Shown one piece after another: positions 1-64,000 of a stretch of DNA of 64,000 nucleotides. The notes beneath the pieces are model-generated. The model did not search any database, was not told where the DNA came from, and saw nothing but the letters and a program-made list of their open reading frames with translations. Each line of letters opens with the position of its first letter. Position 1 is the stretch's first letter. A program made the translations under genes and the position numbers. Source of the stretch: Patescibacteria group bacterium (GTDB taxonomy: Bacteria; Patescibacteriota; Patescibacteriia; 2-12-FULL-60-25); assembly GCA_028688515.1 (NCBI GenBank), contig JAQTXZ010000001.1:248001-312000 (forward strand), read 5' to 3'.

Positions 1-1
1 A

Positions 2-889
2 ATGGCTCTGAAAATCCGCGTGATTCATGTTATCGACGATTTGCTCGCCGCGGGCAAGATTCAGCGCGATTTAGAAGGCAAAGTACCGGCTGTCATCAGC
101 GACGTGGATGGGACGGTCGGCAAGTGGCAGCTGCTCATCAGCCTGCTTTTCATGATTGCAGACGTGTTCCACGAAAAGCGTCACATCATCCAGCGACTGA
201 AAGATGCCGTGATGGATTACAACATGTACAACGAGCCGTTCGAAAACGTGATGATGGTCGCGCTCCAGATTTTGCCCAAAGCAACCGAAGGCTTGGGCAT
301 GGACATGGTGCGGCACCTCGCGGCAGTCGTGGCGTGCAGAGACTTGAGTATGGTCTATGCCTTTCCCAAGGCATTGCTCAATTGCCACGCCGCTAACGGC
401 CCGAAGGATCGCTGTTTGATTATCGCGATTACCGGCACGCCGCAATTTTTGGCGGATCCGTTCTGCAAGGCGCTGCACTTTGATATTCCCATTGGTTGTG
501 AGTACAAGGTTGACGGAAGCGATCGTCTCACCGGCGAGCGAGATGAAGCCATGGCGATTCGCAAAGAGGAGCCACTGGAAGTACTTTGCGAATGCGGCGT
601 TCGCCCGGTGTTTTCACTGGTTGATTCCATGACGGATTTGCCGCTCGTTCTTGCAGTCCCGTTCGGCAATGCGCTCGGCATCAACCCAAAGCCGCCGCTC
701 ATGGAGTACATCCGTAAGCATCCGGAACAGCGGATTACAGCCGTCTCAGATCATCGTTCTACCGGCGTGCAGTTTTACCGCGCCAACGACCGAGGCGGGC
801 TGGACGAGGTTACGCGCTGGGAGGCTTTGCCTGTAGGAATCGCCTGCGCGCTACCGCTTCTTCGCGGTGAGCTCGTTCTTCGCGGCTAA
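2..889 (+). CDS. HAD-superfamily (SerB-like, subclass IB) phosphatase
   Basis: A 295-residue protein with the HAD catalytic layout: motif I DVDGT near residue 35 (nucleophile Asp and second Asp), motif II as the Thr in ITGTPQF near residue 144, and motif IV DSMTDLPL near residue 208. The DSxxDxPL form is typical of subclass IB phosphatases such as phosphoserine phosphatase and LPLAT-linked HADs; the cap is helical. The substrate cannot be told from sequence. The first ATG is at base 2, so the true start could lie outside the window. A strong terminator follows immediately. Composition is GC-richer than the next gene and resembles the accessory units seen later. Confidence 0.75.
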   Translation: MALKIRVIHVIDDLLAAGKIQRDLEGKVPAVISDVDGTVGKWQLLISLLFMIADVFHEKRHIIQRLKDAVMDYNMYNEPFENVMMVALQILPKATEGLGMDMVRHLAAVVACRDLSMVYAFPKALLNCHAANGPKDRCLIIAITGTPQFLADPFCKALHFDIPIGCEYKVDGSDRLTGERDEAMAIRKEEPLEVLCECGVRPVFSLVDSMTDLPLVLAVPFGNALGINPKPPLMEYIRKHPEQRITAVSDHRSTGVQFYRANDRGGLDEVTRWEALPVGIACALPLLRGELVLRG

Positions 890-909
890 CATCTCGTTGC
901 TGGCACTCC

Positions 910-931
910 GACCCTAACGGGTCTTTTTTTT
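910..931 (+). terminator. Rho-independent terminator after HAD gene
   Basis: GACCC, loop TAAC, GGGTC, then eight T residues. It ends the HAD transcription unit. Confidence 0.85.
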
Positions 932-957
932 GAATTAATCCTCTGCTTCTATGCTTC

Positions 958-1062
958 GCATTAAAGCTGTCCCCTTAACAAAGGGACGTCGGATATCAAA
1001 ATCCCCCTTGTTAAGGGGGACATTCGACGCGCAGCGTCGAATCGGGGGATCTACTTTTTGAC
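958..1062. repeat. Dispersed palindromic element (CCCCTTGTTAAGGGGG type)
   Basis: Contains CCCCTTAACAAAGGG and CCCCCTTGTTAAGGGGG hairpins and an inner palindrome CGACGCGCAGCGTCG. The same word type (cccccttgacaaaggggg) reappears inside recJ near 25390, so this is a dispersed family. No gene lies here. Confidence 0.6.
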
Positions 1063-1095
1063 TCATACCACCCCACTTAGTAAGGTGTGCCTACT

Positions 1096-2610
1096 ATGCG
1101 ATTTGAGATAACCGGCGAGGCGTTAGAATCACTTTCCGCAGATGCGGTTGTTGAGGGTTTGTATCAGGAAGATGAGCCGAAAATAGGGGAGGGCTATCTG
1201 CCGCCGGAGCTTGGCAAAGCTGTTTTGTCAGAGCTTAAACGCCGCCAATTCGACTCAAAAGAAGGTGAGGTTTGTGTATTGCCTCTCTTGGGAAACAAAA
1301 AAATCAAATATTTAATTGTTGTCGGCGTGGGCAAAAAAAGAAATTACGAGCAAGACCAATTAAGGTCCATCGGCGCAAAAGCAGTCAAAGCCGCGAACGG
1401 CATCAAAATTAAAAAATTGATTTTTCATCCGGATTTGATTAAGCGTGCTAAAGACGTTGCCGAAGGAGTGCAGGGATTGACCGAAGGAGTCGAGCTTGGA
1501 AGCTACAACTTTTCATCTTACAAAAAACATACTGCACAGGAGGGTGCGAAAAAGCATAAGTTGGAAGACGTAGTTTTTGTGAGTTTGGATCGTCAGATAA
1601 AATCAAAAATAGAGAAAGGCTTGGAAACCGGCAAGATGGCCTCGGAAGCTGTTTGTCTTGCACGCGATTTGGTAAACACGCCGTCGATGGATATGCATCC
1701 TGATCAGATGGCGTTTGTCGCGCAGTCTCTTGCCGGCCGCGGAACGGGAATAACCTGCAAAGTAATCGACAAAACAGGAATGGAAAAACTTGGCATGCGA
1801 GCTTCGATTGCAGTCGGTCAAGGCTCGGTGTTTGAAACCAAACTTATTCATTTGGTTTATCATCCTGCGACAAAGAAAAAGGATTTAAAAAAGATAGCGC
1901 TCGTCGGCAAAGCTGTGACTTTTGATTCGGGCGGTTTGTCTTTAAAGTCGGCGGAGCACATGATTGACATGAAGATCGACATGGCCGGTGCGGCTTCCGT
2001 GCTTGGAGTTTTTAAGGCTTTGCCGCATCTGAATTTGAACGTCGAAGTTCATGGAGTTTTTATTGCGGTTGAGAATATGCCGAGTGGTTCGGCTTATCGT
2101 CCGGGTGATGTAGTGTCAGCAATGGACGGAACGACGATAGAAGTTGAAAACACCGACGCGGAAGGCAGAATCACTTTAGCCGACGCGATTGCGTATTCGG
2201 CGTTGAAAATAAAACCGGATGCGATAATTGATCTTGCGACTTTGACCGGCGCTGTCATTATCGCGTTGGGCAGCGATGTCACGGCATTGCTTTCATCGAA
2301 TAAAGAGTTGAAGTCTGCTTTGATAAATGCGGCGAACTCGGCCCACGAGTCCATGTGGGAGTTGCCCCTATATCAACCGTATAAGGATTTGATTAAATCT
2401 AAAATCGCAGACGTGAAAAATGTCGGCGGCCGTCCGGGCGGAGTGATCACAGCGGCTTTGTTCTTGGAAAAATTTACTCACAATATTCCTTGGGCACATT
2501 TGGATATCGCTGGTCCGTCTTATTGTGAAAAAGAAACCAGGCCGGAGTGGGTAATCGGCGGAACGGGCTGGGGAGTCAGGTTGCTGCTGAACTACCTGAA
2601 GAACCTATAA
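1096..2610 (+). CDS. pepA: Leucyl aminopeptidase (peptidase family M17)
   Basis: About 504 residues. The N-terminal macro-like half is divergent. The C-terminal catalytic half carries the M17 metal site: GKAVTFDSGG near residue 274, KIDMAGAASV near 300, and NTDAEGRITLADA near 352, which holds the signature Asp, Glu and Arg. It is a cytosolic hexameric di-metal exopeptidase that removes N-terminal residues from peptides. The ATG at 1096 is preferred over the in-frame GTG at 1087 because AAGGTG at 1082-1087 lies eight bases upstream. Family assignment is firm; exact peptide specificity is not. Confidence 0.93.
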   Translation: MRFEITGEALESLSADAVVEGLYQEDEPKIGEGYLPPELGKAVLSELKRRQFDSKEGEVCVLPLLGNKKIKYLIVVGVGKKRNYEQDQLRSIGAKAVKAANGIKIKKLIFHPDLIKRAKDVAEGVQGLTEGVELGSYNFSSYKKHTAQEGAKKHKLEDVVFVSLDRQIKSKIEKGLETGKMASEAVCLARDLVNTPSMDMHPDQMAFVAQSLAGRGTGITCKVIDKTGMEKLGMRASIAVGQGSVFETKLIHLVYHPATKKKDLKKIALVGKAVTFDSGGLSLKSAEHMIDMKIDMAGAASVLGVFKALPHLNLNVEVHGVFIAVENMPSGSAYRPGDVVSAMDGTTIEVENTDAEGRITLADAIAYSALKIKPDAIIDLATLTGAVIIALGSDVTALLSSNKELKSALINAANSAHESMWELPLYQPYKDLIKSKIADVKNVGGRPGGVITAALFLEKFTHNIPWAHLDIAGPSYCEKETRPEWVIGGTGWGVRLLLNYLKNL

Positions 2611-2637
2611 ACCGAATACTTTTCGTCATTCCTGTTA

Positions 2638-2712
2638 CCACCCTTCTGTCATTCTTGCGTAGGCGAGAATCCATCCGGCCGAATTCTGGGTCTTCGCCTA
2701 CGCAAGAATGGC
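2638..2712. repeat. Dispersed inverted repeat (CATTCTTGCGTAGGCGA type)
   Basis: Arms GTCATTCTTGCGTAGGCGA and TCGCCTACGCAAGAATGG face each other around a short centre. It belongs to the gTCATtC...GAATGac class of intergenic palindromes that recurs through the window. It may also act as a terminator for the aminopeptidase gene. Confidence 0.65.
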
Positions 2713-2771
2713 AAAAAAATATGAATGTACGACATATGTTGTCGACGTGTGGATAAATGCGCAAGTTTTTG

Positions 2772-2780
2772 TGTTATAAT
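2772..2780 (+). promoter_or_regulatory. Extended -10 promoter of the glutaredoxin gene
   Basis: TGTTATAAT is a perfect extended -10 (TGn plus TATAAT). The start codon at 2797 is only 16 bases after the box, leaving a leader of about ten bases with no Shine-Dalgarno sequence. No good -35 is visible, as expected for an extended -10. Confidence 0.7.
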
Positions 2781-2796
2781 AGACGTGCTGTTTGAT

Positions 2797-3057
2797 ATGC
2801 ATGTAACGATTTACACAACTCCGACCTGTCCGTATTGCAAATTGGCAAAGGATTTTTTCAAAGAAAAGGGCGTTCCTTTTACAGAAGTTGATGTCGCAGC
2901 AGATCCAACTGCCGCAAACGAGATGGTTAAAAAGTCGGGACAGATGGGCGTGCCGGTGATAGAAGTTAATAGTCAAATAGTGGTGGGATGGAATCAATCC
3001 GCGCTGCAAGACATAATGGAACAGAACACAAAAAAGAAAGTTAAAGAAACAGCATAA
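2797..3057 (+). CDS. Glutaredoxin-like protein
   Basis: An 86-residue thioredoxin-fold protein beginning MHVTIYTTPTCPYCK. The CPYC redox site is at residues 11-14, followed by the cis-Pro loop GVPVIEV and the GW motif (VVGWNQ), as in small glutaredoxins and NrdH/YruB-like proteins. It probably reduces protein disulfides or glutathionyl-type adducts in the cytoplasm. The start at 2797 is chosen because the upstream frame runs through the promoter. A lysine-rich tail follows the domain. Its neighbours include the peroxide-defence genes downstream, which fits a redox role. Confidence 0.88.
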   Translation: MHVTIYTTPTCPYCKLAKDFFKEKGVPFTEVDVAADPTAANEMVKKSGQMGVPVIEVNSQIVVGWNQSALQDIMEQNTKKKVKETA

Positions 3058-3083
3058 AAAATTGAACCTTACTTAACAAAAAT

Positions 3084-3281
3084 ATGACAACCGCAAAAAA
3101 ACGCACCTCAACAAAAAAGTGCACCACATGCAAGACGATGCCGAAGCGTGAGAAGATTTCGCATACGATTTTGCAGGATTTTGTTCAGCATAAATCAAGT
3201 GTTCTCGTCATCATGGCTGCGGCTTTAAGTTTGGGAGCTTTGTTTTCGATGATGTTGGGAGTGAGCGCTGCTCATATATAA
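3084..3281 (+). CDS. Small single-pass membrane protein, unknown
   Basis: 65 residues. The basic N-terminus holds a CTTCKT pair of cysteines, and one hydrophobic helix (VLVIMAAALSLGALFSMMLG) occupies roughly residues 41-60. I do not recognise a family. It starts 26 bases after the glutaredoxin stop, so the two are likely cotranscribed, and a bidirectional terminator follows. The CxxC near a glutaredoxin is suggestive but proves nothing. Confidence 0.6.
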   Translation: MTTAKKRTSTKKCTTCKTMPKREKISHTILQDFVQHKSSVLVIMAAALSLGALFSMMLGVSAAHI

Positions 3282-3292
3282 TTTTTTGAAAA

Positions 3293-3322
3293 CAAAAAAA
3301 CGACCTGCATGAGGTCGTTTTG
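3293..3322. terminator. Bidirectional terminator
   Basis: AAACGACCT, loop GCATG, AGGTCGTTTT, with an A-run before and a T-run after. It separates two converging genes and should work on both strands. Confidence 0.85.
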
Positions 3323-3334
3323 TTGTATCGGATT

Positions 3335-3859
3335 TTAAGCTTTGCCGAGGGTTGTCTCGCCGATTTTCCATTCTGCAGGGCAGAGTTCACCGGTTTGCAA
3401 TGCTTCCAAAACGCGCAACGTCTCTGCCACCGAACGTCCGACTGATCCGGCACTGATCAGGGCATATTTTATGTTTTGTTCCGGATCGATGATGAACAAG
3501 CCGCGATTGGCAGAGCCATCCGTTTCTTCAAGAACATCGTAATCGCGCGAGATATTGTGATTCATGTCTGCTATAATCGGGTATGTGACTTGAGGCAGAT
3601 CGCGTTCAAACCAGGCTTTGTGACACCATTCCGAATCGGTTGATGCTGCCAGAACTTCGGCGTTTAGTTTTTTAAATTCTTCATCGTGTCCGGCAAAGGC
3701 CTTCAGCTCCGTCGGGCAGACAAAAGTAAAATCGCGCGGATAAAAGAAGAAGACGAGCCATTTTCCTTTGTAGTCGGAAAGGCTGATTTTTTTGAATTCA
3801 CCTTTGTGATAGGCGGTAGCTCCGTCAAATTGAGGAGCTTGTTGATTGAGTTTGATCAT
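3335..3859 (-). CDS. Typical 2-Cys peroxiredoxin (AhpC/Prx1 class)
   Basis: 174 residues. The peroxidatic cysteine C48 is in the FVCPTE motif and the resolving cysteine C160 is in GELCPAEW near the C-terminus; the Arg of the active site is within VGRSV. This is the dimeric or decameric AhpC/Prx1 architecture that reduces H2O2, organic peroxides and peroxynitrite in the cytoplasm. No AhpF partner is visible, so the reductant is unknown. It is the downstream-most of four minus-strand genes (Fur-like regulator, Bcp, SOD, this one), each separated by repeat-bearing spacers, so they may be transcribed separately. Confidence 0.92.
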   Translation of the reverse strand: MIKLNQQAPQFDGATAYHKGEFKKISLSDYKGKWLVFFFYPRDFTFVCPTELKAFAGHDEEFKKLNAEVLAASTDSEWCHKAWFERDLPQVTYPIIADMNHNISRDYDVLEETDGSANRGLFIIDPEQNIKYALISAGSVGRSVAETLRVLEALQTGELCPAEWKIGETTLGKA

Positions 3860-3913
3860 AATTTATAATTATTTGATTAGTGCTTTTGTAGTTTTGACTG
3901 GAGTGTTCCAACC

Positions 3914-4080
3914 CCTGTCATTTCGACCGCAACGGAGTGGAGTGGAGAAAACTCATCGCTTCTAACATGGTTGCTTCAGTTGTTTTGCGTTGAGATCTCT
4001 CGACTCGTCTGACTCGCTCGAGATGACAAAGTGGGGAGATTGCCGCGCTCCGTCGGACTCCGCTCGCAATGACAGAGGGT
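3914..4080. repeat. Two adjacent dispersed palindromic elements
   Basis: Bases 3916-4029 carry TGTCATTTCGACC...GAGATGACA ends, the same type as at 10351-10472. Bases 4036-4077 carry ggagattgccgcgctccg... ending tcgcaatgaca, the same type as at 22741-22784, 34934-35044 and 39507-39615. They fill the 220-base gap between the peroxiredoxin and SOD genes, and no coding capacity is seen. Confidence 0.7.
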
Positions 4081-4680
4081 TTATTGTGGATTAGAGTCAG
4101 TGTATCGTTGTTCGACTGTTGCCCAGTTTACATGTTCCATAAAGTCTTTGATGTAGGCTTTGCGGTCTGAGCCAAAGTCTATGAAGTAGGCGTGTTCGTA
4201 AACGTCCAGCACGAGCAGGGGGATTGCGCCCCAAACGCCGCCTTGATTGTGAACGTCACCGTTGAAGATTTGCAGAGTTTTGTCGTGCGTGTCCCAGGCG
4301 AGTACCACCCAGCCGCGCGCGGCCATGCCGCACGCTGCAAAGTAGTTAATAAAGTTTTCCCAAGATCCAAACTTTGCGGTTATGTCGTCGGCTATCTTGC
4401 CGGTCGGCTTTCCGTCACCGCCCAGGTTGTCGAAGTACCATTCGTGCAGGTATACGCCGTTAACCGCGAAAGTTTCGCCTTCTTTTAGGGCACGCAGTTC
4501 CGAATAAGTTTGATTGGCAGATGCGGCATCGCCGCCTTGCGAGATTGTTTTTAGTTTATCCGCGATCTCGTCTTTTTTTGCAACATAGCCGGCATACAAC
4601 TTGTCGTGATGTATGGCCAGCGTCTTTTCGCTGATGTTTCCTTGCGCCCCGGAAAATGGGAGGGGAATTGATGGGGTCAT
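4081..4680 (-). CDS. Fe/Mn-family superoxide dismutase
   Basis: 199 residues of the Fe/Mn SOD fold. The N-terminal helical domain has the first metal His at about residue 24 (AIHHDKL) and the second in YLHEWYF. The C-terminal domain has the Asp and His ligands in DVYEHAYFIDF, and WVVLAWD precedes them. It converts superoxide to H2O2 and O2, and the H2O2 would feed the two flanking peroxiredoxins. The usual KHHQ segment of classical SODs is replaced by DKLYAGY, so it belongs to a divergent subgroup, and metal choice (Fe or Mn) cannot be decided here. Confidence 0.9.
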   Translation of the reverse strand: MTPSIPLPFSGAQGNISEKTLAIHHDKLYAGYVAKKDEIADKLKTISQGGDAASANQTYSELRALKEGETFAVNGVYLHEWYFDNLGGDGKPTGKIADDITAKFGSWENFINYFAACGMAARGWVVLAWDTHDKTLQIFNGDVHNQGGVWGAIPLLVLDVYEHAYFIDFGSDRKAYIKDFMEHVNWATVEQRYTDSNPQ

Positions 4681-4740
4681 ACCTATAAGAGATAAAAGTT
4701 ATGAATTATAAATGATTAATTGGGGATCTCGATCCAAATC

Positions 4741-4820
4741 GTAAATGTCAAATGGCAAGAGTTTTAAGTTTTTCTGCATAATAACTAATCAACTCTTGAT
4801 ATTTGCCATTCGATATTTGT
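4741..4820. repeat. Variable-arm hairpin with AAGAGTT...AACTCTT core
   Basis: Left arm aaatgtcaaatggcaagagt and right arm aactcttgatatttgccatt pair with each other. The core CAAGAGTT / AACTCTTG is shared with elements at 5283, 48022 and 62943, but the outer arms differ. It lies between the Bcp and SOD genes, upstream of the SOD start. Confidence 0.6.
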
Positions 4821-4826
4821 TGCCTG

Positions 4827-5279
4827 TCATTTGTTTATCGATTTAAGTATTTCAGTGTCTTTTGGCATGCCGTGGCGGTAAAATTTGATGGTGCCATCAA
4901 GACCAACGGCTGCAACTGTGCGCTTGATGACGGTCGCGGAAAAAAGTTTTTTAATTGCGCCGTATTTTTTGCTGACTTTTTTATCGGTATCGATCAGCAA
5001 TGGGAACGGAAAATTGTATTTTGTTGCAAACTTGCCATGGCTGTCTGCATCCGCATGATTGACGCCGAACACGGTGATTCCGGCTTGTTCAAATTTAGAC
5101 CAGTCATCGCGAATATTGCAAAGCTGTATGGTACAGCCCGGCGTCATGTCGCCCGGATAAAAAATAAGAACGACAGGTTGTTTGCCGAAATAGTCGACCA
5201 TGTCAAACGGTTTGCCGTTATGCGCTTTAAGCGCAAACGATGGCGCCTTGTCGCCGATTTTAAATGTGGTTTCTGACAT
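4827..5279 (-). CDS. bcp: Bcp/PrxQ-type peroxiredoxin
   Basis: About 150 residues when started at MSETTF. The peroxidatic cysteine C49 is in DMTPGC and a second cysteine C54 follows after four residues (GCTIQLC), which is the atypical 2-Cys PrxQ/Bcp arrangement with an intramolecular disulfide. It is a monomeric thiol peroxidase acting on H2O2 and lipid peroxides, recycled by thioredoxin or glutaredoxin. I choose the second Met because the first six codons of the longer frame come from the repeat at 5283-5335. It lies directly downstream of the Fur-like regulator on the same strand. Confidence 0.88.
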   Translation of the reverse strand: MSETTFKIGDKAPSFALKAHNGKPFDMVDYFGKQPVVLIFYPGDMTPGCTIQLCNIRDDWSKFEQAGITVFGVNHADADSHGKFATKYNFPFPLLIDTDKKVSKKYGAIKKLFSATVIKRTVAAVGLDGTIKFYRHGMPKDTEILKSINK

Positions 5280-5282
5280 AAG

Positions 5283-5335
5283 ACTTACAACTGACAACTT
5301 ACAAGAGTTACCTATTACTCTTGTAAGTTGTCAGT
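5283..5335. repeat. Variable-arm hairpin before bcp
   Basis: Arms CTGACAACTTACAAGAGT (5291-5308) and its exact reverse complement (5317-5334) surround an eight-base loop. It lies between the regulator stop codon and the bcp start, so it could end the regulator transcript or control bcp expression. Confidence 0.7.
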
Positions 5336-5337
5336 TT

Positions 5338-5730
5338 TTAGTTATTAGTTAGACAGTTATTGCACGTTCCTTTGGCTATATAAGTTGCGGACTCAACCGT
5401 GCCGGGGAAGTCGGCGACGACATTGATGGGGGAGATGTCCAAAAGATTATCGCACTTCGTGCAAACGAAATGCGCATGTACATCTACGTCCGCATCAAAT
5501 TTTGCGGGTCCGTCGTCAATTCGTATTTCGTTGACCAAACCGTTTTGAACCAGTTTATCCAAATGACGGTAAACGGTAGATTGGCCGATTCCGGGGACGA
5601 GCTTTTGCATGTCATGTAAACAAGTTTGAGCGTCGGGATGATCGTGCCGGTTTTGAAGCATTTCGAGCAAAACCAATAACCTCTCGCTGTCGCGCGATCT
5701 TTTGTTCTTGGTCAAAGACTTGATTTGCAT
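5338..5730 (-). CDS. Fur/PerR-family metal-dependent repressor
   Basis: About 130 residues. An N-terminal winged helix (STVYRHLDKLVQNGLV) is followed by a dimerisation domain with the HAHFVC metal segment and two CxxC zinc pairs (CTKC and CNNC). The linked peroxiredoxin, SOD and Bcp genes suggest a PerR-like peroxide sensor rather than an iron or zinc regulator, but the family cannot be split by sequence alone here. The start at 5730 is chosen because the longer frame to 5763 would run through a perfect operator and -10 box. Autoregulation is very likely. Confidence 0.88.
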   Translation of the reverse strand: MQIKSLTKNKRSRDSERLLVLLEMLQNRHDHPDAQTCLHDMQKLVPGIGQSTVYRHLDKLVQNGLVNEIRIDDGPAKFDADVDVHAHFVCTKCDNLLDISPINVVADFPGTVESATYIAKGTCNNCLTNN

Positions 5731-5731
5731 A

Positions 5732-5752
5732 AAGTGAGAATTATTCTCACTT
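5732..5752. promoter_or_regulatory. Perfect 10-1-10 palindromic operator
   Basis: AAGTGAGAAT, one central base, then its exact reverse complement ATTCTCACTT. It sits between the -10 box (5755-5760) and the regulator start codon (5730), so a bound dimer would block initiation. It resembles the dyad form of Fur/PerR boxes. Confidence 0.85.
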
Positions 5753-5754
5753 AA

Positions 5755-5783
5755 TTTATACATCCGTTCAAATCATTAGTCAA
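5755..5783 (-). promoter_or_regulatory. Promoter of the Fur/PerR-type regulator
   Basis: On the minus strand, -35 TTGACT (5778-5783), exactly 17 bases of spacer, and -10 TATAAA (5755-5760). The expected start point falls inside the operator, about 15 bases before the ATG. Confidence 0.82.
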
Positions 5784-5840
5784 GCGTTGACTGTGGACAA
5801 AAATAGACGTTTCTCGGTTCTTTGCGTAACATTGTGTCGT

Positions 5841-6761
5841 ATGAAGAATAAAATCTTATGGTTGTTCATAGCCGCACTTGTGGTTATAGGCGCAGGGTGC
5901 GCATGGTTGAACGGAAAAACAGGTAATCTAAGCTCAATAATCCCATCGGGTAATAAGCCGATCGACTTTTCAGTCTTAAATTCTGCTGATGCTGCAAAAG
6001 CTATTGATCTTGCCGTTGGCAGTCAAATTGAGATCAGACAGACTTATCTTGGGCAAGGCGCCAAATCTGCCGATGAGGCTGCTGGCGATGATAAAACAGA
6101 TGTTCGGATCGTAACAATTGAACGTTTTGCACCAGATAACTATGCTAATTTAAGTTGGAAGTTAAGTTATGACGCCGCAGACGGAGCGGCTACCGGCACG
6201 GAGAACGGGGCTGATGAAAATGGAAAACTTACAGTGCAGGGAGGTTTGGAAAATATTGATTTGAAACAATCGCATAGATTGGATGTTCCTGGTTATTGGC
6301 CGAGCGCGAAAGTCAATCTTGTTGATTCCAGTGCCATTTGGTTATCAAAGGACGTGTTTGATGAGTTGAGTAAAAACCTGCTTTCAACTATTTACTACGG
6401 AATTTTGGATCAAGATCTGTACGGTGCGATGAATGTGTCTAAGGATTTTTCTTCAGCAGTGTCTTCTTTGCTTGCCAAATCCCTTGCGGCACAAGCAACT
6501 ACTGATCCGGATCTTACCAGATCTGATGCGGAATTATCCGATTGGCCGCTTAAAGTTAACGGGCAAGATATAAGCGTCCAAGTTATAAAAGCGCATAATT
6601 GGTATGGCGATATCGTCGTTTTGAATAACCCGCAAAATCCTCTAGTGTTAAAACTGACATTAAATCCGACGATTGCAGACGGCATTAAAAGCCTCAATGG
6701 AGGAGATTTGCTTGCATCAATTGTCGGCTACGAAGTGACCAGGGTGGAAAACGTGCAGTAG
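5841..6761 (+). CDS. Predicted lipoprotein, unknown function
   Basis: 306 residues starting MKNKILWLF. A lipoprotein signal peptide with lipobox VIGAGC is followed by a Ser/Gly-rich linker. The mature domain has alternating beta-like segments and no motif I recognise. An earlier in-frame ATG at 5787 would put 18 residues before the signal peptide and is less likely. It is divergent from the regulator gene and convergent with era. Lgt for lipidation is encoded at 48.8 kb. Confidence 0.72.
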   Translation: MKNKILWLFIAALVVIGAGCAWLNGKTGNLSSIIPSGNKPIDFSVLNSADAAKAIDLAVGSQIEIRQTYLGQGAKSADEAAGDDKTDVRIVTIERFAPDNYANLSWKLSYDAADGAATGTENGADENGKLTVQGGLENIDLKQSHRLDVPGYWPSAKVNLVDSSAIWLSKDVFDELSKNLLSTIYYGILDQDLYGAMNVSKDFSSAVSSLLAKSLAAQATTDPDLTRSDAELSDWPLKVNGQDISVQVIKAHNWYGDIVVLNNPQNPLVLKLTLNPTIADGIKSLNGGDLLASIVGYEVTRVENVQ

Positions 6762-6772
6762 CCGCGCTGAAT

Positions 6773-7624
6773 CTACAATTTTGCCTGCCAGTTAGCGTCC
6801 ACTTTAACTTCGAGTTCAAGATGAATTTGCGTGTCGAGCGCAGCTTCCAGCTCTTTGCGTGCCGCGGAGCCGATCTCTTTTATCATCGATGCGCCTTGTC
6901 CGATTATCATCCTTTTATATCTGTCGTTGGTTGTCCAAATCGTTGCTTCTATAAAACGTCCGCCCGTTTTGCGAAACTTAATATCTTCGACTGTAACTTT
7001 TACCGAGTAGGGCAGTTCTTGCTCCAGAGCGAGAAAAACTTTTTCGCGAATCACTTCCTCTATCCATTGTTGATGCCCAAGATCCGTAATTTGCATGTCG
7101 GGATAAAACTTTTCGCCTTTGGGTAAAATATCAAAAAGCGCATCGACTAATTTGTTGAGGTTGGTATGTTTATAAGCGGAAATGTTAAATGTCGCTTCTT
7201 GGCCAACGTCAATCGCGCGGAACAGTTCCAAGTTTTTGGTGTTTTGTTTTGTCAGGTCGGATTTATTTATGGCCAGCAAAACGGGTTTTTTTGCGGCTTT
7301 TAAAATCTTTTGAATCTGTTCTTCTTCCGCCCCCGGCGACCGAGTCGGGTCGACCACATAAACAATGCAATCGATTCCTTCCATGGACTCTTTAACGGCC
7401 CTGTTTAATTTTGTAGAAAGAGGATCTTTTTTTCCCAAAAATACGCCTGGCGTGTCTACGAACACTATCTGTCCGCGATCATCATGCATTATTCCGCGGA
7501 TCGGCGTGCGGGTTGTTTGCGGTTTTGGAGTTACGATGGCAATTTTGCTGCCAACCAAAGCATTCAGCAAAGTCGATTTGCCGACGTTAGATCTCCCTGC
7601 GAGTACCACAAAACCTGATTTCAT
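6773..7624 (-). CDS. era: GTPase Era
   Basis: About 283 residues. The TRAFAC GTPase domain has G1 GRSNVGKS (residues 10-17), a switch region with TTRTPIRG, G3 DTPG, and G4 NKSD. The C-terminal KH-type RNA-binding domain carries IIGQGASMIKEIG. Era binds the 3' end of 16S rRNA and couples 30S maturation to growth. I prefer the Met just before the first beta strand (MKSGFVVLAG); the longer frame adds 12 residues without family similarity. Its stop lies 11 bases from the end of the converging lipoprotein gene. Confidence 0.93.
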   Translation of the reverse strand: MKSGFVVLAGRSNVGKSTLLNALVGSKIAIVTPKPQTTRTPIRGIMHDDRGQIVFVDTPGVFLGKKDPLSTKLNRAVKESMEGIDCIVYVVDPTRSPGAEEEQIQKILKAAKKPVLLAINKSDLTKQNTKNLELFRAIDVGQEATFNISAYKHTNLNKLVDALFDILPKGEKFYPDMQITDLGHQQWIEEVIREKVFLALEQELPYSVKVTVEDIKFRKTGGRFIEATIWTTNDRYKRMIIGQGASMIKEIGSAARKELEAALDTQIHLELEVKVDANWQAKL

Positions 7625-7668
7625 TTCGCTATCGTACCACGGAGCAGCCGTAAAGGACAATGCGTACT

Positions 7669-7818
7669 TAACTCACCCCGTAGAGGGGCGTGGCCCCACG
7701 GGGCTTTACGCCCTGCCCTCTCTTTAGAAAAAGAGAGGGTTCTGAATAACTAACCAACACGAGGATGATGCAACGCCTCTCTCTTTGTTAAAGAGAGAGG
7801 CTGGGGGGGGTGAGTTCT
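7669..7818. repeat. Composite palindromic repeat between era and the RNA methyltransferase
   Basis: Several nested hairpins: AACTCACCCC...GGGGTGAGTT ends, a GGGGCGTGGCCCC centre and CCTCTCTTT...AAAGAGAGG arms. Related to the element at 48600-48710, with the same CTCACC and gagagaGGG words. No gene is seen. Confidence 0.6.
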
Positions 7819-7820
7819 GA

Positions 7821-9257
7821 TCACGGGTTCGTCTTGAGTCGCAGCGTCACCACCACCTCCACATGCGGAGTTTGCGGAAAGAGGTCGAGCGGTTGGATTG
7901 ATGTTACTTCGTAATTTTGCAAAAAAGCGGGGAGTTCGTCTTTGAGGCGGTGATAGTTGCAACTGACGTAGATGATCGTAGAGGGAAGAGTCCGCTCAGT
8001 GTCGTTGAGCAGTGTTTTGATCACTTTTGGATGCAGACCGGAACGCGGCGGGTCGATAATTACTGCATCCGCTTGTACATCTTTCCAACTTAAATCTTCG
8101 GCTTTGCCTGAGAAAAAATTGCATCTTTCCACCACCTTATTCAATTCAGCATTTTGCGACGCAAGTTTTATTGCTTCTTCATCCAACTCATAACCCCAAA
8201 CTTTCAAATCCTTGTCGCTTTTCGCCGCAGCGATGCCAAAGAAGCCGAGGCCGCAATATAGATCTAAGAGCACTCGAATATCGAATGTCCGCTGCGCTGA
8301 ATGTCCGCTACGCTGAATATCGAATAACTCATTCAAGACGACAGTCTGTAGTTTGGCGGCCATGGCGGAGTTGGTTTGAAAAAAAGAGTTTGGGTGAATG
8401 CGATAAGTGATGTCGTTAACATTTTCTTCCAGCCACGGTTCACCGATAAGCGTCTCGAATCTTTCCGCAAATGAAATATCCGTCGGCACAGTCAACTCGC
8501 CGATCAACAGGCTTGTGCAATGCGATTCGAGTTTGTCGATCAGATACTTGCGAGCTCTGTCGTTGATCCTCGACGCGTCTTTGACAACAAGAATGGTCAT
8601 TCGTTGCTTTGTGTTCTGCCCGTCGCGGATGACAACATAACGCATGTCGCCTGTATGAAACTTTGCATCCCAAGGCTGCAAGTCGAATTCACTCATGAAT
8701 TCGCGAACAATCTGCAGCGTTCGTCCCACGTCGTTATTTTCCGCGTTGTCCGCCGGTCCGCTTGGTCCTCGAAGCAGTAAGCATTCCCTCACATCCACAT
8801 ACTTATTCCATGATCCATATTCTTTAAGTCCTATCTCGCCATTCCAGCCGATGCAATAATCCATACGATTGCGATAGCCGAGAGTTTCGTCTGCGGGGAT
8901 TATGGACTTTAATGCCGATTCAAGTCCCAAACTCGCAAAAAGTTCTCGAATGCCTCGTTCTTTTTCCGTTAACTGTGCTTCGTATTTTAAATGCTGCCAC
9001 AAACATCCTCCGCAAGTGCCGGCGTGCTGGCAAACAGCGTCGACTCTGTCCGGTCCGGCTTTTACGATTTTGTCCAGTTTGCAAATTTTGACCCCGTAAT
9101 CACGTTTAACAAAAGTCGCCTCCAGCTCGTCGCCTTTGGCGGACAATGGAACTACAATCGGTCTGATTTCGCCGGGCACGATCTCAATCTCACCGACCCC
9201 GCGTCCTTTTTCGTCGTAACTCTCAATCTTCAAGTTTATTTTGTGGCCAAATTTCAT
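7821..9257 (-). CDS. RNA (uracil-5-)-methyltransferase, TrmA/RlmD family
   Basis: About 478 residues. An N-terminal TRAM-like beta domain is followed by an iron-sulfur segment with CQHAGTCGGCLW, a central insert, and a Rossmann methyltransferase domain with LDLYCGLGFFGI (SAM), VIIDPPRSG (catalytic motif) and YVSCNYHRL (nucleophilic Cys). It makes 5-methyluridine in 23S rRNA or tRNA; the Fe-S segment favours the rRNA enzymes RlmC/RlmD. The start at 9257 begins at MKFGHKINL; the longer frame is unlike the family. A repeat-like stretch (agcatggaac words) precedes the start. Confidence 0.9.
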   Translation of the reverse strand: MKFGHKINLKIESYDEKGRGVGEIEIVPGEIRPIVVPLSAKGDELEATFVKRDYGVKICKLDKIVKAGPDRVDAVCQHAGTCGGCLWQHLKYEAQLTEKERGIRELFASLGLESALKSIIPADETLGYRNRMDYCIGWNGEIGLKEYGSWNKYVDVRECLLLRGPSGPADNAENNDVGRTLQIVREFMSEFDLQPWDAKFHTGDMRYVVIRDGQNTKQRMTILVVKDASRINDRARKYLIDKLESHCTSLLIGELTVPTDISFAERFETLIGEPWLEENVNDITYRIHPNSFFQTNSAMAAKLQTVVLNELFDIQRSGHSAQRTFDIRVLLDLYCGLGFFGIAAAKSDKDLKVWGYELDEEAIKLASQNAELNKVVERCNFFSGKAEDLSWKDVQADAVIIDPPRSGLHPKVIKTLLNDTERTLPSTIIYVSCNYHRLKDELPAFLQNYEVTSIQPLDLFPQTPHVEVVVTLRLKTNP

Positions 9258-9261
9258 AGGG

Positions 9262-9308
9262 GTTATTGGACATTTAGCATGGAACATATAGCATGGAACA
9301 AGCTGGAC
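9262..9308. repeat. Short quasi-tandem repeat (tagcatggaaca words)
   Basis: TTAGCATGGAACA and ATAGCATGGAACA occur in succession just upstream of the methyltransferase start. It belongs to the general pattern of 9-13 base quasi-repeats at gene starts. Confidence 0.5.
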
Positions 9309-9333
9309 GTCCATTTGCGTTACACGATCTGAT

Positions 9334-9361
9334 GGCAAAAGAAAAAGCATCCTTGCGGATG
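9334..9361 (-). terminator. Terminator of the PpnP-like gene
   Basis: On the minus strand CATCC, loop GCAA, GGATG, then CTTTTTCTTTT. Confidence 0.75.
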
Positions 9362-9411
9362 ACTTGAGTTTTCCGGCGAGATTCGACGGATTTGAGTGAG
9401 TCTGCGATCTG

Positions 9412-9720
9412 CTAGTCGATGTCGTCCTCGTCACCGAGATCGTCGTATTCGCAGAGATAGACGGTGCCGGATTCCGTGACTTTGAATACGCGCGTTTCGC
9501 CTTTCTTGAAAACCAGGATGCCTTCGAGGCAGTTGTATTTCAAGCCGTTGGCATCGATGATCGCGCCGGCGACCACGTGGATATCCTCGCGTCTTTGCGC
9601 GGAGCCGAAGTCGTAGTCTCCCTGTTCGATCATGCAGACCTCGACCTCCATTCCATCGTCGTCCAGAGATCTGAGAATATGCACCCGTCCGTCCTGCAAA
9701 ACTTCGTGCGTAATAGGCAT
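9412..9720 (-). CDS. PpnP-like pyrimidine/purine nucleoside phosphorylase (DUF1255 cupin)
   Basis: 102 residues with the single-cupin pattern of the PpnP family: GRVHILRS, then EQGDYDFGSAQREDIHVVAG-like segments, then FKKGETRVFKV and the terminal YLCEYD, matching the order of conserved blocks in E. coli PpnP (VEGEYTF, VISGAL, FNVPGHSEFHL, YLCRY). That family splits nucleosides into base and pentose-1-phosphate, a salvage step useful in a cell with limited biosynthesis. A GGAGGG site lies five bases before the ATG. The acidic tail DDLGDEDDID is unusual. Assignment is from recalled similarity and is moderately sure. Confidence 0.72.
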   Translation of the reverse strand: MPITHEVLQDGRVHILRSLDDDGMEVEVCMIEQGDYDFGSAQRREDIHVVAGAIIDANGLKYNCLEGILVFKKGETRVFKVTESGTVYLCEYDDLGDEDDID

Positions 9721-9804
9721 GTCGCCCTCCAGTCACCTGATCCGTGAAAGTGCGGATGGGCAATATGGCACCATAGAAAAGCCGTTGGCGTCAATATCGC
9801 GATG

Positions 9805-9834
9805 TTGTAGACGGTCGGGGATTTGGAGTATAAC
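9805..9834 (+). promoter_or_regulatory. Promoter of the YdjM-like gene
   Basis: -35 TTGTAG (9805-9810), 18-base spacer, -10 TATAAC (9829-9834), ten bases before the ATG at 9844. The alternative ATG at 9823 lies inside this promoter. Confidence 0.6.
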
Positions 9835-9843
9835 ATAATCGTT

Positions 9844-10329
9844 ATGTTCATCGCCCACTTACCGGCCGGTTATATTTTGACCACGACGTTGCAGAAAAAA
9901 TTGAAGACTAACAAATATTTACTTTTGGGTTTGATTGCGAGTATTTTGCCGGACGTTGATTTGTTTTATTTTTTTCTGGTGGACAATCGTCAATATCTGC
10001 ACCATGGTTATTGGTCGCATATCCCGTTCTATTGGTTGTTAATTGCGGTTGTGACGTTAATTGTCGCTTGGCTTGCAAAGAAAAAAGAATACATGTTTGC
10101 ATCCGTGATATTTTTCAGCAATATCTTTTTGCATTTGATCCTTGATACGATCGTCGGCAGGATAGAATGGCTATATCCTTTTACGAACAAGGCTTTTTAT
10201 CTGTTCAGCGTCCCGAACGTTTACGGATTTTGGGTTTATAATTTTGCGTTTCATTGGACATTTTTGTTTGAGGTGGGTTTGATTGCTTGGGCGGGATATA
10301 TTTTATTTAAGGAGCGCGAGGAAGGATGA
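9844..10329 (+). CDS. YdjM-like membrane-bound metal-dependent hydrolase (DUF457 type)
   Basis: 161 residues with about four membrane helices. The family motifs are present: AHLPAGY at the start, ILPDVDLFYF, HHGYWSHIPF and HLILDTI, supplying the His and Asp residues expected to bind metal within the membrane. The E. coli homologue YdjM is an inner-membrane protein induced by DNA damage, and its reaction is unknown. The start is set at 9844 from the promoter position. It stands alone, followed by a palindromic repeat. Confidence 0.82.
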   Translation: MFIAHLPAGYILTTTLQKKLKTNKYLLLGLIASILPDVDLFYFFLVDNRQYLHHGYWSHIPFYWLLIAVVTLIVAWLAKKKEYMFASVIFFSNIFLHLILDTIVGRIEWLYPFTNKAFYLFSVPNVYGFWVYNFAFHWTFLFEVGLIAWAGYILFKEREEG

Positions 10330-10348
10330 ATTACAAATACGCGTTATT

Positions 10349-10473
10349 TTTTTTGTCATCTCGAGAGGAGTTCTACGGAGTCGAGAGATCTCTTTGCAAA
10401 ATGACTAAAGTTACTTTTGTAAATAGTTAAGAGATTTCTCCACTCCGCTATCGCTCCGGTCGAAATGACAGAG
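10349..10473. repeat. Dispersed palindrome (TGTCATCTCGAG...AAATGACAG)
   Basis: Ends TGTCATCTCGAGAGGAG and CTCCGGTCGAAATGACAG with inner GAGAGATCTC / GAGATTTCTC arms. Same family as 3916-4029. Confidence 0.65.
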
Positions 10474-10484
10474 AGAAAAGATTA

Positions 10485-10525
10485 AATAAAAAAAATCGCC
10501 GAGCCCGCGAGGTTGCGAGGTCGGC
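10485..10525 (-). terminator. Terminator of the 98-residue gene
   Basis: On the minus strand GCCGACC and GGGCTCGGC pair across a loop and are followed by GATTTTTTTTATT. Confidence 0.8.
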
Positions 10526-10540
10526 TTGATGTTGCGGAGT

Positions 10541-10837
10541 TTATTTGTCGCGGTGCGCGTCGACCCAGGCTCTGAGAGGGGCTGAGAAGCGCTCGTGCAT
10601 TCCACGGTCTTCAGTCAGGGATCCTGCGCGGACAAACCAGACGCGGTTGTCATGCAGGTTGCCTTTGACGGCCATCGGGCAGTTGCCGCCGTCTTCGGGG
10701 ATGACGATCTGCACGCATTGCCCATCGAGTAGCGCGGTGCGAAGCAAGTGCTCGCCGTAGGCATCGATACGACATCGGTGTTGAGCAACGACGTCACGTG
10801 CGGTCTTGACGGTAACATCCATCATTTCTCTGTCCAT
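10541..10837 (-). CDS. Hypothetical protein, accessory unit
   Basis: 98 residues, soluble, with no family I recognise. It contains a central hydrophobic strand pair (CVQIVIPEDGG) and ends in RAWVDAHRDK. A GGAGG site five bases before the ATG, a clear divergent promoter and a terminator make it a self-contained unit. GC content is above that of the core genes around it. It is divergent from the 440-residue protein at 11056. Confidence 0.6.
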   Translation of the reverse strand: MDREMMDVTVKTARDVVAQHRCRIDAYGEHLLRTALLDGQCVQIVIPEDGGNCPMAVKGNLHDNRVWFVRAGSLTEDRGMHERFSAPLRAWVDAHRDK

Positions 10838-10893
10838 GTTCCCTCCGTTTTTGCTTTGGACAAGTTGTCCTCGGCGGTTGGTGCGATTGCCGC

Positions 10894-10922
10894 AGACTAG
10901 CGTTTATCTGATGAAAAGTCAA
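10894..10922 (-). promoter_or_regulatory. Promoter of the 98-residue gene
   Basis: Minus strand: -35 TTGACT (10917-10922), 17-base spacer, -10 TAGTCT (10894-10899). It lies back to back with the plus-strand promoter at 10933. Confidence 0.65.
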
Positions 10923-10932
10923 GATTACCGCG

Positions 10933-10961
10933 TTGACAGAATTGCTTAAAACGCATAGCCT
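10933..10961 (+). promoter_or_regulatory. Possible promoter of the 11056 gene
   Basis: -35 TTGACA (10933-10938), 17-base spacer, weak -10 TAGCCT (10956-10961). It leaves a leader of about 85 bases. Confidence 0.45.
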
Positions 10962-11055
10962 AGCCTTTAGACGGTCGTGTTGGCCGTTGTAAACCGCGCT
11001 GGGTTTTGTGTCAGCCGTTGCTCGGCACACAACACTGGATGCGCAGGAGGTTCTC

Positions 11056-12375
11056 ATGGGTCTTTCAAATCATGTGCTAGTGAAGTTGTTGCAGTCGAGT
11101 GTGTCGGACGCCGAAATCTTGGAACTGTTGGATGGCAGAACTAGAGGCGACTTTGACGACAAGAAGCGTCAGGTGATTGCCGTCCTTCCGCCGCGCCTCG
11201 ACAAGAAGACAGGATCGACGTTCGATCTTTCGACTCTGCTGCTTTCCGGCGGCAGGGTGAGTTACATCACCGGCAAGCCAAACAGCTGGCAGTTGCGGTG
11301 GGAGCATCATCAAGCGAGTGCACAGCTACCTGCCGAGTACAAAACAGTCCGCTATCACACGACGCTGCATCTTCTTGGTTGCCAAGGAAAGGTCAGAGAT
11401 GTGCTCTTGTGTGAAACTGATGAGGCGGATCCCATCCCTTTGCATGGGCGCAATATCGAAGCACTCGTCTGTCCCAAGGCCGCGCGCTTCGACCTTCCGC
11501 AGAACGTCTGCTTCGTGCAATCGGACAAGCAGTTGCCGAATCTGATCTACGCCGTGCATCGAGAAGAGGATGAAGAATCTCGCGGGGCGTTGTACTCCAG
11601 TCTCGATCCGGAGCATGGACTGCTCGAGTACCATGGCCTTGTGGACTTCTGGGTAGCGGATGGGTTGCTGTGGGTGATTGACGGTAGTTTGGCCATGACC
11701 TCGGGCTGTGTAAGTCAGCATCTGAGGGTGTGCGACATGTCGGGAGACTTCGTGTCCGTCTTTGAGCACACGGGTACGGAGTATGGCTTTAGCGGCCGGC
11801 CGGTTAAGTGCAACGGTGATTACTATATTCCTGTTGCCCATACTGAAAATGGTGTGCGGTCGTGTTCGATTCTTTGTATGGGGTCCGACTACGGACATGA
11901 GTTCTGGCGGGGCAGAGCGATGTCCAACTTGGTGGTGAGATGCACTAAGCAAGAGCCGCCGATCAACCAGAACGAGGTTGTTGCGCTTGTTGAAACCAAG
12001 CGAGGCATGTGGAGTGCGATGTATGGCGAAAGAGTGTTGCCTCCAAGGTACATAGGCAGCTTGGCGAGTAACATCGCACTATGGAGTGGTCAGGTGCTCG
12101 GCGCGATGCATAATGATGAGTGCAACCTTGATTATGTCTTCTTCGGCGAAGAGGTTTTTGGACACGAAGAGAGCATCGACGCTGACATGCTGCGCGTCTA
12201 CAAAAACAAGGCCATCTATCCTGCGAAGCAAGAAGGAAAGTGGGTGGCGGTCCATGACAGCGCGCCTGTCAGTCATGCCTACGACCGCATACTCGAGATC
12301 GAAGTCGACGGCGAGCGGCCGGTAGTCTACGGCATTAAAGGCCGCAAGCTCTTTCGTGAGGAACTCGACATCTGA
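11056..12375 (+). CDS. Hypothetical beta-rich protein, distantly like the 20.5 kb repeat protein
   Basis: 439 residues, no signal peptide or membrane helix. AGGAGG at 11045-11050 is five bases from the ATG. The sequence is a succession of short beta-like segments, with repeated VxDGxLxV/YD patterns; its last part (YDRILEIEVDGERPVVYG) resembles the repeat unit of the protein at 20495. A beta-propeller-like fold is plausible but not shown. It ends at a strong terminator, and its composition is that of the accessory units. I do not recognise a function. Confidence 0.65.
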   Translation: MGLSNHVLVKLLQSSVSDAEILELLDGRTRGDFDDKKRQVIAVLPPRLDKKTGSTFDLSTLLLSGGRVSYITGKPNSWQLRWEHHQASAQLPAEYKTVRYHTTLHLLGCQGKVRDVLLCETDEADPIPLHGRNIEALVCPKAARFDLPQNVCFVQSDKQLPNLIYAVHREEDEESRGALYSSLDPEHGLLEYHGLVDFWVADGLLWVIDGSLAMTSGCVSQHLRVCDMSGDFVSVFEHTGTEYGFSGRPVKCNGDYYIPVAHTENGVRSCSILCMGSDYGHEFWRGRAMSNLVVRCTKQEPPINQNEVVALVETKRGMWSAMYGERVLPPRYIGSLASNIALWSGQVLGAMHNDECNLDYVFFGEEVFGHEESIDADMLRVYKNKAIYPAKQEGKWVAVHDSAPVSHAYDRILEIEVDGERPVVYGIKGRKLFREELDI

Positions 12376-12400
12376 TACTTTCCGACGCAGCGTCGGCACC

Positions 12401-12427
12401 GGCACGCAACTCGTGCCTTATTTTTTT
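12401..12427 (+). terminator. Terminator of the 11056 gene
   Basis: GGCACG, loop CAACT, CGTGCC, then TTATTTTTTT. A second hairpin CCGACGC/GCGTCGG precedes it at 12382-12396. Confidence 0.85.
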
Positions 12428-12474
12428 ACAAAAAACGCCGTTGACGAGTGTCGCGGGCGAGGAGTCGGTGTCTG

Positions 12475-13089
12475 TTACGGTTTGGACTTGAAGGTGCCCG
12501 AGCTGGTGACTTTTCTGGCGTATGGATCGGTTTGTTTTCGCGTAACGGTCATCTGCTGCGAAGACGAATGTTCGCGCTCAAACCATGTGGTGGCGTTGAA
12601 CAGACTAAGTCCATTGGCTTGCACTTCCACCATGGACATATTTTTGGTTTTTGGCGTCAAAACGAGATAGGAATAGTTGCTTCTTTTTTCGACCCAGATC
12701 GGCGCTTGATCAAGATCGTCGCTGAATACTCCGAGCCGCCGCGTATCGTCCACGAAGAACGGATTTTCTATTTGGTCTGCGAAGATAATCCAGAGCGCGG
12801 ACGCCAGGGCTGGTATAGCTGTCATGATTTCCGTCCTGTCGGTCACTAACTCTCGATACGTCGTTCTCGTCAGGCAGACAATCGGCAGATCCGAAATTTT
12901 GGACCCGGACCATTCATCGTTGCTGTATCTGCGAGCAGCATTGATGAACCTCTTTATGGTGGGAAAACGCGTATCTTTGAATTCGTTGATGTTGGCACCG
13001 CAGTAAACCAGCATCTCGCGCAGTTTGTCTCCGGCCTCCATTCTGGAAGGCCCGTGCGGAAAAAGAACAATGCGATTTCTAGGTAACAC
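12475..13089 (-). CDS. Hypothetical protein, accessory unit
   Basis: 204 residues, GTG start with AGGAGG five bases upstream (minus strand). The middle has a hydrophobic stretch (MTAIPALASALWIIFADQI) that may be one membrane helix or a buried core helix; the C-terminal third is polar, rich in Ser, Thr and Lys. No family recognised. It converges on the 11056 gene. Confidence 0.6.
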   Translation of the reverse strand: MLPRNRIVLFPHGPSRMEAGDKLREMLVYCGANINEFKDTRFPTIKRFINAARRYSNDEWSGSKISDLPIVCLTRTTYRELVTDRTEIMTAIPALASALWIIFADQIENPFFVDDTRRLGVFSDDLDQAPIWVEKRSNYSYLVLTPKTKNMSMVEVQANGLSLFNATTWFEREHSSSQQMTVTRKQTDPYARKVTSSGTFKSKP

Positions 13090-13223
13090 GATGGCCTCCT
13101 CGAAGACCCGCCGAAGCCCTGAGCTTGTCGAAGGGCGTAGACGGGTTATAGATGCCGACCCCCATTGGTCGAGTTGGTATTTCTTATCGCATTTTCACGA
13201 AATTGGCAAGAGCTCGCACATTG

Positions 13224-13320
13224 AAAACTAGAAACCGGAAACTGAAAACTAGAAACTGGAAACTAGAAAGAGCAATTTAGTTAACCCAATAACTCTTTCC
13301 AGTTTCTAGTTTCCAGTTTA
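13224..13320. repeat. Variable-arm hairpin, left copy flanking the SpoU gene
   Basis: Built of GAAACTAGAAACTGG words facing CCAGTTTCTAGTTTCC. The 35-base core at 13266-13300 is the exact reverse complement of 13805-13839, and similarity continues outward on both sides. It ends 11 bases before the start codon. Confidence 0.8.
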
Positions 13321-13330
13321 TATTGCAGCT

Positions 13331-13777
13331 ATGCAATTGATAGCCCACAACATCAGGTCGTCAGAAAACGTCGGATCGCTGTTTAGAACATGCGATTCTT
13401 TGGGCGTTGCCAAGCTTTGGCTAACGGGATATACGCCGGATCCAAGCCATGTTAAGGTTGCAAAGACGGCGCTGGGAGCTGAAAAGTCCGTAGCTTGGGA
13501 AAAGGAAGTCGATGTCGAAAAGCTGATTGAAAGACTTAAGTCGCAGGGCTGCAGAATCGTCGGTTTGGAGCTGGACGACAAGGCTGTCAAACTCGACGAA
13601 TATCAGTCTGGCGGCCATGAAGTTGCGCTGCTTCTCGGTAATGAAGTAGAGGGTATTGCGCCGTACTTGCGAGATCTGTGTGATGACTTGGTTTATATCG
13701 CGCAACGCGGCATCAAGGAGTCGATGAACGTGGCCGTGGCGGCGGGTATCGCCGCATATGCCATTATGCTAAAATAA
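13331..13777 (+). CDS. SpoU/TrmH-family RNA 2'-O-methyltransferase
   Basis: 148 residues, the minimal SPOUT catalytic domain without an N-terminal substrate domain. Motif 1 is NIRSSENVGSLFRTCDSLG, motif 2 LLLGNEVEGI, and motif 3 KESMNVAVAAGIAAY, which together form the deep-trefoil knot that binds SAM and the catalytic Arg. It methylates ribose 2'-OH in tRNA or rRNA; the target cannot be told. The gene is enclosed by two inverted copies of one hairpin element, so the unit could invert or move as a block. Confidence 0.9.
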   Translation: MQLIAHNIRSSENVGSLFRTCDSLGVAKLWLTGYTPDPSHVKVAKTALGAEKSVAWEKEVDVEKLIERLKSQGCRIVGLELDDKAVKLDEYQSGGHEVALLLGNEVEGIAPYLRDLCDDLVYIAQRGIKESMNVAVAAGIAAYAIMLK

Positions 13778-13780
13778 TTT

Positions 13781-13858
13781 ACTAGAAACTGAAAACTAGA
13801 AATTGGAAAGAGTTATTGGGTTAACTAAATTGCTCTTTCTAGTTTCCAGTTTCTAGTT
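13781..13858. repeat. Variable-arm hairpin, right inverted copy
   Basis: Core 13805-13839 is the exact reverse complement of 13266-13300. It begins right after the SpoU gene and ends ten bases before the glycosyltransferase start. Confidence 0.8.
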
Positions 13859-13867
13859 GTAAGTCCT

Positions 13868-14596
13868 ATGTCATTTCTGTCGATTGTCATTCCCACAAAA
13901 AACGAACAAGCAAATTTGCCAAAATTATTGGAGAGCATTAAGGCGCAAACTTATAAAGATTATGAAGTTATTGTTGCGGATGCGCAATCAACCGATAAGA
14001 CGAGGGAAGTCGCACAAAAATTTGGCGCAAAAGTTGTTGAAGGCGCGATGCCCGGACCGGGACGAAACAGCGGCGCCAAGGTCGCAGCCGGACATACGCT
14101 GCTTTTTTTGGATGCGGACGTTGTTTTGAAAAGCACGAAATTTTTGGAAGAAAATTTAGCGGAGATGAAACGCAAAGGTGTTTGCGTTGCCACAACAAAA
14201 GTAAAACCCATCAGCCGCAACACCGTGGATCGCGCCATGCATGAAATTTACAATGCTTATGTTTTGGCTACGGAAAGAGTCATGCCTCACGCGCCGGGTT
14301 TTTGCATCTTCGTAAAAAAGCATGCGCATGACGAGATCGGCGGATTCGACGAGTCTGTTGTTTTTGCGGAAGATCATGATTATGTTCAGCGCGCCGAAAA
14401 AGCCGGTTATCGTTTTCGCGTTTTGCGCTCGCAGCCGATTGCGGTCTCCGTCCGCCGTTTGGACAAAGACGGAAGATTGGGGATCGCGTTAAAATACGTG
14501 ATGGCGGAACTGCACATAATGGTCAAAGGTCCGTATAAAGAAATGCCATACGAATATAAGATGGGAGGAGAAGACAGCGAAGAAATTAAGAATTAA
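13868..14596 (+). CDS. Family 2 glycosyltransferase
   Basis: 242 residues with a GT-A fold: SIVIPTKNE at the N-terminus (nucleotide-sugar site), DAQSTDKT, the metal-binding FLDADV near residue 82, and an acceptor-side EDHDY motif near residue 171. It transfers a sugar from a nucleotide donor, probably to a lipid or cell-surface glycan. It lies immediately before murJ, so a cell-envelope role fits. Its last residues (EEIKN and the stop) are formed by the aattaagaat repeat between the two genes. Confidence 0.88.
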   Translation: MSFLSIVIPTKNEQANLPKLLESIKAQTYKDYEVIVADAQSTDKTREVAQKFGAKVVEGAMPGPGRNSGAKVAAGHTLLFLDADVVLKSTKFLEENLAEMKRKGVCVATTKVKPISRNTVDRAMHEIYNAYVLATERVMPHAPGFCIFVKKHAHDEIGGFDESVVFAEDHDYVQRAEKAGYRFRVLRSQPIAVSVRRLDKDGRLGIALKYVMAELHIMVKGPYKEMPYEYKMGGEDSEEIKN

Positions 14597-14614
14597 GAAT
14601 TAAGAATTAAGAAT
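14582..14614. repeat. AATTAAGAATTAAGAAT quasi-tandem repeat
   Basis: Four near-perfect nine-base units aattaagaa. They supply the stop codon of the glycosyltransferase and the ATG of murJ. Same words at 16243-16260, 35424-35493 and 56470-56510. Confidence 0.75.
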
Positions 14615-16241
14615 GGCGGTGTTAAATTTTATCAGCAAGTTGTGGCACAAAGAAACGTCGAATGTTACGGCGGCGGCGTTTTTGATTGGGTTTGCATCTC
14701 TCGCATCGAGAGTCGTCGGATTGCTGCGCGATAGATTGTTGGCCGGACACTTTGGAGCAGGGGATGCGCTGGATGTTTATTATGCGGCATTCCGTCTGCC
14801 GGATCTTTTTTATCAACTGATTGTTCTCGGTGCTTTGTCCGCTGGATTCATCCCTGTCTTTACTGAATACCTGGAACGTCATGGACGCGATGAAGCCTGG
14901 AAGCTGGCGGAAAGAGTTTTCGTTACAGTGGCCTTGATACTCGGAATTTTTTGCGTGATTCTTGCTTTGTCCGCCGATAAAGTTGTTCCATTTACAGTTC
15001 CGGGATTTAGCGGCGATAAGTTGGCGTCAACAATCGTATTGACGCGCATTTTGTTGATCTCGACTTTCACTCTCGGCCTTTCCGCTGTGATGGGAGGAAT
15101 ATTGCAATCCACTCGCCGCTTTGTTGCTTTTTCGCTCGCTCCGGTTTTTTACAACATTGGCATCATCATTGGAATAATCGGTTTCGCACCGACTTTTGGC
15201 GTGGCGGGCGTCGCTTACGGAGTCGTGCTTGGTGCGGGTTTGCATCTTTTGGTGCAGGCGCTCGTTGCTGTTCCGATGGGTTTTAAACATTTAAGGATGC
15301 CGTCTTTTAAAGATCCGGGAGTTGCGAGAATTTTAAAATTGATGGTTCCGCGCATCGCAGGGCTTGCTGCGCAGCAAGTCAATTTGATGACGTTACTTGT
15401 ACTCGCTTCGTCTCTCACAGTCGGTTCGATCGCCGTTTTTAATCTTGCAAACAATTTGCAATACGTACCGATTGGACTTGTTGGAATATCGTTTGCCGTT
15501 GCCGCTTTTCCCGTTTTTTCGCAGCTTGCGGTACAAAAAGATTTGGATGGTTTACGCATTGCGTTTGTAGCTACTACCCGCAAGATTTTATTTTTTATTG
15601 TTCCGGCAACTGCAATCATGTTGCTTCTGCGCGCACAAATCGTGCGTCTTGTTTTGGGAGCGGGGGAGTTTGATTGGGATGCGACGATAAGGACGGCGAA
15701 CGTGCTCGGCATATTTGTATTATCCATGATTGCGCAGGCAATGATACCGCTGCAAGCCAGAGTTTTTTACGCCATGCAAGATACTAAAACTCCGCTTTAC
15801 GTAAGCCTTGTCTCGCTCGTCGCAAATGCAGGGCTTGCGATTGTACTGCGCGGACCCTTTGGCATCCTCGGTCTTGCGGCGGCTTTTACAGTCGACGCGT
15901 TTGCACAGTTCATCCTCCTTTGGTATTTGCTGCGCCGCAAATTCGGCCACTTGAACAGCAAGGACGTCGGCAAATCGCTTTCAAAAATCATTCTCGCTTC
16001 CATCGCGCTTTTTGGTTTTGGATGGCTGGCGCGCCAGGCTGTCGGTACGGTCTTTCCTTTGAGGACTTTTATGCAGGTCGCATTGCAAGCCGGCGCGTCG
16101 ATCGTCGTCGGCTGTGGAGCTTTTTATCTTGTTGCTTGGCTTTTGCACATCGATGAGCTGAAAGAATTTCTGCGCACCATAAAACTTAAACTTTATCGCA
16201 AAGCGTATATAGAGGAGGGAGCGGAGAAGGCCTCCATATAA
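14613..16241 (+). CDS. murJ: Lipid II flippase MurJ (MviN)
   Basis: 542 residues with about 14 membrane helices. The N-terminus (FIGFASLASRVVGLLRDRLLAG-like region, residues 22-44) is the MurJ signature, and the helix containing GILQSTRRFVAFSLAP and later the QARVFYAMQDTKTP loop are typical. It is a MOP-superfamily exporter that flips lipid II for peptidoglycan synthesis. The cytoplasmic tail after the last helix is basic and carries no extra domain. It is separated from the glycosyltransferase by repeat only, so cotranscription is likely. Confidence 0.92.
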   Translation: MAVLNFISKLWHKETSNVTAAAFLIGFASLASRVVGLLRDRLLAGHFGAGDALDVYYAAFRLPDLFYQLIVLGALSAGFIPVFTEYLERHGRDEAWKLAERVFVTVALILGIFCVILALSADKVVPFTVPGFSGDKLASTIVLTRILLISTFTLGLSAVMGGILQSTRRFVAFSLAPVFYNIGIIIGIIGFAPTFGVAGVAYGVVLGAGLHLLVQALVAVPMGFKHLRMPSFKDPGVARILKLMVPRIAGLAAQQVNLMTLLVLASSLTVGSIAVFNLANNLQYVPIGLVGISFAVAAFPVFSQLAVQKDLDGLRIAFVATTRKILFFIVPATAIMLLLRAQIVRLVLGAGEFDWDATIRTANVLGIFVLSMIAQAMIPLQARVFYAMQDTKTPLYVSLVSLVANAGLAIVLRGPFGILGLAAAFTVDAFAQFILLWYLLRRKFGHLNSKDVGKSLSKIILASIALFGFGWLARQAVGTVFPLRTFMQVALQAGASIVVGCGAFYLVAWLLHIDELKEFLRTIKLKLYRKAYIEEGAEKASI

Positions 16242-16242
16242 A

Positions 16243-16362
16243 AAATTAAGAATTAAGAATGTTTGTCATCCTCGGGCGAATCCGATGAGACCCGGGGATC
16301 CAGTAGAATTAATTTGTTTCAATTTAATCTTATTGGATCCCCGCATCCGCGAGGATGGCAGA
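16243..16362. repeat. Dispersed palindrome (TGTCATCCTCG...GGATGGCAG) plus aattaagaat unit
   Basis: Contains gggatccagtagaattaatttgtttcaatttaatc, closely matched at 26869-26962, and ends CCCGCATCCGCGAGGATGGCAG. The two copies flank unrelated genes, so it is a dispersed element. Confidence 0.75.
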
Positions 16363-16416
16363 AGTAAAGAAAGGATGTCAGGGGCTTATTGATTGTGCTA
16401 CATGTGTCATGTTTCG

Positions 16417-16425
16417 TGCTATCAT
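16417..16425 (+). promoter_or_regulatory. Extended -10 promoter of the FecR-domain gene
   Basis: TGCTATCAT, an extended -10, ends eight bases before the ATG at 16434, so the transcript would be leaderless or almost so. Confidence 0.6.
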
Positions 16426-16433
16426 ATTCTCAT

Positions 16434-17492
16434 ATGAAAAAATCTTTTGCTTTCTTGAGTCTCTTTTTCGCTTCGACGGGATTAATCTTTTTTGGGTTGG
16501 GATGTCAGAGACGGGCGGCGGATGAGATTCAGACTACAGACGACAGACAACAGACGACAGGGGTTGATCAGCAGATTGCAGAAGCGGACAAGCTGGTGGC
16601 GACCGAGCCGCGGGCGCTTGCGTATTTGTTATTGACGGAGGGTGCAAAAGTCATCGTCACGCGCGGCGATCAGTCGCGCGATGGAATTTCGGAAATGGAA
16701 TTGTTGGAAGGAGATGAAGTTAATGTCAAATCAGGCGAAGCGAGGTTGCTTTATCCGAATGCCGGGATGACTGTTTTGGAGCAGGGGACAGAAGTCATTT
16801 TGATTCCGGACGGAGAACCGAAGGCTGATGGAGTTGGAGTTCAATTGATTTTGCAGGCAGGAAGAGTTTGGACAAGGCTTGAGAAATTATTGGGCGCGGA
16901 CGAGGCGATGTCCGTTAGTGCAAACAATGTCGTGGCTACTGTCCGCGGCACGGGCTTTGGAGTTCAATTCATCAGCAGCGGTGTTGATATCACTGTCGCC
17001 GATCATCAGGTTAGAGTTGCAACGCGTACGGTTTTGAACACCGGCGCGGTGGATACGCAATCTGTTTTGCTGGCAGCCGGCAGCGGTTTAACCGTCAATC
17101 CCGAGGAGATAAATAAGATGACGGATATGCGCGCGGTGATGTTAAAAAATATTAGAAAGTTAAGCGATAACGAAAAACAATTGCCGGGTTATATTTTTGG
17201 TACGCAAAAAATTACGCCAATCGAGCTCGTTCCTCCGGTCAAGCCATTTATTTGGAGCGTGCCGCCGGTTCTTTCGTCCGACTTGCTGAGCCTGCTGCAG
17301 CCAACCGTGATCAGCCGCATACAGTCAGACGTTTTGTGGTATCAAGAGAATCAAACTAGTATTCGCGTTGCAGAAGACGCCTATGTTTCCAACCCGCCTA
17401 CGATCGTCCGTTTTCAAGCGCCCCTGCGCGACATAAATCTTCAAGAAATTACGCCGACGACCACGCCGTCGGTAAAGGGGCCGAGTTCTTGA
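16434..17492 (+). CDS. Predicted lipoprotein with FecR domain
   Basis: 352 residues. A lipoprotein signal (FFGLGCQ lipobox) leads into a polar linker, then a FecR-type beta domain at about residues 65-220 with GDEVNVKSGEARLLYPN, the GRVWTRLEK segment and VVATVRGTGF followed by TVADHQVRV. FecR domains on lipoproteins often act as envelope sensors or structural modules, not necessarily iron regulators, and no sigma or TonB partner is seen here. The C-terminal third is Pro/Thr-rich. The start at 16434 follows from the promoter position and the signal peptide. Confidence 0.83.
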   Translation: MKKSFAFLSLFFASTGLIFFGLGCQRRAADEIQTTDDRQQTTGVDQQIAEADKLVATEPRALAYLLLTEGAKVIVTRGDQSRDGISEMELLEGDEVNVKSGEARLLYPNAGMTVLEQGTEVILIPDGEPKADGVGVQLILQAGRVWTRLEKLLGADEAMSVSANNVVATVRGTGFGVQFISSGVDITVADHQVRVATRTVLNTGAVDTQSVLLAAGSGLTVNPEEINKMTDMRAVMLKNIRKLSDNEKQLPGYIFGTQKITPIELVPPVKPFIWSVPPVLSSDLLSLLQPTVISRIQSDVLWYQENQTSIRVAEDAYVSNPPTIVRFQAPLRDINLQEITPTTTPSVKGPSS

Positions 17493-17508
17493 TGCTAAGA
17501 CCATTTGA

Positions 17509-17537
17509 TTGACAAAGAGCCATAAAAGCGGTAAAAA
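17509..17537 (+). promoter_or_regulatory. Promoter of the HicB/HicA-like pair
   Basis: -35 TTGACA (17509-17514), 17-base spacer, -10 TAAAAA (17532-17537); an overlapping AATAAT is also present. The ATG is nine bases further on. Confidence 0.6.
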
Positions 17538-17546
17538 ATAATAGAT

Positions 17547-17939
17547 ATGTTTGCGAAAATACCATTGAGAAAACGCTTACCGATACTTAAGAGTTTTTTT
17601 AAACCGGCTTTGTCGCCCGAGGCCTATTTCGCTTATTTTCACAGATTGCCGGATCAAATAAAAGTTGATTGGTTTCGAGACGACGGGATGATCGTCGGCA
17701 AAGTTTTAGCGGGCGACAAACAGTTTATGACGCAAGGCAAAGATGCGGATGATTTTATTCGTATGGTAAACATGTCAGTTGTTACAGCTTTTAATATTCC
17801 GGAGGATTATTTTGATATTGTAAATCAAACTCGCACTTATACGCCTCCGGATACAGAAAAAGTGTTTCTCGGAGATAAGAGCGTCGCCGGTCGAAGCTTC
17901 GGCATCGCCAAAGGCGAACGAAAATTCAAGTTAGCATAA
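17547..17939 (+). CDS. HicB-like protein, putative antitoxin
   Basis: 130 residues. The middle (IKVDWFRDDGMIVGKV, then MTQGKDADDFIRMVNMSV) follows the HicB pattern of a strand pair, a TQG turn and an amphipathic helix. The remaining parts are not like standard HicB, and no DNA-binding domain is obvious. It is followed four bases later by a HicA-like gene, the antitoxin-first order being common in HicBA variants. Function as an antitoxin is inferred from layout and weak motif likeness. Confidence 0.5.
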   Translation: MFAKIPLRKRLPILKSFFKPALSPEAYFAYFHRLPDQIKVDWFRDDGMIVGKVLAGDKQFMTQGKDADDFIRMVNMSVVTAFNIPEDYFDIVNQTRTYTPPDTEKVFLGDKSVAGRSFGIAKGERKFKLA

Positions 17940-17943
17940 TGTT

Positions 17944-18192
17944 ATGGGACAATATGCGAACATAACATCGAAGAGAATGTATTATTTTCTCCGTTGGCTT
18001 GGTAATCATAAAAACGTCGATGTCATCTCCGGAGGCAAACATCCGACCAAAGTCACCTGCCGCCAAAGCGGCGAAACTTATCCGTTGCCTTTGGGGCATT
18101 CTTTTTTAAATAAACACATCGTCAAAGATTTTATGGAGTGGTTGGTTAAGAATGAAATTTGTTCAGAGCAGGAATTTGATGAGAGGATTTGA
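17944..18192 (+). CDS. HicA/YcfA-like protein, putative mRNA interferase
   Basis: 82 residues. The pattern GGKHPTKVTC, then a proline-rich strand (YPLPLGHS) and a closing helix (IVKDFMEWLVKNE) matches the dsRBD-like HicA/YcfA fold, in which a His near the GxKH turn is catalytic. HicA toxins cleave mRNA independently of ribosomes. The stop codon is close to the next accessory island. The assignment is by eye and moderately weak, and the upstream gene would be its antitoxin. Confidence 0.55.
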   Translation: MGQYANITSKRMYYFLRWLGNHKNVDVISGGKHPTKVTCRQSGETYPLPLGHSFLNKHIVKDFMEWLVKNEICSEQEFDERI

Positions 18193-18291
18193 TGAGTCCC
18201 TTGTTTTTCCGTCTCTTGATCTTCTTGCTTCTTTTCCATCTTTTTGCTTAAATAACCCCGCAATAAGGTCAAACACGGGAGGTCGGTCATC

Positions 18292-19074
18292 ATGCAGAAA
18301 GAGTCTTGGAAAGTGTTTCTGGCAAGTGCACTCGGGGCCGGCGTCGGCTCGCTCGTCGGACTGCAGCTTGATATCCGGCTCTGCTGGATCGGGCTGATCG
18401 TCGGAGGTTTGACCGGGTACCTTTCATACGAATGGCGCCGCGTTTACCACGCTGTTCCACACGCCTGGCGCGCCGCTACGAAGTGGCGCTTTCCGCGCTG
18501 GGCTGCAAAACAAGGTTTCTGGCTCGGAGTATGCGGAGCAAATTTCAGCTTCCTGCTGGTGGCCCTGTCTTCTCTGAAGCCAGGCGTCCTCGTCGATTGG
18601 CAGGTTCTGCTGCTTGTGTCAACGCTCTTCAGCGTCGCGATGGGTTGCATGCTTTTTGTCATTGGCTTTATCGATGGCGTCACGGAAGATGAAGATGCGT
18701 GCATCAAGAAAACGTCGACAATCTATACAGTGGCGATCAACACTTTCCCACCGGTTGCCATCTTCTGGCATCTGCCGCGCGGATTATACTTTGTGGTGCG
18801 TCATGTTGTACCCAGAGTAGCGATCTCGGTCAGTGAGGACATATGGGTCGTGGTTTGCTTCCTCGGCCGCTTCTTCTGGCAGGTCTTCATTCGCATTCAC
18901 TCGGAGCGACGGCTGATTTGCGGAGTTGATGCTATGATCGGAGCGGCGATCGGCCTTGCGTTCCATCACGCTCTCATCGGCGCATTGGCCGGCGGTATCA
19001 TCGGCCTCATCAACTACGCGCTCATCACCGAGCGCTGGCTCAAGCCGCACGGCTACGTCACAGCCAAGTCGTGA
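18292..19074 (+). CDS. Multi-pass membrane protein, unknown
   Basis: 260 residues with about five or six hydrophobic helices, including a Gly-rich pair at the start (ALGAGVGSLVGLQL, LIVGGLTGYLSYEW) and another at the end (AIGLAFHHALIGALAGGIIG). GGGAGG lies nine bases before the ATG. The Gly-rich end helices look like glycine-zipper membrane segments. No family recognised. It opens an accessory island of small membrane proteins and has its own terminator. Confidence 0.62.
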   Translation: MQKESWKVFLASALGAGVGSLVGLQLDIRLCWIGLIVGGLTGYLSYEWRRVYHAVPHAWRAATKWRFPRWAAKQGFWLGVCGANFSFLLVALSSLKPGVLVDWQVLLLVSTLFSVAMGCMLFVIGFIDGVTEDEDACIKKTSTIYTVAINTFPPVAIFWHLPRGLYFVVRHVVPRVAISVSEDIWVVVCFLGRFFWQVFIRIHSERRLICGVDAMIGAAIGLAFHHALIGALAGGIIGLINYALITERWLKPHGYVTAKS

Positions 19075-19093
19075 CCGTGCTCCTCAACCCCGC

Positions 19094-19123
19094 GACCGCG
19101 AGAACTCTCGAGGTCTTTTTTTT
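19094..19123 (+). terminator. Terminator of the 18292 gene
   Basis: GACC g CGAG, loop AACT, CTCG a GGTC, then a T-run. The T-run overlaps the next -35 box. Confidence 0.85.
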
Positions 19124-19150
19124 GACAAACTCAACTATCAAGCGCATGAT
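19122..19150 (+). promoter_or_regulatory. Promoter of the 19183-19698 pair
   Basis: -35 TTGACA (19122-19127), 17-base spacer, -10 CATGAT (19145-19150). Followed by an AGGAGG site at 19169-19174. Confidence 0.65.
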
Positions 19151-19182
19151 TTTGGCGAGGTGAATGAGAGGAGGTTGCTAAG

Positions 19183-19449
19183 ATGAAACTTCGCACTTTG
19201 GGCAACGCACTTCAGGTGATCAGTGTCCTGACCATGTGCATCATGTGCAGTATGGTGCTGATCAGCACCGTCGAACCGCTGCTACTGACTCACTGGTATA
19301 CGGCCACGATCTTCAAGATTGGCAACGGGGTCGCGTTTGTGACTTACGTTGCCTACATCGTCATCAAAAATCAGACGGACCACTCCGAACGCGAAGATAT
19401 CTTCGAGCGTGTTAAGCGCGAAATGTCCGAGAAGATGAAAGGAGGGTGA
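19183..19449 (+). CDS. Small two-helix membrane protein, unknown
   Basis: 88 residues. Two membrane helices (about residues 11-30 and 44-62) are followed by a charged cytoplasmic tail (EREDIFERVKREMSEKMK) that is likely helical. AGGAGG is eight bases before the ATG. It forms an operon with the similar-sized gene that starts four bases after its stop. No family recognised. Confidence 0.62.
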   Translation: MKLRTLGNALQVISVLTMCIMCSMVLISTVEPLLLTHWYTATIFKIGNGVAFVTYVAYIVIKNQTDHSEREDIFERVKREMSEKMKGG

Positions 19450-19452
19450 GAG

Positions 19453-19698
19453 ATGAACCGTCGCGTTTTTGCAAAGATGTTTTTACCAGTTAGTGGCTTT
19501 TTGAATGTTGTGTGTATGGTTTTGTTGGCCTATAGCTTGATGCATCAAGAAATAGTCTGGCTGACCTACGCCATTGGCTCCGTTGAGTTCATCAATTTCG
19601 TCGTTCTGTTTTGGGGTCATTCAGTCTCTCTGGATTTGTACTGGGAACGGTGTGAGCGGCATCGCCGCAAGATGCGCGAGAAAAGCTCCAGTCCCTAG
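19453..19698 (+). CDS. Small two-helix membrane protein, unknown
   Basis: 81 residues with the same plan as its upstream neighbour: two helices (roughly 10-29 and 36-55) and a basic tail (WERCERHRRKMREK). An AGGAGG site overlaps the end of the preceding gene. The matching topology of the pair suggests either an old duplication or two subunits of one membrane complex, though sequence identity between them is low. Confidence 0.62.
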   Translation: MNRRVFAKMFLPVSGFLNVVCMVLLAYSLMHQEIVWLTYAIGSVEFINFVVLFWGHSVSLDLYWERCERHRRKMREKSSSP

Positions 19699-19755
19699 CC
19701 GAGTTCTTCGGCGACTTGTATAAGTCGCGGCTGTTACGCCGTGGCGTACGCTTCT

Positions 19756-19782
19756 GACCGGCGCTTGTCGGTCTCTTTTTTT
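19756..19782 (+). terminator. Terminator of the two-gene membrane operon
   Basis: GACCG, loop GCGCTTGT, CGGTC, then TCTTTTTTT. Confidence 0.8.
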
Positions 19783-19794
19783 ATTACAAACATC

Positions 19795-19851
19795 TTGACC
19801 GATTTGCAAAATCGTGGTATTTCTTCGGTTAGTTCTGTCACAACTAAGGAG
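19795..19851 (+). promoter_or_regulatory. Duplicated promoter/leader, copy 1
   Basis: -35 TTGACC, 17-base spacer, TATTTC, a 20-base stretch ending TTCTGTCAC, then AAGGAG. The whole leader up to the ATG recurs at 21803-21866 with two mismatches. Confidence 0.75.
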
Positions 19852-19858
19852 TCCTGTC

Positions 19859-20299
19859 ATGAAGAAGATCAAGGACTGGGAATTTCCTTGGAGACGTTAC
19901 CTGAGCTTCGTCGCCGAGGTTTGGCTTGTGGGTTTCTTCACCCTCTTACTAGACACTTGTATCTTGGGCATCAAAGACCTGCTGACGCCTTTGGAATTCA
20001 CTTTATCTTTTTGGATTCCGTTCTCTTTTCCTCCTGCCTTGTTCTATCTTTTCAAATTCCTGATGCGTCCAAAGTACTGGTTTAGACGCGTACAGCTGGA
20101 GAAGAAGTACGGTCCGCGGTATACAGAAGCTGTGAAACAGGCGAGATACCGCGCGCCTGCTCTCGACGTGGAGATGACGCCTGCCTCGTTGCGCGTTGCG
20201 GATGAAGCGCGGCTCATCAAGTCTGATCCCGGTGAGGTCGAAGAGTTGATCTCTCTGCAGCCCGCTCCTTCCATCTCCAAGACAGCCGCCGGCCAATAG
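19859..20299 (+). CDS. Membrane protein with shared C-terminal tail, copy 1
   Basis: 146 residues. Two hydrophobic helices lie in the first 75 residues, then a basic LEKKYGPRY segment and a polar tail containing MTPASLRVADEARLI, DPGEV and ending SISKTAAGQ. The tail of about 66 residues is nearly identical to that of the protein at 21867, while the helical part is unrelated. AAGGAG is seven bases before the ATG. Function is unknown; the shared tail may be a docking or targeting module. Confidence 0.68.
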   Translation: MKKIKDWEFPWRRYLSFVAEVWLVGFFTLLLDTCILGIKDLLTPLEFTLSFWIPFSFPPALFYLFKFLMRPKYWFRRVQLEKKYGPRYTEAVKQARYRAPALDVEMTPASLRVADEARLIKSDPGEVEELISLQPAPSISKTAAGQ

Positions 20300-20322
20300 C
20301 GCCGCCGCGCTTTCACTCACGT

Positions 20323-20346
20323 GATCGGGTAACGCCGGTCTTTTTT
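20323..20346 (+). terminator. Terminator of the 19859 gene
   Basis: GATCGG (G-U tolerant) pairs with CCGGTC across GTAACG and is followed by TTTTTT. Confidence 0.78.
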
Positions 20347-20494
20347 ATTTCCAAAGTTTGACGGTTTTACATTTTTGTAGTTCGCTATTGCAGTCGGCAG
20401 TTTAGCCGACCATTTTCGCAAACCGTGACAAAACACCGTGTATCCGCCTGTCGGAATATGGATGTGGGCATGGCATTGCGAGAGGAGAGTTGTC

Positions 20495-21730
20495 ATGGCA
20501 AAGCCGCTCGTTTCAAATTTGTTCGCACAGTTAATCGCAGAATGCAAACCCGGAGGCCGAGTCAACGTCACCAATCTTGCAGCCTTTTTGGCAAACCCAA
20601 ACAGATGGCTGCCTACAGGTGGTATCGCGGTCGATCAAAAGCTTATAGGATTAGTTCCTAAAGGGCACGCGTTGTTTGATCTTTTCGGAGTTCAAGACGA
20701 CAAGCCTTTATATACCGCAACTCGAGGCGACGGTCAGATGTGTGTTGTCTTTGGGAAGGAGAAGGGGAGGACTTACCAGGACAATATTGCCAAGGTGACC
20801 ATCGCACAGGGTAAACCGCTTTACATTATTGGCGACCTTAATGAGGCGGTCGTCTGGGGAGATGTTGAAGGCGAACATTATTCCTCGATCACTGATTTGA
20901 CTTTCGCCGAAGGCAAGCCGCTTTACCGCGCGAAGAATAGAGGTGTGGCAAACGTCATTGTCTGGGGGGAAGAAGAAACGGTCCTTGAACGGGATGTTAA
21001 TCATCTGTCTTGCGCCAACGGCAAGCTGCTTTACGCATCGTGTGCACTAACGGAAGCGGATGAGTGTGTCGTTTTTGACGGCAAAGAGAGTCGATCCTAT
21101 CTTTGTATTCACTACTTGACCGTCGCGGATGGCAAGCCGCTTTACGTCGCTGAAAATCGTTCAGGTCCATGCGTTGTCTGGGGCGATGCAGAATATAGTT
21201 CTTACGATAACGTCCTCAAGCCTGTCGTGGCCGAAGGCAAACTACTGTATACTGCCACCGTTGATAGCAAGGACTTTGTCGTCTGGGGCGATATCGAAGG
21301 CGAACTTTATGATAGTGTCACTAGCCTGACTTTTGCCGAAGGCAGGCCGCTGTATAGGGCATACAGGGCAGGCTTGTGGCGTGCTGTTTGGGGCGATGTG
21401 ACAAGCCAGTGGTACAAGAACGTCGAGTATTTGTCGGTTGATGAAGGCAAGATGCTGTTTGTCGCCGAAAACGATGCTGAATTGCTCGTGGTTTGGGAAG
21501 GCTCTAAAAGCAAGGAGCGCATAATCAGCGACAACCTCAGAAGTCCCATGGTCGTCGATGGGCAGGTGTGTTTCTTGGCAGATACCGGCAACGGAGACAT
21601 GGTAGTATGGGGAGATTATGAGAGCCAGCTGTATGATTGCATCTCTGATTTTAGGCAAGAAGGCGATAGGATCGTGTTTGCTGCGTATAAAGGTCGTCGG
21701 ATCTTTCAGGTCACCCTTTCACATTGCTGA
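20495..21730 (+). CDS. Tandem-repeat protein, about ten 35-residue VVWGD units
   Basis: 411 residues, almost wholly composed of nine or ten repeats of roughly 35 residues with consensus LTxAEGKPLYxA, a variable six to nine residues, then VVWGDxE and YDxV. Such short beta-strand repeats ending in Trp-Gly usually build a propeller or solenoid that binds a ligand or partner protein. There is no signal peptide or membrane helix, so a cytoplasmic location is expected. The start at 20495 follows an AGGAGA site. It is placed between the two tail-sharing membrane genes, so it may act with them. Confidence 0.72.
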   Translation: MAKPLVSNLFAQLIAECKPGGRVNVTNLAAFLANPNRWLPTGGIAVDQKLIGLVPKGHALFDLFGVQDDKPLYTATRGDGQMCVVFGKEKGRTYQDNIAKVTIAQGKPLYIIGDLNEAVVWGDVEGEHYSSITDLTFAEGKPLYRAKNRGVANVIVWGEEETVLERDVNHLSCANGKLLYASCALTEADECVVFDGKESRSYLCIHYLTVADGKPLYVAENRSGPCVVWGDAEYSSYDNVLKPVVAEGKLLYTATVDSKDFVVWGDIEGELYDSVTSLTFAEGRPLYRAYRAGLWRAVWGDVTSQWYKNVEYLSVDEGKMLFVAENDAELLVVWEGSKSKERIISDNLRSPMVVDGQVCFLADTGNGDMVVWGDYESQLYDCISDFRQEGDRIVFAAYKGRRIFQVTLSHC

Positions 21731-21763
21731 TGCCGGTTCGCACTTGAGATGCTAATACGCCCT

Positions 21764-21791
21764 GACCGGGGGTTCTTACCGGTCTTTTTTT
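21764..21791 (+). terminator. Terminator of the repeat-protein gene
   Basis: GACCGG, loop of nine, CCGGTC, then TTTTTTT. Confidence 0.85.
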
Positions 21792-21802
21792 ATCCCTTAA
21801 TC

Positions 21803-21859
21803 TTGACCGATTTGCAAAATTGTGGTATTTCTTCGGTTAGTTCTGTCACAACCAAGGAG
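21803..21859 (+). promoter_or_regulatory. Duplicated promoter/leader, copy 2
   Basis: TTGACC, 17-base spacer, TATTTC and the same leader to AAGGAG as at 19795, differing at two bases. Confidence 0.75.
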
Positions 21860-21866
21860 TCCTGTC

Positions 21867-22616
21867 ATGAAGAATTTCAGGAAGTGGGAAACATACGCGC
21901 ACATCGTTTGGATAGGCCTGTTCGGAGCGTGTTTTGTTATTTACACGCCTTTTGGCCTTTGGGTTGCGGATGTTAAGCAAGAGAATCAGCTGCGCACTTT
22001 TGAGCAGGTGTTGGCAGGGCAACAGGACATCGACGTACTGGCAAACGAGGATGTTAGACATCTAGCCAATAGCCTTGTCATCTCGCAGCAGACAAACGAG
22101 GTAAGTGTACTTAGGAATGCCGAATCCGAAGTCCGTACTTTGTTGGACTGGTGCAATAAAGACAGGGAATGCGGAAGCAGCATCGAGTTCGGTTACGTGA
22201 GGAGAGAGGAGGATCGTGCTCGCGCACTGGCCAGTCGTCAACCTGGCACAGACAGCTTGGTGCGCGATCCAAAAACTCTGCCTTCGTGGCTTGATGATAA
22301 GAGCCGAGAAGCGGCTCTGATAATAGTTGATATCTTCCTCGGTATCACATTGCTACCATACGGCGCTTTCAAACTCATCCAGCTATTGTATAGGATGCTT
22401 AGACTACGGAAGCTGGAGAAGAAGTACACTCCGCGCTACAAGAAAGCGGTGGAGGATACGCGGTACCGAGCACCGGCACTGGATGACGAGATGACGCCTG
22501 CCTCGTTGCGCGTTGCGGATGAAGCGCGGCTCATCAGGTCTGACCCGGGCGAGGTTGATGAGTTGATCTCTCTTCAGCCGGCTCCTTCCATCTCCAAGAC
22601 AGTCGCCGGCCAATAG
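21867..22616 (+). CDS. Membrane protein with shared C-terminal tail, copy 2
   Basis: 249 residues. An N-terminal helix (about residues 10-30) is followed by an extracytoplasmic-looking region of about 130 residues with two cysteines (WCNKDRECG), a second helix near residue 170, and then the LEKKYTPRY plus MTPASLRVADEARLI tail shared with the protein at 19859. Leader and tail are the same in both genes while the centre is replaced, as if modules had been exchanged by recombination at the conserved ends. Function unknown. Confidence 0.68.
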   Translation: MKNFRKWETYAHIVWIGLFGACFVIYTPFGLWVADVKQENQLRTFEQVLAGQQDIDVLANEDVRHLANSLVISQQTNEVSVLRNAESEVRTLLDWCNKDRECGSSIEFGYVRREEDRARALASRQPGTDSLVRDPKTLPSWLDDKSREAALIIVDIFLGITLLPYGAFKLIQLLYRMLRLRKLEKKYTPRYKKAVEDTRYRAPALDDEMTPASLRVADEARLIRSDPGEVDELISLQPAPSISKTVAGQ

Positions 22617-22641
22617 TCAGGCCGTGCGTTCCGCTTTATGC

Positions 22642-22670
22642 GACCACAAGAACTCTTGAGGTCTTTTTTT
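22642..22670 (+). terminator. Terminator of the 21867 gene
   Basis: GACC ac AAG, loop AACT, CTTGaGGTC, then TTTTTTT. Confidence 0.83.
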
Positions 22671-22737
22671 ATCCCTCGAAACTTGATTTTTTTGCGATTT
22701 TGTGGGAAGATGCTTCCACTCTGAGGTGGAAGGAAGG

Positions 22738-22845
22738 CGCGGGAGATTGCCACGCTGCGTCGGACTCCGCTCGCAATGACAGCCGGAGGGGATGGATCCT
22801 CGCATGCGCAAGGATGACAGGGATGGGGGTCGAAATGACAGAAAA
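22738..22845. repeat. Partial dispersed palindromes before lepA
   Basis: ggagattgccacgct...tcgcaatgacag (22742-22782) followed by ggatcctcgcatgcgcaaggatgacag. These supply an apparent in-frame extension of lepA that is not homologous to the protein. Confidence 0.65.
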
Positions 22846-22848
22846 GAT

Positions 22849-24678
22849 ATGGATCAAAAGTTAATTAGAAATTTTTGCATTATTGCACATATTGATCACG
22901 GCAAATCAACTTTGTCTGATCGACTTTTGGAATTGACCGGGACGGTTGAGAAAAGGAAGATGAAGGAGCAGTTGCTTGATACGATGGATTTGGAACGAGA
23001 GCGCGGCATTACAATCAAACTGCAGCCGGCGCGCATGGCATACAAGGCCGAAGACGGAGTCGAGTATCAGCTGAATTTGATTGATACGCCTGGACATGTT
23101 GATTTTAATTACGAAGTTTCGCGTTCTCTCGCAGCCGTAGAGGGCGCTGTCTTGCTCGTCGACTCAACGCAAGGCGTGCAAGCACAGACAATCGCGAATT
23201 TGTATCTCGCCATTGAACAGGATCTGACGATTATTCCTGTCTTGAACAAAATCGACTTGCCGAATTCGGAAGTCGAACGTCGCGCAGAAGAGTTGATAAA
23301 ACTCATCGGTTGCAAACGCGAGGACATTCTGTCTGTCTCCGGAAAGACGGGTGAAGGCGTGCCGGAACTTTTGGAAAGATTGGTGCGCGATGTTCCGCCG
23401 CCCAAAGGCAATATTGATAAACCGTTCCGCGCTGTGATTTTTGATTCAAAATACGACGAGTACAAAGGCGTTGTCGCTTATGTGCGCGTCGTCGACGGCT
23501 CAGTTAAAACCAACGAACCGTTAAGATTCATCGCAACTCAGTCCCGAGGTCAGGCATTGGAAGTCGGTTATTTGAAACCCGGATATGTTGCCGTTCCGTC
23601 TTTAACCGCCGGCGAAATCGGTTACATTGTCTCAGGTCTCAAGGACATTGAGGCTGTCAGGGTCGGCGACACTGTCGCAAAAGGACAGACGACAATTGCC
23701 GGCCAACAATCTGTGTTGGAAGAAGTTGAGCCATTGCAAGGTTATCGCGAGGTTCGTCCTATGGTTTATGCGGGTATTTTTCCGAACGAAGGTAATGAAT
23801 ACGAACGTCTGCGCGATGCTTTGATGAAGCTCAAGCTTTCGGATGCAGCGCTGCAGTTTGATCCGGAGCATTCCACTGCCTTGGGATTTGGATTCCGTTG
23901 CGGATTTTTGGGTATCTTGCATCTTGAGATCGTCAAAGAACGTTTGGAGCGCGAGCACAACATGGAAATTGTGGCGACTCTGCCGTCCGTTGCTTACGAA
24001 GTGACTCTGACGAATGATGAAGAAAAAGTCATCAAGTCTCCGCTTGATTTTCCTGACGCCTCGCATCTTAAAGAAGTGCGCGAGCCGTGGGTTAAAGTAG
24101 ATATTGTCACGCCGAGCGATTATTTGGGCAACGTGATGGCGCTTGTGCAAGACAGACGCGGGGTTTATAAAAACACTGAATATTTTGATGCGCAGCGTGC
24201 CGTTTTGCATTACGACATGCCGCTTTCATCAGTTATTGTCGATTTTCACGACAAACTTAAGAGCGCGACTGCCGGATACGCGTCATTGAACTATGAGTTT
24301 TTGGAATTTCGTTCATCTAAAATCGTCAGACTGGATATCTTGGTCGCAGAAGAGCAAGTCGCGGCTTTGGCGTCACTCGTCCATGAGTCAGAAGCTTATC
24401 GTTACGGCAAGTATGTCGTCGAAACATTAAAGGAGAGCTTGCCTCGCCAGCAATTTGTGATTAAAATACAAGCTGCAATTGGCGCGAAGGTTATCGCCAG
24501 CGAAAAACTTTCGGCTTATCGCAAAGACGTTTTGGCCAAACTTTACGGAGGTGACAGAACGCGAAAAGACAAACTGTTGAAAAAACAAAAGAAAGGCAAA
24601 GAGCGTATGATGAGCATGGGTAAAGGCCGCGTCGACATACCGAGCGACACGTTTATAAAAGTTTTACGCAGGAATTAG
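22849..24678 (+). CDS. lepA: Elongation factor 4 (LepA)
   Basis: 609 residues. The translational GTPase domain begins IRNFCIIAHIDHGKST (G1), with ERGITIK (G2), DTPGH (G3) and NKIDLPNS (G4). Domains II, III and V follow, and the EF4-specific C-terminal domain ends in the basic stretch KKQKKGKERMMSMGKG typical of LepA. It binds the ribosome and promotes back-translocation or assembly under stress. The start at 22849 is chosen because the 19 upstream in-frame residues derive from repeat DNA. Confidence 0.95.
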   Translation: MDQKLIRNFCIIAHIDHGKSTLSDRLLELTGTVEKRKMKEQLLDTMDLERERGITIKLQPARMAYKAEDGVEYQLNLIDTPGHVDFNYEVSRSLAAVEGAVLLVDSTQGVQAQTIANLYLAIEQDLTIIPVLNKIDLPNSEVERRAEELIKLIGCKREDILSVSGKTGEGVPELLERLVRDVPPPKGNIDKPFRAVIFDSKYDEYKGVVAYVRVVDGSVKTNEPLRFIATQSRGQALEVGYLKPGYVAVPSLTAGEIGYIVSGLKDIEAVRVGDTVAKGQTTIAGQQSVLEEVEPLQGYREVRPMVYAGIFPNEGNEYERLRDALMKLKLSDAALQFDPEHSTALGFGFRCGFLGILHLEIVKERLEREHNMEIVATLPSVAYEVTLTNDEEKVIKSPLDFPDASHLKEVREPWVKVDIVTPSDYLGNVMALVQDRRGVYKNTEYFDAQRAVLHYDMPLSSVIVDFHDKLKSATAGYASLNYEFLEFRSSKIVRLDILVAEEQVAALASLVHESEAYRYGKYVVETLKESLPRQQFVIKIQAAIGAKVIASEKLSAYRKDVLAKLYGGDRTRKDKLLKKQKKGKERMMSMGKGRVDIPSDTFIKVLRRN

Positions 24679-24683
24679 TTATT

Positions 24684-24782
24684 ATGAATCAAAAAACAGC
24701 AAAAGCATTTTGGAGAGTGTTCGTCATTTTTGTCGCGATTGCGACGGTGCTTGGCATTGTGATGCCGCTGGCGAACTGGTGA
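24684..24782 (+). CDS. 32-residue single-helix membrane peptide
   Basis: ATG at 24684 is five bases after the lepA stop. The peptide MNQKTAKAFWRVF... has one strong membrane helix (VFVIFVAIATVLGIVMPL) and ends in LANW. It is too short for routine ORF calls but its position, clean start and helix argue that it is real and cotranslated with lepA. Function unknown. Confidence 0.5.
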   Translation: MNQKTAKAFWRVFVIFVAIATVLGIVMPLANW

Positions 24783-24785
24783 ACG

Positions 24786-24965
24786 GTCGGAACCCCCTCG
24801 CCCTTCGGGCACTCCCCCTCAAATGAGGGAGGAGAGATGGAAAACCTCTGTCGCGTCGGACGCGACATCTCCTTTATCAAGGAGAAGTTTCTGAGTAACT
24901 TTGTTGCTAAGTAACTACTCCCTAGACAAAGGGAGGCAGGAGGGTTTTCAGAACCCCTTGGCAAA
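24786..24965. repeat. Composite palindromic repeat (CCCCCTCGCCCTTCGGGC type)
   Basis: Starts gaaccccctcgcccttcggg like the elements at 37335 and 60860 (reverse), then carries a separate middle with GTCGCGTCGGACGCGAC and a GGGGTTTTCAGAACCCC end. It fills the gap before recJ. Confidence 0.7.
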
Positions 24966-25025
24966 GGGGCAGGGGTTTACGGGACTGTGTACTGTTTTGT
25001 GCAGTGATGTTAACGTGTTGCGGTT

Positions 25026-26864
25026 ATGAATAAGGCGTGGCAATGCTTGGTAACGGATGTTAAGGATGTCGACCTAAACGGCAGGACGGAGGATTTGCAT
25101 CCCATCGCTAAAGGCATGTTGGCGCGCCGCGGCATCGTTACAGCACAAGAGATCGAAGAGTTTTTAAACCCGTCTTGGGAAAAGGGGATTCATGACCCTT
25201 TTTTGTTTTCGCAAATGCAGGCTGCTGTTGACCGCGTGTTTACAGCCATCGAAAATGGCGAACATATCGTCATCCACGGAGATTATGATGCGGACGGCGT
25301 AACAGGTTCGAGCGTTTTGGCGGAGACTTTGAAGATGTTGGCGTCGGAAATCCCTCTAAATCTCCCTTTGACACGGGAGACTTCAAACTACCCCCTTGAC
25401 AAAGGGGGCGAAGGGGGATTTTCGGAAAAGTTTTTTTTGGTATTGACGGGAGAGCGCGACGGGTTGGACATCGACATCTATATCCCTCATCGCGAGAAAG
25501 AAGGTTATGGATTGAATGCAGAGAGTGTTGAGCTCATCAAGTCCCGCGGAGCGGAGTTGTTGATTACCGTTGACTGCGGAATTGCAAACGTTGCGGAGAT
25601 TGCGAAAGCTCGAGAATTGGGAATTGACGTCATTGTTGTCGATCACCATCAATTTGGCGAGACGTTGCCCGATGCAATTTTGATTCATCCAAGGCTGCCT
25701 GGCGAAAAATATCCTTTTAAAGATTTAGCTGCGGTCGGCGTTGCTTGGAAGTTTGCAACCGCATTGCTTGAAAGCGGTCGTAAGCGAGGTTACAAAATTC
25801 CCGTCGGGTGGGAAAAATGGCTGTTGGATTTGGTGTCCATTGCAACTATTACTGATATTGTTCCGTTGGTTGGAGAAAATCGCGTTTTGGAAAAGTTTGG
25901 ACTTGTCGTTTTGAATAAACAGCGTCGTCCCGGCATAAAAGCATTGGTGGATTCTGCCTGCTGGAAAAGGGGAGAGCTTGATTCCGAGACGATCGGTTTT
26001 GTAATGGGACCGCGCATTAACGCCGCGGGTCGCATGGAACACGCGTATTTGGCGGTCGATTTAATGCTTGAACAAGATGCGGATTTGGCAAAGCAAAAAG
26101 CCGAAGCGCTGGAAGCTGTTAACAAAAGCAGGCAAAAAGCCACGGAAACATTGATGAAACAGGCGGAGGGCATAGTCTCGCAGCCAGAAAGTCAGGCTTT
26201 GATTTTTGCCTGGTCGCCCGATTGGTCTCCGTCGCTCGTTGGTTTGGCCGCCGGAAGATACAGCGACGCATGGGGAAAACCGGCGGTATTCGTCGGTAAA
26301 TTCAACGGTGTTTGGATCGGTTCAGGGCGTTCAATACCGGGTTATGACATCACTGCGGCGATTCGCGAGGTCGGTCAAAATCTTTTGACGCGTTTTGGCG
26401 GACATCCGCAAGCCTGCGGTTTTAGTCTTGCGCAGGACGATCATGTTGAACAATTTGCGCAACTTTTACGCCAACACGCGGCAGATTTGTTGTTGGTTGA
26501 AGATTTAAAACCTTTTTTGAAAGTTGAGGTCGAGCTCAATCTTGACGACGTGGATTGGCGGCTTCTCGACACGTTGAAACTATTTGAACCTTTTGGAGAT
26601 AAAAATCCAAAACCGCTTTTCGTTTCGTACGGTCTGACCGTCGCGCAATCATCTCTCGTCGGCGCTTCGCAAAATCATATACGAGCCGTGTTACGGTCGC
26701 CGACTGGAAAGACCCAAAAGTTTATGGGATTTTATAGATCTGATTTAGCGGGTATAATGGCAATCGGCTCAACGGTCGATGTTGTTTACGAGGTAGGCAT
26801 CTCTGAGTGGAACGGCAATCGAGAGATTCAGTGCAAGCTGGTAGATGCCAAACTGACCAACTGA
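25026..26864 (+). CDS. recJ: Single-strand DNA exonuclease RecJ, with in-frame repeat insert
   Basis: 612 residues. DHH motifs are present: GDYDADG (near 85), the DCGI motif, DHHQ and later the DHHA1 domain with GRSIPGYD and FGGHPQACG. RecJ degrades 5' single-strand ends in recombination and mismatch or base repair. Residues about 108-147 contain a stretch read from repeat DNA (PLTRETSNYPLDKGGEGGF) that is absent from the family and falls between motif I and the next conserved block, probably in a surface loop. The frame stays open through it. Confidence 0.92.
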   Translation: MNKAWQCLVTDVKDVDLNGRTEDLHPIAKGMLARRGIVTAQEIEEFLNPSWEKGIHDPFLFSQMQAAVDRVFTAIENGEHIVIHGDYDADGVTGSSVLAETLKMLASEIPLNLPLTRETSNYPLDKGGEGGFSEKFFLVLTGERDGLDIDIYIPHREKEGYGLNAESVELIKSRGAELLITVDCGIANVAEIAKARELGIDVIVVDHHQFGETLPDAILIHPRLPGEKYPFKDLAAVGVAWKFATALLESGRKRGYKIPVGWEKWLLDLVSIATITDIVPLVGENRVLEKFGLVVLNKQRRPGIKALVDSACWKRGELDSETIGFVMGPRINAAGRMEHAYLAVDLMLEQDADLAKQKAEALEAVNKSRQKATETLMKQAEGIVSQPESQALIFAWSPDWSPSLVGLAAGRYSDAWGKPAVFVGKFNGVWIGSGRSIPGYDITAAIREVGQNLLTRFGGHPQACGFSLAQDDHVEQFAQLLRQHAADLLLVEDLKPFLKVEVELNLDDVDWRLLDTLKLFEPFGDKNPKPLFVSYGLTVAQSSLVGASQNHIRAVLRSPTGKTQKFMGFYRSDLAGIMAIGSTVDVVYEVGISEWNGNREIQCKLVDAKLTN

Positions 26865-26868
26865 GACT

Positions 26869-26997
26869 GTCATCCTTCTGCCTGAGGCGGAGGGATCCGA
26901 TAAAATTAATTTGTTTCAATTGAATCCTTATTAGATCCCCGCATCCGCGAGGATGACAGAGGGGGATGGATTCCCGCCTCAACTAACCGCGGGAATG
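26869..26997. repeat. Dispersed palindrome (TGTCATCC...GGATGACAG)
   Basis: Copy of the element at 16264-16362, sharing attaatttgtttcaatt and ccccgcatccgcgagg, followed by a short related GATTCCCGC...GCGGGAATGACA hairpin. Confidence 0.72.
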
Positions 26998-27016
26998 ACA
27001 AAGAGAGTTAAATATT

Positions 27017-27451
27017 ATGCATTTACAAATTTACACGGACGGCGGAGCTCGAGGTAATCCGGGGCCGGCGGGGATCGGGGTGGTGGTTGTGGATAAGTCA
27101 AAAGGTGAAATCATCGAAGAACATTCGGTGTTTTTGGGTAAGACGACTAATAATCAAGCGGAATATCGAGCCGCGATTTTGGCTTTGGAACGAGCGGTTG
27201 CTTTAAATGCATTATCCGTCGAACTTGTTGCGGACAGTGAATTGATTATCAAGCAAGCCCGTGGTGAATATAAAGTGAAAAATCCTGATTTGGCCAAGAG
27301 ATTTTTAGAACTTAAGAATTTTGAAACAAAACTCGGCTGTCGCGTCACATATCGTCACGTTAAGCGCGAACATAACAAGCGCGCAGATGCTCTCGCTAAT
27401 CAAGCGATGGACGAGCAACTGAAAACCCCTGCCCCGTTAACAAGGGGTTAG
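27017..27451 (+). CDS. rnhA: Ribonuclease HI
   Basis: 144 residues. The RNase H fold starts IYTDGGARGNPGPAG with the first catalytic Asp, then TTNNQAEYRA (Glu), VADSELIIKQ (Asp) and VKREHNKRADALAN (His and final Asp). It resembles the RnhA/YpeP-like type without an N-terminal hybrid-binding domain. It removes RNA from RNA-DNA hybrids. The last residues (KTPAPLTRG and the stop) come from a CCCCTGCCCCGTTAACAAGGGG repeat, so the native end has been replaced. Confidence 0.92.
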   Translation: MHLQIYTDGGARGNPGPAGIGVVVVDKSKGEIIEEHSVFLGKTTNNQAEYRAAILALERAVALNALSVELVADSELIIKQARGEYKVKNPDLAKRFLELKNFETKLGCRVTYRHVKREHNKRADALANQAMDEQLKTPAPLTRG

Positions 27452-27535
27452 TTACAAGGTTACTTAGTTGCAAAAAAACTGCTTCTTGACAAAGGAGCTG
27501 GCGAGCGAAGCGAGACTGAGGATTTACGATAATTA
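27420..27535. repeat. Repeat overlapping the rnhA 3' end
   Basis: aaaacccctgccccgttaacaaggggttag followed by ttacttagttgc and gacaaaggagctggcgagcgaagcgag words, related to the elements at 24786 and 37335. Confidence 0.55.
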
Positions 27536-27541
27536 GTCCAC

Positions 27542-27560
27542 AGCCCGAAAAGGGCTTTTT
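27542..27560 (+). terminator. Terminator before the surface-protein gene
   Basis: AGCCC, loop GAAAA, GGGCT, TTTT. It isolates the pilus locus from rnhA. Confidence 0.75.
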
Positions 27561-27561
27561 A

Positions 27562-27570
27562 TGCTATAGT
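27562..27570 (+). promoter_or_regulatory. Extended -10 promoter of the surface-protein gene
   Basis: TGCTATAGT ends eight bases before the ATG at 27579, directly after the terminator T-run. Confidence 0.6.
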
Positions 27571-27578
27571 ATAGCAGA

Positions 27579-29639
27579 ATGAAAAGGAGGAGAGTTGAAA
27601 ATAAAACCGCCAAAAAATGTCGGGCGTTGCACGAAAGAATGACTCCCGGATTTTGGCGCGTACATCATGTTATTCCTGCGTTTATCGCATTGGTCGGTTT
27701 AGGTATGGCGTTGGGCATCGCGCACTTTTCTTCTTTCCAGCCATACAAAGTCAATGCAGGAATCGGCGATAACATCCGCGGATGGGCTTGGGCAGATACG
27801 ATCGGCTGGATTTCTTTAAACGATCAAAATCCGTCATCGTGCGGTTCTCCGCCTTGCGGCACCTATGGTCTTAACATGCAGCAGTCAACGTCTGTTCAAC
27901 CTGACGGACAACAGGGTCACACGGTCGACGGCTTTGTCTGGTCGGATAACCTCGGATTTATTTGTTTCGGTTCAAGCTGCAACATTCCCGCTTGCAAAGG
28001 AGCTTTGCTGCCAAACGGCAAACCTTTTTATGCTTACGTTGAACCCGTAAGCGATCAGACCGTCAAAAAAGTTTACGGCTGGGGTGTCATCTGTAATCAA
28101 AAAGATTCGGGTTGGATTTCGTTAAGCTGCGAAGATGCGGGCACTTGCGACAACCCGCCGATTACTCCGCCCGACAGAAACTATCGTCTGGTTTTTAATC
28201 CAATGGATGGAAAGTTTTATTCCTCAACTTTTAACGGCAATCCTGCTTTGTCGCAAGGCGTACCTTTCGGCTGGAACGGCAATAATAATGGCACAGGTAT
28301 CGGCTACGTTTCTTTTTATCCAAACACCGCATCGCCTGACGGTATGCATTTGGTTCCGCCGGCAGAAAATTGCAATGTGGTCGGAGACGAAAATTTGAAT
28401 GGCTTGGCAGATTGTTCGGATCTCGCATGTATCGGTTTGCCGCAATGTGCCGGAGAAATTTGCAACGGATTGGATGATAATGTCAACGGTCTTGTTGATG
28501 AAACCTTTGCTTGCATTAAAAACTCAACCGCAGCTTGTGCAACGGCTTGCGGCACGACCGGCAGCAAGCAGTGTTCAGCTGTCTGTTCATGGGATGCATG
28601 CGTCCCACCCGTCGAAAACTGTACAAACGGAGTTGACGATGATTGCAACGGTTTGATTGACGCCCTTGATCCTGTCTGCGTTTCCGATCAGCCGACTTGC
28701 AACGACGGTGCATGCGGCGGTTTGACCGGAGCGGCACAAGCAGAATGTTGTTGTAATGACAATAATACCAATGGTCCGCATCCGTTGGATTGCTTAGATC
28801 CGATGTGCGTAGCTCAAGCTCCAAAGATTTGTTCTTCATGGTCAAAGGTAACAACGGGTAATATTTACGCAGGCGGTGGAATTTCCGGAACGCAGGCGCC
28901 TAAAGCCTTGAATACTGGCAACGCGAAGTATTGTTTAAGGTCTGACGGAACAATCGAGTGGACAAGCGAGTCTAGCTGCAAAAACGAGAACCTTGGCAGT
29001 GATTTGACTCTTCCGACTTTCGGTACCAATTATCGAAACAAACTCGGGTTTCTGGATTTGGACGGAATTCGTTCAGGGCGCTACGGAACCGTTGTGACAA
29101 TCAGTAGCTCCAATGACATACCGACTAATTTGGCTGGAAGAGTTTATCGTTATGTCGGCGGCGGGACGTTTACGCTTCACGCAAAAACATTTGTTAACGG
29201 GTCCGCGCCGACCAATAAAGGCAACGGCTTATTGCTTATTGACGGCGGGAGTCTGTATATCGATGGCGACGTTCAATATTCGGCGGCAGCTGTTACTGAT
29301 AGCCTTAAAAACCTTGCGTCATTCGGTGTTATCGTCGTCAAAGATGGGACCGGAAATAACGGTAACATCGGGATTGACCCGTTGGTGCAGACAGTTTCAG
29401 GAACTTATTTTGCAGAAAATTTGTTTAGCACTGGTTCTAAAAATACGAATCCGGGCACTGACTCAAATTTAAAAATTTTCGGTATCTTGGTCGCAAAACA
29501 ATTTCAATTGCAGCGCAATAACAACGATCCATCCACCCCGGCTGAAGATATAATCTTTGACGGACGTGCAGTGGTTAATCCTCCGCCCGGCATGCAGGAC
29601 GCAAGCCAGTCGCTGCCAAAACCTGATTTTACCTATTGA
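27579..29639 (+). CDS. Secreted Cys-rich surface protein with MopE-like metal-binding motifs
   Basis: 686 residues. A basic N-terminus and one hydrophobic helix (about 31-50) act as signal or anchor. The first 250 residues contain repeated WAWADTIGWISL/WSDNLGFI units. From about residue 268 to 360 come acidic motifs of the kind found in MopE-type proteins (NGLADCSD, NGLDDNVNGLVDE, NGVDDDCNGLID), which bind calcium or copper, within a cysteine-rich region. A C-terminal beta-rich domain follows. It starts the pilus locus and its stop is one base from pilM, so it may be a pilus-associated adhesin or tip protein. Confidence 0.72.
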   Translation: MKRRRVENKTAKKCRALHERMTPGFWRVHHVIPAFIALVGLGMALGIAHFSSFQPYKVNAGIGDNIRGWAWADTIGWISLNDQNPSSCGSPPCGTYGLNMQQSTSVQPDGQQGHTVDGFVWSDNLGFICFGSSCNIPACKGALLPNGKPFYAYVEPVSDQTVKKVYGWGVICNQKDSGWISLSCEDAGTCDNPPITPPDRNYRLVFNPMDGKFYSSTFNGNPALSQGVPFGWNGNNNGTGIGYVSFYPNTASPDGMHLVPPAENCNVVGDENLNGLADCSDLACIGLPQCAGEICNGLDDNVNGLVDETFACIKNSTAACATACGTTGSKQCSAVCSWDACVPPVENCTNGVDDDCNGLIDALDPVCVSDQPTCNDGACGGLTGAAQAECCCNDNNTNGPHPLDCLDPMCVAQAPKICSSWSKVTTGNIYAGGGISGTQAPKALNTGNAKYCLRSDGTIEWTSESSCKNENLGSDLTLPTFGTNYRNKLGFLDLDGIRSGRYGTVVTISSSNDIPTNLAGRVYRYVGGGTFTLHAKTFVNGSAPTNKGNGLLLIDGGSLYIDGDVQYSAAAVTDSLKNLASFGVIVVKDGTGNNGNIGIDPLVQTVSGTYFAENLFSTGSKNTNPGTDSNLKIFGILVAKQFQLQRNNNDPSTPAEDIIFDGRAVVNPPPGMQDASQSLPKPDFTY

Positions 29640-29640
29640 T

Positions 29641-30714
29641 ATGTCTTGGTTATTTAAAGAAAAAACTAAAAATTTTGTAGGCATAGATATCGGACTTTCC
29701 GGAATCAAGTTGGTTGAACTGGCAAATGACGGAGGTCATGCGCGTTTGGTTACTTACGCTTACGCGGATTTGGGAGTAGATAACTTTGACGTGCTTTTTA
29801 ACGAGCGCATGGATTCTTTGGCCAAGACGATCAATCAAATGCTTTCCAAGGCGAGATGCACGACCAAGAACGCAATTGCCGCAGTACCGGTTTCTTCGGT
29901 TTTTTCTTCCATAATCAGCGTGCCGGCAGCAAATGAAAAAGATTTAAAAGCGGCTGTTGCCTGGGAGGCGAAAAAACTGATACCCGTTCCGCTGGAAGAG
30001 ATCCAGCTGGACAGCAAGGTTATAGATGTCGGTGCAAAGGCGGACGGTGCGAAAAAAGTCAATCGAGTTTTGCTTACCGGTGCGCCTAAAACATTAGTCA
30101 ATAGATATATAGAGTTGTTGAATAAACGTTGCGGTCTAAATTTGTTGTCGCTCGAAACGGAGGCTTTTGCGCAAATCAGATCGCTTATCGGCCGCGATAG
30201 ATCAAACATCATGATTATTGATATTGGTTTTCAGAGAACGAATATCAGCGTGGTGGAAAAGGGCATTCCGTTTTTAAACAGGTCCATTGCAGTGGGGGGA
30301 GATTCCATTACAAAAGCGATTGCGCAAATGCTCGGCATATCGTATCAGCAGGCGGAGACGATGAAGCGTGATATACGCACATTGGAAACTTTTGCGCCGG
30401 CAGGGGATCTGACTCCGATCCTCACGTCTTTAATGAAGCCGATAATCAACGAAGTAAAATATTCTTTCTCGCTTTATCAGGGCCAGGATGGACAGGGGGA
30501 ACAACGTAAAATAGATAAGATCATTTTAACGGGCGGTTCCGCATTGTTGCCGCGTCTGCCGGAATTTATCACGCAAATAATGAACGTTAATGCGTATCTG
30601 GGAGATCCGTGGGCCAGAGTCGTGTACCCAATAGATTTGCGCCCGATATTGGATGAGATAGGCTCCAGGTTTGCAGTCAGCATAGGCTGTGCGATGAGAG
30701 ATATTACTGATTAA
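29641..30714 (+). CDS. pilM: Type IV pilus assembly ATPase-like PilM
   Basis: 357 residues with an actin/FtsA-like fold: VGIDIGLSGIKLVEL (phosphate 1), MIIDIGFQRTNISVV (phosphate 2) and IILTGGSALLPRL (adenosine motif). PilM is cytoplasmic, binds the N-terminus of PilN and links the motor to the inner-membrane platform. The ATG at 29641 follows the previous stop by one base. Confidence 0.93.
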   Translation: MSWLFKEKTKNFVGIDIGLSGIKLVELANDGGHARLVTYAYADLGVDNFDVLFNERMDSLAKTINQMLSKARCTTKNAIAAVPVSSVFSSIISVPAANEKDLKAAVAWEAKKLIPVPLEEIQLDSKVIDVGAKADGAKKVNRVLLTGAPKTLVNRYIELLNKRCGLNLLSLETEAFAQIRSLIGRDRSNIMIIDIGFQRTNISVVEKGIPFLNRSIAVGGDSITKAIAQMLGISYQQAETMKRDIRTLETFAPAGDLTPILTSLMKPIINEVKYSFSLYQGQDGQGEQRKIDKIILTGGSALLPRLPEFITQIMNVNAYLGDPWARVVYPIDLRPILDEIGSRFAVSIGCAMRDITD

Positions 30715-30722
30715 CACTATGA

Positions 30723-30842
30723 TAATTCAAAATTCAAGAAGCAAAGAGCAAAATGTCGGTATCCCTTCGGGATGTGTAATATATTTAATGCCGCAGGCCA
30801 TCTGAATTTGGCATTCGTAATTCGTAATTTGTAATTATATTA
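30723..30842. repeat. Quasi-tandem aattc/aattcgtaat repeat before pilN
   Basis: aattcaaaattcaag at one end and attcgtaattcgtaatttgtaatt at the other, with a small ATCCC-TTC-GGGAT hairpin in between. It splits pilM from pilN by 129 bases. Confidence 0.6.
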
Positions 30843-30843
30843 A

Positions 30844-31980
30844 ATGAGCGATATTTCCCTCCTTCCCCAAGATTTTAGGGATAAAGAAGAGGAATTGAAG
30901 AAAGTGACGACTCCCGAGGAACATCCGGGAGAGACTTTGATGCATGTGCCGCAGGAAGATGCGGAGGATATTGAGATCATCGAAGTTGAAGAGGGCGAGG
31001 TCGATCAAGTGTTAAAAGGAGAGCCGTTGCTGAGCCGTTTGATTTATAAATCCGGAGTTTGGATGGATGAGATGCGCGGCAAGCTTTTTAAAACACAAAG
31101 GCAGGAACCTCCGGCCAAATCTCCGCCGCAATTCTTTCAACCGAGTAAAGGGAAGATAACCAATAACACTTCGATTTCGCTCGGTGCAAGCCAAGCTCCG
31201 GTAACCAATAATAAAGTTTTAATTACTGAAAAGCAAGAAACAAAAATTCAAACAGACGCCGGCAGCGAAAAGACGGGTATTTCGCCTCAAGCAATACCTC
31301 AGTCGACTACCGCTTCGTTGTCAAAGTCAAAGGCGCGCATCATCCCGTCTTCCGCATCGCCGCGTCGAGTCAGGATTATTAAACGCGTGCGCAAATCGGT
31401 TCATGTCAGCTTACTTGACCAAGAAGTGGTCCGTCAGCTGCAGGTTAACGTACCCAAAAGAAAATTGACTTTGGCCTTCATGACATTGATTTTTGCCGCT
31501 GTTTTTGCGGCAGGCTACCTGCTCCTGGGTCAGCAGCAAGCGATGGCGCAGGCGGCAAAACAAAATACGGATATGCAGGCAAACGATTTGCGCGGACAGA
31601 TAACAACCCTGCAGGACCAGTGGGCGTCTTTCAGCGATTTGGAGGTAAGACTGATAGCATTAAATGATTTAATGGAAGGTCATGTATCTGTTTTGAATGC
31701 GCTCAAGCTGTTGGAACAAAAAACTTTAAGCGATGTAAGTTACAGCGGCTTTTTAATGGATAACACCGGCCACATAAATCTTGGAGTGAAGGCGCCGTCT
31801 TATGAGGCTGCCGCCAGGCAATTGCAGATTTTCAAAGAATCTCCGGAAGTCAAAACGGTGGAGGCTAATGCGTTCAGCAAAACAGAAGCATCATCGGGAG
31901 TGGCTGCATTAGTCAGTTTTCAATTGAGTCTGCAGCTGCAAAACGAGGCGTTGCTTTTTGAGAAACCTAGCGTTAAATAA
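30844..31980 (+). CDS. pilN: PilN-like assembly protein with long cytoplasmic extension
   Basis: 378 residues against about 180-210 for classic PilN. The N-terminus begins DISLLPQDFRDKE, the equivalent of the INLLPWR motif that docks on PilM. About 170 polar residues rich in Ser, Pro and Lys follow before the single membrane helix (LTLAFMTLIFAAVFAAGYLLL) near residue 210, then the periplasmic-type domain with coiled coil and ferredoxin-like fold. The long linker is the odd part. Assignment rests on position, motif and topology. Confidence 0.82.
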   Translation: MSDISLLPQDFRDKEEELKKVTTPEEHPGETLMHVPQEDAEDIEIIEVEEGEVDQVLKGEPLLSRLIYKSGVWMDEMRGKLFKTQRQEPPAKSPPQFFQPSKGKITNNTSISLGASQAPVTNNKVLITEKQETKIQTDAGSEKTGISPQAIPQSTTASLSKSKARIIPSSASPRRVRIIKRVRKSVHVSLLDQEVVRQLQVNVPKRKLTLAFMTLIFAAVFAAGYLLLGQQQAMAQAAKQNTDMQANDLRGQITTLQDQWASFSDLEVRLIALNDLMEGHVSVLNALKLLEQKTLSDVSYSGFLMDNTGHINLGVKAPSYEAAARQLQIFKESPEVKTVEANAFSKTEASSGVAALVSFQLSLQLQNEALLFEKPSVK

Positions 31981-31981
31981 C

Positions 31982-32644
31982 ATGGAACCGGACATAAAAG
32001 TACAAGCTCATACGGCAGGCGCGGCAAAGGCCATAAAAGGAAGCGGTGAACCGATGGCGGAAGGAGCGTCTAAAATAAAAAAGCCGTCAAAGATTTTTAC
32101 GGATTATTACGGTTCTTTGTTTTTGCTTTTGATTGCGGTTTACGTTGTGTTGGGATTTTTTGTGATCAAACCTAAGATAGACGCAAATAAGGATTTAAAT
32201 TATCAAATAATGTCTACGCAGCAGACATCTGACAACGATCGTTTGTATTTTGACAGCCTAAGCCGTTCTGTTGCAGCCGCTAAAAGCATTGATTCGGAAG
32301 TTTTAAAAAAAGTCGACTTAGCCTTGCCGCGCACTGCCGGAATACCGGATTTGCTGGTGCAATTAAGCGCAGCGGCAGAGCTTAACGGAGTTGCGCTTTC
32401 AAACGTTGTCTTCGAAAATTCGTCCGAGGCGGTTGCCACTCAAACTGCCGGAGAGGTAAAAATCGTCAACGCTACTTTGACTGTTACCGCAAAGGATTAT
32501 GTGACGCTTAAGAAGTTCTTAAGTACCTTGGAGACGAGCCTGAGAATTTTTGACGTACAAACGGTTACTATCTCCGGTTTTGGAGAAGACGGTGTAAGTT
32601 TCAGTGTCCAGCTTAAATCGTATTACTATCCGCCGACTAACTAA
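31982..32644 (+). CDS. pilO: PilO-like assembly protein
   Basis: 220 residues. A short cytoplasmic region is followed by one membrane helix (LFLLLIAVYVVLGFFVI, about 49-65), a coiled coil and a ferredoxin-like domain with the LLVQLSAAAELNGVALS block. It pairs with PilN to align the outer parts of the machine. The start overlaps the pilN end region closely. Confidence 0.82.
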   Translation: MEPDIKVQAHTAGAAKAIKGSGEPMAEGASKIKKPSKIFTDYYGSLFLLLIAVYVVLGFFVIKPKIDANKDLNYQIMSTQQTSDNDRLYFDSLSRSVAAAKSIDSEVLKKVDLALPRTAGIPDLLVQLSAAAELNGVALSNVVFENSSEAVATQTAGEVKIVNATLTVTAKDYVTLKKFLSTLETSLRIFDVQTVTISGFGEDGVSFSVQLKSYYYPPTN

Positions 32645-32648
32645 TCAA

Positions 32649-32735
32649 GCGTGGTACCCGGTACTAGGTACGGAGTCTTGGTTTGCAAGCAACTCAATAA
32701 CCAGGACAATGTACCTAGTACCAAGTACCATTGGA
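32649..32735. repeat. Inverted repeat of GGTACTAGGTAC words
   Basis: gtggtacccggtactaggtac at the left and gtacctagtaccaagtacca at the right enclose about 40 bases. Another variable-arm palindrome placed just before a start codon. Confidence 0.65.
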
Positions 32736-32740
32736 AAAGT

Positions 32741-33184
32741 ATGGAAGAAAAAAATGCATCGCCTTTATTTGCACGAATAATGCTGGGAGTATCCGCATTG
32801 ATCGCTGTTGGCGTTGTGTATTGGTTTTTGTCAAACGCTTTAGCCGCAATCCCGTTGCCGATTTTAGGACCCGCAAGATCTGTGAAGAGTTTTAATCCAA
32901 AAGCTGACGTTTCTAAAAATCCGGTTTTTGGACAACTCGACCAAAACTATTTGTCCGGCGTTCCTGATTTACCTGCCGGCAGAGACAATCCTTTTATTCC
33001 CGCAAATTCCGCAGCCGATTCTACGACGACTCAAATTATTCCGCCCGAGGGCTTGCTTGTGCCGGGTACAAGCGTAAGAATCGTGCCGGCAGAACTCCCG
33101 CCTGTCGAAAATTCGACCGGCACGTCCGCAATTAATGCAGACGCAGCGCCGACATTGGAGTCAGCCACAACAACGGAGCTATGA
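32741..33184 (+). CDS. Single-pass pilus-locus protein in the PilP position
   Basis: 147 residues. One N-terminal membrane helix (MLGVSALIAVGVVYWFL) is followed by a low-complexity extracytoplasmic region rich in Pro, Ala, Thr and Ser with a NPVFGQLDQNYLSG segment. It lacks a recognisable PilP beta domain but occupies that position after pilO. The ATG at 32741 is chosen since upstream codons lie in a repeat. Its TGA overlaps the pilB ATG. Confidence 0.65.
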   Translation: MEEKNASPLFARIMLGVSALIAVGVVYWFLSNALAAIPLPILGPARSVKSFNPKADVSKNPVFGQLDQNYLSGVPDLPAGRDNPFIPANSAADSTTTQIIPPEGLLVPGTSVRIVPAELPPVENSTGTSAINADAAPTLESATTTEL

Positions 33185-34923
33185 ACGATCAAATAATAAA
33201 ATTGCTGCAAAGCCGAGGTTTGTTGAACGAGGATTCCAAACGCAAAGTGGAGGATTTGTTGACGCGCGGCAAAACTCTTGAGCAGGCTGTTGTGGGTGGA
33301 AAATACGTCTCCGAAGTTGATTTTACAAAAACGCAAGCTGAGGCCTTGGGGCTTGCCTTTGTTGATTTGGCAAATACGATAATCGATCCGGAAGTTGTTT
33401 CACTGGTGCCTAAGCAGACTTTGGATAATTTTAAGATTTTGCCTTTAAAATTTGACGGACAGACTCTGGAGGTTGTTTTGCGTGATGCGCAGGATTTTAG
33501 AGCGGTGGAATCTTTGGAGTTTTTGGCGGACGAAAAAGGTTGGAAACTTAAGATTTTATTGGCCACGCCTTCGCAATTTAAAAGATTGAGTAAAAATTTG
33601 CAGGGTTTGAGTACAGAGGTTGAAACGGCGTTGGAACAGGCCAAGGGTAAGTTTGAAAAAACCAAAGAAGAAGAGGGCGGAGTTGCCGGGAACATAGAAG
33701 AAATTATCAAAGGTGCGCCGGTTTCGCGCATTATTTCGATTGTTATGCGCAATGCCGTAGAGGCTGGGGCTTCTGACATTCATATCGAACCGGTGGAAAA
33801 TGAATCGCGTATCCGTTACAGAATCGACGGCGTTTTGCGCACGGCTTTGAGTTTGCCGATTTATGTTCATCCTGCTCTCATTTCGCGCGTTAAAGTTCTT
33901 GCAAATCTAAAGATAGACGAAACGCGCATCCCGCAAGATGGGCGCATTACGCAAAGCATTAACGGCAAAAAGATTGATTTTCGCATCTCTACGCTTCCGG
34001 TGGTTGATCACGAAAAGGTGGTTATGCGTATTTTGGACACCACAGCAGGTGCGCCGACGCTGGAGAATCTCGGCTTTAGAAAAGAGTATATAGATATAAT
34101 GAAGGAAGAAATTAAAAAACCGCACGGCATGTTCCTTATCACCGGTCCTACCGGCTCCGGTAAATCCACGACTTTGTTTGCGGCTTTGAGCACCTTGAAT
34201 GCCGATGGCGTTAACATTTCCACGTTGGAAGATCCTGTCGAATATTTTATTTCGGGAGTCAATCAGTCGCAGATAAGACCGGAGATTGGTTATACTTTTG
34301 CAACGGGCCTTCGCGCTTTGTTGCGTCAAGATCCTAACGTGGTGATGGTTGGAGAAATTCGTGACAGGGAAACTGCGGAGTTGGCGATCCATGCGTCATT
34401 GACTGGCCACTTGATTTTTTCGACGTTGCACACGAACGACGTTTATGGTCTTGTGCCGCGTTTGATCGACATGCAGATTCAGCCTTTTCTTTTGGCTGCA
34501 ACTTTAAATCTTGGCGTAGCGCAGCGTTTGGCGCGTAAAATTTGCGAAAGCTGTAAAACGGATCAAGAAGTGGCGCCCGAGGTTATGGTACAGATGCAGT
34601 CCGAACTTAAAACGATTCCAAAAAAATATATTGCGGCCGAGATGGATTTTGATCAGCCGATCAAGTTTTATCATGGCGCCGGTTGCAATAAATGCGGTAA
34701 TACGGGATATTCCGGACGTACTGCGGCGGCAGAGCTGTTTCAATTCACTCCGCAAGCTCAAAAACTGGTAGAAGAAGGTTTTCCGGCCGATAAATTTAAA
34801 ATTGAATTCGAACGACAAGAGATGATGACCTTGCGTCAGGATTTGATTCTTAAGGCCGTTGAGGGTAAAACTACGCTGGAAGAGGTTTTGCGTCTTAGCC
34901 AGCAAGCCGCCGAGACGGAGTAA
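33181..34923 (+). CDS. pilB: Type IV pilus extension ATPase PilB
   Basis: 580 residues. An N-terminal MshEN-type domain covers about residues 1-150. The ATPase core has ASDIHIEP, Walker A GPTGSGKST, the Asp box LEDPVEYF, Walker B GEIRDRETAE and the HTND His box. A four-cysteine zinc module (CESC ... CNKCGNTGYSGR) is in the C-terminal part. This hexamer powers pilin polymerisation. No PilT retraction ATPase is in the window. The ATG overlaps the previous stop (ATGA). Confidence 0.95.
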   Translation: MNDQIIKLLQSRGLLNEDSKRKVEDLLTRGKTLEQAVVGGKYVSEVDFTKTQAEALGLAFVDLANTIIDPEVVSLVPKQTLDNFKILPLKFDGQTLEVVLRDAQDFRAVESLEFLADEKGWKLKILLATPSQFKRLSKNLQGLSTEVETALEQAKGKFEKTKEEEGGVAGNIEEIIKGAPVSRIISIVMRNAVEAGASDIHIEPVENESRIRYRIDGVLRTALSLPIYVHPALISRVKVLANLKIDETRIPQDGRITQSINGKKIDFRISTLPVVDHEKVVMRILDTTAGAPTLENLGFRKEYIDIMKEEIKKPHGMFLITGPTGSGKSTTLFAALSTLNADGVNISTLEDPVEYFISGVNQSQIRPEIGYTFATGLRALLRQDPNVVMVGEIRDRETAELAIHASLTGHLIFSTLHTNDVYGLVPRLIDMQIQPFLLAATLNLGVAQRLARKICESCKTDQEVAPEVMVQMQSELKTIPKKYIAAEMDFDQPIKFYHGAGCNKCGNTGYSGRTAAAELFQFTPQAQKLVEEGFPADKFKIEFERQEMMTLRQDLILKAVEGKTTLEEVLRLSQQAAETE

Positions 34924-34933
34924 CTGTTGATTT

Positions 34934-35045
34934 GTCATTGCGAGGGAAGTCGGAGCGACGAAGCAATCTTCGGGTTGATCGGCTGGCGAGGCGTTAGTCG
35001 GACAGGAGATTGCCGCGCTCCGTCGGACTACGCTCGCAATGACAG
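34934..35045. repeat. Dispersed palindrome (TGTCATTGCGAGG...CGCAATGACAG)
   Basis: Ends TGTCATTGCGAGGGAAGTCG and TCGGACTACGCTCGCAATGACAG. A second full copy is at 39507-39615 in the same locus and partial copies at 4036, 22742 and 48711. Confidence 0.78.
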
Positions 35046-35052
35046 ATAGAAT

Positions 35053-35427
35053 ATGAATCAAACTCAAGTATTGTTAATTGAAGAGGATGATTTTCTGGCA
35101 CGCATCTATGCTCAAAAACTGGAGAGCGAGGGTTTTGATGTTACTGCTGCAATGAGCGGCGAAGAGGGGATTCGTTTGGCTTTAAGACAACCGCCGGCGT
35201 GCATCTTGCTCTCGATCATGCTGCCCGGCATGGACGGATACGAAACGCTGGAAACAATAAAAGCAGAACCGACGCTTGCTCAAGTTCCCGTCATCATAGT
35301 TTCGCAGCTCGGGCAAAGAGAGGATATAGAAAAGGCAAAGAGTCTCGGCGTCGCGGGGTATCTTATTAAAGCGCATGCTTCGCCAATGGACGTCGTTAAG
35401 AAAGTTAGAGAGGTGATTAATAATTAA
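35053..35427 (+). CDS. CheY-like receiver protein lacking the phosphoacceptor Asp
   Basis: 124 residues, one receiver domain. The acidic pocket (EEDD, residues 10-13), the Thr/Ser switch residue (S84 in IIVSQLG) and the conserved Lys (K106 in GYLIKAH) are present, but the usual LLDIMLPG is LLSIMLPG, so residue 54 is Ser (TCG) instead of Asp. It should not be phosphorylated in the normal way and may act as a constitutive or protein-binding pseudo-receiver. It lies between pilB and pilC, which points to control of pilus assembly. Confidence 0.85.
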   Translation: MNQTQVLLIEEDDFLARIYAQKLESEGFDVTAAMSGEEGIRLALRQPPACILLSIMLPGMDGYETLETIKAEPTLAQVPVIIVSQLGQREDIEKAKSLGVAGYLIKAHASPMDVVKKVREVINN

Positions 35428-35493
35428 GAATTAAGAATGTAGGATTTATCACATTAATTCATAATTCAAAATTCTTAATTCATAATTCCAAAA
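35424..35493. repeat. AATTAAGAAT / ATTCTTAATT inverted quasi-repeat
   Basis: Left arm aataattaagaattaagaat, right arm aattcaaaattcttaattca, with aattaattcat words in the centre. It forms the last codons of the receiver gene and ends just before pilC. Confidence 0.7.
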
Positions 35494-35495
35494 TC

Positions 35496-36707
35496 ATGTT
35501 GTCATTCAAGTATCAAGTCAGAGCTACCGACGGACGATTGCAGTCCGGCATGGTTGAGGCTGCATCGCAAGAAGATGCTACGAACGCACTTTTGGAGCGC
35601 GATATGCAAGTACTTTCTCTGCAGCCGTATCGCGGCGCAGAAGCGTCCGTGCAGGCTTTGACGCGCTGGTTAAATAGAATCACGTCGAAAGACTTGGTGG
35701 CCGGCATCCGCATGCTTTCGGTTATGGTTTCAGCTTCGGTTCCCATCACGGATTCCGTGCGCAACATTTCGAAGCAAAGCAAAAATCCTTATTTTAAATT
35801 CATCTTGCAGGACATTGCCAATGAAATCGAAGGAGGCGCCAGATTTTCCGATGCTTTGGACAGATATCCAAAAGTTTTTTCGCAGTTTTTCATCAATATG
35901 GTCAGGTCTGGAGAGACGACGGGTCAGCTTGCAGAAGTTTTGAATTATCTCGCAGATCAGCAAGAGAAGGATTATGAAATGATGTCCAAACTGCGCGGCG
36001 CCATGATTTATCCGGCGGTGATACTTTCCAGCATGACAATCGCAGGTTTTGTGATGATGGTTTATGTTGTTCCAAAAATGACGGAAGTCTTAACAGAGTC
36101 GAACGTCGAACTGCCGCTATCTACAAAGATACTTATTGGCACATCGTCCGTCATGTCTAATTATTGGTGGCTGATAATACTTGGCGTTGCGGCTTTTGCC
36201 ACGGCCTTCGCATATTGGATAAAAACAGATTACGGTCGATTATTGTGGGATGGCGCCAAACTGAAAATACCAATTGTAGGAAAACTTTTACGTGAGATGT
36301 ATATCACTCGTTTCTGCCAGGCGATGTCCACTCTCATGAAAGGCGGAGTCACGATGGTGCAGGCGCTCGAGATCGCATCTGCTGTTATGGGAAATGCAGT
36401 TTGGAAAAAACTCGTGCTGGAAACTATCCAAGAAGTGAATGATGGAAACTCGATGGTCACTGCCTTGCAACGGGATAAATCCGTTCCGCTCATGGCCGTG
36501 CAGATGTTATCGGTCGGCGAAGAAACTGGCAAACTGGAAGAGGTTTTGCACAGGGTTGGTGATTTTTACAGCCGCAGCGTGGCCAATATGACTGCCAATA
36601 TGATGACGTTAATCGAGCCTTTGATTATGATAGCGCTTGGTCTTGCTGTCGGCGTTATGGTCTCTGCGATCATGATCCCGATGTATAATCTCTCGTCTGC
36701 GGTTTAA
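35496..36707 (+). CDS. pilC: Type IV pilus inner-membrane platform protein PilC
   Basis: 403 residues with two GspF/PilC domains (about 65-190 and 270-395) and three membrane helices. Conserved segments include GARFSDALDRYPKVFSQFF, MVRSGETTGQL and, in the second half, LSVGEETGKLEEVL. PilC is the rotor platform that couples PilB to pilin insertion. Confidence 0.94.
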   Translation: MLSFKYQVRATDGRLQSGMVEAASQEDATNALLERDMQVLSLQPYRGAEASVQALTRWLNRITSKDLVAGIRMLSVMVSASVPITDSVRNISKQSKNPYFKFILQDIANEIEGGARFSDALDRYPKVFSQFFINMVRSGETTGQLAEVLNYLADQQEKDYEMMSKLRGAMIYPAVILSSMTIAGFVMMVYVVPKMTEVLTESNVELPLSTKILIGTSSVMSNYWWLIILGVAAFATAFAYWIKTDYGRLLWDGAKLKIPIVGKLLREMYITRFCQAMSTLMKGGVTMVQALEIASAVMGNAVWKKLVLETIQEVNDGNSMVTALQRDKSVPLMAVQMLSVGEETGKLEEVLHRVGDFYSRSVANMTANMMTLIEPLIMIALGLAVGVMVSAIMIPMYNLSSAV

Positions 36708-36712
36708 TAGTG

Positions 36713-36721
36713 TGCTATAAT
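36713..36721 (+). promoter_or_regulatory. Extended -10 promoter of the major prepilin
   Basis: TGCTATAAT, a perfect extended -10, 42 bases before the ATG at 36764, giving an AT-rich leader of about 35 bases. Confidence 0.7.
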
Positions 36722-36763
36722 TATACATAACTAACTTATTCATTTTCATTCGTGTACATTTAT

Positions 36764-37258
36764 ATGAAAACCAAAAAAGGTTTTACGCTCATTGAGCTTT
36801 TGGTGGTCGTCGCCATCATCGGCTTGCTCGCCACTTTAGGCGTCATCGCTTTCCGCAATGCTCAGCAGAAAGCTAGAGATACAAAGCGCTTGGGTGATAT
36901 GCGTGCCGTTCTTGCGGCTTACGCGACTGCTAATAACGAAGGCACGTTCGCTTTGTGTAATTCAACATGCGCAGCAGCTCCGATTTCGGGTTCGTTGGTC
37001 AGTGCTTCCAGGATTTGTGATAAATGCGGAGCCGGCGGTGTGGCTGACAGCTCATTGATTAATCTTAGTGTTATAAACGATCCGTTGACTTCCGGTGCAG
37101 TGGCCTGCAATGGTGTGCTGACGGCTTGTAATTACGCTTACAACGGAGTTCCGACTCTTGAGAGTTTTAATATAAGGTTTATCAGCGAGCAGGATTCTGT
37201 ACAGGGCCTTTCAGCCGGCAAACAGCATTCTGCCAACCAAAACGGCGTGGTTAACTAA
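36764..37258 (+). CDS. Type IV prepilin, likely major pilin
   Basis: 164 residues. A six-residue basic leader ends MKTKKG, followed by the class III signal FTLIELLVVVAIIG with Glu5 of the mature pilin. The hydrophobic helix runs on into RDTKRLGDMRAVLAAY. The globular part contains four or more cysteines (CNSTC, CDKC, later Cys pairs) that could form disulfides, matching the DsbA-like proteins at 49.5-51.1 kb. It has its own promoter and a strong terminator, consistent with high expression. Processing would be by the PilD at 38067. Confidence 0.9.
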   Translation: MKTKKGFTLIELLVVVAIIGLLATLGVIAFRNAQQKARDTKRLGDMRAVLAAYATANNEGTFALCNSTCAAAPISGSLVSASRICDKCGAGGVADSSLINLSVINDPLTSGAVACNGVLTACNYAYNGVPTLESFNIRFISEQDSVQGLSAGKQHSANQNGVVN

Positions 37259-37280
37259 CAGTCAGTCTCAACAATCGAAA

Positions 37281-37303
37281 AAGACGCCCTTCTGGGCGTC
37301 TTT
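37281..37303 (+). terminator. Terminator after the major prepilin
   Basis: GACGCCC, loop TTCT, GGGCGTC, TTT. Confidence 0.83.
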
Positions 37304-37334
37304 GGTTTGTCAGTGGTGCCACCGCCCTCTGTCA

Positions 37335-37473
37335 GAACCCCCTCGCCCTTCGGGCACTCCACCTCAATGTGAGGGAGGAGAGTCCGAGTCCGAGTCGGAA
37401 ACTCAAAACTAAATAACTACTCTCCTCCTTGCGAAGGAGGAGCGGCGAGCGCGGAGCGAGCCGAGGTGGTAGA
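37335..37473. repeat. 139-base dispersed repeat, copy 1
   Basis: gaaccccctcgcccttcggg ... ctccttgcgaaggaggagcg ... gagccgaggtggtaga. The reverse complement of 60722-60860 matches it over the full length with only scattered differences. Confidence 0.85.
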
Positions 37474-37531
37474 CGGACGGCATAGCTATCGTGATGCCTA
37501 TGTACGCGATGTACGTCGTGTACGCCCGATG

Positions 37532-37540
37532 TGTTATAAT
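37532..37540 (+). promoter_or_regulatory. Extended -10 promoter of the second prepilin
   Basis: TGTTATAAT ends eight bases before the ATG at 37549. Preceded by gtacgcgatgtacgtcgtgtacg quasi-repeats. Confidence 0.68.
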
Positions 37541-37548
37541 ACCCTCGT

Positions 37549-38013
37549 ATGAATCTTCGTTCCAAGTCCGGGTTTACAATACCGGAATTGTTGATAGCTT
37601 TGTTGATAGTCGGTTTGCTTGGTGCATTGGCCATGTACGCAATCAACGTACAAAGAGCGACGACGCGAGACGCCAAAAGAATCTCTGACGTAAGCGTTAT
37701 GAGGGCGGCGCTTAGTCAGTACTGGTTACAGCAGGCGACTTATCCGCTTTCAGAAGGCGTGTATCTTGGACAGCCCGGACAGCGTGCGGAGAGATTGGCC
37801 GGCGACGGTCTTGCGAGTTTGGATGATGTTACTCAGCCTATTTATCTTGATGCTTTTCCGGTTGGCCCAAAGTCAAATGAGTACTACGGTTATCGTGCAA
37901 CCGAGAACGGTTACAGTCTTTTGTTTAACACCGAACGCACCACTGCTTACGGCCCCGCCGGCACTTATTATGCTCATTCTACGGGCGTTGATCGGTTGGA
38001 TGAAACCAAATAA
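37549..38013 (+). CDS. Type IV prepilin-like protein
   Basis: 154 residues. Leader MNLRSKSG is followed by FTIPELLIALLIVGLLG, the prepilin signal with Glu5. After the helix come RDAKRISDVSVMRAALSQYW and a GspG-like C-terminal region (YPLSEGVYLG, YYGYRATENGYSLLF). It resembles GspG/PilE-type minor pilins. Ends in a LDETK tail just before an aattttgaattttg repeat. Confidence 0.86.
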   Translation: MNLRSKSGFTIPELLIALLIVGLLGALAMYAINVQRATTRDAKRISDVSVMRAALSQYWLQQATYPLSEGVYLGQPGQRAERLAGDGLASLDDVTQPIYLDAFPVGPKSNEYYGYRATENGYSLLFNTERTTAYGPAGTYYAHSTGVDRLDETK

Positions 38014-38062
38014 CTTAATTCAAACTTTTTGAATTTTGCTTTTTGAATTTTGAATTACCAAG
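38012..38062. repeat. aacttaattcaaactttttgaatttt quasi-repeat
   Basis: Words aattcaaa, tttgaatttt and tttgaattttg between the prepilin and pilD. An apparent N-terminal extension of PilD is read from it. Confidence 0.55.
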
Positions 38063-38066
38063 TAAG

Positions 38067-38864
38067 ATGTTCATCTCCATTTTTATTCTCTTGCTCTTAG
38101 CTGCCGTCATCGGCGCTGTCTTTGGGTCTTTTGCCAACGTGGTTGCAATCAGAACGCATGACGAATCTAGTCTGTGGGGACGCTCGCATTGCATGGAGTG
38201 CAAGATTCCGCTCAAAGCGCGTCATCTTGTGCCGATTGCATCTTATCTGATTCAGCGCGGTAAATGCGCGCAATGCGGAAAGCACATTCATATACAATAT
38301 CCTTTGGTAGAAGTTGCAGGCGCTTTGATTGCGATCATTGCAGTCGCGAGACATATCCCGCTGCAAGGCCAGTGGCAATGGATCGCTTTTGAGTTTTTAT
38401 TTGGCATGGCTTTGCTTATATTTGTCGTCATGGATGCCAGATGGATGGAATTGCCGGTAGAGATGATGGTTGGTGCAGGAGTCGTTTTTTCGTTATGGAA
38501 CATGCTGCTTAGAGTCTCATCCGGAGAATCGGTTGCTGTCGTCGCTTGGTCTCACGCCGTTGGCTTTAGCGTGGCGACAATGTTTTTTTTGCTGCAATGG
38601 ATGGTTTCGCGCAAGCGTTGGATTGGATCCGGCGATGTTTGGCTTGGAGCGATTCTTGGAGGTATTTTAGGTTGGCCGAGCGTTGGCATGGCAGTCTATT
38701 TTGCGTACATTTTTGGCGGCACTGCTGCGATAGTGCTTTTAATCAGCGGCAGACTCAAACCCGGTACTCGCGTGCCATTTGCTCCGGCTTTGGCTGCAGG
38801 CGCAATCGCGGCCGTTTGGTGGACGCCGTGGTTGATGGCATGGCTTGCTTATGCATTCGCTTAA
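38067..38864 (+). CDS. pilD: Prepilin peptidase/N-methyltransferase PilD
   Basis: 265 residues with about seven or eight membrane helices. The N-terminal GSFANVVAIR segment is followed by a zinc-type CMEC...CAQC pair (CMECKIP, CAQCGK) in the first cytoplasmic loop. The two aspartates of the protease site lie in MDARWMELP and IGSGDVWLGA. It cleaves prepilin leaders and methylates the new N-terminus. The 3' end overlaps the next pseudopilin by 14 bases. Confidence 0.92.
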   Translation: MFISIFILLLLAAVIGAVFGSFANVVAIRTHDESSLWGRSHCMECKIPLKARHLVPIASYLIQRGKCAQCGKHIHIQYPLVEVAGALIAIIAVARHIPLQGQWQWIAFEFLFGMALLIFVVMDARWMELPVEMMVGAGVVFSLWNMLLRVSSGESVAVVAWSHAVGFSVATMFFLLQWMVSRKRWIGSGDVWLGAILGGILGWPSVGMAVYFAYIFGGTAAIVLLISGRLKPGTRVPFAPALAAGAIAAVWWTPWLMAWLAYAFA

Positions 38865-39495
38865 ACCCGCATTCACTTTGCCGGAGATGCTGGTCAGCGT
38901 CGCTGTCATGGGCGTTCTGGCTGTGATTGTGATGAGCAATTTAAACTCCGGTAAGCAAACGGAAGAGTTGCGCACTGCCGCAAATCAACTTGTTGCAGAT
39001 ATTCGCAGCATGCAAGCCAGGGCATTGGCCGCAGGCGAAGTCAAAGCCTGTCCTAAGGCGGACGGCAAGATGGCTATTTGCGAGGATTCGACCGCAGTGT
39101 GTCTTCTACCGGCAAATTGCATAGGCCATGTCCCTTCGTCTTTCGGCATCCACGCATCTACGACAAATACGGGTTATATATTGTTTGCGGAAGAAGAACC
39201 GTCCAAGGCCGACTTTAAATATTCCGGCCAAGACGAAACTTTGATCGCAAGAACTTTATTGCAAGGTTCGTCACAGAATGTTGTCATTCAAAACATTTAT
39301 TCAGATAAACCGGCGGTCGGATTTGCGGTATCGATCGGCGATATATGTTTCACCAGACAGAATGGCGTTACCCGGATGTTCGATGGCACGACGGAACCGG
39401 ACGTGATAACGATCAGACTAAAACAAAAGCAGTCAAATGTAACTAAAGATGTTGTGGTCAATAGAATAACAGGGAGAGTGTCGATAGAGAATTAA
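38851..39495 (+). CDS. GspH-like minor pseudopilin
   Basis: About 214 residues. Leader MHSLKPA then FTLPEMLVSVAVMGVL, with Glu5. The body has the GspH/FimT pattern (QLVADIRSMQARALAAGE), several cysteines (ACPKADG, CEDSTAVC, CIG) and beta strands. It begins inside the pilD end, showing translational coupling. Confidence 0.84.
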   Translation: MHSLKPAFTLPEMLVSVAVMGVLAVIVMSNLNSGKQTEELRTAANQLVADIRSMQARALAAGEVKACPKADGKMAICEDSTAVCLLPANCIGHVPSSFGIHASTTNTGYILFAEEEPSKADFKYSGQDETLIARTLLQGSSQNVVIQNIYSDKPAVGFAVSIGDICFTRQNGVTRMFDGTTEPDVITIRLKQKQSNVTKDVVVNRITGRVSIEN

Positions 39496-39506
39496 CTTTC
39501 ATTATT

Positions 39507-39615
39507 GTCATTGCGAGGGAAGTCGGAGCGACGAAGCAATCTTCGAGTTGATACAGCTAGCGAGACGTTGGTAGGACAGGAGATTGCCACGTCGTCGGAC
39601 TCCTCGCGATGACAA
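39507..39615. repeat. Dispersed palindrome (GTCATTGCGAGG...CGATGACA), copy 2
   Basis: Nearly the same sequence as 34934-35045, with cgaagcaatcttc and ggagattgcc landmarks, here slightly degraded at the right end. Confidence 0.75.
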
Positions 39616-39621
39616 AGTAGT

Positions 39622-40239
39622 ATGCATATGAAGCTCAAAGGTCAAACCTTGGTCGAAATGCTGGTGGTGATATTTATCATCGGAATTTCGCTGTATGCGG
39701 TTGTGACTTTAATTATTTTTAATGTCGGCCTGCAAGAGCAAGATGCTGATCAGACTGTCGCCATGAATTTGGCGCGCGAGGGTTTGGAGTTTGTGCAAAA
39801 TAAAAGAGATTCGAATTGGCTGGCTGCAAAAGCATTCAGTTATGGTATTTTAGATCAAGCTCCCGCTGATTGCACCGCCGTTCCGGCATGGGACGGATCG
39901 ACTGCCGTGCCAAATCCATTCTTTGATTTTACGCCAAACACAATAGTAGCTTCACGTGTTTACAAGGCCACGACAGGCCCGGCGCTCGGCGTTTATACGA
40001 ACAAGGCAACGACGTCCACGACGGATTTTTACCGCTTGCTTACTTTTGCGTCCATCTGTCAGGATCCCAATAATCCGAGTAACAAAGCTCCCGCTGATAA
40101 CGTCTGCGTCTGTCCTCCCGTCGGTAAACCGACATACACGCAGCTGGTCGGTATCCGCGCCAAAGCCGATATTCAGTGGTTTCGCAAAGGCAAACAAAAG
40201 AACTTGACCATTTACGGAGATTTTTATGACTGGCGTTGA
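39622..40239 (+). CDS. PilV-like minor pseudopilin
   Basis: 205 residues. Leader ends KLKG, then QTLVEMLVVIFIIGISLYAVV with Glu5 in place; Gln replaces the usual Phe1. The start may be either ATG at 39622 or 39628. The helix continues into NLAREGLEFVQNKRDSNW, a common PilV/PilX feature. The last 14 bases overlap the next pseudopilin. Confidence 0.82.
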   Translation: MHMKLKGQTLVEMLVVIFIIGISLYAVVTLIIFNVGLQEQDADQTVAMNLAREGLEFVQNKRDSNWLAAKAFSYGILDQAPADCTAVPAWDGSTAVPNPFFDFTPNTIVASRVYKATTGPALGVYTNKATTSTTDFYRLLTFASICQDPNNPSNKAPADNVCVCPPVGKPTYTQLVGIRAKADIQWFRKGKQKNLTIYGDFYDWR

Positions 40240-40882
40240 GAAAAAATCGTATAACGTACAACGTACGGCGTACAACGTGGTACGGAATCGAAATTCGAGA
40301 TTCGCCAAGGGTTTTACCGTCGTTGAGCTTTTGGTGGTGATGGTTTTGTTTTCAATCTCGATCACGATTCTGACGCAGACCTATATCACTTTTATCCGTC
40401 TTTCTCATCGTACGGGCAATGCCGCGACTTTGCAGCAGGACATGCGATTTACGTTCGAATACATGACTCGCAATTTGCGAAATATTCCGATTGATTATCC
40501 GGCATTGCCAAAAACTTTGGACAACACCACTTCCACATTGCGCCTAAAAGATCCGAGTCAAACCGATGCGTGGATCCTGACCAAAACTCTCGCGGGTGAT
40601 GCGCGTTGCGGAGACGCGCCGGACGTTTCCTGTCTTGTCGTTTCAACCGATGGCGGCTTCAACTGGGCGCCGGTGACGTCCAAGCACGTGAACGTCGAAA
40701 CTTTTAAAGTTTTAATTCGTCCCATGGCAACTCCATTTGCTTTGTCCGGCAATGATTATACGAGCGATCAGCAGCCTTTCGTGACCGTACAGATGAGGTT
40801 GAGTTACATAACCAAAGTGGAAAAAGAAAAAGTCAACTTGACCGCTCAAACCACGATATCATCCAGAGTTTATGTCAGATAA
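40226..40882 (+). CDS. PilW-like minor pseudopilin with repeat-derived leader
   Basis: 218 residues. The prepilin site AKG-FTVVELLVVMVLF comes only after a 28-residue leader, much longer than the 6-8 residues of its neighbours. The extra leader (YNVQRTAYNVV) is read from a gtacaacgta repeat that also occurs in frame in ligA. The body has RFTFEYMTRNLRNI and beta strands typical of PilW/GspJ. The gene overlaps both neighbours. Confidence 0.82.
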   Translation: MTGVEKKSYNVQRTAYNVVRNRNSRFAKGFTVVELLVVMVLFSISITILTQTYITFIRLSHRTGNAATLQQDMRFTFEYMTRNLRNIPIDYPALPKTLDNTTSTLRLKDPSQTDAWILTKTLAGDARCGDAPDVSCLVVSTDGGFNWAPVTSKHVNVETFKVLIRPMATPFALSGNDYTSDQQPFVTVQMRLSYITKVEKEKVNLTAQTTISSRVYVR

Positions 40883-41684
40883 AGCAAAAGGAAATATCAC
40901 TGCGTTTGCTATCGTGCTTGTAGCGATGCTTTTGTTGGTGGGTATGGGCATCGGAACAGTTGTACTGGAAGGTTCGCGCCGTGCAGTCGAGACGAACAAT
41001 GCTGTCGGTGCGTATTATATGGCAAATTCCGGCATAGAGATGCAGCTGTTTGACGTTAGAAAGAATAACATGGCGCTGGCTAACGTGGCGCTTGCGAGCA
41101 GCCTTTATCCCGGCGGATCGGCTTGGCAATCGACGACAGGGTACGAATTAAGTTCCATAAAAAACATTGCGTATCTTGGCGAGGAGGACCTTTCTTTTGT
41201 CGACTTGTTTGATCCGGATAAGCTGAATCAACCGGCCGGCGTTAAAGGCATCAAGATAGAATGGGCTACCGGCGGGGTGGCTTGTCAGCCTGATATAGAG
41301 ATCGGTTACACGGAGTGGAGCGTTGGCGCGACAATCGCGTGGCCAACAAATGCTGCAGATTACACCATTCAAATTGGACCGTATGCGGAACGCGCGGGTT
41401 ATTTGGTTGGTCCATTGGACACGACCAAAGCTTATCGTTTACGTTTGCGTCCTTTCAAATGCGCGGCGAAGGATATTAAAGTTACATTGTATGATGCGAG
41501 TGACAACGAGATCGCTTACCCGGGAGATATCACGCTTGGCTCCGAAGGCACTTACAACAAAACGACGCAGCGCATAAAAGTCACCATGCCGCGTCAGGAT
41601 ATTCTCTCCGGCATATTCAGTTACATCGTCTTTTCGCAAGACGAGCTGTGCAAGCGGGTTGGGGGAGCCGGGGTTTGTCCGTAA
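40872..41684 (+). CDS. PilX/GspK-like pilus protein
   Basis: 270 residues. Short N-terminus MSDKAKG then NITAFAIVLVAMLLLVGMGIGTVVL, lacking the Glu5 motif but with PilX-like helix and ANSGIEMQLF. A C-terminal domain of beta strands contains three or four cysteines. GspK and PilX proteins often cap the minor pilin tip. It overlaps the previous gene by 11 bases and ends the pilus operon. Confidence 0.72.
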   Translation: MSDKAKGNITAFAIVLVAMLLLVGMGIGTVVLEGSRRAVETNNAVGAYYMANSGIEMQLFDVRKNNMALANVALASSLYPGGSAWQSTTGYELSSIKNIAYLGEEDLSFVDLFDPDKLNQPAGVKGIKIEWATGGVACQPDIEIGYTEWSVGATIAWPTNAADYTIQIGPYAERAGYLVGPLDTTKAYRLRLRPFKCAAKDIKVTLYDASDNEIAYPGDITLGSEGTYNKTTQRIKVTMPRQDILSGIFSYIVFSQDELCKRVGGAGVCP

Positions 41685-41722
41685 ACATCGTGATCTTGAT
41701 GTATTTTTGGGATATCCACATC

Positions 41723-41752
41723 TTGAATAATCCCTTGATTTGTGCTTATAAT
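41723..41752 (+). promoter_or_regulatory. Promoter of the candidate structured RNA
   Basis: -35 TTGAAT (41723-41728), 18-base spacer, -10 TATAAT (41747-41752). Predicted start near 41759. A palindromic GGATATCC lies just upstream. Confidence 0.65.
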
Positions 41753-41758
41753 TGAATA

Positions 41759-41901
41759 GGTGCAAAGCAAAGCGAGGCCTCGCTAATTATTCCCGTCCAA
41801 AAAGATTTGTGTGACGGGATCCCGCAAAATGCGGTGATAAGTGAGGCTTTTATATTTAGCTTGGTTTGTTAGCCACAGCCCATCCTTGTGGCTTTTAAAC
41901 C
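41759..41901 (+). ncRNA. Candidate structured RNA with three-way junction
   Basis: By hand folding: outer stem GCCTCGC (41777-41783) with GTGAGGC (41841-41847), extended by TTATT with GATAA; hairpin one CCCGTC/GACGGG (41792-41797 and 41813-41818) with inner CAAA/TTTG; hairpin two CCGCA/TGCGG (41822-41826 and 41830-41834). A terminator-like stem follows. It has its own promoter and no ORF. It fits no family I can name and could be a riboswitch-like leader or a trans-acting RNA. Confidence 0.45.
41871..41897 (+). terminator. Terminator-like hairpin of the candidate RNA
   Basis: AGCCACA, loop of nine, TGTGGCT, TTT; flanking GGTTT (41863) and AAACC (41897) lengthen the stem. Confidence 0.6.
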
Positions 41902-41915
41902 TTTATCGATATAAT
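41886..41915 (+). promoter_or_regulatory. Promoter of the coiled-coil gene
   Basis: -10 TATAAT at 41910-41915, nine bases before the ATG, with a possible -35 TTGTGG (41886-41891) at 18 bases. The -35 overlaps the preceding terminator stem. Confidence 0.58.
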
Positions 41916-41924
41916 GCAATAACT

Positions 41925-42284
41925 ATGTCAGACGAGATAATGAAAGTGCTAGATAAGCAAGGTCGTGTTTTGGAAGATATTAGCAAAGTGCTAAAAGAAC
42001 AGAGTGATACGCTTAAAGAGCATGGTAAAAAGTTTGAAGTTATCAACAAGACTCTTGAGAGGCATGGCGATCAGTTGGATTTTTTGGCTAAGAAATCAAT
42101 GGAACATGACGATCGCTTTAAGGATCTCGCTACAAAACAAGAATTCAGGACTTTGTATGATCACATGGACAATATCATCGGTATAATGTCCAAAAGGGAT
42201 CAGGAAGCGACGTTTTTAGAGTCTAGAGTCACAAGATTGGATTCCAGAGTCACGCGCATCGAGAAAAAAATGGATATGGTATGA
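41925..42284 (+). CDS. Small coiled-coil protein, unknown
   Basis: 119 residues with heptad-like repeats throughout (LEDISKVLKEQSDTLKEHGK and later LESRVTRLDSRVTRIEKK). No membrane segment. It overlaps the ligA start by four bases (ATGA), so it is translated with the ligase. Function unknown; similar short coiled-coil proteins are common in these genomes. Confidence 0.7.
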   Translation: MSDEIMKVLDKQGRVLEDISKVLKEQSDTLKEHGKKFEVINKTLERHGDQLDFLAKKSMEHDDRFKDLATKQEFRTLYDHMDNIIGIMSKRDQEATFLESRVTRLDSRVTRIEKKMDMV

Positions 42285-44353
42285 CCCACGCGCAAGCTGC
42301 GGAAAGAATCGCCAAATTGAGGCATGAAATTGATAGGTATCGCTATCAATATCATGTCTTGGATAAACTCGAGATTTCCGAGGCGGCTTTGGATGCGTTA
42401 AAACATGAGTTGTATAAGTTGGAATCAGAGTTTCCGGATTTGATAACTTCGGATTCGCCGACGCAAAGAGTTGCTGGAGAAGTTGCGAAAGGATTTAAAA
42501 AAGTCACTCACGACGTGCGCATGCTTTCGCTGGAAGATGTTTTTTCGTTCGAAGAGGCGGAGGAGTGGCTGGTGCGCATTCAAAAGATCGATGAGCGCTG
42601 TGCGGACAAGGGGCTTTATGCAGAAGTTAAGATGGACGGTTTGGCGGTATCTTTGATTTATCAAGATGGACATCTGGTGCAAGGCTCTACCCGCGGCGAC
42701 GGCAAAGTGGGCGAGGAGGTGACGCATAACGTCAAAACCATCGAATCAATTCCGCTTGTTTTGCGTGTGCCCTCTGAAAAAGAATTGGATGCTTATTGCA
42801 AAAAGTTTAAAGGAGAGTTGGATGAAAAAAAGTTAAGGTCGACTGTAACGAAACATACGGGACGTCTTGAATTTCGCGGAGAGATTTACATGCGTCGCAG
42901 TCACTTAAAGAAGCTGAACGCGGAGCTTAAGAAAAGCGGTGAGGCGGAATTGGCAAACCCACGCAATGCCGCAGCGGGCGGCATCCGTCAATTGGATTCT
43001 AAGATTGCAGCAGAGCGTCATCTTTCTTTCATGGGCTGGCAGGCGGTGGGTGACACGGGGACGAGAACGCACGAACAGGCGCATGAGTTGATGAAGTTGC
43101 TCGGTTTTCCGTCGAATGAGTTCAATACGTACTGCGAGAGTATCAAAGACGTGCAAAAGGTGATGGACAAAATCGGCGATGCACGCGATAAACTGGATTA
43201 TCAACTCGACGGTGTTGTCATCAACATCAACGATGACAGAGCATTTGCGGATCTGGGCATTGTCGGCAAAACACCGCGCGGTGCCGTCGCTTGGAAGTTT
43301 GCGGCAGAGCAGGGGACGACTGTTGTGCGCGACATAAAAATTTCCGTTGGGCGCACCGGAGTTTTGACGCCGGTTGCTGTCATGGATCCTGTCCAGCTTG
43401 CGGGCACTACTGTCACGCATTCGACTTTGCATAATGAAGATGAAATTAGGCGTCTTGGACTTAAGATCGGCGACACGGTAATCGTCGAAAAGGCTGGCGA
43501 TGTGATTCCAAAAGTCATTCAAGTTTTACCGAAGTTGCGCACGGGCAAGGAAAAAACTTTTCACATGCCAACGCATTGTCCGATTTGCGGTTCCAAGGTC
43601 ACGCGCAAAGAAGGCGAAGTGGCGACCATGTGCACCAACTCGCGTTGTTTTGCGCAGGAACTTGCGCGTCTCCGTCATTTCGTCTCGCGCGACGCTTTGG
43701 ATATCCGCGGGCTTGGCATAAAAATCGTCGAAACGTTTTTGCAGGAAGGCATTGTCAGCGAACCAGCCGACCTGTTTCGTATTCAGCCGGGAGATCTGGG
43801 AGGGCTGGAAGGTTTTGGTGAAATACTTTCAAATAAACTCGTCAAAGAGATCCAGGATCATCGCAAAGTCACTTTGCCGCGTTTTATCTACGCCCTCGGC
43901 ATTCGCCACGTCGGCGCAGAGACGGCGGTTTTGCTGGCTCGTCACTTTCATTCTTTCGATAAATTACATGAAGCGACTTTGGAAGAACTTGATACCATCG
44001 AAGGCGTCGGCGAAGTTGTCGCCAAAGCCATCTACGAGTTTTTGCATGACAAAGAAGAGATGAAGCATGTCGACCATATACTCGATTACGTCGACGTACA
44101 ACGTACCGCGTACAACGTACAACGTGGACCTCTGACCGGGACGTCGTGGGTATTCACTGGGAGTTTAGAGTCGATGGCACGTGAGGACGCCAAAGAAAAA
44201 GTGCGCACACTCGGCGCGGATGTTTCAGAGTCTGTTTCAAAAAAGACGACTTATGTTGTCGTCGGTGTCGATCCCGGCTCAAAAGCGGACAAAGCTAAAA
44301 AGTTGGGAGTGGAGATCCTGAATGAGAAGGAGTTTTTGAAGAAGGTGGGGTAG
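42281..44353 (+). CDS. ligA: NAD-dependent DNA ligase, with in-frame repeat insert
   Basis: 690 residues. Domain Ia (NAD binding), nucleotidyltransferase domain with active-site Lys in EVKMDGLAVSL (near residue 117), OB fold, zinc finger (CPICGSK ... CTNSRCF), helix-hairpin-helix repeats (GIRHVGAETA, IEGVGEVVA) and a C-terminal BRCT domain (TSWVFTGSLESM). Between the HhH region and BRCT, residues about 604-616 (VQRTAYNVQR) are encoded by the gtacaacgta repeat that also forms a pseudopilin leader at 40247. It lies in a natural linker, so function should be kept. Confidence 0.95.
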   Translation: MTHAQAAERIAKLRHEIDRYRYQYHVLDKLEISEAALDALKHELYKLESEFPDLITSDSPTQRVAGEVAKGFKKVTHDVRMLSLEDVFSFEEAEEWLVRIQKIDERCADKGLYAEVKMDGLAVSLIYQDGHLVQGSTRGDGKVGEEVTHNVKTIESIPLVLRVPSEKELDAYCKKFKGELDEKKLRSTVTKHTGRLEFRGEIYMRRSHLKKLNAELKKSGEAELANPRNAAAGGIRQLDSKIAAERHLSFMGWQAVGDTGTRTHEQAHELMKLLGFPSNEFNTYCESIKDVQKVMDKIGDARDKLDYQLDGVVININDDRAFADLGIVGKTPRGAVAWKFAAEQGTTVVRDIKISVGRTGVLTPVAVMDPVQLAGTTVTHSTLHNEDEIRRLGLKIGDTVIVEKAGDVIPKVIQVLPKLRTGKEKTFHMPTHCPICGSKVTRKEGEVATMCTNSRCFAQELARLRHFVSRDALDIRGLGIKIVETFLQEGIVSEPADLFRIQPGDLGGLEGFGEILSNKLVKEIQDHRKVTLPRFIYALGIRHVGAETAVLLARHFHSFDKLHEATLEELDTIEGVGEVVAKAIYEFLHDKEEMKHVDHILDYVDVQRTAYNVQRGPLTGTSWVFTGSLESMAREDAKEKVRTLGADVSESVSKKTTYVVVGVDPGSKADKAKKLGVEILNEKEFLKKVG

Positions 44354-44370
44354 ATGCGGCTCGATTTTTT

Positions 44371-44379
44371 TGTTATAAT
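44371..44379 (+). promoter_or_regulatory. Extended -10 promoter of the ABC exporter gene
   Basis: TGTTATAAT ends seven bases before the ATG at 44387, a leaderless arrangement. Confidence 0.68.
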
Positions 44380-44386
44380 ACTTTCA

Positions 44387-46147
44387 ATGCAACAAAAATT
44401 AAACGTAACGGGCGTGTTACGAGCTTATTGGCCGTACATTAAAGCCAACAAAGGTTGGATGTTTTTGGGTTACGCAGGAGCGAGCCTTGGCGTGGTGGCC
44501 AATATGATTGATCCATGGTTGTATAAATTACTTTTGGATGAGATCACTTCAAATATTCAAAATCCTGCCAAGGCAAATTTGGTTTGGATCATTCTTTTGG
44601 TTTTGATCTCTAATTTGATTGGTTGGGCTGCATACAGGGCCGGTGGCTTTGTATCATCTTATGTACAGCCAGTGATCATGTCGGCCATGACCAGGACGAA
44701 TTTGGAACGTTTGCTCGGTCAATCTTATCAATTTTTTACAAACAACTTTGCGGGGTCTTTGCAAAGAAAGATTCAGCGTTTTTCAGGATCTTTTGAAAAC
44801 GTCATGGATGTGACGGAATGGGATCTTTTTCCAATGATAATCACGGTCGTTATCGCGATCGGGACTTTGTCTTTTAGGAGTAAGCCATTGGCAATAATAA
44901 TGTTTGTTTGGGTTGTGACGATCGTAGCGGCGAATTATTTTTTTCATAAATGGAAATTAAAATATGATTTGGAAAAAGCCGAAGAGGACACGGAAACCTC
45001 CGGCGCATTGGCCGATGTCGTAAGTAACAGCGTTAATGTCAAATTATTTTCCGGTTATGAATTTGAGAGAAAGAAGTTTTTTGATATTACCGAAAAATTG
45101 CGCAAGATTACCACCCGAACATGGACTCTCGCCGAATGGAATTTTGCCTTCCAGTCTTTAATGGGATGCTTTCTTGAATTCGGCATCATGTATTTTGTCG
45201 TTAAGCTTTGGCAGCGGGGTGCTATCACGGTTGGTGACGTAATACTGGTACAAGGCTATTTGATTGCTTTGATTGGACGTTTGTGGAATGTGGGTCGCAT
45301 CATGAGAAAGTTGTACGAATCTTTCGCCGATGCGCAGGAAATGGTTGACGTCTTGAACAGACCGTATGACGTGAAAGATTTGCGAGGCGCAAAAAAGTTG
45401 AACATCACACGCGGCAAAATAGAATTCAAAGAAGTGTCTTTCAATTACAGTCAAACTCGCGAGGTTTTGAAGGACATGAATTTGACGGTCAGGGCGGGCG
45501 AGAGAGTTGCGCTCGTCGGCCCGTCCGGCGCGGGAAAGTCGACAATCGTGAAATTGATTTTGCGTTTTTATGATTTGGACGGCGGTAAGATTTTGATTGA
45601 CGGACAAGATATTAAACGCGTTACTCAAAACAGTTTGCGTGAACAAATCGCCATGGTGCCGCAAGATCCGTTTTTGTTTCATAGATCAATCCGCGACAAC
45701 ATTCGCTATGGACGCCGCGATGCGTCTGACGAAGACGTGGAGAAGGCCGCCGCACTCGCGCATTGTGCGGAGTTCATCGAGCGCCTGCCGCAGGGTTACG
45801 ACACTTTTGTCGGCGAGCGGGGCATTAAACTTTCCGGCGGCGAACGTCAGCGTGTGGCTATTGCACGTGCAATTCTAAGCAAGGCTCCGATACTCGTCCT
45901 CGACGAAGCGACTTCCAGTCTTGATTCCGAGTCAGAGGCATTGATTCAGGATGCGCTCAAAACTTTAATGAAAGGCAAGACCGTCATGGTTATTGCGCAC
46001 AGACTTTCAACGATAATGCAGATGGATAGAATTGTCGTCATTGATGACGGAAAGGTGACTGATCAGGGCACGCACGAAGTCCTTTTGTCCCGCGAGGGGT
46101 TGTATCAAAAACTTTGGAATATTCAGGCAGGCGGATTTATCAGCTAA
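44387..46147 (+). CDS. ABC exporter, fused membrane and ATPase domains
   Basis: 586 residues. A six-helix type IV membrane domain (about 1-310) is followed by the ATPase with Walker A GPSGAGKST, Q-loop MVPQDPFLF, signature LSGGERQRVA, Walker B ILVLDEATSSLD and H-loop AHRLST. It is an MsbA/multidrug-type half transporter that works as a homodimer; substrate could be a lipid, peptide or drug. Start is set by the promoter and the Met at 44387. Confidence 0.92.
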   Translation: MQQKLNVTGVLRAYWPYIKANKGWMFLGYAGASLGVVANMIDPWLYKLLLDEITSNIQNPAKANLVWIILLVLISNLIGWAAYRAGGFVSSYVQPVIMSAMTRTNLERLLGQSYQFFTNNFAGSLQRKIQRFSGSFENVMDVTEWDLFPMIITVVIAIGTLSFRSKPLAIIMFVWVVTIVAANYFFHKWKLKYDLEKAEEDTETSGALADVVSNSVNVKLFSGYEFERKKFFDITEKLRKITTRTWTLAEWNFAFQSLMGCFLEFGIMYFVVKLWQRGAITVGDVILVQGYLIALIGRLWNVGRIMRKLYESFADAQEMVDVLNRPYDVKDLRGAKKLNITRGKIEFKEVSFNYSQTREVLKDMNLTVRAGERVALVGPSGAGKSTIVKLILRFYDLDGGKILIDGQDIKRVTQNSLREQIAMVPQDPFLFHRSIRDNIRYGRRDASDEDVEKAAALAHCAEFIERLPQGYDTFVGERGIKLSGGERQRVAIARAILSKAPILVLDEATSSLDSESEALIQDALKTLMKGKTVMVIAHRLSTIMQMDRIVVIDDGKVTDQGTHEVLLSREGLYQKLWNIQAGGFIS

Positions 46148-46148
46148 A

Positions 46149-46260
46149 CGGAGCCCTCACCCCAAACCCCTCCCGCCATAAAATGGGGGAGGGGCTTTAG
46201 TGTTGGGTTTCCCTTCCCCCATTCGATGGAGGGAAGGGATAAAGGGATGAGGGCCCGTTG
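46149..46260. repeat. Dispersed palindrome (GAGCCCTCACCCC...GATGAGGGCCC)
   Basis: Contains cctcccgccataaaatgggg and a facing cccccattcgatggaggg. A short copy (aaccccttcccgccatcaaatgg) occurs in frame in uvrC at 63785. Confidence 0.7.
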
Positions 46261-46296
46261 GACGACCTCTGTTCATTGCGCTAAACTGCTTAGCGT

Positions 46297-46599
46297 ATGA
46301 AATTATCCAAGGAAGAAGTGGCTCATTTAGCTAAACTTTCTAGGCTTGATCTGCCTGAACAAAAGTTGGAGCAAATGACAAAGGATTTTGGCTCAATTTT
46401 GGAATACGTCGACAGCATCCAAAAAGTTGACGTCGAGGGCGTGGAGCCGTTTACGATGCCATCAAAAAGTCAGGGTTGGCGCGAAGATGTTGCTTTTGAG
46501 GCCGACGAGGCGACGCGCGAATTGATATTAACCAACTTTCCGGAACGCGCCGGTGATTTGCTTGCAGCGCCCGGAGTCTTTGAAGTGCCGAAGAAATAG
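46297..46599 (+). CDS. gatC: Aspartyl/glutamyl-tRNA amidotransferase subunit C
   Basis: 100 residues with the GatC pattern: EEVAHLAKLSRLDL at the start, the DFGSILEYVDSIQKVDVEGVEPF core and a C-terminal PGVFEVPKK. It clamps GatA to GatB in the amidotransferase that makes Gln-tRNA (or Asn-tRNA) from mischarged tRNA. Immediately followed by gatA; gatB is not in the window. Confidence 0.93.
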   Translation: MKLSKEEVAHLAKLSRLDLPEQKLEQMTKDFGSILEYVDSIQKVDVEGVEPFTMPSKSQGWREDVAFEADEATRELILTNFPERAGDLLAAPGVFEVPKK

Positions 46600-46601
46600 T
46601 T

Positions 46602-48041
46602 ATGAAACCACTCAACGAATTAACAATTGTTGAAGCGCGAGAATTGCTGGACAAAGGCGAAGTTACATCGCGACAACTTACGGAAGCATGTTTGCAACAA
46701 ATCAAAAGTTTGGACGGAGCATTACATGCGTATCTTGAGGTCTACGAAGAAGATGCGCTTGCGGCAGCAAACAGAGCTGACGATCGCCGAGCGGAGGGAA
46801 GTGTCTTGGGTCCGCTTGACGGTATTCCTGTCGCGATAAAAGACAACATGCTTTTGCAGGGGAAATCATCGACTGCCGGTTCAAAAATTTTGCAGGGTTA
46901 CACGGCAACTTATGATTCGACTGTTGTAAAAAAGTTGGTTGATGCAGGTTCGGTTATTTTGGGACGCGTCAATATGGACGAGTTTGCAATGGGTTCATCG
47001 ACAGAAAGATCCGCTTACGGTCCGACCAAACATCCTAGAGACCCCGAACGCGTTCCCGGCGGATCCTCCGGCGGCAGTGCGGTGGCTGTAGCGGCAGACA
47101 TGTGCCTTGGCGCATTGGGTTCTGATACCGGCGGTTCAATCCGCCAGCCCGCGTCACTCTGCGGCATTGTGGGACTTAAGCCGACGTATGGACGCGTATC
47201 GCGTTACGGTTTGATTGCTATGGCCTCGTCGCTCGACCAAATCGGGCCGATGACGAAGTGCGTGGAAGATTCGGCGATAATGCTCGAAGCGATTCAAGGG
47301 CAAGATAAGAATGATCAAACATCCAGCGACGAAGCTTATTTTAAACCTTTCTGGAAAAAATCTTTGCAAGGCGTAAAGATCGGATTGCCCAAACAGGCAT
47401 GGACCTCGCAAGGCGTTGAAGATCGAGTGAAGGAAAAAACAGAAGCAGCCGTTGCCGCTTTAAAATCCGCGGGCGCGGATTTGGTAGAAATCGATTTGCC
47501 TTATGCGGATGAGGCTTTGGCTGTTTATTATATTTTGATGCCATGCGAAGTGTCGGCCAACTTATCTCGTTTTGACGGTATGCGCTACGGATTGCGCAAG
47601 CAAGGCCTTCCGTTATTTGAGACTTACGCTCAATCGCGCGCCGAGGGGTTTGGTGACGAAGTGATGCGACGCGTCTTACTTGGCGCCTTTGCCTTGTCTT
47701 CGGGCTACATCGACGCTTATTATGTACGCGCCAAAAAAGTGCAGACCTTGATTCGCCAAGCTTACGAACATGCTTTTCAGAATGTTGATTTGATCGTCAC
47801 GCCGACTTCGCCAACCACGGCCTTTAAATTCGGCGAAAAGATGAACGATCCGATTGCGATGTATCTGGAAGATGTTTTTACTGTCAGCGTAAACGTCGCA
47901 GGCGTTCCGGCAATCTCCATCCCGTGCGAAGACGACGGCGGTATGCCCGTCGGCATCCAACTTATCGGAAAATGGTTTGACGAGGCTACGCTGCTTTCGG
48001 CTGCAAGAGTGCTTGAGGCTCAACTGAAAACTGATAACTAA
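46602..48041 (+). CDS. gatA: Aspartyl/glutamyl-tRNA amidotransferase subunit A
   Basis: 479 residues of the amidase-signature family. The Ser-cisSer-Lys triad is visible: Lys in PVAIKDNM, cis-Ser in GGSSGGSAVAVAADM and Ser nucleophile in DTGGSIRQPASLCG. It releases ammonia from glutamine or asparagine for transamidation. It starts three bases after gatC. The final residues (QLKTDN) may derive from the adjoining repeat. Confidence 0.95.
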   Translation: MKPLNELTIVEARELLDKGEVTSRQLTEACLQQIKSLDGALHAYLEVYEEDALAAANRADDRRAEGSVLGPLDGIPVAIKDNMLLQGKSSTAGSKILQGYTATYDSTVVKKLVDAGSVILGRVNMDEFAMGSSTERSAYGPTKHPRDPERVPGGSSGGSAVAVAADMCLGALGSDTGGSIRQPASLCGIVGLKPTYGRVSRYGLIAMASSLDQIGPMTKCVEDSAIMLEAIQGQDKNDQTSSDEAYFKPFWKKSLQGVKIGLPKQAWTSQGVEDRVKEKTEAAVAALKSAGADLVEIDLPYADEALAVYYILMPCEVSANLSRFDGMRYGLRKQGLPLFETYAQSRAEGFGDEVMRRVLLGAFALSSGYIDAYYVRAKKVQTLIRQAYEHAFQNVDLIVTPTSPTTAFKFGEKMNDPIAMYLEDVFTVSVNVAGVPAISIPCEDDGGMPVGIQLIGKWFDEATLLSAARVLEAQLKTDN

Positions 48042-48095
48042 CAACTGACAAGAGTTTATTAGTTCAAACTAGATCGCTCTTGTTAGTTGTAAGTC
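48022..48095. repeat. Variable-arm hairpin before the HEPN-like gene
   Basis: Arms ctaacaactgacaagag and ctcttgttagttgtaag around a 23-base centre. Same AAGAGT/CTCTT core as the elements at 5283 and 62943. It covers the gatA stop and ends just before the next ATG. Confidence 0.7.
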
Positions 48096-48099
48096 CCAT

Positions 48100-48573
48100 A
48101 TGTACGAACAAACTGTCTACACAACAGCTCCAACCGTCCCCGTGGGATGGATAATTTTTGGCGTTGCAGCCGCGCTTGCAGTCTTGATTGCGCTCGCTCT
48201 TTTTATCCGTTGGATAAAACGCCAGATGTCGCGTCCCGACATGCTGGGCATGGAACGAGAGGAAGTCATCAAGCGCTGGAAAGAAATCAGAGATACGGGC
48301 GAGCGCAATGGCGGAATGGGCAGGCAGCTTGCATTGGTGGAAGCTGATAAACTGTTGGACTCCGCATTAAAGTCCATGATGATGCCGGGCTCGACTTTGG
48401 GCGAGCGTTTAAAAGTCGCTTGTTACAAATATCCAAATCTCAAAAATGTTTGGTGGGCTCATAAGTTGCGCAACCAACTCGTCCATCAGCATGACTTTCA
48501 ACTCTCCGAACGCGAAACGCGCCGTGCACTCGATGAGTTCGAGCGCGCGCTGAAGACGTTGAATATACTTTAG
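48100..48573 (+). CDS. Membrane-anchored protein with HEPN-like RNxxxH motif
   Basis: 157 residues. One N-terminal helix (PVGWIIFGVAAALAVLIALALF region, residues 13-36) anchors a helical cytoplasmic domain. Near the C-terminus HKLRNQLVHQHDF carries an R-x4-H pattern like the catalytic motif of HEPN ribonucleases, followed by a long helix (ETRRALDEFERALK). Many non-catalytic helical bundles share such a motif, so enzymatic activity is a guess. Neighbours gatA and lgt give no direct clue. Confidence 0.6.
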   Translation: MYEQTVYTTAPTVPVGWIIFGVAAALAVLIALALFIRWIKRQMSRPDMLGMEREEVIKRWKEIRDTGERNGGMGRQLALVEADKLLDSALKSMMMPGSTLGERLKVACYKYPNLKNVWWAHKLRNQLVHQHDFQLSERETRRALDEFERALKTLNIL

Positions 48574-48599
48574 TTTTTTGTTATTCCGAGTGACAAAAT

Positions 48600-48757
48600 G
48601 AGGATGATGCGGTTCTCTCTCTTGGGTAAGAGAGAGCTAGAGTGAGTTAGGCTAAGCAACTCTGCATAACTCACCCTGCCCTCTCTTACCCAAGAGAGGG
48701 TTCTGAAAGAGGGGAGATTGCCGCGTCACTCGTCAGACTCTTTCTTCGCAATGACAA
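48600..48757. repeat. Composite repeat before lgt
   Basis: CTCTCTCTTGGGTAAGAGAGA, ACTCACCCTGCCC and CTCTCTTACCCAAGAGAGG hairpins, followed by a partial ggagattgccgcg...cgcaatgaca element (48713-48754) ending at the lgt start. Confidence 0.65.
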
Positions 48758-48761
48758 TGAT

Positions 48762-49508
48762 ATGATCCCATACTTCGAACTGCATACAATCTCACTCGGC
48801 CCGATCACTATCCAAGTCTGGGGGACGATGGTGGCGCTTGGTTTTTTGGTGGCGACTTGGGTCGCTGCAAGACGAGCAAAATCGCAGGGAATCGAGTCGA
48901 ATCATATTTGGAATTTGGCGCCGTGGATTTTATTTTTTGCATTTGTCGGCGCACGCGTTTTTCATGTTTTATTTTATGATCCGTCTTGGTATTTTGTGCA
49001 TCCATTGGACGCTTTAAATCCCGCTTTGCCCGGATTTTCCATTATAGGAGGAGTTTTGGGAGGCACCGCGGCGGGACTCATTTACGTCAGCCGTCACAAA
49101 CTTAAGGTCTGGGCAATGTCTGACTTGATTGCGTATGCTTTGCCGTTGGGGACGGGGATTGGGCGCATTGGATGTTTCTTGATTCATGATCATCCGGGAA
49201 CTTTGACGCATTTTGTCCTTGGCGTGAAATATCCTGACGGTATACGTCATGACCATGGTCTGTATTTGTCTTTGCTCGGCTGGGCGATGTTTATCTTGTT
49301 CTATATTCTAGGACGCAAAAAACATCCGCCGGGATATTTTGCCGGCTTGTATCTTGTGATTGACGGTACCGTTAGATTTTTGTTGGACTTCTATCGCATC
49401 GGAGACGCCAAATATGCGGGTTTGACGCCGACGCAATGGTTACTCATACTGACAGTAACGGTCGGTATTTGGATTTTAACTACTAAACGTGATACGGTTA
49501 ATTCGTAA
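48762..49508 (+). CDS. lgt: Prolipoprotein diacylglyceryl transferase Lgt
   Basis: 248 residues with seven membrane helices. Conserved features include the first-loop YG-like region (IQVWGTMVALGFL), the ARVFHVLFYDPSWY segment and the Lgt signature block GTGIGRIGCFLIHDH. It transfers diacylglycerol from phosphatidylglycerol to the lipobox cysteine of prolipoproteins, and would act on the lipoproteins at 5841 and 16434. No Lsp is visible in the window. Confidence 0.92.
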   Translation: MIPYFELHTISLGPITIQVWGTMVALGFLVATWVAARRAKSQGIESNHIWNLAPWILFFAFVGARVFHVLFYDPSWYFVHPLDALNPALPGFSIIGGVLGGTAAGLIYVSRHKLKVWAMSDLIAYALPLGTGIGRIGCFLIHDHPGTLTHFVLGVKYPDGIRHDHGLYLSLLGWAMFILFYILGRKKHPPGYFAGLYLVIDGTVRFLLDFYRIGDAKYAGLTPTQWLLILTVTVGIWILTTKRDTVNS

Positions 49509-49540
49509 TTTGTAATTCGTCATTCGTAATTCTTGTAAGT
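49497..49540. repeat. attcgtaatttgtaattcgtcattcgtaattc quasi-tandem repeat
   Basis: Four near-copies of a nine-to-ten base unit ATTCGTAATT between lgt and the first DsbA-like gene. The same unit occurs before pilN. Confidence 0.65.
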
Positions 49541-50200
49541 ATGGATCAAGCAGATAAAACACGTCAGATATTTCTTATTGGTACAATTGCGCTGGGGGTT
49601 TTGATTGTCGCCGGTTTGATATGGGCGATTGCCATGGGACCTGGCGGAGGAGTTGGTCAAGTCGATTCCAATGTTGTTTTTAACGATGATGGAGATCCTG
49701 CGGTCGGTCCGGCTGATGCAAAAGTTACGGTAAGAATTTACAGCGACTTTCAATGTCCGGCTTGTCAGGCTGCGGAGTTGATTCTGAATCAGGTTATGCA
49801 GGATTATGCAGGCAGAGTCAGATTTGTTTGGAACGATTTGCCTCTGACTTCTTTGCATGCCAATGCTTTGCCTGCGGCAATTGCAGCGCGTTGTGCTCAG
49901 GAGCAGAATAAGTTTTGGGAATACGAGTCTGCTTTGTACCGAAATCAGGCGAGCTGGGACAGTCTGGCCGCACCAAGCGAATATTTCATCACTTTGGCCG
50001 ATCAACTGAGTTTGCAAAAAGATTCTTTTGCAACGTGTTTAAGCGGGGATACGCCTCGCATGAAAGTCGCGCAGGATGTGCAGGAAGCGAACGCGATGGG
50101 CTTGGAAGCGACGCCGACTTTTTTCGTAAATCGTCAAAAATACGAGGGCGTATTCGATGTCCAAAAATGGCATCAAATTATTGATGCGGCAATACAGTAA
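49541..50200 (+). CDS. DsbA-like membrane-anchored thioredoxin-fold protein 1
   Basis: 219 residues. An N-terminal membrane helix (IFLIGTIALGVLIVAGLIWAIA-like, residues 10-30) tethers a DsbA-type domain with redox motif CPAC in YSDFQCPACQAAE and the cis-Pro region GLEATPTFFVN. It would oxidise or isomerise disulfides outside the membrane. Together with the next gene it suits the cysteine-rich pilins and surface protein encoded at 27-41 kb. Confidence 0.88.
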   Translation: MDQADKTRQIFLIGTIALGVLIVAGLIWAIAMGPGGGVGQVDSNVVFNDDGDPAVGPADAKVTVRIYSDFQCPACQAAELILNQVMQDYAGRVRFVWNDLPLTSLHANALPAAIAARCAQEQNKFWEYESALYRNQASWDSLAAPSEYFITLADQLSLQKDSFATCLSGDTPRMKVAQDVQEANAMGLEATPTFFVNRQKYEGVFDVQKWHQIIDAAIQ

Positions 50201-50280
50201 TTTGACTGTTGACATCTGCTTGCGTAACCCCGAAAATGTAGCAGCTTATTTAACTTAATCTGTTGATAACTTTTTAGTCA

Positions 50281-50350
50281 TGTAACGCGTAACACATAGC
50301 TTATAACAAGCAGACGATTGTTTGTTATGTGCTCCATGTTGCGTGTTCAA
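50281..50350. repeat. taacgcgtaacacatagc quasi-repeat between the DsbA-like genes
   Basis: gtaacgcgtaacacatagc faces gttatgtgctccatgttgcg. Related gtgtaacgtgtaacg words follow the second gene at 51146. Confidence 0.5.
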
Positions 50351-50360
50351 TATTTATCGT

Positions 50361-51143
50361 ATGGAATCATCCAAAGAATCTTCGAACTTTTGGCAAACAA
50401 ATCCCAAGACTATGTTTGCCATGGGTCTGATCTCCGGCGTTGCCGCGATGTCGGTTATTGCGCTGGTCTTCGTTCTTAACTTTTTGTTCTCAGGTAAAAC
50501 GGCCGGCGCGTTCGGTCTTGTTGCCGGCAACACCCAGCCTGCTCAGCAGGTCGTGCAAGATCCCAACGCGGTTCAGCCGACTGACCCCAATGCTGTTCAG
50601 CCCACTCAGCCTACGAACCCTCCAATGGCGGTGGATGCAAAAACGGATCACATCAAGGGCAATGCCAATGCCAAAGTGACTTTGGTTGAGTACTCTGATT
50701 TTGAATGTCCTTATTGCTTAAAGCAATTTGATACCATGAAGCAGGTCGAGCAGGCCTATCCAAACGATGTGCGCGTCGTGTATCGCCATTTCCCGCTTTC
50801 ATTCCACCCGGAGGCGCAAAAGGCCGCAGAGGCATCGGAATGCGCAGCGGCACAAGGCAAGTTTTGGGAGATGTATGACAAGATCTTCGAGGCTAATCGC
50901 GCACAAAAGATGGGCGTTGATCAATGGAAACAGGATGCGAAAGATCTTGGATTGGATACAGCTAAATTCAACAAATGTCTCGATAACGGCGAGATGGCAT
51001 CAGTTGTCGCCGCCGATCAGGCCGACGGTTCCAATGCAGGCGTAGGCGGCACGCCGTCAACCTTTGTCAACGGTAAAATGCTGGAAGGTGCTCTGCCGTT
51101 TGATTCCTTTAAGCAGGCAATTGACGCGGCATTGAAGGGATAA
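50361..51143 (+). CDS. DsbA-like membrane-anchored thioredoxin-fold protein 2
   Basis: 260 residues. One membrane helix (about 24-46), a Pro/Asn/Gln-rich linker with repeated DPNAVQPT units, then a DsbA domain with CPYC in YSDFECPYCLKQF and cis-Pro segment GVGGTPSTFVNG. The linker would hold the domain away from the membrane. Start at 50361 is set by the Met before the charged stretch MESSKES. Two good terminators follow. Confidence 0.9.
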   Translation: MESSKESSNFWQTNPKTMFAMGLISGVAAMSVIALVFVLNFLFSGKTAGAFGLVAGNTQPAQQVVQDPNAVQPTDPNAVQPTQPTNPPMAVDAKTDHIKGNANAKVTLVEYSDFECPYCLKQFDTMKQVEQAYPNDVRVVYRHFPLSFHPEAQKAAEASECAAAQGKFWEMYDKIFEANRAQKMGVDQWKQDAKDLGLDTAKFNKCLDNGEMASVVAADQADGSNAGVGGTPSTFVNGKMLEGALPFDSFKQAIDAALKG

Positions 51144-51176
51144 TCGTGTAACGTGTAACGTCAAACATAAGACAAC

Positions 51177-51200
51177 AAAAGACCGGGAAACCGGTCTTTT
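51177..51200 (+). terminator. Terminator after the DsbA-like pair
   Basis: AAAAGACCGG, loop GAAA, CCGGTCTTTT. Confidence 0.88.
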
Positions 51201-51209
51201 GATTGATTA

Positions 51210-51237
51210 AACAAAAACGCCGCAAGGCGATTTTGTT
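51210..51237. terminator. Second, symmetric terminator
   Basis: AACAAAAACGCC, loop GCAA, GGCGATTTTGTT; could act on both strands. Confidence 0.75.
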
Positions 51238-51473
51238 ATGGTGTGTCAGCGGGTTAAGTGCCAAATTGGTATGGTGTGTTGAGAGCTTTTTTGAGAATTT
51301 AGAGAAAAGTAATTTTGAGGCAGGTGGGTCGTGGTAGTCAAAGGAGCGTTACGAATTATTAACATTTTTATAGGTTGCGACAAGGGGTCGATTAGATAGC
51401 TTGACAACATGATTCTGATGTAATGTCAAAACTGTTATACTTCTATTAATAACATTTAAACTATCACTATTTT
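51238..51473. other. Intergenic stretch with promoter-like dyad
   Basis: No gene seen. TTGACA (51401) and TGTCAA (51424) form a spaced dyad, and TGTTATACT (51433-51441) is a good extended -10 ahead of the gene at 51474. Confidence 0.5.
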
Positions 51474-51983
51474 ATGGGTTTCTTTGAAAAATTTAAGCCC
51501 GCTCCGAGTGAGAAGAGAGTAGAGAATATGGAGCCAGAGGATGTTGGAAAGATCACGGATCAGAGTCGCCTTGCGAACATCGCGGAAAATGGTCCGGTCC
51601 ATCTCTCACATGTTGCCATAGAAAAGCTTGATGCCAAACGAAATCAAGATCTTCTCCTGCGCATCGCTTTTAATAACGGTCGACTAGTTTATGGCGCTCA
51701 ATCGACAGCGATTAAAAAGCTTCAAGAACTTGACCCAGAAGTATGGCAAGAGGCATATGCTGAATTAGCGCATGACCATGATCTATTTTTGAATGATCGG
51801 ACGCTGGTTCTTCAGGCGCTTGGTAGAGTTGGACGGGAAAAATATCAAAACGTATTCGCGGATGTCGTCGGTGACGTCGAAGGAGGTCGCTTAACAAGCC
51901 GTTCCGTGGCGCTACAGTATTTGGATAAAGAAAAGCCCGCCGCCGTCACAGCGGAGAAGGACCGCACCTGCGTCCCGTCGTAG
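51474..51983 (+). pseudogene. HEAT-like helical repeat protein, 3' end replaced by the GC-rich insert
   Basis: The first 150 or so residues are alpha-helical repeats (DQSRLANIAENGPVHLSHVAIEKL, then DLLLRIAFNNGRLVYGAQ), like HEAT-type scaffolds. Around base 51930-51960 the composition rises abruptly and the last 15-20 codons (KPAAVTAEKDRTCVPS) overlap the antisense recombinase fragment, so the original 3' end is missing. Native function unknown. Confidence 0.6.
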
Positions 51984-52465
51984 GCGGCGAGTGCGACCAG
52001 CTCGTGCACGCGCAATCCGACCTGGGATAGCAGTGCAAGGACAGCGAGCGCGAAGGATCGTCGAATTGAATCTTGAAATTGCGACGCCACCAGGAACAGT
52101 CGCCTCACCTCGAACGCCGTGAGCACCGCCGGATCATGCGGCGGCTCCCGCAGGAACGGAATGCCTTCGGTGGGATTCTCGGTCCACCCCAGTTGCTTGG
52201 TCGCGAACTCGCCGAACGCCCGCAGCGCCGCGAGTTCTTGGTTGCGCGTTGCTGGCGCGCGACGCCCGCCCTCTTTCGTCGGCCGAGCAAGGAAAGAATC
52301 GACGTCCGAGGTTGTGGGCCGGCCAGTCCGGTACTGCTGGTCAAGGAAGTCGGCGAACGCCGCGAGCGTCGCCGAATACGAAGACGCCGTGCGGGCGGCA
52401 CGGCGGGCGGAAATGTTCTGGTTGAAGGCGTCGATCTGGTGGCGCATGGGCGAGGAAGGTTGCAC
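51957..52465 (-). pseudogene. Tyrosine recombinase, N-terminal half
   Basis: About 165 residues: a core-binding SAM-like domain (SSYSATLAAFADFLDQQ, RNQELAALRAFGEFA) followed by the start of the catalytic domain with the first Arg in GLRVHELVAL. The frame then runs into unrelated sequence, so the His-x-x-Arg and Tyr part is missing. It is an integrase of the XerC/phage type and is inactive as it stands. Confidence 0.75.
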
Positions 52466-52805
52466 GAGACCGGGGTCTGGCGGATGGCCTCGAGTCCGCC
52501 ACCGCTATCGGGCCGAGCGCCGGCCGCTCGGCTGGCCTCGCGGCGACACCCGGCTGGCGTCCGACGCGGGAGCATGTGGGTTGGTGGTTGGTGCGCGCTC
52601 GAGTCGCGTGAAATGAAGGGTGTCCGGCGATCCGTCCCGACGTCAGGACGGATGGTGACTCACACAGCCGTCGAGATCCAAGCCGCTTTCGCCCCGCAGT
52701 TCCGACACGTCGTGGGTGCCGCAAACGGACGCTAGCCGATACGGTTCCGTCGCTCCGTCCCGCAGTGAAACGTCCTGAACCAATTCCTTCGGTCCGTGAA
52801 TGGCT
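52466..52805. other. GC-rich non-coding stretch of 340 bases
   Basis: Upstream region of the recombinase fragment. Long open frames on both strands are composition artefacts; I see no convincing gene, RNA or attachment-site repeat. Confidence 0.5.
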
Positions 52806-53147
52806 TCAACGGTCTATCACCGTGCCGGTGGCGTCCCACCATAGAGGCGTACTCTGGCTCGGCCTTGTGTAGCGCCGGGCGAACGTCACAAGAAAGAAGA
52901 AAAAAAGTGCCACCAACGCAGACGTGTAAGCGGAGGCGTCTACAGCAGCAGCACAAAAAGAAGAGAAGAGGGATAGCACCGAAGCGAGCAGTATCAGAAT
53001 CACACCTGCTCCGAGTAGCCGTACAGCAAGCACAGGAGTTCGGTGCCGCCCGCTCTCGCCTTGGCCGTGATCAACCAAGTCGGACAACAAGACTAGTGCG
53101 CATCCAACGACGTGACTGGACAGGAAGAACGCGTTCAATCTATCCAC
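52806..53147 (-). CDS. Small multi-pass membrane protein of the insert
   Basis: 113 residues, GTG start with GGAGGT three bases upstream. Three hydrophobic segments (AFFLSSHVVGCALVLLSDL, LAVRLLGAGVILILLASVL, SALVALFFFFLVTFA). No family recognised. It follows the isoprenoid-synthase-like gene on the same strand and may belong with it. Confidence 0.5.
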   Translation of the reverse strand: MDRLNAFFLSSHVVGCALVLLSDLVDHGQGESGRHRTPVLAVRLLGAGVILILLASVLSLFSSFCAAAVDASAYTSALVALFFFFLVTFARRYTRPSQSTPLWWDATGTVIDR

Positions 53148-53175
53148 AGCACCTCCGTTCTAGGGTAGATGTGTT

Positions 53176-53886
53176 CTACCCCATAACAGAAGTGCCACTC
53201 TTTGGCGCGAAACCGAGCGAAATAGCCTTTCCGAGTGCCCTCTTGACTACAAGGTACAGCGCGGGTCCGCGCATGTAAAGTCCCCTTGCAGCATCGCTCG
53301 CGAGCAGACAGCGCGCGAACTCGACATGCTCTGGCGCACGCACCGAGGTCAGACAGTTCAGCTCCCCTCGCACGATATCGGAGTCGTAGTCAAGAAGGTC
53401 GTCGATAGTTTGCAGCGCACGCCCGAGATGCCATTCGCTCAAGCCCAGCTCGACACAGGTGTCAAAGCCCAAGACCGTGTGCACGAATCGGATCGTGTCA
53501 GCACCCCGTTCGAGCCCGTCGCACGTCAGGCTGCAGGCCATTTCTTTGTGATAGAGGTCGGCCGCGATAGATAGGGATTGAGGAGGCAGGAACGGTCCTA
53601 GCACGCGGATCATCTGCTCGAGGTTGCGTTCACAGATGCCGCGCCCGTCGGTCAGCAGATCGTAGACAGCGCATGCAACGGCACTGGACGCCACGGGCCA
53701 GATGATCGAATTCGCAATGCCGCACAGGGAAAACGCAAGATAACAAAACGCCAGATTGCGGCTCTTGCGTCTGAGGATTGCACCTTCCCGAGGGGTCGCC
53801 GCTAGTGCGGGGAGCAAGGACGCAGCTAGTCGTTGGGATGAATCGTAGACTGCAATATGGCGACGCAAGTGATCAGTGGACGTCAT
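53176..53886 (-). CDS. Isoprenoid-synthase-like protein
   Basis: About 236 residues, all-helical. VYDLLTDGRG near residue 90 and IDDLLDYDSDIVRGE near residue 175 look like the two Asp-rich, Mg-binding motifs of the isoprenoid synthase fold; neither is canonical DDxxD. It could be a diverged terpene or prenyl-diphosphate synthase-like enzyme acting with the UbiA gene upstream. A GTG at 53892 with GAGGT six bases before it is an alternative start. Function uncertain. Confidence 0.5.
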   Translation of the reverse strand: MTSTDHLRRHIAVYDSSQRLAASLLPALAATPREGAILRRKSRNLAFCYLAFSLCGIANSIIWPVASSAVACAVYDLLTDGRGICERNLEQMIRVLGPFLPPQSLSIAADLYHKEMACSLTCDGLERGADTIRFVHTVLGFDTCVELGLSEWHLGRALQTIDDLLDYDSDIVRGELNCLTSVRAPEHVEFARCLLASDAARGLYMRGPALYLVVKRALGKAISLGFAPKSGTSVMG

Positions 53887-53911
53887 CAACACCAGGATAC
53901 CTCGATGAGTC

Positions 53912-54305
53912 TTAATAAGGGAGATAAGTGGGCAACAGAATACAAAGGGGAACTGCCACGCACGCAAGACGAGACAAGGCGATCGCGGACTCAACGGACG
54001 CGACAGAAGGAACTCGCACTACTCGAATCACCGGCCACACAAAGAGCACAACTGACGCTGCGACCGCCCCGGCGAGCGCCGCGATCGACACCCAAGATAC
54101 TCGAAGTACCCCCAGACACGCTGCAGCTGAGATCAGCCCTCCGACAGCGACGACGAGTGCGATAGTGGCTGCAACACGATCGCCGAATACTACAGGAATC
54201 GTGAACCGACTGCAGACGCAGTCGCCGTGACGATCATTGATGTCGAGGATCACCTCCCTTGCGTACATGTGCAGGACAGCGGTGATGAGCAACAAGCGAT
54301 GCATC
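53912..54305 (-). pseudogene. UbiA-type prenyltransferase, C-terminal half
   Basis: About 130 residues remain: YAREVILDINDRHGD and TIPVVFGD match the second Asp-rich motif and following strand of UbiA membrane prenyltransferases, then three or four hydrophobic helices. The first Asp-rich motif and N-terminal helices are missing because the frame meets the recombinase fragment near 54300. It sits just upstream of the isoprenoid-synthase-like gene. Confidence 0.62.
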
Positions 54306-54590
54306 GTCGAGGCCACGGCGACGTGGGCCATCCACCGAGCCTGCGCTCGCGTGGGATTGCGACGTATCGGCTGGCACGTGCTCCGCCACACGTTCGCCTC
54401 CAGGCTGGTGAGCGAAGGCGTTCCGCTCAACGAAGTCATGCGCCTCATGGGACATTCGTGCATCACGACTACCATGCGCTACGCGCACTTCGCGCCGAGC
54501 AAGTTGCACGAGTCGATTCGCGTGCTGGAAGCGGCCGAGCGCCGAGCACTAGCTGAGAATTTTGGGCAACCCGCGGGCAACGTAGTCTGA
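54306..54590 (+). pseudogene. Tyrosine recombinase, C-terminal half
   Basis: About 95 residues: WHVLRHTFASRLV (catalytic HxLR), LMGHSCITTTMRYAHF (second His and Tyr nucleophile) and a C-terminal tail ending QPAGNVV. The N-terminal domain and first Arg are absent. It faces right, towards tRNA-Ser, the usual position of an integrase beside its attachment site. Confidence 0.78.
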
Positions 54591-54642
54591 AGTGCCCATC
54601 GTTGCCCATGCAGGCATGGAATCTCCAGCGCTCAACCAACGC

Positions 54643-54664
54643 AAAAAACCGCCTTGCGGCGGCC
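54643..54664 (-). terminator. Terminator of tRNA-Ser
   Basis: Minus strand: CCGCC, loop GCAA, GGCGG, TTTTTT, directly after the tRNA 3' end. Confidence 0.82.
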
Positions 54665-54670
54665 CTGCTA

Positions 54671-54758
54671 TGGCGGAGAGGGAGGGATTCGAACCCTCGA
54701 TACCTTGCGGTATGCACGCTTTCCAAGCGTGTGCACTAGGCCTCTATGCGACCTCTCC
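54671..54758 (-). tRNA. tRNA-Ser (anticodon GGA)
   Basis: Minus strand, 88 bases with encoded CCA. Acceptor stem GGAGAGG/CCTCTCC, anticodon stem ACACGC/GCGTGT with loop TTGGAAA (anticodon GGA), a long class II variable arm (CATACCGCAAGGTATC) and a T loop GGTTCGAATCC. Reads UCC and UCU codons. Its 3' end faces the GC-rich insert and recombinase fragment, fitting its use as an integration target. Confidence 0.93.
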
Positions 54759-54768
54759 AACGGGCGAT

Positions 54769-54797
54769 ATATTAGCCCACATTCTTTATTTGATCAA
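54769..54797 (-). promoter_or_regulatory. Promoter of tRNA-Ser
   Basis: Minus strand: -35 TTGATC (54792-54797), 17-base spacer, -10 TAATAT (54769-54774), ten bases before the tRNA. Confidence 0.75.
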
Positions 54798-54822
54798 GTT
54801 CGTAATATCAAAACAAATTATA

Positions 54823-54853
54823 TTAAAAAACACACGCGATCAGTCGTCGCGTG
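54823..54853 (-). terminator. Terminator of the 54887 gene
   Basis: Minus strand: CACGCG, nine-base loop, CGCGTG, then TGTTTTTT. Confidence 0.8.
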
Positions 54854-54886
54854 CTGGAGGAGGGGTGGACATAGCCGAGGCTGGTT

Positions 54887-55264
54887 TCATTTCGGCATGG
54901 GGCGAGGTTTGCCCAGCGGCTCATGATCCCAGTGAGGGAATGTGCCAGAGGGACACAGACCTTGACGCACGCGCTCTTGCTCTTCTGCGTAGTCTTCGTC
55001 CGAGAGGGTTGTCTCGGCGTAGCTGCGATGAGACAAAGGCGGCAGAGCGGTTTGTTCAGGCGGGTCGGGCGGGACAGAACCCCAGTCTCGCAGTTCGCCG
55101 GGCTGCACTTCGCCGCGTTCGGCGGCTTGTTGTGCGGCCTCGTAATCCTCGTCGGACATGGTCGTCTGTCCGTAGGTGCGAGGCTTAGGCGGATCTGGGT
55201 CGATCCTTGCCGCTGGTGAAGGTGTCCAGTCAATCTTCGGAATGAGCGTCTCGTCTCTGGCCAT
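54887..55264 (-). CDS. Hypothetical protein with internal duplication
   Basis: 125 residues, soluble and acidic. Two copies of a roughly 38-residue unit occur: YGQTTMSDEDYEAAQQ ... WGSVPPDPP and YAETTLSDEDYAEEQE ... WDHEPLGKP. An AGGAG site lies eight bases before the ATG. No family recognised. It has the accessory-unit style (own Shine-Dalgarno, promoter and terminator). Confidence 0.62.
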   Translation of the reverse strand: MARDETLIPKIDWTPSPAARIDPDPPKPRTYGQTTMSDEDYEAAQQAAERGEVQPGELRDWGSVPPDPPEQTALPPLSHRSYAETTLSDEDYAEEQERVRQGLCPSGTFPHWDHEPLGKPRPMPK

Positions 55265-55376
55265 CGGAAGTCTCCTCGTTGGTGTCGGCTTCTTCCGTCG
55301 CTTCGCGGTCTCCGTTGTCTGCTACTGTTTCGCGCTTTTGCGGTTCGGATCTCTCTCTCGCCGTACGCGGAGGCAT
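55230..55376 (-). CDS. Possible 48-residue leader protein overlapping the 54887 gene
   Basis: Minus-strand ATG at 55376 to TGA at 55230-55232 in another frame, so its end overlaps the start of the 125-residue gene. The product is highly charged (MPPRTARERSEPQKRE at the start, acidic later). Only a weak AGGG precedes it. It could be a coupled leader ORF or chance. Confidence 0.3.
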   Translation of the reverse strand: MPPRTARERSEPQKRETVADNGDREATEEADTNEETSDGQRRDAHSED

Positions 55377-55441
55377 GCAGTCTGGCCCTGGGAGGTACGC
55401 TAGCATAGGTGCCTACCTTTCTTTGGTTGGCTAGTAATGCG

Positions 55442-55470
55442 ATTGTATAGTTGAACGTAATGTTTTTCAA
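55442..55470 (-). promoter_or_regulatory. Promoter of the 54887 unit
   Basis: Minus strand: -35 TTGAAA (55465-55470), 17-base spacer, -10 TACAAT (55442-55447). It gives a leader of about 170 bases that includes the possible small ORF. Confidence 0.65.
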
Positions 55471-55584
55471 GTCGTTGGATTTGGCGGGTTTTTACTTTAT
55501 AAATTTGCTTGATTTTAGAATTGTGTTTAATATTCCCCTAGCAAAACAACACAACATCGGGTGTTTGATATAAGTAGAACTATT

Positions 55585-56406
55585 ATGAACAAAAAATGGT
55601 TTGAAATATTTAAAAAATATCGAGCGAGGAAATATTTACGGGATTTTAATTTTCAAGAAAATGATTTTGCTAGGAGGGGTTTAGAGTTCTCTAGTGAGCG
55701 TACGGATGCGCAAAAAATGTTAAAGGCTGATTATGATGATGAAGTCGCGATGAAGTCTGAGGAGGTTGATCAATTTGAAGAAGGGTACAAAGAAAATAAA
55801 AAAGCAGAGCGAAGAGCTTTGTTGATTAATTTTGTTGAAGCTGGGGCTCTTGTAGCTACTTTAATAGTAACGACGTTTTTTAACATGAGGACTATTAACG
55901 AGAGTGAGAAAAATTTAACTTTAAATCAACACCAGTATCAAGATTCAGTCAGACCATATTTGACTTTTGTAGAGCCGACAAGCAGCATCCCTGGTATTTT
56001 GAGTTGGGTAGGTGATACTACGTCGACTGTTACATGGAGGGTTGAATTGAAAATTGTAAATGTAGGTAGCTTGCCCGCCCGTTTTGTGGTGGTTAGTCAA
56101 CAGTTTGCACCTTTTGATTTGTCTCAATCTGAAATAAGGAATTTTTATCCTACAAACGGTGTCATTATGCCAAACCAGGAAATGAATCTAGGTTGGTTTA
56201 TAACAATACCTAATCACGTGATTGGAAATGACAGGACTCCAAATATGAAAATTTTTATTGGCTATAGCAAAATAAATGACAGACAGTATGCTGATTATGA
56301 GGAATTCCCGTACGGTACTGTTTTTGAAGGTGAGAGTGTTTATACAGATAAAATAGAGCAAAAGAACGCAAGTTGGATGAGATGGAAAATCAGTAGCGCT
56401 AAGTAA
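55585..56406 (+). CDS. Membrane-anchored hypothetical protein, AT-rich
   Basis: 273 residues. A charged helical N-terminal part (about 1-80) precedes one membrane helix (FVEAGALVATLIVTTFF, residues 88-104) and a C-terminal beta-rich domain (TWRVELKIVNVGSLPARFVVV). The DNA is distinctly more AT-rich than its surroundings, so it was probably acquired from a different source than the GC-rich insert. No family recognised; similar one-helix proteins are often seen in mobile regions. Confidence 0.62.
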   Translation: MNKKWFEIFKKYRARKYLRDFNFQENDFARRGLEFSSERTDAQKMLKADYDDEVAMKSEEVDQFEEGYKENKKAERRALLINFVEAGALVATLIVTTFFNMRTINESEKNLTLNQHQYQDSVRPYLTFVEPTSSIPGILSWVGDTTSTVTWRVELKIVNVGSLPARFVVVSQQFAPFDLSQSEIRNFYPTNGVIMPNQEMNLGWFITIPNHVIGNDRTPNMKIFIGYSKINDRQYADYEEFPYGTVFEGESVYTDKIEQKNASWMRWKISSAK

Positions 56407-56459
56407 CGTTGTATCAAGGCGAATTGTACCTTTATTAAAAAATGAGTTAGAATCGAATA

Positions 56460-56512
56460 AATAATTTTCCGCCATTCTTAAATTCATATTTCTCTATTCT
56501 TAATTCCTGAAG
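56460..56512. repeat. cttaaattcatatttctctattcttaattc quasi-repeat
   Basis: aattctta/aattcata words of the AATTAAGAAT family just before the zinc-ribbon gene. Confidence 0.5.
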
Positions 56513-56514
56513 TT

Positions 56515-56760
56515 ATGATATGCCAATCATGCGCCATGCCTTTGGTTAATGCCGAAGACTTCGGTACAAACACCAACGGTTCGCAGAACAACACGTACTG
56601 TCATTATTGTTTTAAGGACGGTGCTTTTACCTGGCCGCAAGCAACGCTCGAAGAATTTACCGACAAGATGATCGGCATGGCCGACAAGATGGGAATGACC
56701 AGCGATGAGGCGAGCAAGATGGCACGTGAGGTGCTGCCGACTCTTAAGCGTTGGCGATAA
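56515..56760 (+). CDS. Zinc-ribbon domain protein (zf-ribbon_2 type)
   Basis: 81 residues. MICQSCAMPL and TYCHYCFKDGAF give two CxxC pairs of a zinc ribbon, matching the small MxCQSCGMPM...YCxYC family that is annotated as a putative zinc-ribbon domain. The C-terminal half is helical (EEFTDKMIGMADKMGM). Members often accompany methyltransferase or transcription genes, but the function is not established. Confidence 0.82.
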   Translation: MICQSCAMPLVNAEDFGTNTNGSQNNTYCHYCFKDGAFTWPQATLEEFTDKMIGMADKMGMTSDEASKMAREVLPTLKRWR

Positions 56761-56763
56761 CCA

Positions 56764-56825
56764 AATAATCCATATTCCAAATTCAAAATTCTCACCGCCC
56801 CGGCGGGATCCCGCCACATCACATT
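56764..56825. repeat. attccaaattcaaaattc words plus GGCGGGATCCCGCC palindrome
   Basis: A CGGCGGGATCCCGCC hairpin (56802-56816) follows quasi-repeats, just upstream of the flavoprotein ribosome site. Confidence 0.5.
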
Positions 56826-56842
56826 CAAAGGAGGCGGGACAA

Positions 56843-58096
56843 ATTCAATTTGATTTGATCGTCATCGGTGGGGGACCGGCCGGATTGATGGCGGCCGGGC
56901 GCGCGGCAGAGAGTGGTGCGCGCGTTTTTTTGTTGGAAAAGAATTTTGCCGCCGGACGCAAGTTGCTGATGACCGGCAACGGGCGCTGTAATGTTACGCA
57001 GAAGGAGGACAATATCCGCGACCTGGTAAAAAAATATCGCAACGGCGCGTTTTTGTTTTCCGCTTTTCATGCTTTTGGTCCGCGTCAGGTGATTGAATTT
57101 TTCGAAGAATGCGGAGTAAGAACAAAAGAGGAAGAGCTGCAGCGCGTTTTTCCTGTTTCTGACAAAGCGGTCGACGTTTTGAATGCGCTTTTGGATTATT
57201 TGAAAGCAGGAAAAGTCACAATCAAGTACGATGCGACTGTTAAGCGTATCGAGGCGAAAGACGGCCATATCGACACTGTAGTTTTGTCCGATGGGACAAA
57301 ACTTGCGGCAAAGAAAATCATCCTAAGCGTTGGCGGACAGTCGTATCCTTCTACCGGATCGACAGGTGACGGATGGAAGTGGTTGCGCGATTTGGGTCAC
57401 AACGTCATCGACCCCAAACCCGCCTTGGTGCCGTTGAAAGTTAAAGAAGAGTGGGCGAAAGAAATTAAAGGCGTGTCGCTTAAAGACGTTGAAGTCAAAG
57501 TCATTCAAAATAAAAAGACCATTGCCAAAACGACCGGAGATTTTATTTTTACGCATTTTGGAGTAAGCGGTCCTGCGATTTTAACCGTTAGCCGCGAGGC
57601 AGTCGCTGCGCTTGGAATGACAGAGGGGCATGACAGTAATGGCATGAGCGTCAGGTTGCAAATCGATTTGTTACCGGAGCTGTCTGTCGAAAAAGTAGAC
57701 GGACATCTATCCGCAGCTTCAAAAGAATCGGCGGCAAAATCAGCCAAACATATTTTGGATGGATTAACATCTGCGCGTTTGGCGGAAATGCTGATTAAAC
57801 TCGCTAAGATTGATCCGCGTAAACAGTGCGGACAGATTATGAAGGCGGAACGGCAGATGCTCGTCACTTTATTAAAAAGTTTGACGTTGACTGTCACCGG
57901 TTCTTTGGGTTTTGAAGTCGCGATGGTCACTTCCGGTGGAGTCGATATCAAAGAAGTTGATCCAAAAACAATGCAGTCAAAATTGATTGATAATTTATTT
58001 TTTGCGGGCGAAGTTTTGGATGTCGATGGTCCAACCGGAGGTTACAATTTGCAAATGTGTTGGAGTACCGGTTTTGCCGCCGGTTCATCCGTTTAA
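56843..58096 (+). CDS. HI0933/YhiN-family flavoprotein, probable ATT start
   Basis: About 417 residues. The FAD-binding Rossmann motif [16 protein letters not shown] is at the very start, followed by [13 protein letters not shown], the [10 protein letters not shown] segment and the C-terminal [18 protein letters not shown], all typical of the family (NAD(P)/FAD-dependent oxidoreductase, substrate unknown). No ATG, GTG or suitable TTG lies at the right place; AAAGGAGG at 56827-56834 points to the ATT at 56843, eight bases on. The longer open frame reaches back into the zinc-ribbon gene. Confidence 0.85.
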
Positions 58097-58168
58097 CTCT
58101 CGACAAGCGCATAAACTCGTCCTATACTAACCCATACGGTCGCCGAAGACCGGAATTTTACGTTTAAT

Positions 58169-60718
58169 ATGCAAAACAGCATAACAATCCGCGGCGCGCG
58201 CGAACACAATCTCAAGAATATCAATCTGGAGATACCGCGCAATAAGATGGTCGTGTTTACCGGCTTGTCAGGTTCCGGCAAATCGTCTTTGGCGTTTGAT
58301 ACGATTTTTGCGGAAGGCCAACGTCGTTACGTCGAATCTCTTTCGGCTTACGCGCGTCAATTTTTGGGGCAGATGAAAAAACCGGATGTCGACGAGATTG
58401 AAGGTTTATCGCCGGCAATTTCCATTGATCAAAAAGCCCACAGTTCCAATCCGCGTTCAACCGTTGCGACGATTACGGAGATTTATGATTATTTGCGCGT
58501 TTTGTATGCCCGCATCGGCCATCCGTATTGCCCGATAGGCGGTGAAGCTATTCGCAAAATGACCATCGACGAAATCGCAGATGCCATTTTGCAAAATACG
58601 ATTGACATTCACAGCAAGCCGAATGAAATAAAAAAACGCAAAAAAAATTCCAACGCAGATGAGATCACAGTGCTTTCACCATTGGTGCGCGGCAGAAAAG
58701 GGGAGTATATGCAGATGCTGCAGCAAGCGTACGAAGGCGGATTTACGCAAGTGCGCGTTGATGGAAAAAATTATCCGCTGCGCGAGCGCGTGCCTCTTTC
58801 GCGCAATGTCCGTCACAATATCGAGTTGGTAGTCGATCGCATTCCGCTTGCCTGGCCGATAGAAAACAACAAACCGCTGCGAACGCGATTGGTCGAAGCG
58901 ATTGAGATTGCTTTGGATCGCGGCAATGATTCTGTGATCGCTTTACTGGATGACGGAACGGAAAAATTAATGTCGGCGCGATTCGCTTGTCCGGAACATG
59001 ATTTTTCTTTTCCGGAAATAGAACCGCGTTTATTTTCTTTCAACTCCCCGTATGGTTCGTGTCCGACATGTACCGGACTGGGAACGGCTTTTCTCTTTTC
59101 CGAAGAACCTTGCCCGGTTTGTCACGGCGCGCGTTTGAGACCGGAAGCGCTGCATGTCTTAATCAACAAAAAATCAATAGTTGATGTAACGTCGATGACG
59201 ATTGCTGACGCACAGGAATTTTTCGTCAACCTTAAACTCACTGAAACCGAAATCGCAATTTCCGAAGCGATACTCAAAGAGATTATGGCGCGCATGCAAT
59301 TCATGCTGGACGTTGGGCTGCATTATTTGACGTTAAATCGAATCGCAGGATCTCTTTCGGGCGGCGAGGCGCAGCGCATCAGACTCGCATCGCAAATCGG
59401 TTCCAAACTCGTCGGCGCGTTGTATGTGCTGGATGAACCGACAATCGGTTTGCATCAAAAAGACAATGCGCGTTTGGTCGAAACTTTGGAAAAATTACGC
59501 GATGCTGGCAATTCGATCATTGTAGTCGAACATGACGAAGATACGATTTCGGCCGCGGATTATTTGGTTGATTTCGGTCCCGGCGCAGGCAAACATGGCG
59601 GGCAAATCGTCGCGCATGGTGCGATGCCGCAAATCTTGAACGATAAAAACAGTTTGACATGCGCTTATTTGCGCGGCGACAAAAAAATCAGCATGCCCGC
59701 AAAACGTCGCACAGAGGCGAAACAATGGTTGACGATTAAAAAAGCCAAAGCTAATAATCTAAAAAACGTCACGGTTAAGTTTCCTCTAAAAAGGTTTGTC
59801 TGCGTAACCGGAGTTTCCGGTTCCGGTAAGTCGACGTTGGTCATCGATATTTTGTATCGCGCTTTGGCGTCAAAGCTCAACGGATCGATGGCAAAACCTG
59901 CGGCGCATGAAAGCGTTCAGGGCATTGATTGGGTTGATAAGATTATTGATGTCGATCAATCGCCGATTGGCAGAACTCCACGTTCCAATCCAGCGACATA
60001 TACCGGCATTTGGACGCATATTCGCGATTTGTTCACTATGACGCCGGATGCCCGCACGCGCGGTTACAAACCCGGACGTTTTTCGTTTAACGTAGCCGGC
60101 GGGCGTTGCGAGCACTGCGAGGGCAACGGACAGATCGCCATCGAGATGCACTTTTTGCCGACTGTTTACGTGCCTTGCGACGTGTGTAAAGGTAAGCGAT
60201 TTAATCGCGAAACTTTGGAAGTCAAATATCGCAATAAAAATATTTCAGATGTTTTGTCCATGACCGTGGAGGACGCTAACGTCTTTTTTAAAGACATTCC
60301 GGCAGTTCGAGATCGTACGAAAGTTTTGTCCGAAGTCGGACTTGGTTACATCGAGCTGGGTCAATCCGCGACAACCTTATCCGGCGGCGAGGCGCAACGC
60401 GTCAAACTGTCTGCCGAACTTGCGCGTCGCGATACGGGCCACACTTTCTACATACTCGACGAACCGACAACTGGTTTGCATTTTGACGACGTGCAAAAAC
60501 TATTGGACGTCTTGCAGCGCCTTGTTGATCGCGGAAATACAGTGTTGATTATTGAACATAATCTCGACGTCATTAAAAATGCGGATTGGATTATTGATCT
60601 CGGCCCCGAAGGCGGCGACAAAGGCGGTCAAGTCGTTGCCGAAGGAACGCCCGAAGAAGTCGCACAGATCAAAGGCAGTTATACGGGGGAATATCTGAAG
60701 AGAGTTTTGCGAAGATAG
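58169..60718 (+). CDS. uvrA: Excinuclease ABC subunit A, short form
   Basis: 849 residues, against about 940 usually. Two ABC ATPase halves are present: Walker [10 protein letters not shown] and GVSGSGKST, signatures [13 protein letters not shown] and [13 protein letters not shown]. The first zinc module is CPEH...CPTC and the second CEHC...CDVC. After the first module ([13 protein letters not shown]) the chain goes straight to CPVCHGARL, lacking about 90-100 residues usually found there. UvrA scans DNA for damage with UvrB; uvrC begins at 63036. Confidence 0.95.
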
Positions 60719-60721
60719 GTT

Positions 60722-60860
60722 CTACCACCTCGGCTCGCTCCGTGCTCGCCACTCCTCCTTCGCAAGGCGGAGAGTAGTTGTTCAGTTTCTGAGTTTCCGA
60801 CTCGGACTCGGACTCTCCTCCCTCAATTGAGGTGGAGTGCCCGAAGGGCGAGGGGGTTCA
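60722..60860. repeat. 139-base dispersed repeat, copy 2 (reverse)
   Basis: Reverse complement of 37335-37473, differing at scattered positions, with the same cgccttgcgaagg hairpin and gccgaggtggtaga end. It lies 3 bases after uvrA. Confidence 0.85.
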
Positions 60861-60882
60861 GACGGCATCAGATGGTAGAGGG

Positions 60883-60917
60883 AATAAAAAAATACCCTCG
60901 CTCAAGATCGAGGAGGG
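60883..60917 (-). terminator. Terminator of the 62832-60902 operon
   Basis: Minus strand: CCCTCCTC and GAGCGAGGG pair, followed by TATTTTTTT. The stem begins inside the last codons of the 60902 gene. Confidence 0.75.
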
Positions 60918-61189
60918 TTGTGAGGCGGGTGCCTCTGATGGAGCGATAAGGCGAGGATTTCTCCCGCCAGCATGCCGATGAGGTAGCCGCCGAAACCATA
61001 CTGCCATTCGGACTGACTTGCCCAAATCGCTGACAGAGTTGCGATTGCAGCAAGCGGAAAGAGAATCACGAGTGAGACTCCGATGGATTTGAGCGAGAGA
61101 CCGATGGCGAGTCGTCGTCTGCCAAGGCCGTACGAAGTGATCAGCCCGTAGAAAAAGAGCGTAACACAGATGGTGGCGAGAGTGGTCAT
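60902..61189 (-). CDS. Small multi-pass membrane protein, unknown
   Basis: 95 residues with three hydrophobic segments (ATICVTLFFYGLIT, SIGVSLVILFPLAAIATLSAIW, FGGYLIGMLAGEILALSL) and a His/Pro-rich tail. AAGGAGG is six bases before the ATG at 61189. It is the second gene of an operon with the 543-residue protein upstream (12-base gap). Confidence 0.65.
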   Translation of the reverse strand: MTTLATICVTLFFYGLITSYGLGRRRLAIGLSLKSIGVSLVILFPLAAIATLSAIWASQSEWQYGFGGYLIGMLAGEILALSLHQRHPPHNPPRS

Positions 61190-61200
61190 GCAGACCTCCT

Positions 61201-62832
61201 TTACAGTTTTGGACGCGTGGCTCTGTGCCGCCGCCAGTAGGCTTCGTCTGCAGAAATTTGAACGAGACCCGTTTTGGATTGTGGCGCAGGGCCGATCAGT
61301 TTGTGGAATTCCGACGATGTGGGGACGGCTAGGCATCCGATGATGTCCGGCCTCCACCATTCCTTGATCCCGCGCAGTTTTAGCCCTGCAACGCGATCCT
61401 TGATCTCGACGATCTGCTCGCGGAAAACGTTCAAATCATCGATGCAAGGCGGAGGGACGTCGTACACGCGCAGATGCAGCGGCAGAGCTCTGTTGCAGCG
61501 GACGTCTTCCCACTTGTGCGTCAGGCACTGCGGATACTTGAACGGGTTGCAATTGATGTGCTGCATGAGCACGTGAAAGCGGAATGCCAGGATTTTCGGC
61601 GGAAGATTGAATAGACGGCGCAGCTTCTTGCCGCTCGGCTTGGCCGGCGCCAGAACCGTCTTCTTGATTTCCTTGGCCTTAACCGCAATCAGATCCCTGC
61701 CAAGCAGAATGCTGGCGAGGAGCAGTCTGTTTGCGAGCTTTTCGACCGACCCGTTGCCTGATGCCGATGCGAGTCGCGCGAGAATTTGCATCGTCTCGGA
61801 GTCCGGATCGCGCGTGATGCCGAACCAGCGTTTTGTCTCGAGATACATCTGCCAGCGTTTTTTTGTAAATCGCGGGTCGAATTCCCGAAGGATGTCGTGG
61901 ATGAGCGCCCATGTATCGACCTTGCCGACAACTCTTGTTGCTTTGAGCGCAGGAGGCGATGGGTCAGGGGGCGGCGGCGGAGGAGGAGTGACGCGCGTAA
62001 CAATTGCAACTCTCGGACGACGGGGTACGGATTGGACGTCCAGCATGAGATCGGTGAGCAGCGCAAGAGCTTCGTCGTCGTGTTGAACGAACGAAGATGA
62101 CTCGGGATTCGGCGCTTGGGATTCGACGTGCGGTTCGGGGGGAGGATCCGGCGCGACAATCACAAGCGGTTCAGGCTCCGTGGTCTGTGCGGGTTCCAGC
62201 GCGGCAATCGAAACCACGTCTTCCGTCGGCTCGTTGACTGCAGATTGTGGCTCCGCTTCTGCGGGGACGATGACAGGTTCTTGCGTCGGCGAAGGCTGGA
62301 CGACCGGGCGGCGTTTTTTCCCCAGCCATCGCAGGTAGGACATGGTGTCGTGGCAGCGGTCGAGCTGATCCTTGCGCCAGGCCGCAATCTCTTCGTCTGA
62401 TACATAGACAATGGCGGCGTACGTTATGACGGCACGCAGCACGTCCGATTTTTCATGCAGGAAAGATTGCATCAGTCGCAGTCTTGCCGGCAACCGTGTT
62501 TCGTCACTCAACTCGAGGACGGCTCTTTGCCAGAATATCGCCTTGGTAAAAGCGGCATCGTATCCGGCCTCGAGCAACGCGTCTTGCATCCGAAAAAGCT
62601 TGTCCAGATGCTTGACCCAGCGCGGGTTTACGTTGTTCAGTGTGAAGATTTCGTGAACGGTCCATCCTTGAGACTCGAAGATCTTCAGCGTGTCCAGTGC
62701 GTTGGCCAAGAATGTTTTTGCGAAGAAACCGGCGACATCGCTGGCCTCAAAGCTCTCCTGTGATGTCGGTTCACCCATTTTTGCCACCAGATGGGCAAAA
62801 ATTTTACTTGCGATAACGTTAACTTCGGTCAT
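61201..62832 (-). CDS. Large accessory protein with Pro-rich linker, unknown
   Basis: 543 residues. The N-terminal 170 residues are helical (LVAKMGEPTSQES, LRLMQSFLHEKSD). A linker of about 130 residues is rich in Pro, Glu and Ala, with a PPPPPPPDP run. The C-terminal 240 residues are again helical, with WRPDIIGCLAVPTSSEFHKL. No catalytic motif seen and no family recognised. An AGAGGT site precedes the ATG. The two-domain layout joined by a flexible linker and a partner membrane protein suggests an accessory complex of unknown role. Confidence 0.65.
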   Translation of the reverse strand: MTEVNVIASKIFAHLVAKMGEPTSQESFEASDVAGFFAKTFLANALDTLKIFESQGWTVHEIFTLNNVNPRWVKHLDKLFRMQDALLEAGYDAAFTKAIFWQRAVLELSDETRLPARLRLMQSFLHEKSDVLRAVITYAAIVYVSDEEIAAWRKDQLDRCHDTMSYLRWLGKKRRPVVQPSPTQEPVIVPAEAEPQSAVNEPTEDVVSIAALEPAQTTEPEPLVIVAPDPPPEPHVESQAPNPESSSFVQHDDEALALLTDLMLDVQSVPRRPRVAIVTRVTPPPPPPPDPSPPALKATRVVGKVDTWALIHDILREFDPRFTKKRWQMYLETKRWFGITRDPDSETMQILARLASASGNGSVEKLANRLLLASILLGRDLIAVKAKEIKKTVLAPAKPSGKKLRRLFNLPPKILAFRFHVLMQHINCNPFKYPQCLTHKWEDVRCNRALPLHLRVYDVPPPCIDDLNVFREQIVEIKDRVAGLKLRGIKEWWRPDIIGCLAVPTSSEFHKLIGPAPQSKTGLVQISADEAYWRRHRATRPKL

Positions 62833-62942
62833 TACTGCACCTCTTTGAGGTTTGGTTATTGTTTCGAAGAACCGTGCTGAATGTCACCACGAAAAGGCCA
62901 AAAGGTCAACTCTCGACCGGTGCGAGGATTTGTGGCAGACTA

Positions 62943-63032
62943 CCAACTGATGACCCACAACTTACAACTGACAACTTACAACTGACAAGAGTTGCTTGGT
63001 TGCTCTTGTTAGTTGTAAGTTGTCAGTTTCCA
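62943..63032. repeat. Variable-arm hairpin before uvrC
   Basis: cttacaactgacaagag and ctcttgttagttgtaag arms around a GTTGCTTGGTTG centre, with further acaacttacaactgacaac units to the left. It ends four bases before the uvrC ATG. Confidence 0.75.
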
Positions 63033-63035
63033 GTC

Positions 63036-64000
63036 ATGATTCCCAAACCGGTCAAAATCAAAAACGGGCAGTTGCCCGATAAGCCCGGCGTTTACATCAT
63101 GAAGGATAAACCGGGAGAGATTTTGTATATCGGAAAAGCAACATCCCTCAAACGTCGAGTCGAATCATATTTTACGAAACCGCGCACGGATTTGATTCAG
63201 GAGATGGTCTCCAAAATTGCGTCGATAGATTACTTGGAGCAGCCGACGGCGATTGAAGCTTTGTTTTTGGAAGCGAGTTTAATCAAACTGCATCAGCCTT
63301 ATTACAACATAATGGAAAAAGACGACAAGAGTTTCAGTTATCTTGTCATCACAAACGAGGATTTTCCGCGCCCATATATTTTAAGAGCAACTGATTTTGA
63401 CGATTCGTCTGCGGGTTTATACAAAGCGGTTTACGGTCCGTTCAAATCAGCGAGAGCCGTACGTGCGTCGCTCGACATCATCCGCAAGGCCATCCCATGG
63501 TCGATTTGTTCGCCTGGCCAGAAGCGTTCTTGTTTTTATTATTCCATCAAGCAATGTCCCGGAGTTTGCATCGGTACGATTTCCAAACGCGAATACGCAA
63601 AAGTCATTCGCGACTTAATGGCATTTTTTAACGGCAAACGTACGGATATCGTCCGCCGCTACAAAAAAGAAATGCAAGTCGCGTCCAAAGCGCAAAAGTA
63701 TGAGCAGGCAAAAGAGTTGAGAGACCGTCTCTATGCTCTGGAACATGTGCATGATATTTCCGTGCTCGCGAAGGATGACGAACCCTCATCCCTAACCCCT
63801 TCCCGCCATCAAATGGAGGAAGGGGCTTCAGAAGACACGGGCTTATTCGGCCGCGTCGAAGGTTATGACATCTCGAATATTTCCGGGACTTCGGCAACAG
63901 GATCGATGGTCGTCTTCAAACATGGAACTCCGGTTAAAGGTCTATATCGCAAGTTCAAGATCAGGACAGTCATTGGGCCGGATGATTATGCGAGTTTGAG
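63036..64000 (+). CDS. uvrC: Excinuclease ABC subunit C, 5' part, with repeat insert
   Basis: About 321 codons before the window ends. The GIY-YIG nuclease domain has LPDKPGVYIMKD and ILYIGKATSLKRRV, followed by the Cys-containing region (CFYYSIKQCPGVCIG) and the UVR motif (EQAKELRDRLYALE). At 63778-63840 the frame passes through a repeat (PSSLTPSRHQMEEGAS) before resuming with GRVEGYDISNISG, the start of the second nuclease half. UvrC makes both incisions in nucleotide excision repair. The 3' end is beyond the window. Confidence 0.93.
   Translation, partial: MIPKPVKIKNGQLPDKPGVYIMKDKPGEILYIGKATSLKRRVESYFTKPRTDLIQEMVSKIASIDYLEQPTAIEALFLEASLIKLHQPYYNIMEKDDKSFSYLVITNEDFPRPYILRATDFDDSSAGLYKAVYGPFKSARAVRASLDIIRKAIPWSICSPGQKRSCFYYSIKQCPGVCIGTISKREYAKVIRDLMAFFNGKRTDIVRRYKKEMQVASKAQKYEQAKELRDRLYALEHVHDISVLAKDDEPSSLTPSRHQMEEGASEDTGLFGRVEGYDISNISGTSATGSMVVFKHGTPVKGLYRKFKIRTVIGPDDYASL

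Follow-up and report, generated by a model that had tools for sequence, protein, structure and literature searches.

Members of the IS200/IS605 family insert without target duplication. The transposase of IS608 contacts hairpins that carry an unpaired T, and TnpA-REP of E. coli requires a bulge in the REP hairpin (PMC8266576). GTAG REPs, REPINs and BIMEs, which occur with RAYT (TnpA-REP), are dimers of imperfect hairpins with a conserved bulge (PMC8266576), for which single-strand movement is a plausible model. CGTC-tagged REPs, including RPE-4 and RPE-6 of Rickettsia and dRS3 of Neisseria, are short dispersed palindromes that often form dimers and have intragenic copies; they apparently lack a dedicated transposase and have no known mover (PMC3733652). 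Their published form has a CGTC (TGTC, CCTC) tag, an 8-9 bp stem starting with AT, a loop of 4-5 and a CCA tail. REP dimers within palindromes have been reported in Anabaena variabilis and H. neapolitanus, and REPs are said to serve as RNA elements in other bacteria (PMC3733652).

The window analysed here (a stretch of 64,000 nucleotides from a Patescibacteria group bacterium) very probably holds, downstream of its pilus operon, a single copy of a mobile element that is short and non-autonomous, resembles a REP dimer, occurs in Patescibacteria and some other phyla, and at this site most likely split a hairpin. The element shares with CGTC REPs the short dispersed palindromes, the frequent dimers, the intragenic copies and the apparent lack of a dedicated transposase, and, like some CGTC and GTAG dimers (PMC3733652), some of its copies sit within longer palindromes. 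It differs from them in its stem, which starts TCCCGC and ends GCGG(T)GA, in its occurrence mainly in Patescibacteria and in usually lacking the tag, so that the published CGTC form does not fit it. Of 87 copies, 16 have CGTC or GACG close to one end or the other, 8 have GTAG or its complement there, and 71 have GTGA close to the right end. With GTAG REPs and REPINs it has in common the dimer of imperfect hairpins, the conserved bulge and the plausibility of single-strand movement, but it has no GTAG tag, the Y1 loci examined are not flanked by it and its co-occurrence with Y1 genes is moderate. With the ends of IS200/IS605 members it shares unpaired-T hairpins and insertion without target duplication; unlike them it has no internal transposase, its hairpins lie side by side and do not bracket a gene, and its 5' flank is T-rich with no strict target tetranucleotide. 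No description of the family was found in the open-access literature on Patescibacteria with REP or palindromic repeats. Some copies lie within CGTC-like REP palindromes, and CGTC-type REPs (GTCATCCTGAACTTGTTTCAGGATC and GTCATGCCGAACTCGTTTCGGCATC) were seen at four loci (L173, L249, L252 and L256) in congeners G006, G002 and G005.

Fold and parts of the window site

The stretch at 41690-41924 follows a pilin-like ORF (40872-41684) and is intergenic. The initial annotation, made from the letters alone, had proposed here a structured RNA with its own promoter, three-way junction and terminator in a gap without an ORF, and no convincing ORF was indeed found. The strong fold that it had drawn by hand was borne out by a thermodynamic program: the fold energy is -73.4 kcal/mol, against -51.6 +/- 4.0 in dinucleotide shuffles (z -5.4; 0/200 shuffles as good), and the three-way junction is real. 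Positions 41768-41856 fold as an outer stem around two hairpins. In the outer stem, the left arm GAGGCCTCGCT (41774-41784, + strand) pairs with the right arm AGTGAGGCTTT (41840-41850, +), the latter recovered both in the fold and when the flanks are joined; the arms pair with -17.7 kcal/mol, a value equalled by 2% of random places in the window. A T-rich tract, TTTTATATTT, was read from the sequence 3' of the stem (41848-41857, +).

Within the outer stem lies the inserted element of 47 nt, TCCCGTCC...GACGGGA TCCCGCAAAATGCGGTGA (41791-41837, +), which a covariance model of the family (R1) matches at 41785-41844 with 47.6 bits (E 2.3e-16). The borders 41791 and 41837 were set by analogy with pairs of filled and empty sites elsewhere. 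Hairpin 1, TCCCGTC...GACGGGA (41791-41819, +), folds, and its helix covaries in the family. Hairpin 2, TCCCGC AAAAT GCGG(T)GA (41820-41837, +), also folds, and its outermost pair covaries; two perfect hairpins had been described, and the second is imperfect, with a bulged T that the family keeps. A scan with the Rfam models returned no match at gathering level and nothing credible to E 10, in agreement with the view that the sequence belongs to no known RNA family. Across copies in 40 other loci, Rfam covariance models likewise gave no match to the element, and they placed tRNA, rRNA and RNase P beside copies.

The signals assigned to the putative RNA gene fared less well. The sigma70-like promoter TTGAAT-18-TATAAT (41723-41752, +) is present with 10/12 matches, but this is not above chance, since shuffles give 0.9 +/- 1.0 such sites. 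The proposed terminator, a weak second hairpin at 41871-41893 (+) that does fold, is followed by just three unpaired T and was not called in a + strand terminator scan. For the next promoter, the TATAAT at 41910-41915 is good, but the proposed -35, TTGTGG, has 3/6 matches as read from the sequence. This TATAAT ends nine bases upstream of the ATG at 41925, from which a small coiled-coil ORF was read; the ORF shares four bases with ligA, and its mRNA is possibly leaderless.

Distribution, anatomy and gene context of the family

With a 161-base query, another, partial copy came up in the same genome (81%); a wider query added two copies from a congener and several from a less closely related genome of the class. 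What these matches share is the two inner hairpins and not the flanks. The covariance model places copies at six good sites in the window's own genome (E<=1e-5): C4:289785 (the window copy described above), C4:304785, C4:387283, C4:835746, C3:16241 and C3:31608. Of these, C4:304785 is a second copy in the window (56785-56845, - strand; 52.9 bits, E 1.9e-18). It lies at the 5' end of an ORF for an HI0933-like flavoprotein (56705-58096; Pfam), where no in-frame ATG, GTG or TTG was seen by eye between the element and the FAD motif, so that any start given for this ORF is tentative.

Beyond this genome, the exact pattern CGGGATCCCGN{2,14}CGGTGAT was present in 8 of 96 related genomes; in two of the eight, G016 and G060, the matches resemble coding sequence, and a reversed control pattern had no match in the 96. 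Pattern matches that look like coding sequence, in G016, G060 and many high-GC genomes, were left out as copies, as were two matches on viral contigs with high-GC flanks unlike those of the element. The covariance model matched 101 of 240 genomes of the class (E<=0.01), with at most 21 copies per genome, and 21 of 287 genomes sampled from the whole phylum (E<=1e-6). When bacterial and archaeal genomes were scanned, 49 copies in AT-rich context came to light, loci from whole genomes included. Many of these are in Patescibacteria (Roizman-, Falkow-, Magasanik-, Levy-, Nealson- and Shapirobacteria and Microgenomates) and some in WOR-3, Omnitrophota, Zixibacteriota and Ignavibacteriales. The family is thus REP-like in the broad sense, with at least six copies in the window's own genome, up to 21 elsewhere, and unrelated neighbours.

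The consensus is TCCCGC-loop1-GCGGGA|TCCCGC-loop2-GCGG(T)GAT, in which the two halves are versions of one hairpin and the second keeps an unpaired T. Relatives elsewhere and covarying inner stems, which the initial annotation had named as its check, were both found. In 133 distinct rows aligned to the model, 98.1% of pair cells are paired and both sides change in 6 of 12 pairs, which none of 500 shuffles reaches; the alignment was fitted to the model, and these counts lean toward structure. Exchanges include C-G to G-C in hairpin 1 (for example, TCCCGC/GCGGGA and TGCCGC/GCGGCA) and, in the basal pair of hairpin 2, U-A to C-G, the bulge being retained. Such covariation fits palindromic DNA as well as RNA, both predicting the same changes.

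The neighbours of the copies bear on whether the fold serves as an RNA. The next gene is sense to 45 copies and antisense to 26, and 18 copies lie within ORFs, as judged with a rough ORF caller. The downstream genes examined are unrelated (prfB, lemA, dnaK, recO, mltG-like, glycine-transporter-like and fmt), and the outer stem varies between copies. Neither the constant orientation nor the related downstream genes of a riboswitch or other cis-acting leader were found. The 18 intragenic copies, taken from the same rough caller, are mostly antisense to their ORF; the sense strand has TGA or TAA in one frame. The copy at C4:387283 stands in frame within a stretch of 823 residues that contains glycosyltransferase and O-antigen-ligase domains, and the linker at its site is shorter and different in congener G002; this in-frame copy resembles the REPs that Di Nocera and others describe within genes (PMC3733652).

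Comparison with congeners gave no counterpart at the window site. The interval between the pilin gene and ligA measures 0.6 kb here and about 1.9 to 4.3 kb in five congeners that have both genes on one contig (in three others the genes are on separate contigs), and it holds different DNA in each congener, making it hypervariable. Exact-pattern copies are absent altogether from 7 of 8 congeners, and the two in G007 lie elsewhere than between pilin and ligA; none of the congeners offered a clean, empty counterpart of the site that the window copy occupies.

A riboswitch or sRNA, as a dedicated RNA driven by its own promoter, would account for the fold, the lack of an Rfam family and the covarying hairpins. 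Against it stand the multi-copy dispersal, unrelated neighbours, both orientations, the intragenic copies, the congener comparison and a promoter not above chance, and it is very improbable. On account of the dispersal we reject a riboswitch or sRNA, and the RNA-gene reading of the initial annotation, whose inner part is a dispersed multi-copy element, is unlikely. That annotation had counted a match to a known repeat against itself; the element is a repeat, though a previously unannotated one.

Insertion sites and flank pairing

Exact filled and empty site pairs were found at two loci. At L053 the filled site reads GTCATCCCCGAATG[element]TATTAATCGGGGATC, and an empty partner about 350 bases away is identical at 26/26 joined bases; here the insertion is in a REP-like palindrome. 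At L260 (G159:C18) the element occupies the anticodon loop of a tRNA-Tyr-like sequence, AGATTTA[element]CAGTCTG, and an adjoining intact tRNA-Tyr has the joined sequence (26/26 bases). Neither pair shows target duplication, a trait that both share with insertions of the IS200/IS605 family.

Further copies lie within tRNA- and 5S-like sequence. Another L260 copy, read by eye, occupies a T-loop-like place in another tRNA-Tyr-like copy. At L212 (G122:C60, 148-450) an intact tRNA-Ser is followed by tandem tRNA-Ser-like fragments with whole or partial elements at the anticodon, and at L221 the element interrupts a 5S-like fragment beside an intact 5S gene. ARAGORN found no tRNA spanning the junction in element-excised sequences; tRNA-like targets were therefore called by similarity to the intact neighbour, and they may be pseudogenes. 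In the same region of L260 (850-1330), where tRNA-Tyr-like copies lie near the intact tRNA-Tyr, a D-loop is apparently interrupted by another palindrome. More copies at a similar tRNA-Tyr-like anticodon site (GATTTA|CAGTC) were seen at L316, L309 and L326 in G133, G157 and G122.

Pairing between the flanks was compared with a null model in which sites are chosen at random, so that the two flanks of one copy would pair no better than flanks of different copies (permuted). Across 81 copies, flanks of the same copy proved the better partners (duplex z -6.7 at 12 nt). For the subset of 27 copies whose GC exceeds 36%, the duplex z is -6.9, the inverted match z 6.5 and the direct match z 0.6; this GC cut was chosen after the data had been seen, and further loci were therefore fetched as a hold-out. 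At 12 nt the 44 usable new copies gave a z of 4.3 for inverted and 7.2 for direct matching. Those above 36% GC gave 4.7 for inverted and 3.2 for direct matching, the direct z of these GC-richer copies ranging from 3.2 to 4.7. A strong apex stem right at the junction occurs in 14 of 122 copies against 1.8 expected (p<0.0002). Copies were counted as independent, and the seed set was picked by the exact core pattern. Placement at hairpin tips is a real excess, clear for a minority of copies.

Where the flanks are AT-rich, direct repeats are common and stronger (z 7-10) than inverted ones; insertion without duplication alone does not explain them. The AT-rich flanks of L002, L014, L111, L117 and L138 have direct repeats in common and show an apparent 7-base period (TTGTTAA, AATTCGT). 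Direct repeats in AT-rich flanks, together with element ends (TCCCGCC and GGCGG(T)GA) that are near inverted repeats, would suit a MITE-like element that has terminal inverted repeats, duplicates its target and depends on a DDE transposase for movement. That explanation is quite unlikely: the two exact pairs lack duplication, the flank direct repeats vary in length, and they fade in the GC-richer flanks of the first set, though not in those of the hold-out.

In the window copy, six bases separate the left arm from the junction, which keeps this copy out of the top apex stems. When the element is removed and the flanks are joined, they read GAGGCCTCGCT-AATTATTA-AGTGAGGCTTT followed by TATATTT and form an 11-bp hairpin (-16.3 kcal/mol), which with the T-rich tract resembles an intrinsic terminator of the pilus operon. 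Given the excess pairing of cognate flanks and its repetition in the hold-out, the outer stem of the initial annotation is most likely an older, terminator-like hairpin (GCCTCGCT/AGTGAGGC plus TTTTATATTT) that the element split. We infer that the element inserts without target duplication, often in or beside the loop of an existing hairpin, and that at the window it would have entered the loop of the terminator-like hairpin behind the pilus operon. The splitting of such a hairpin would give the three-way junction seen there. The empty window allele is predicted to read ...GCCTCGCTAATTAT|TAAGTGAGGCTTTT.

Its position downstream of the pilus operon within a terminator-like hairpin, and the roles of REPs as RNA elements elsewhere (PMC3733652), could also mean that copies persist mainly as adopted RNA signals (mRNA 3' ends, stability or attenuation), the window copy being the 3' end of the pilus transcript. 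The mixed orientations and intragenic copies, from the rough gene caller, speak against this, and it is on balance unlikely, though compatible with mobility; under the mobile-element reading any effect on transcript ends would be secondary. A wider proposal is that the element has a general specificity for hairpin tips, whether in terminators, in REP palindromes, in the anticodon and T loops of tRNAs or in loops of 5S, and that the RNA products of some genes might lose it in the way of a minimal intron; this we regard as doubtful, with about one chance in four.

A candidate mover and the meaning for Patescibacteria

The lack of target duplication, the bulged T and the T-rich 5' flank recall the single-strand Y1 transposases (PMC8266576), and a Y1 (HUH) enzyme is a plausible, not proven, mover. 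As a dedicated partner, a Y1 transposase had seemed indicated by a first sample, in which all six element-bearing genomes had one; in 240 genomes this weakened: Y1_Tnp genes occur in 78% of the 41 genomes rich in the element and in 51% of the 139 genomes free of it (p 0.002, with no correction for ancestry). Nine of the genomes rich in the element show no Y1 gene, and no element copy was found within up to 1.5 kb on either side of 20 Y1_Tnp loci in seven genomes, six of them element-bearing. At L210 (G253:C52, 1303-1869) a copy splits a Y1_Tnp-like ORF right after the HUH motif, within a GGGCGTTCT/AGAATGCCC palindrome; the ORF ends in a palindrome of the same type that is intact, and no empty ortholog was found for this copy.

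A tempting but false RNA gene thus gives way to a family of mobile hairpins without an Rfam match, hosted by organisms that are hard to culture. If true, precise insertion at hairpin tips without duplication would imply single-stranded folded DNA (or RNA) as the target. Structured-RNA screens in Patescibacteria will meet the element repeatedly, because split hairpins mimic three-way junctions with covariation.
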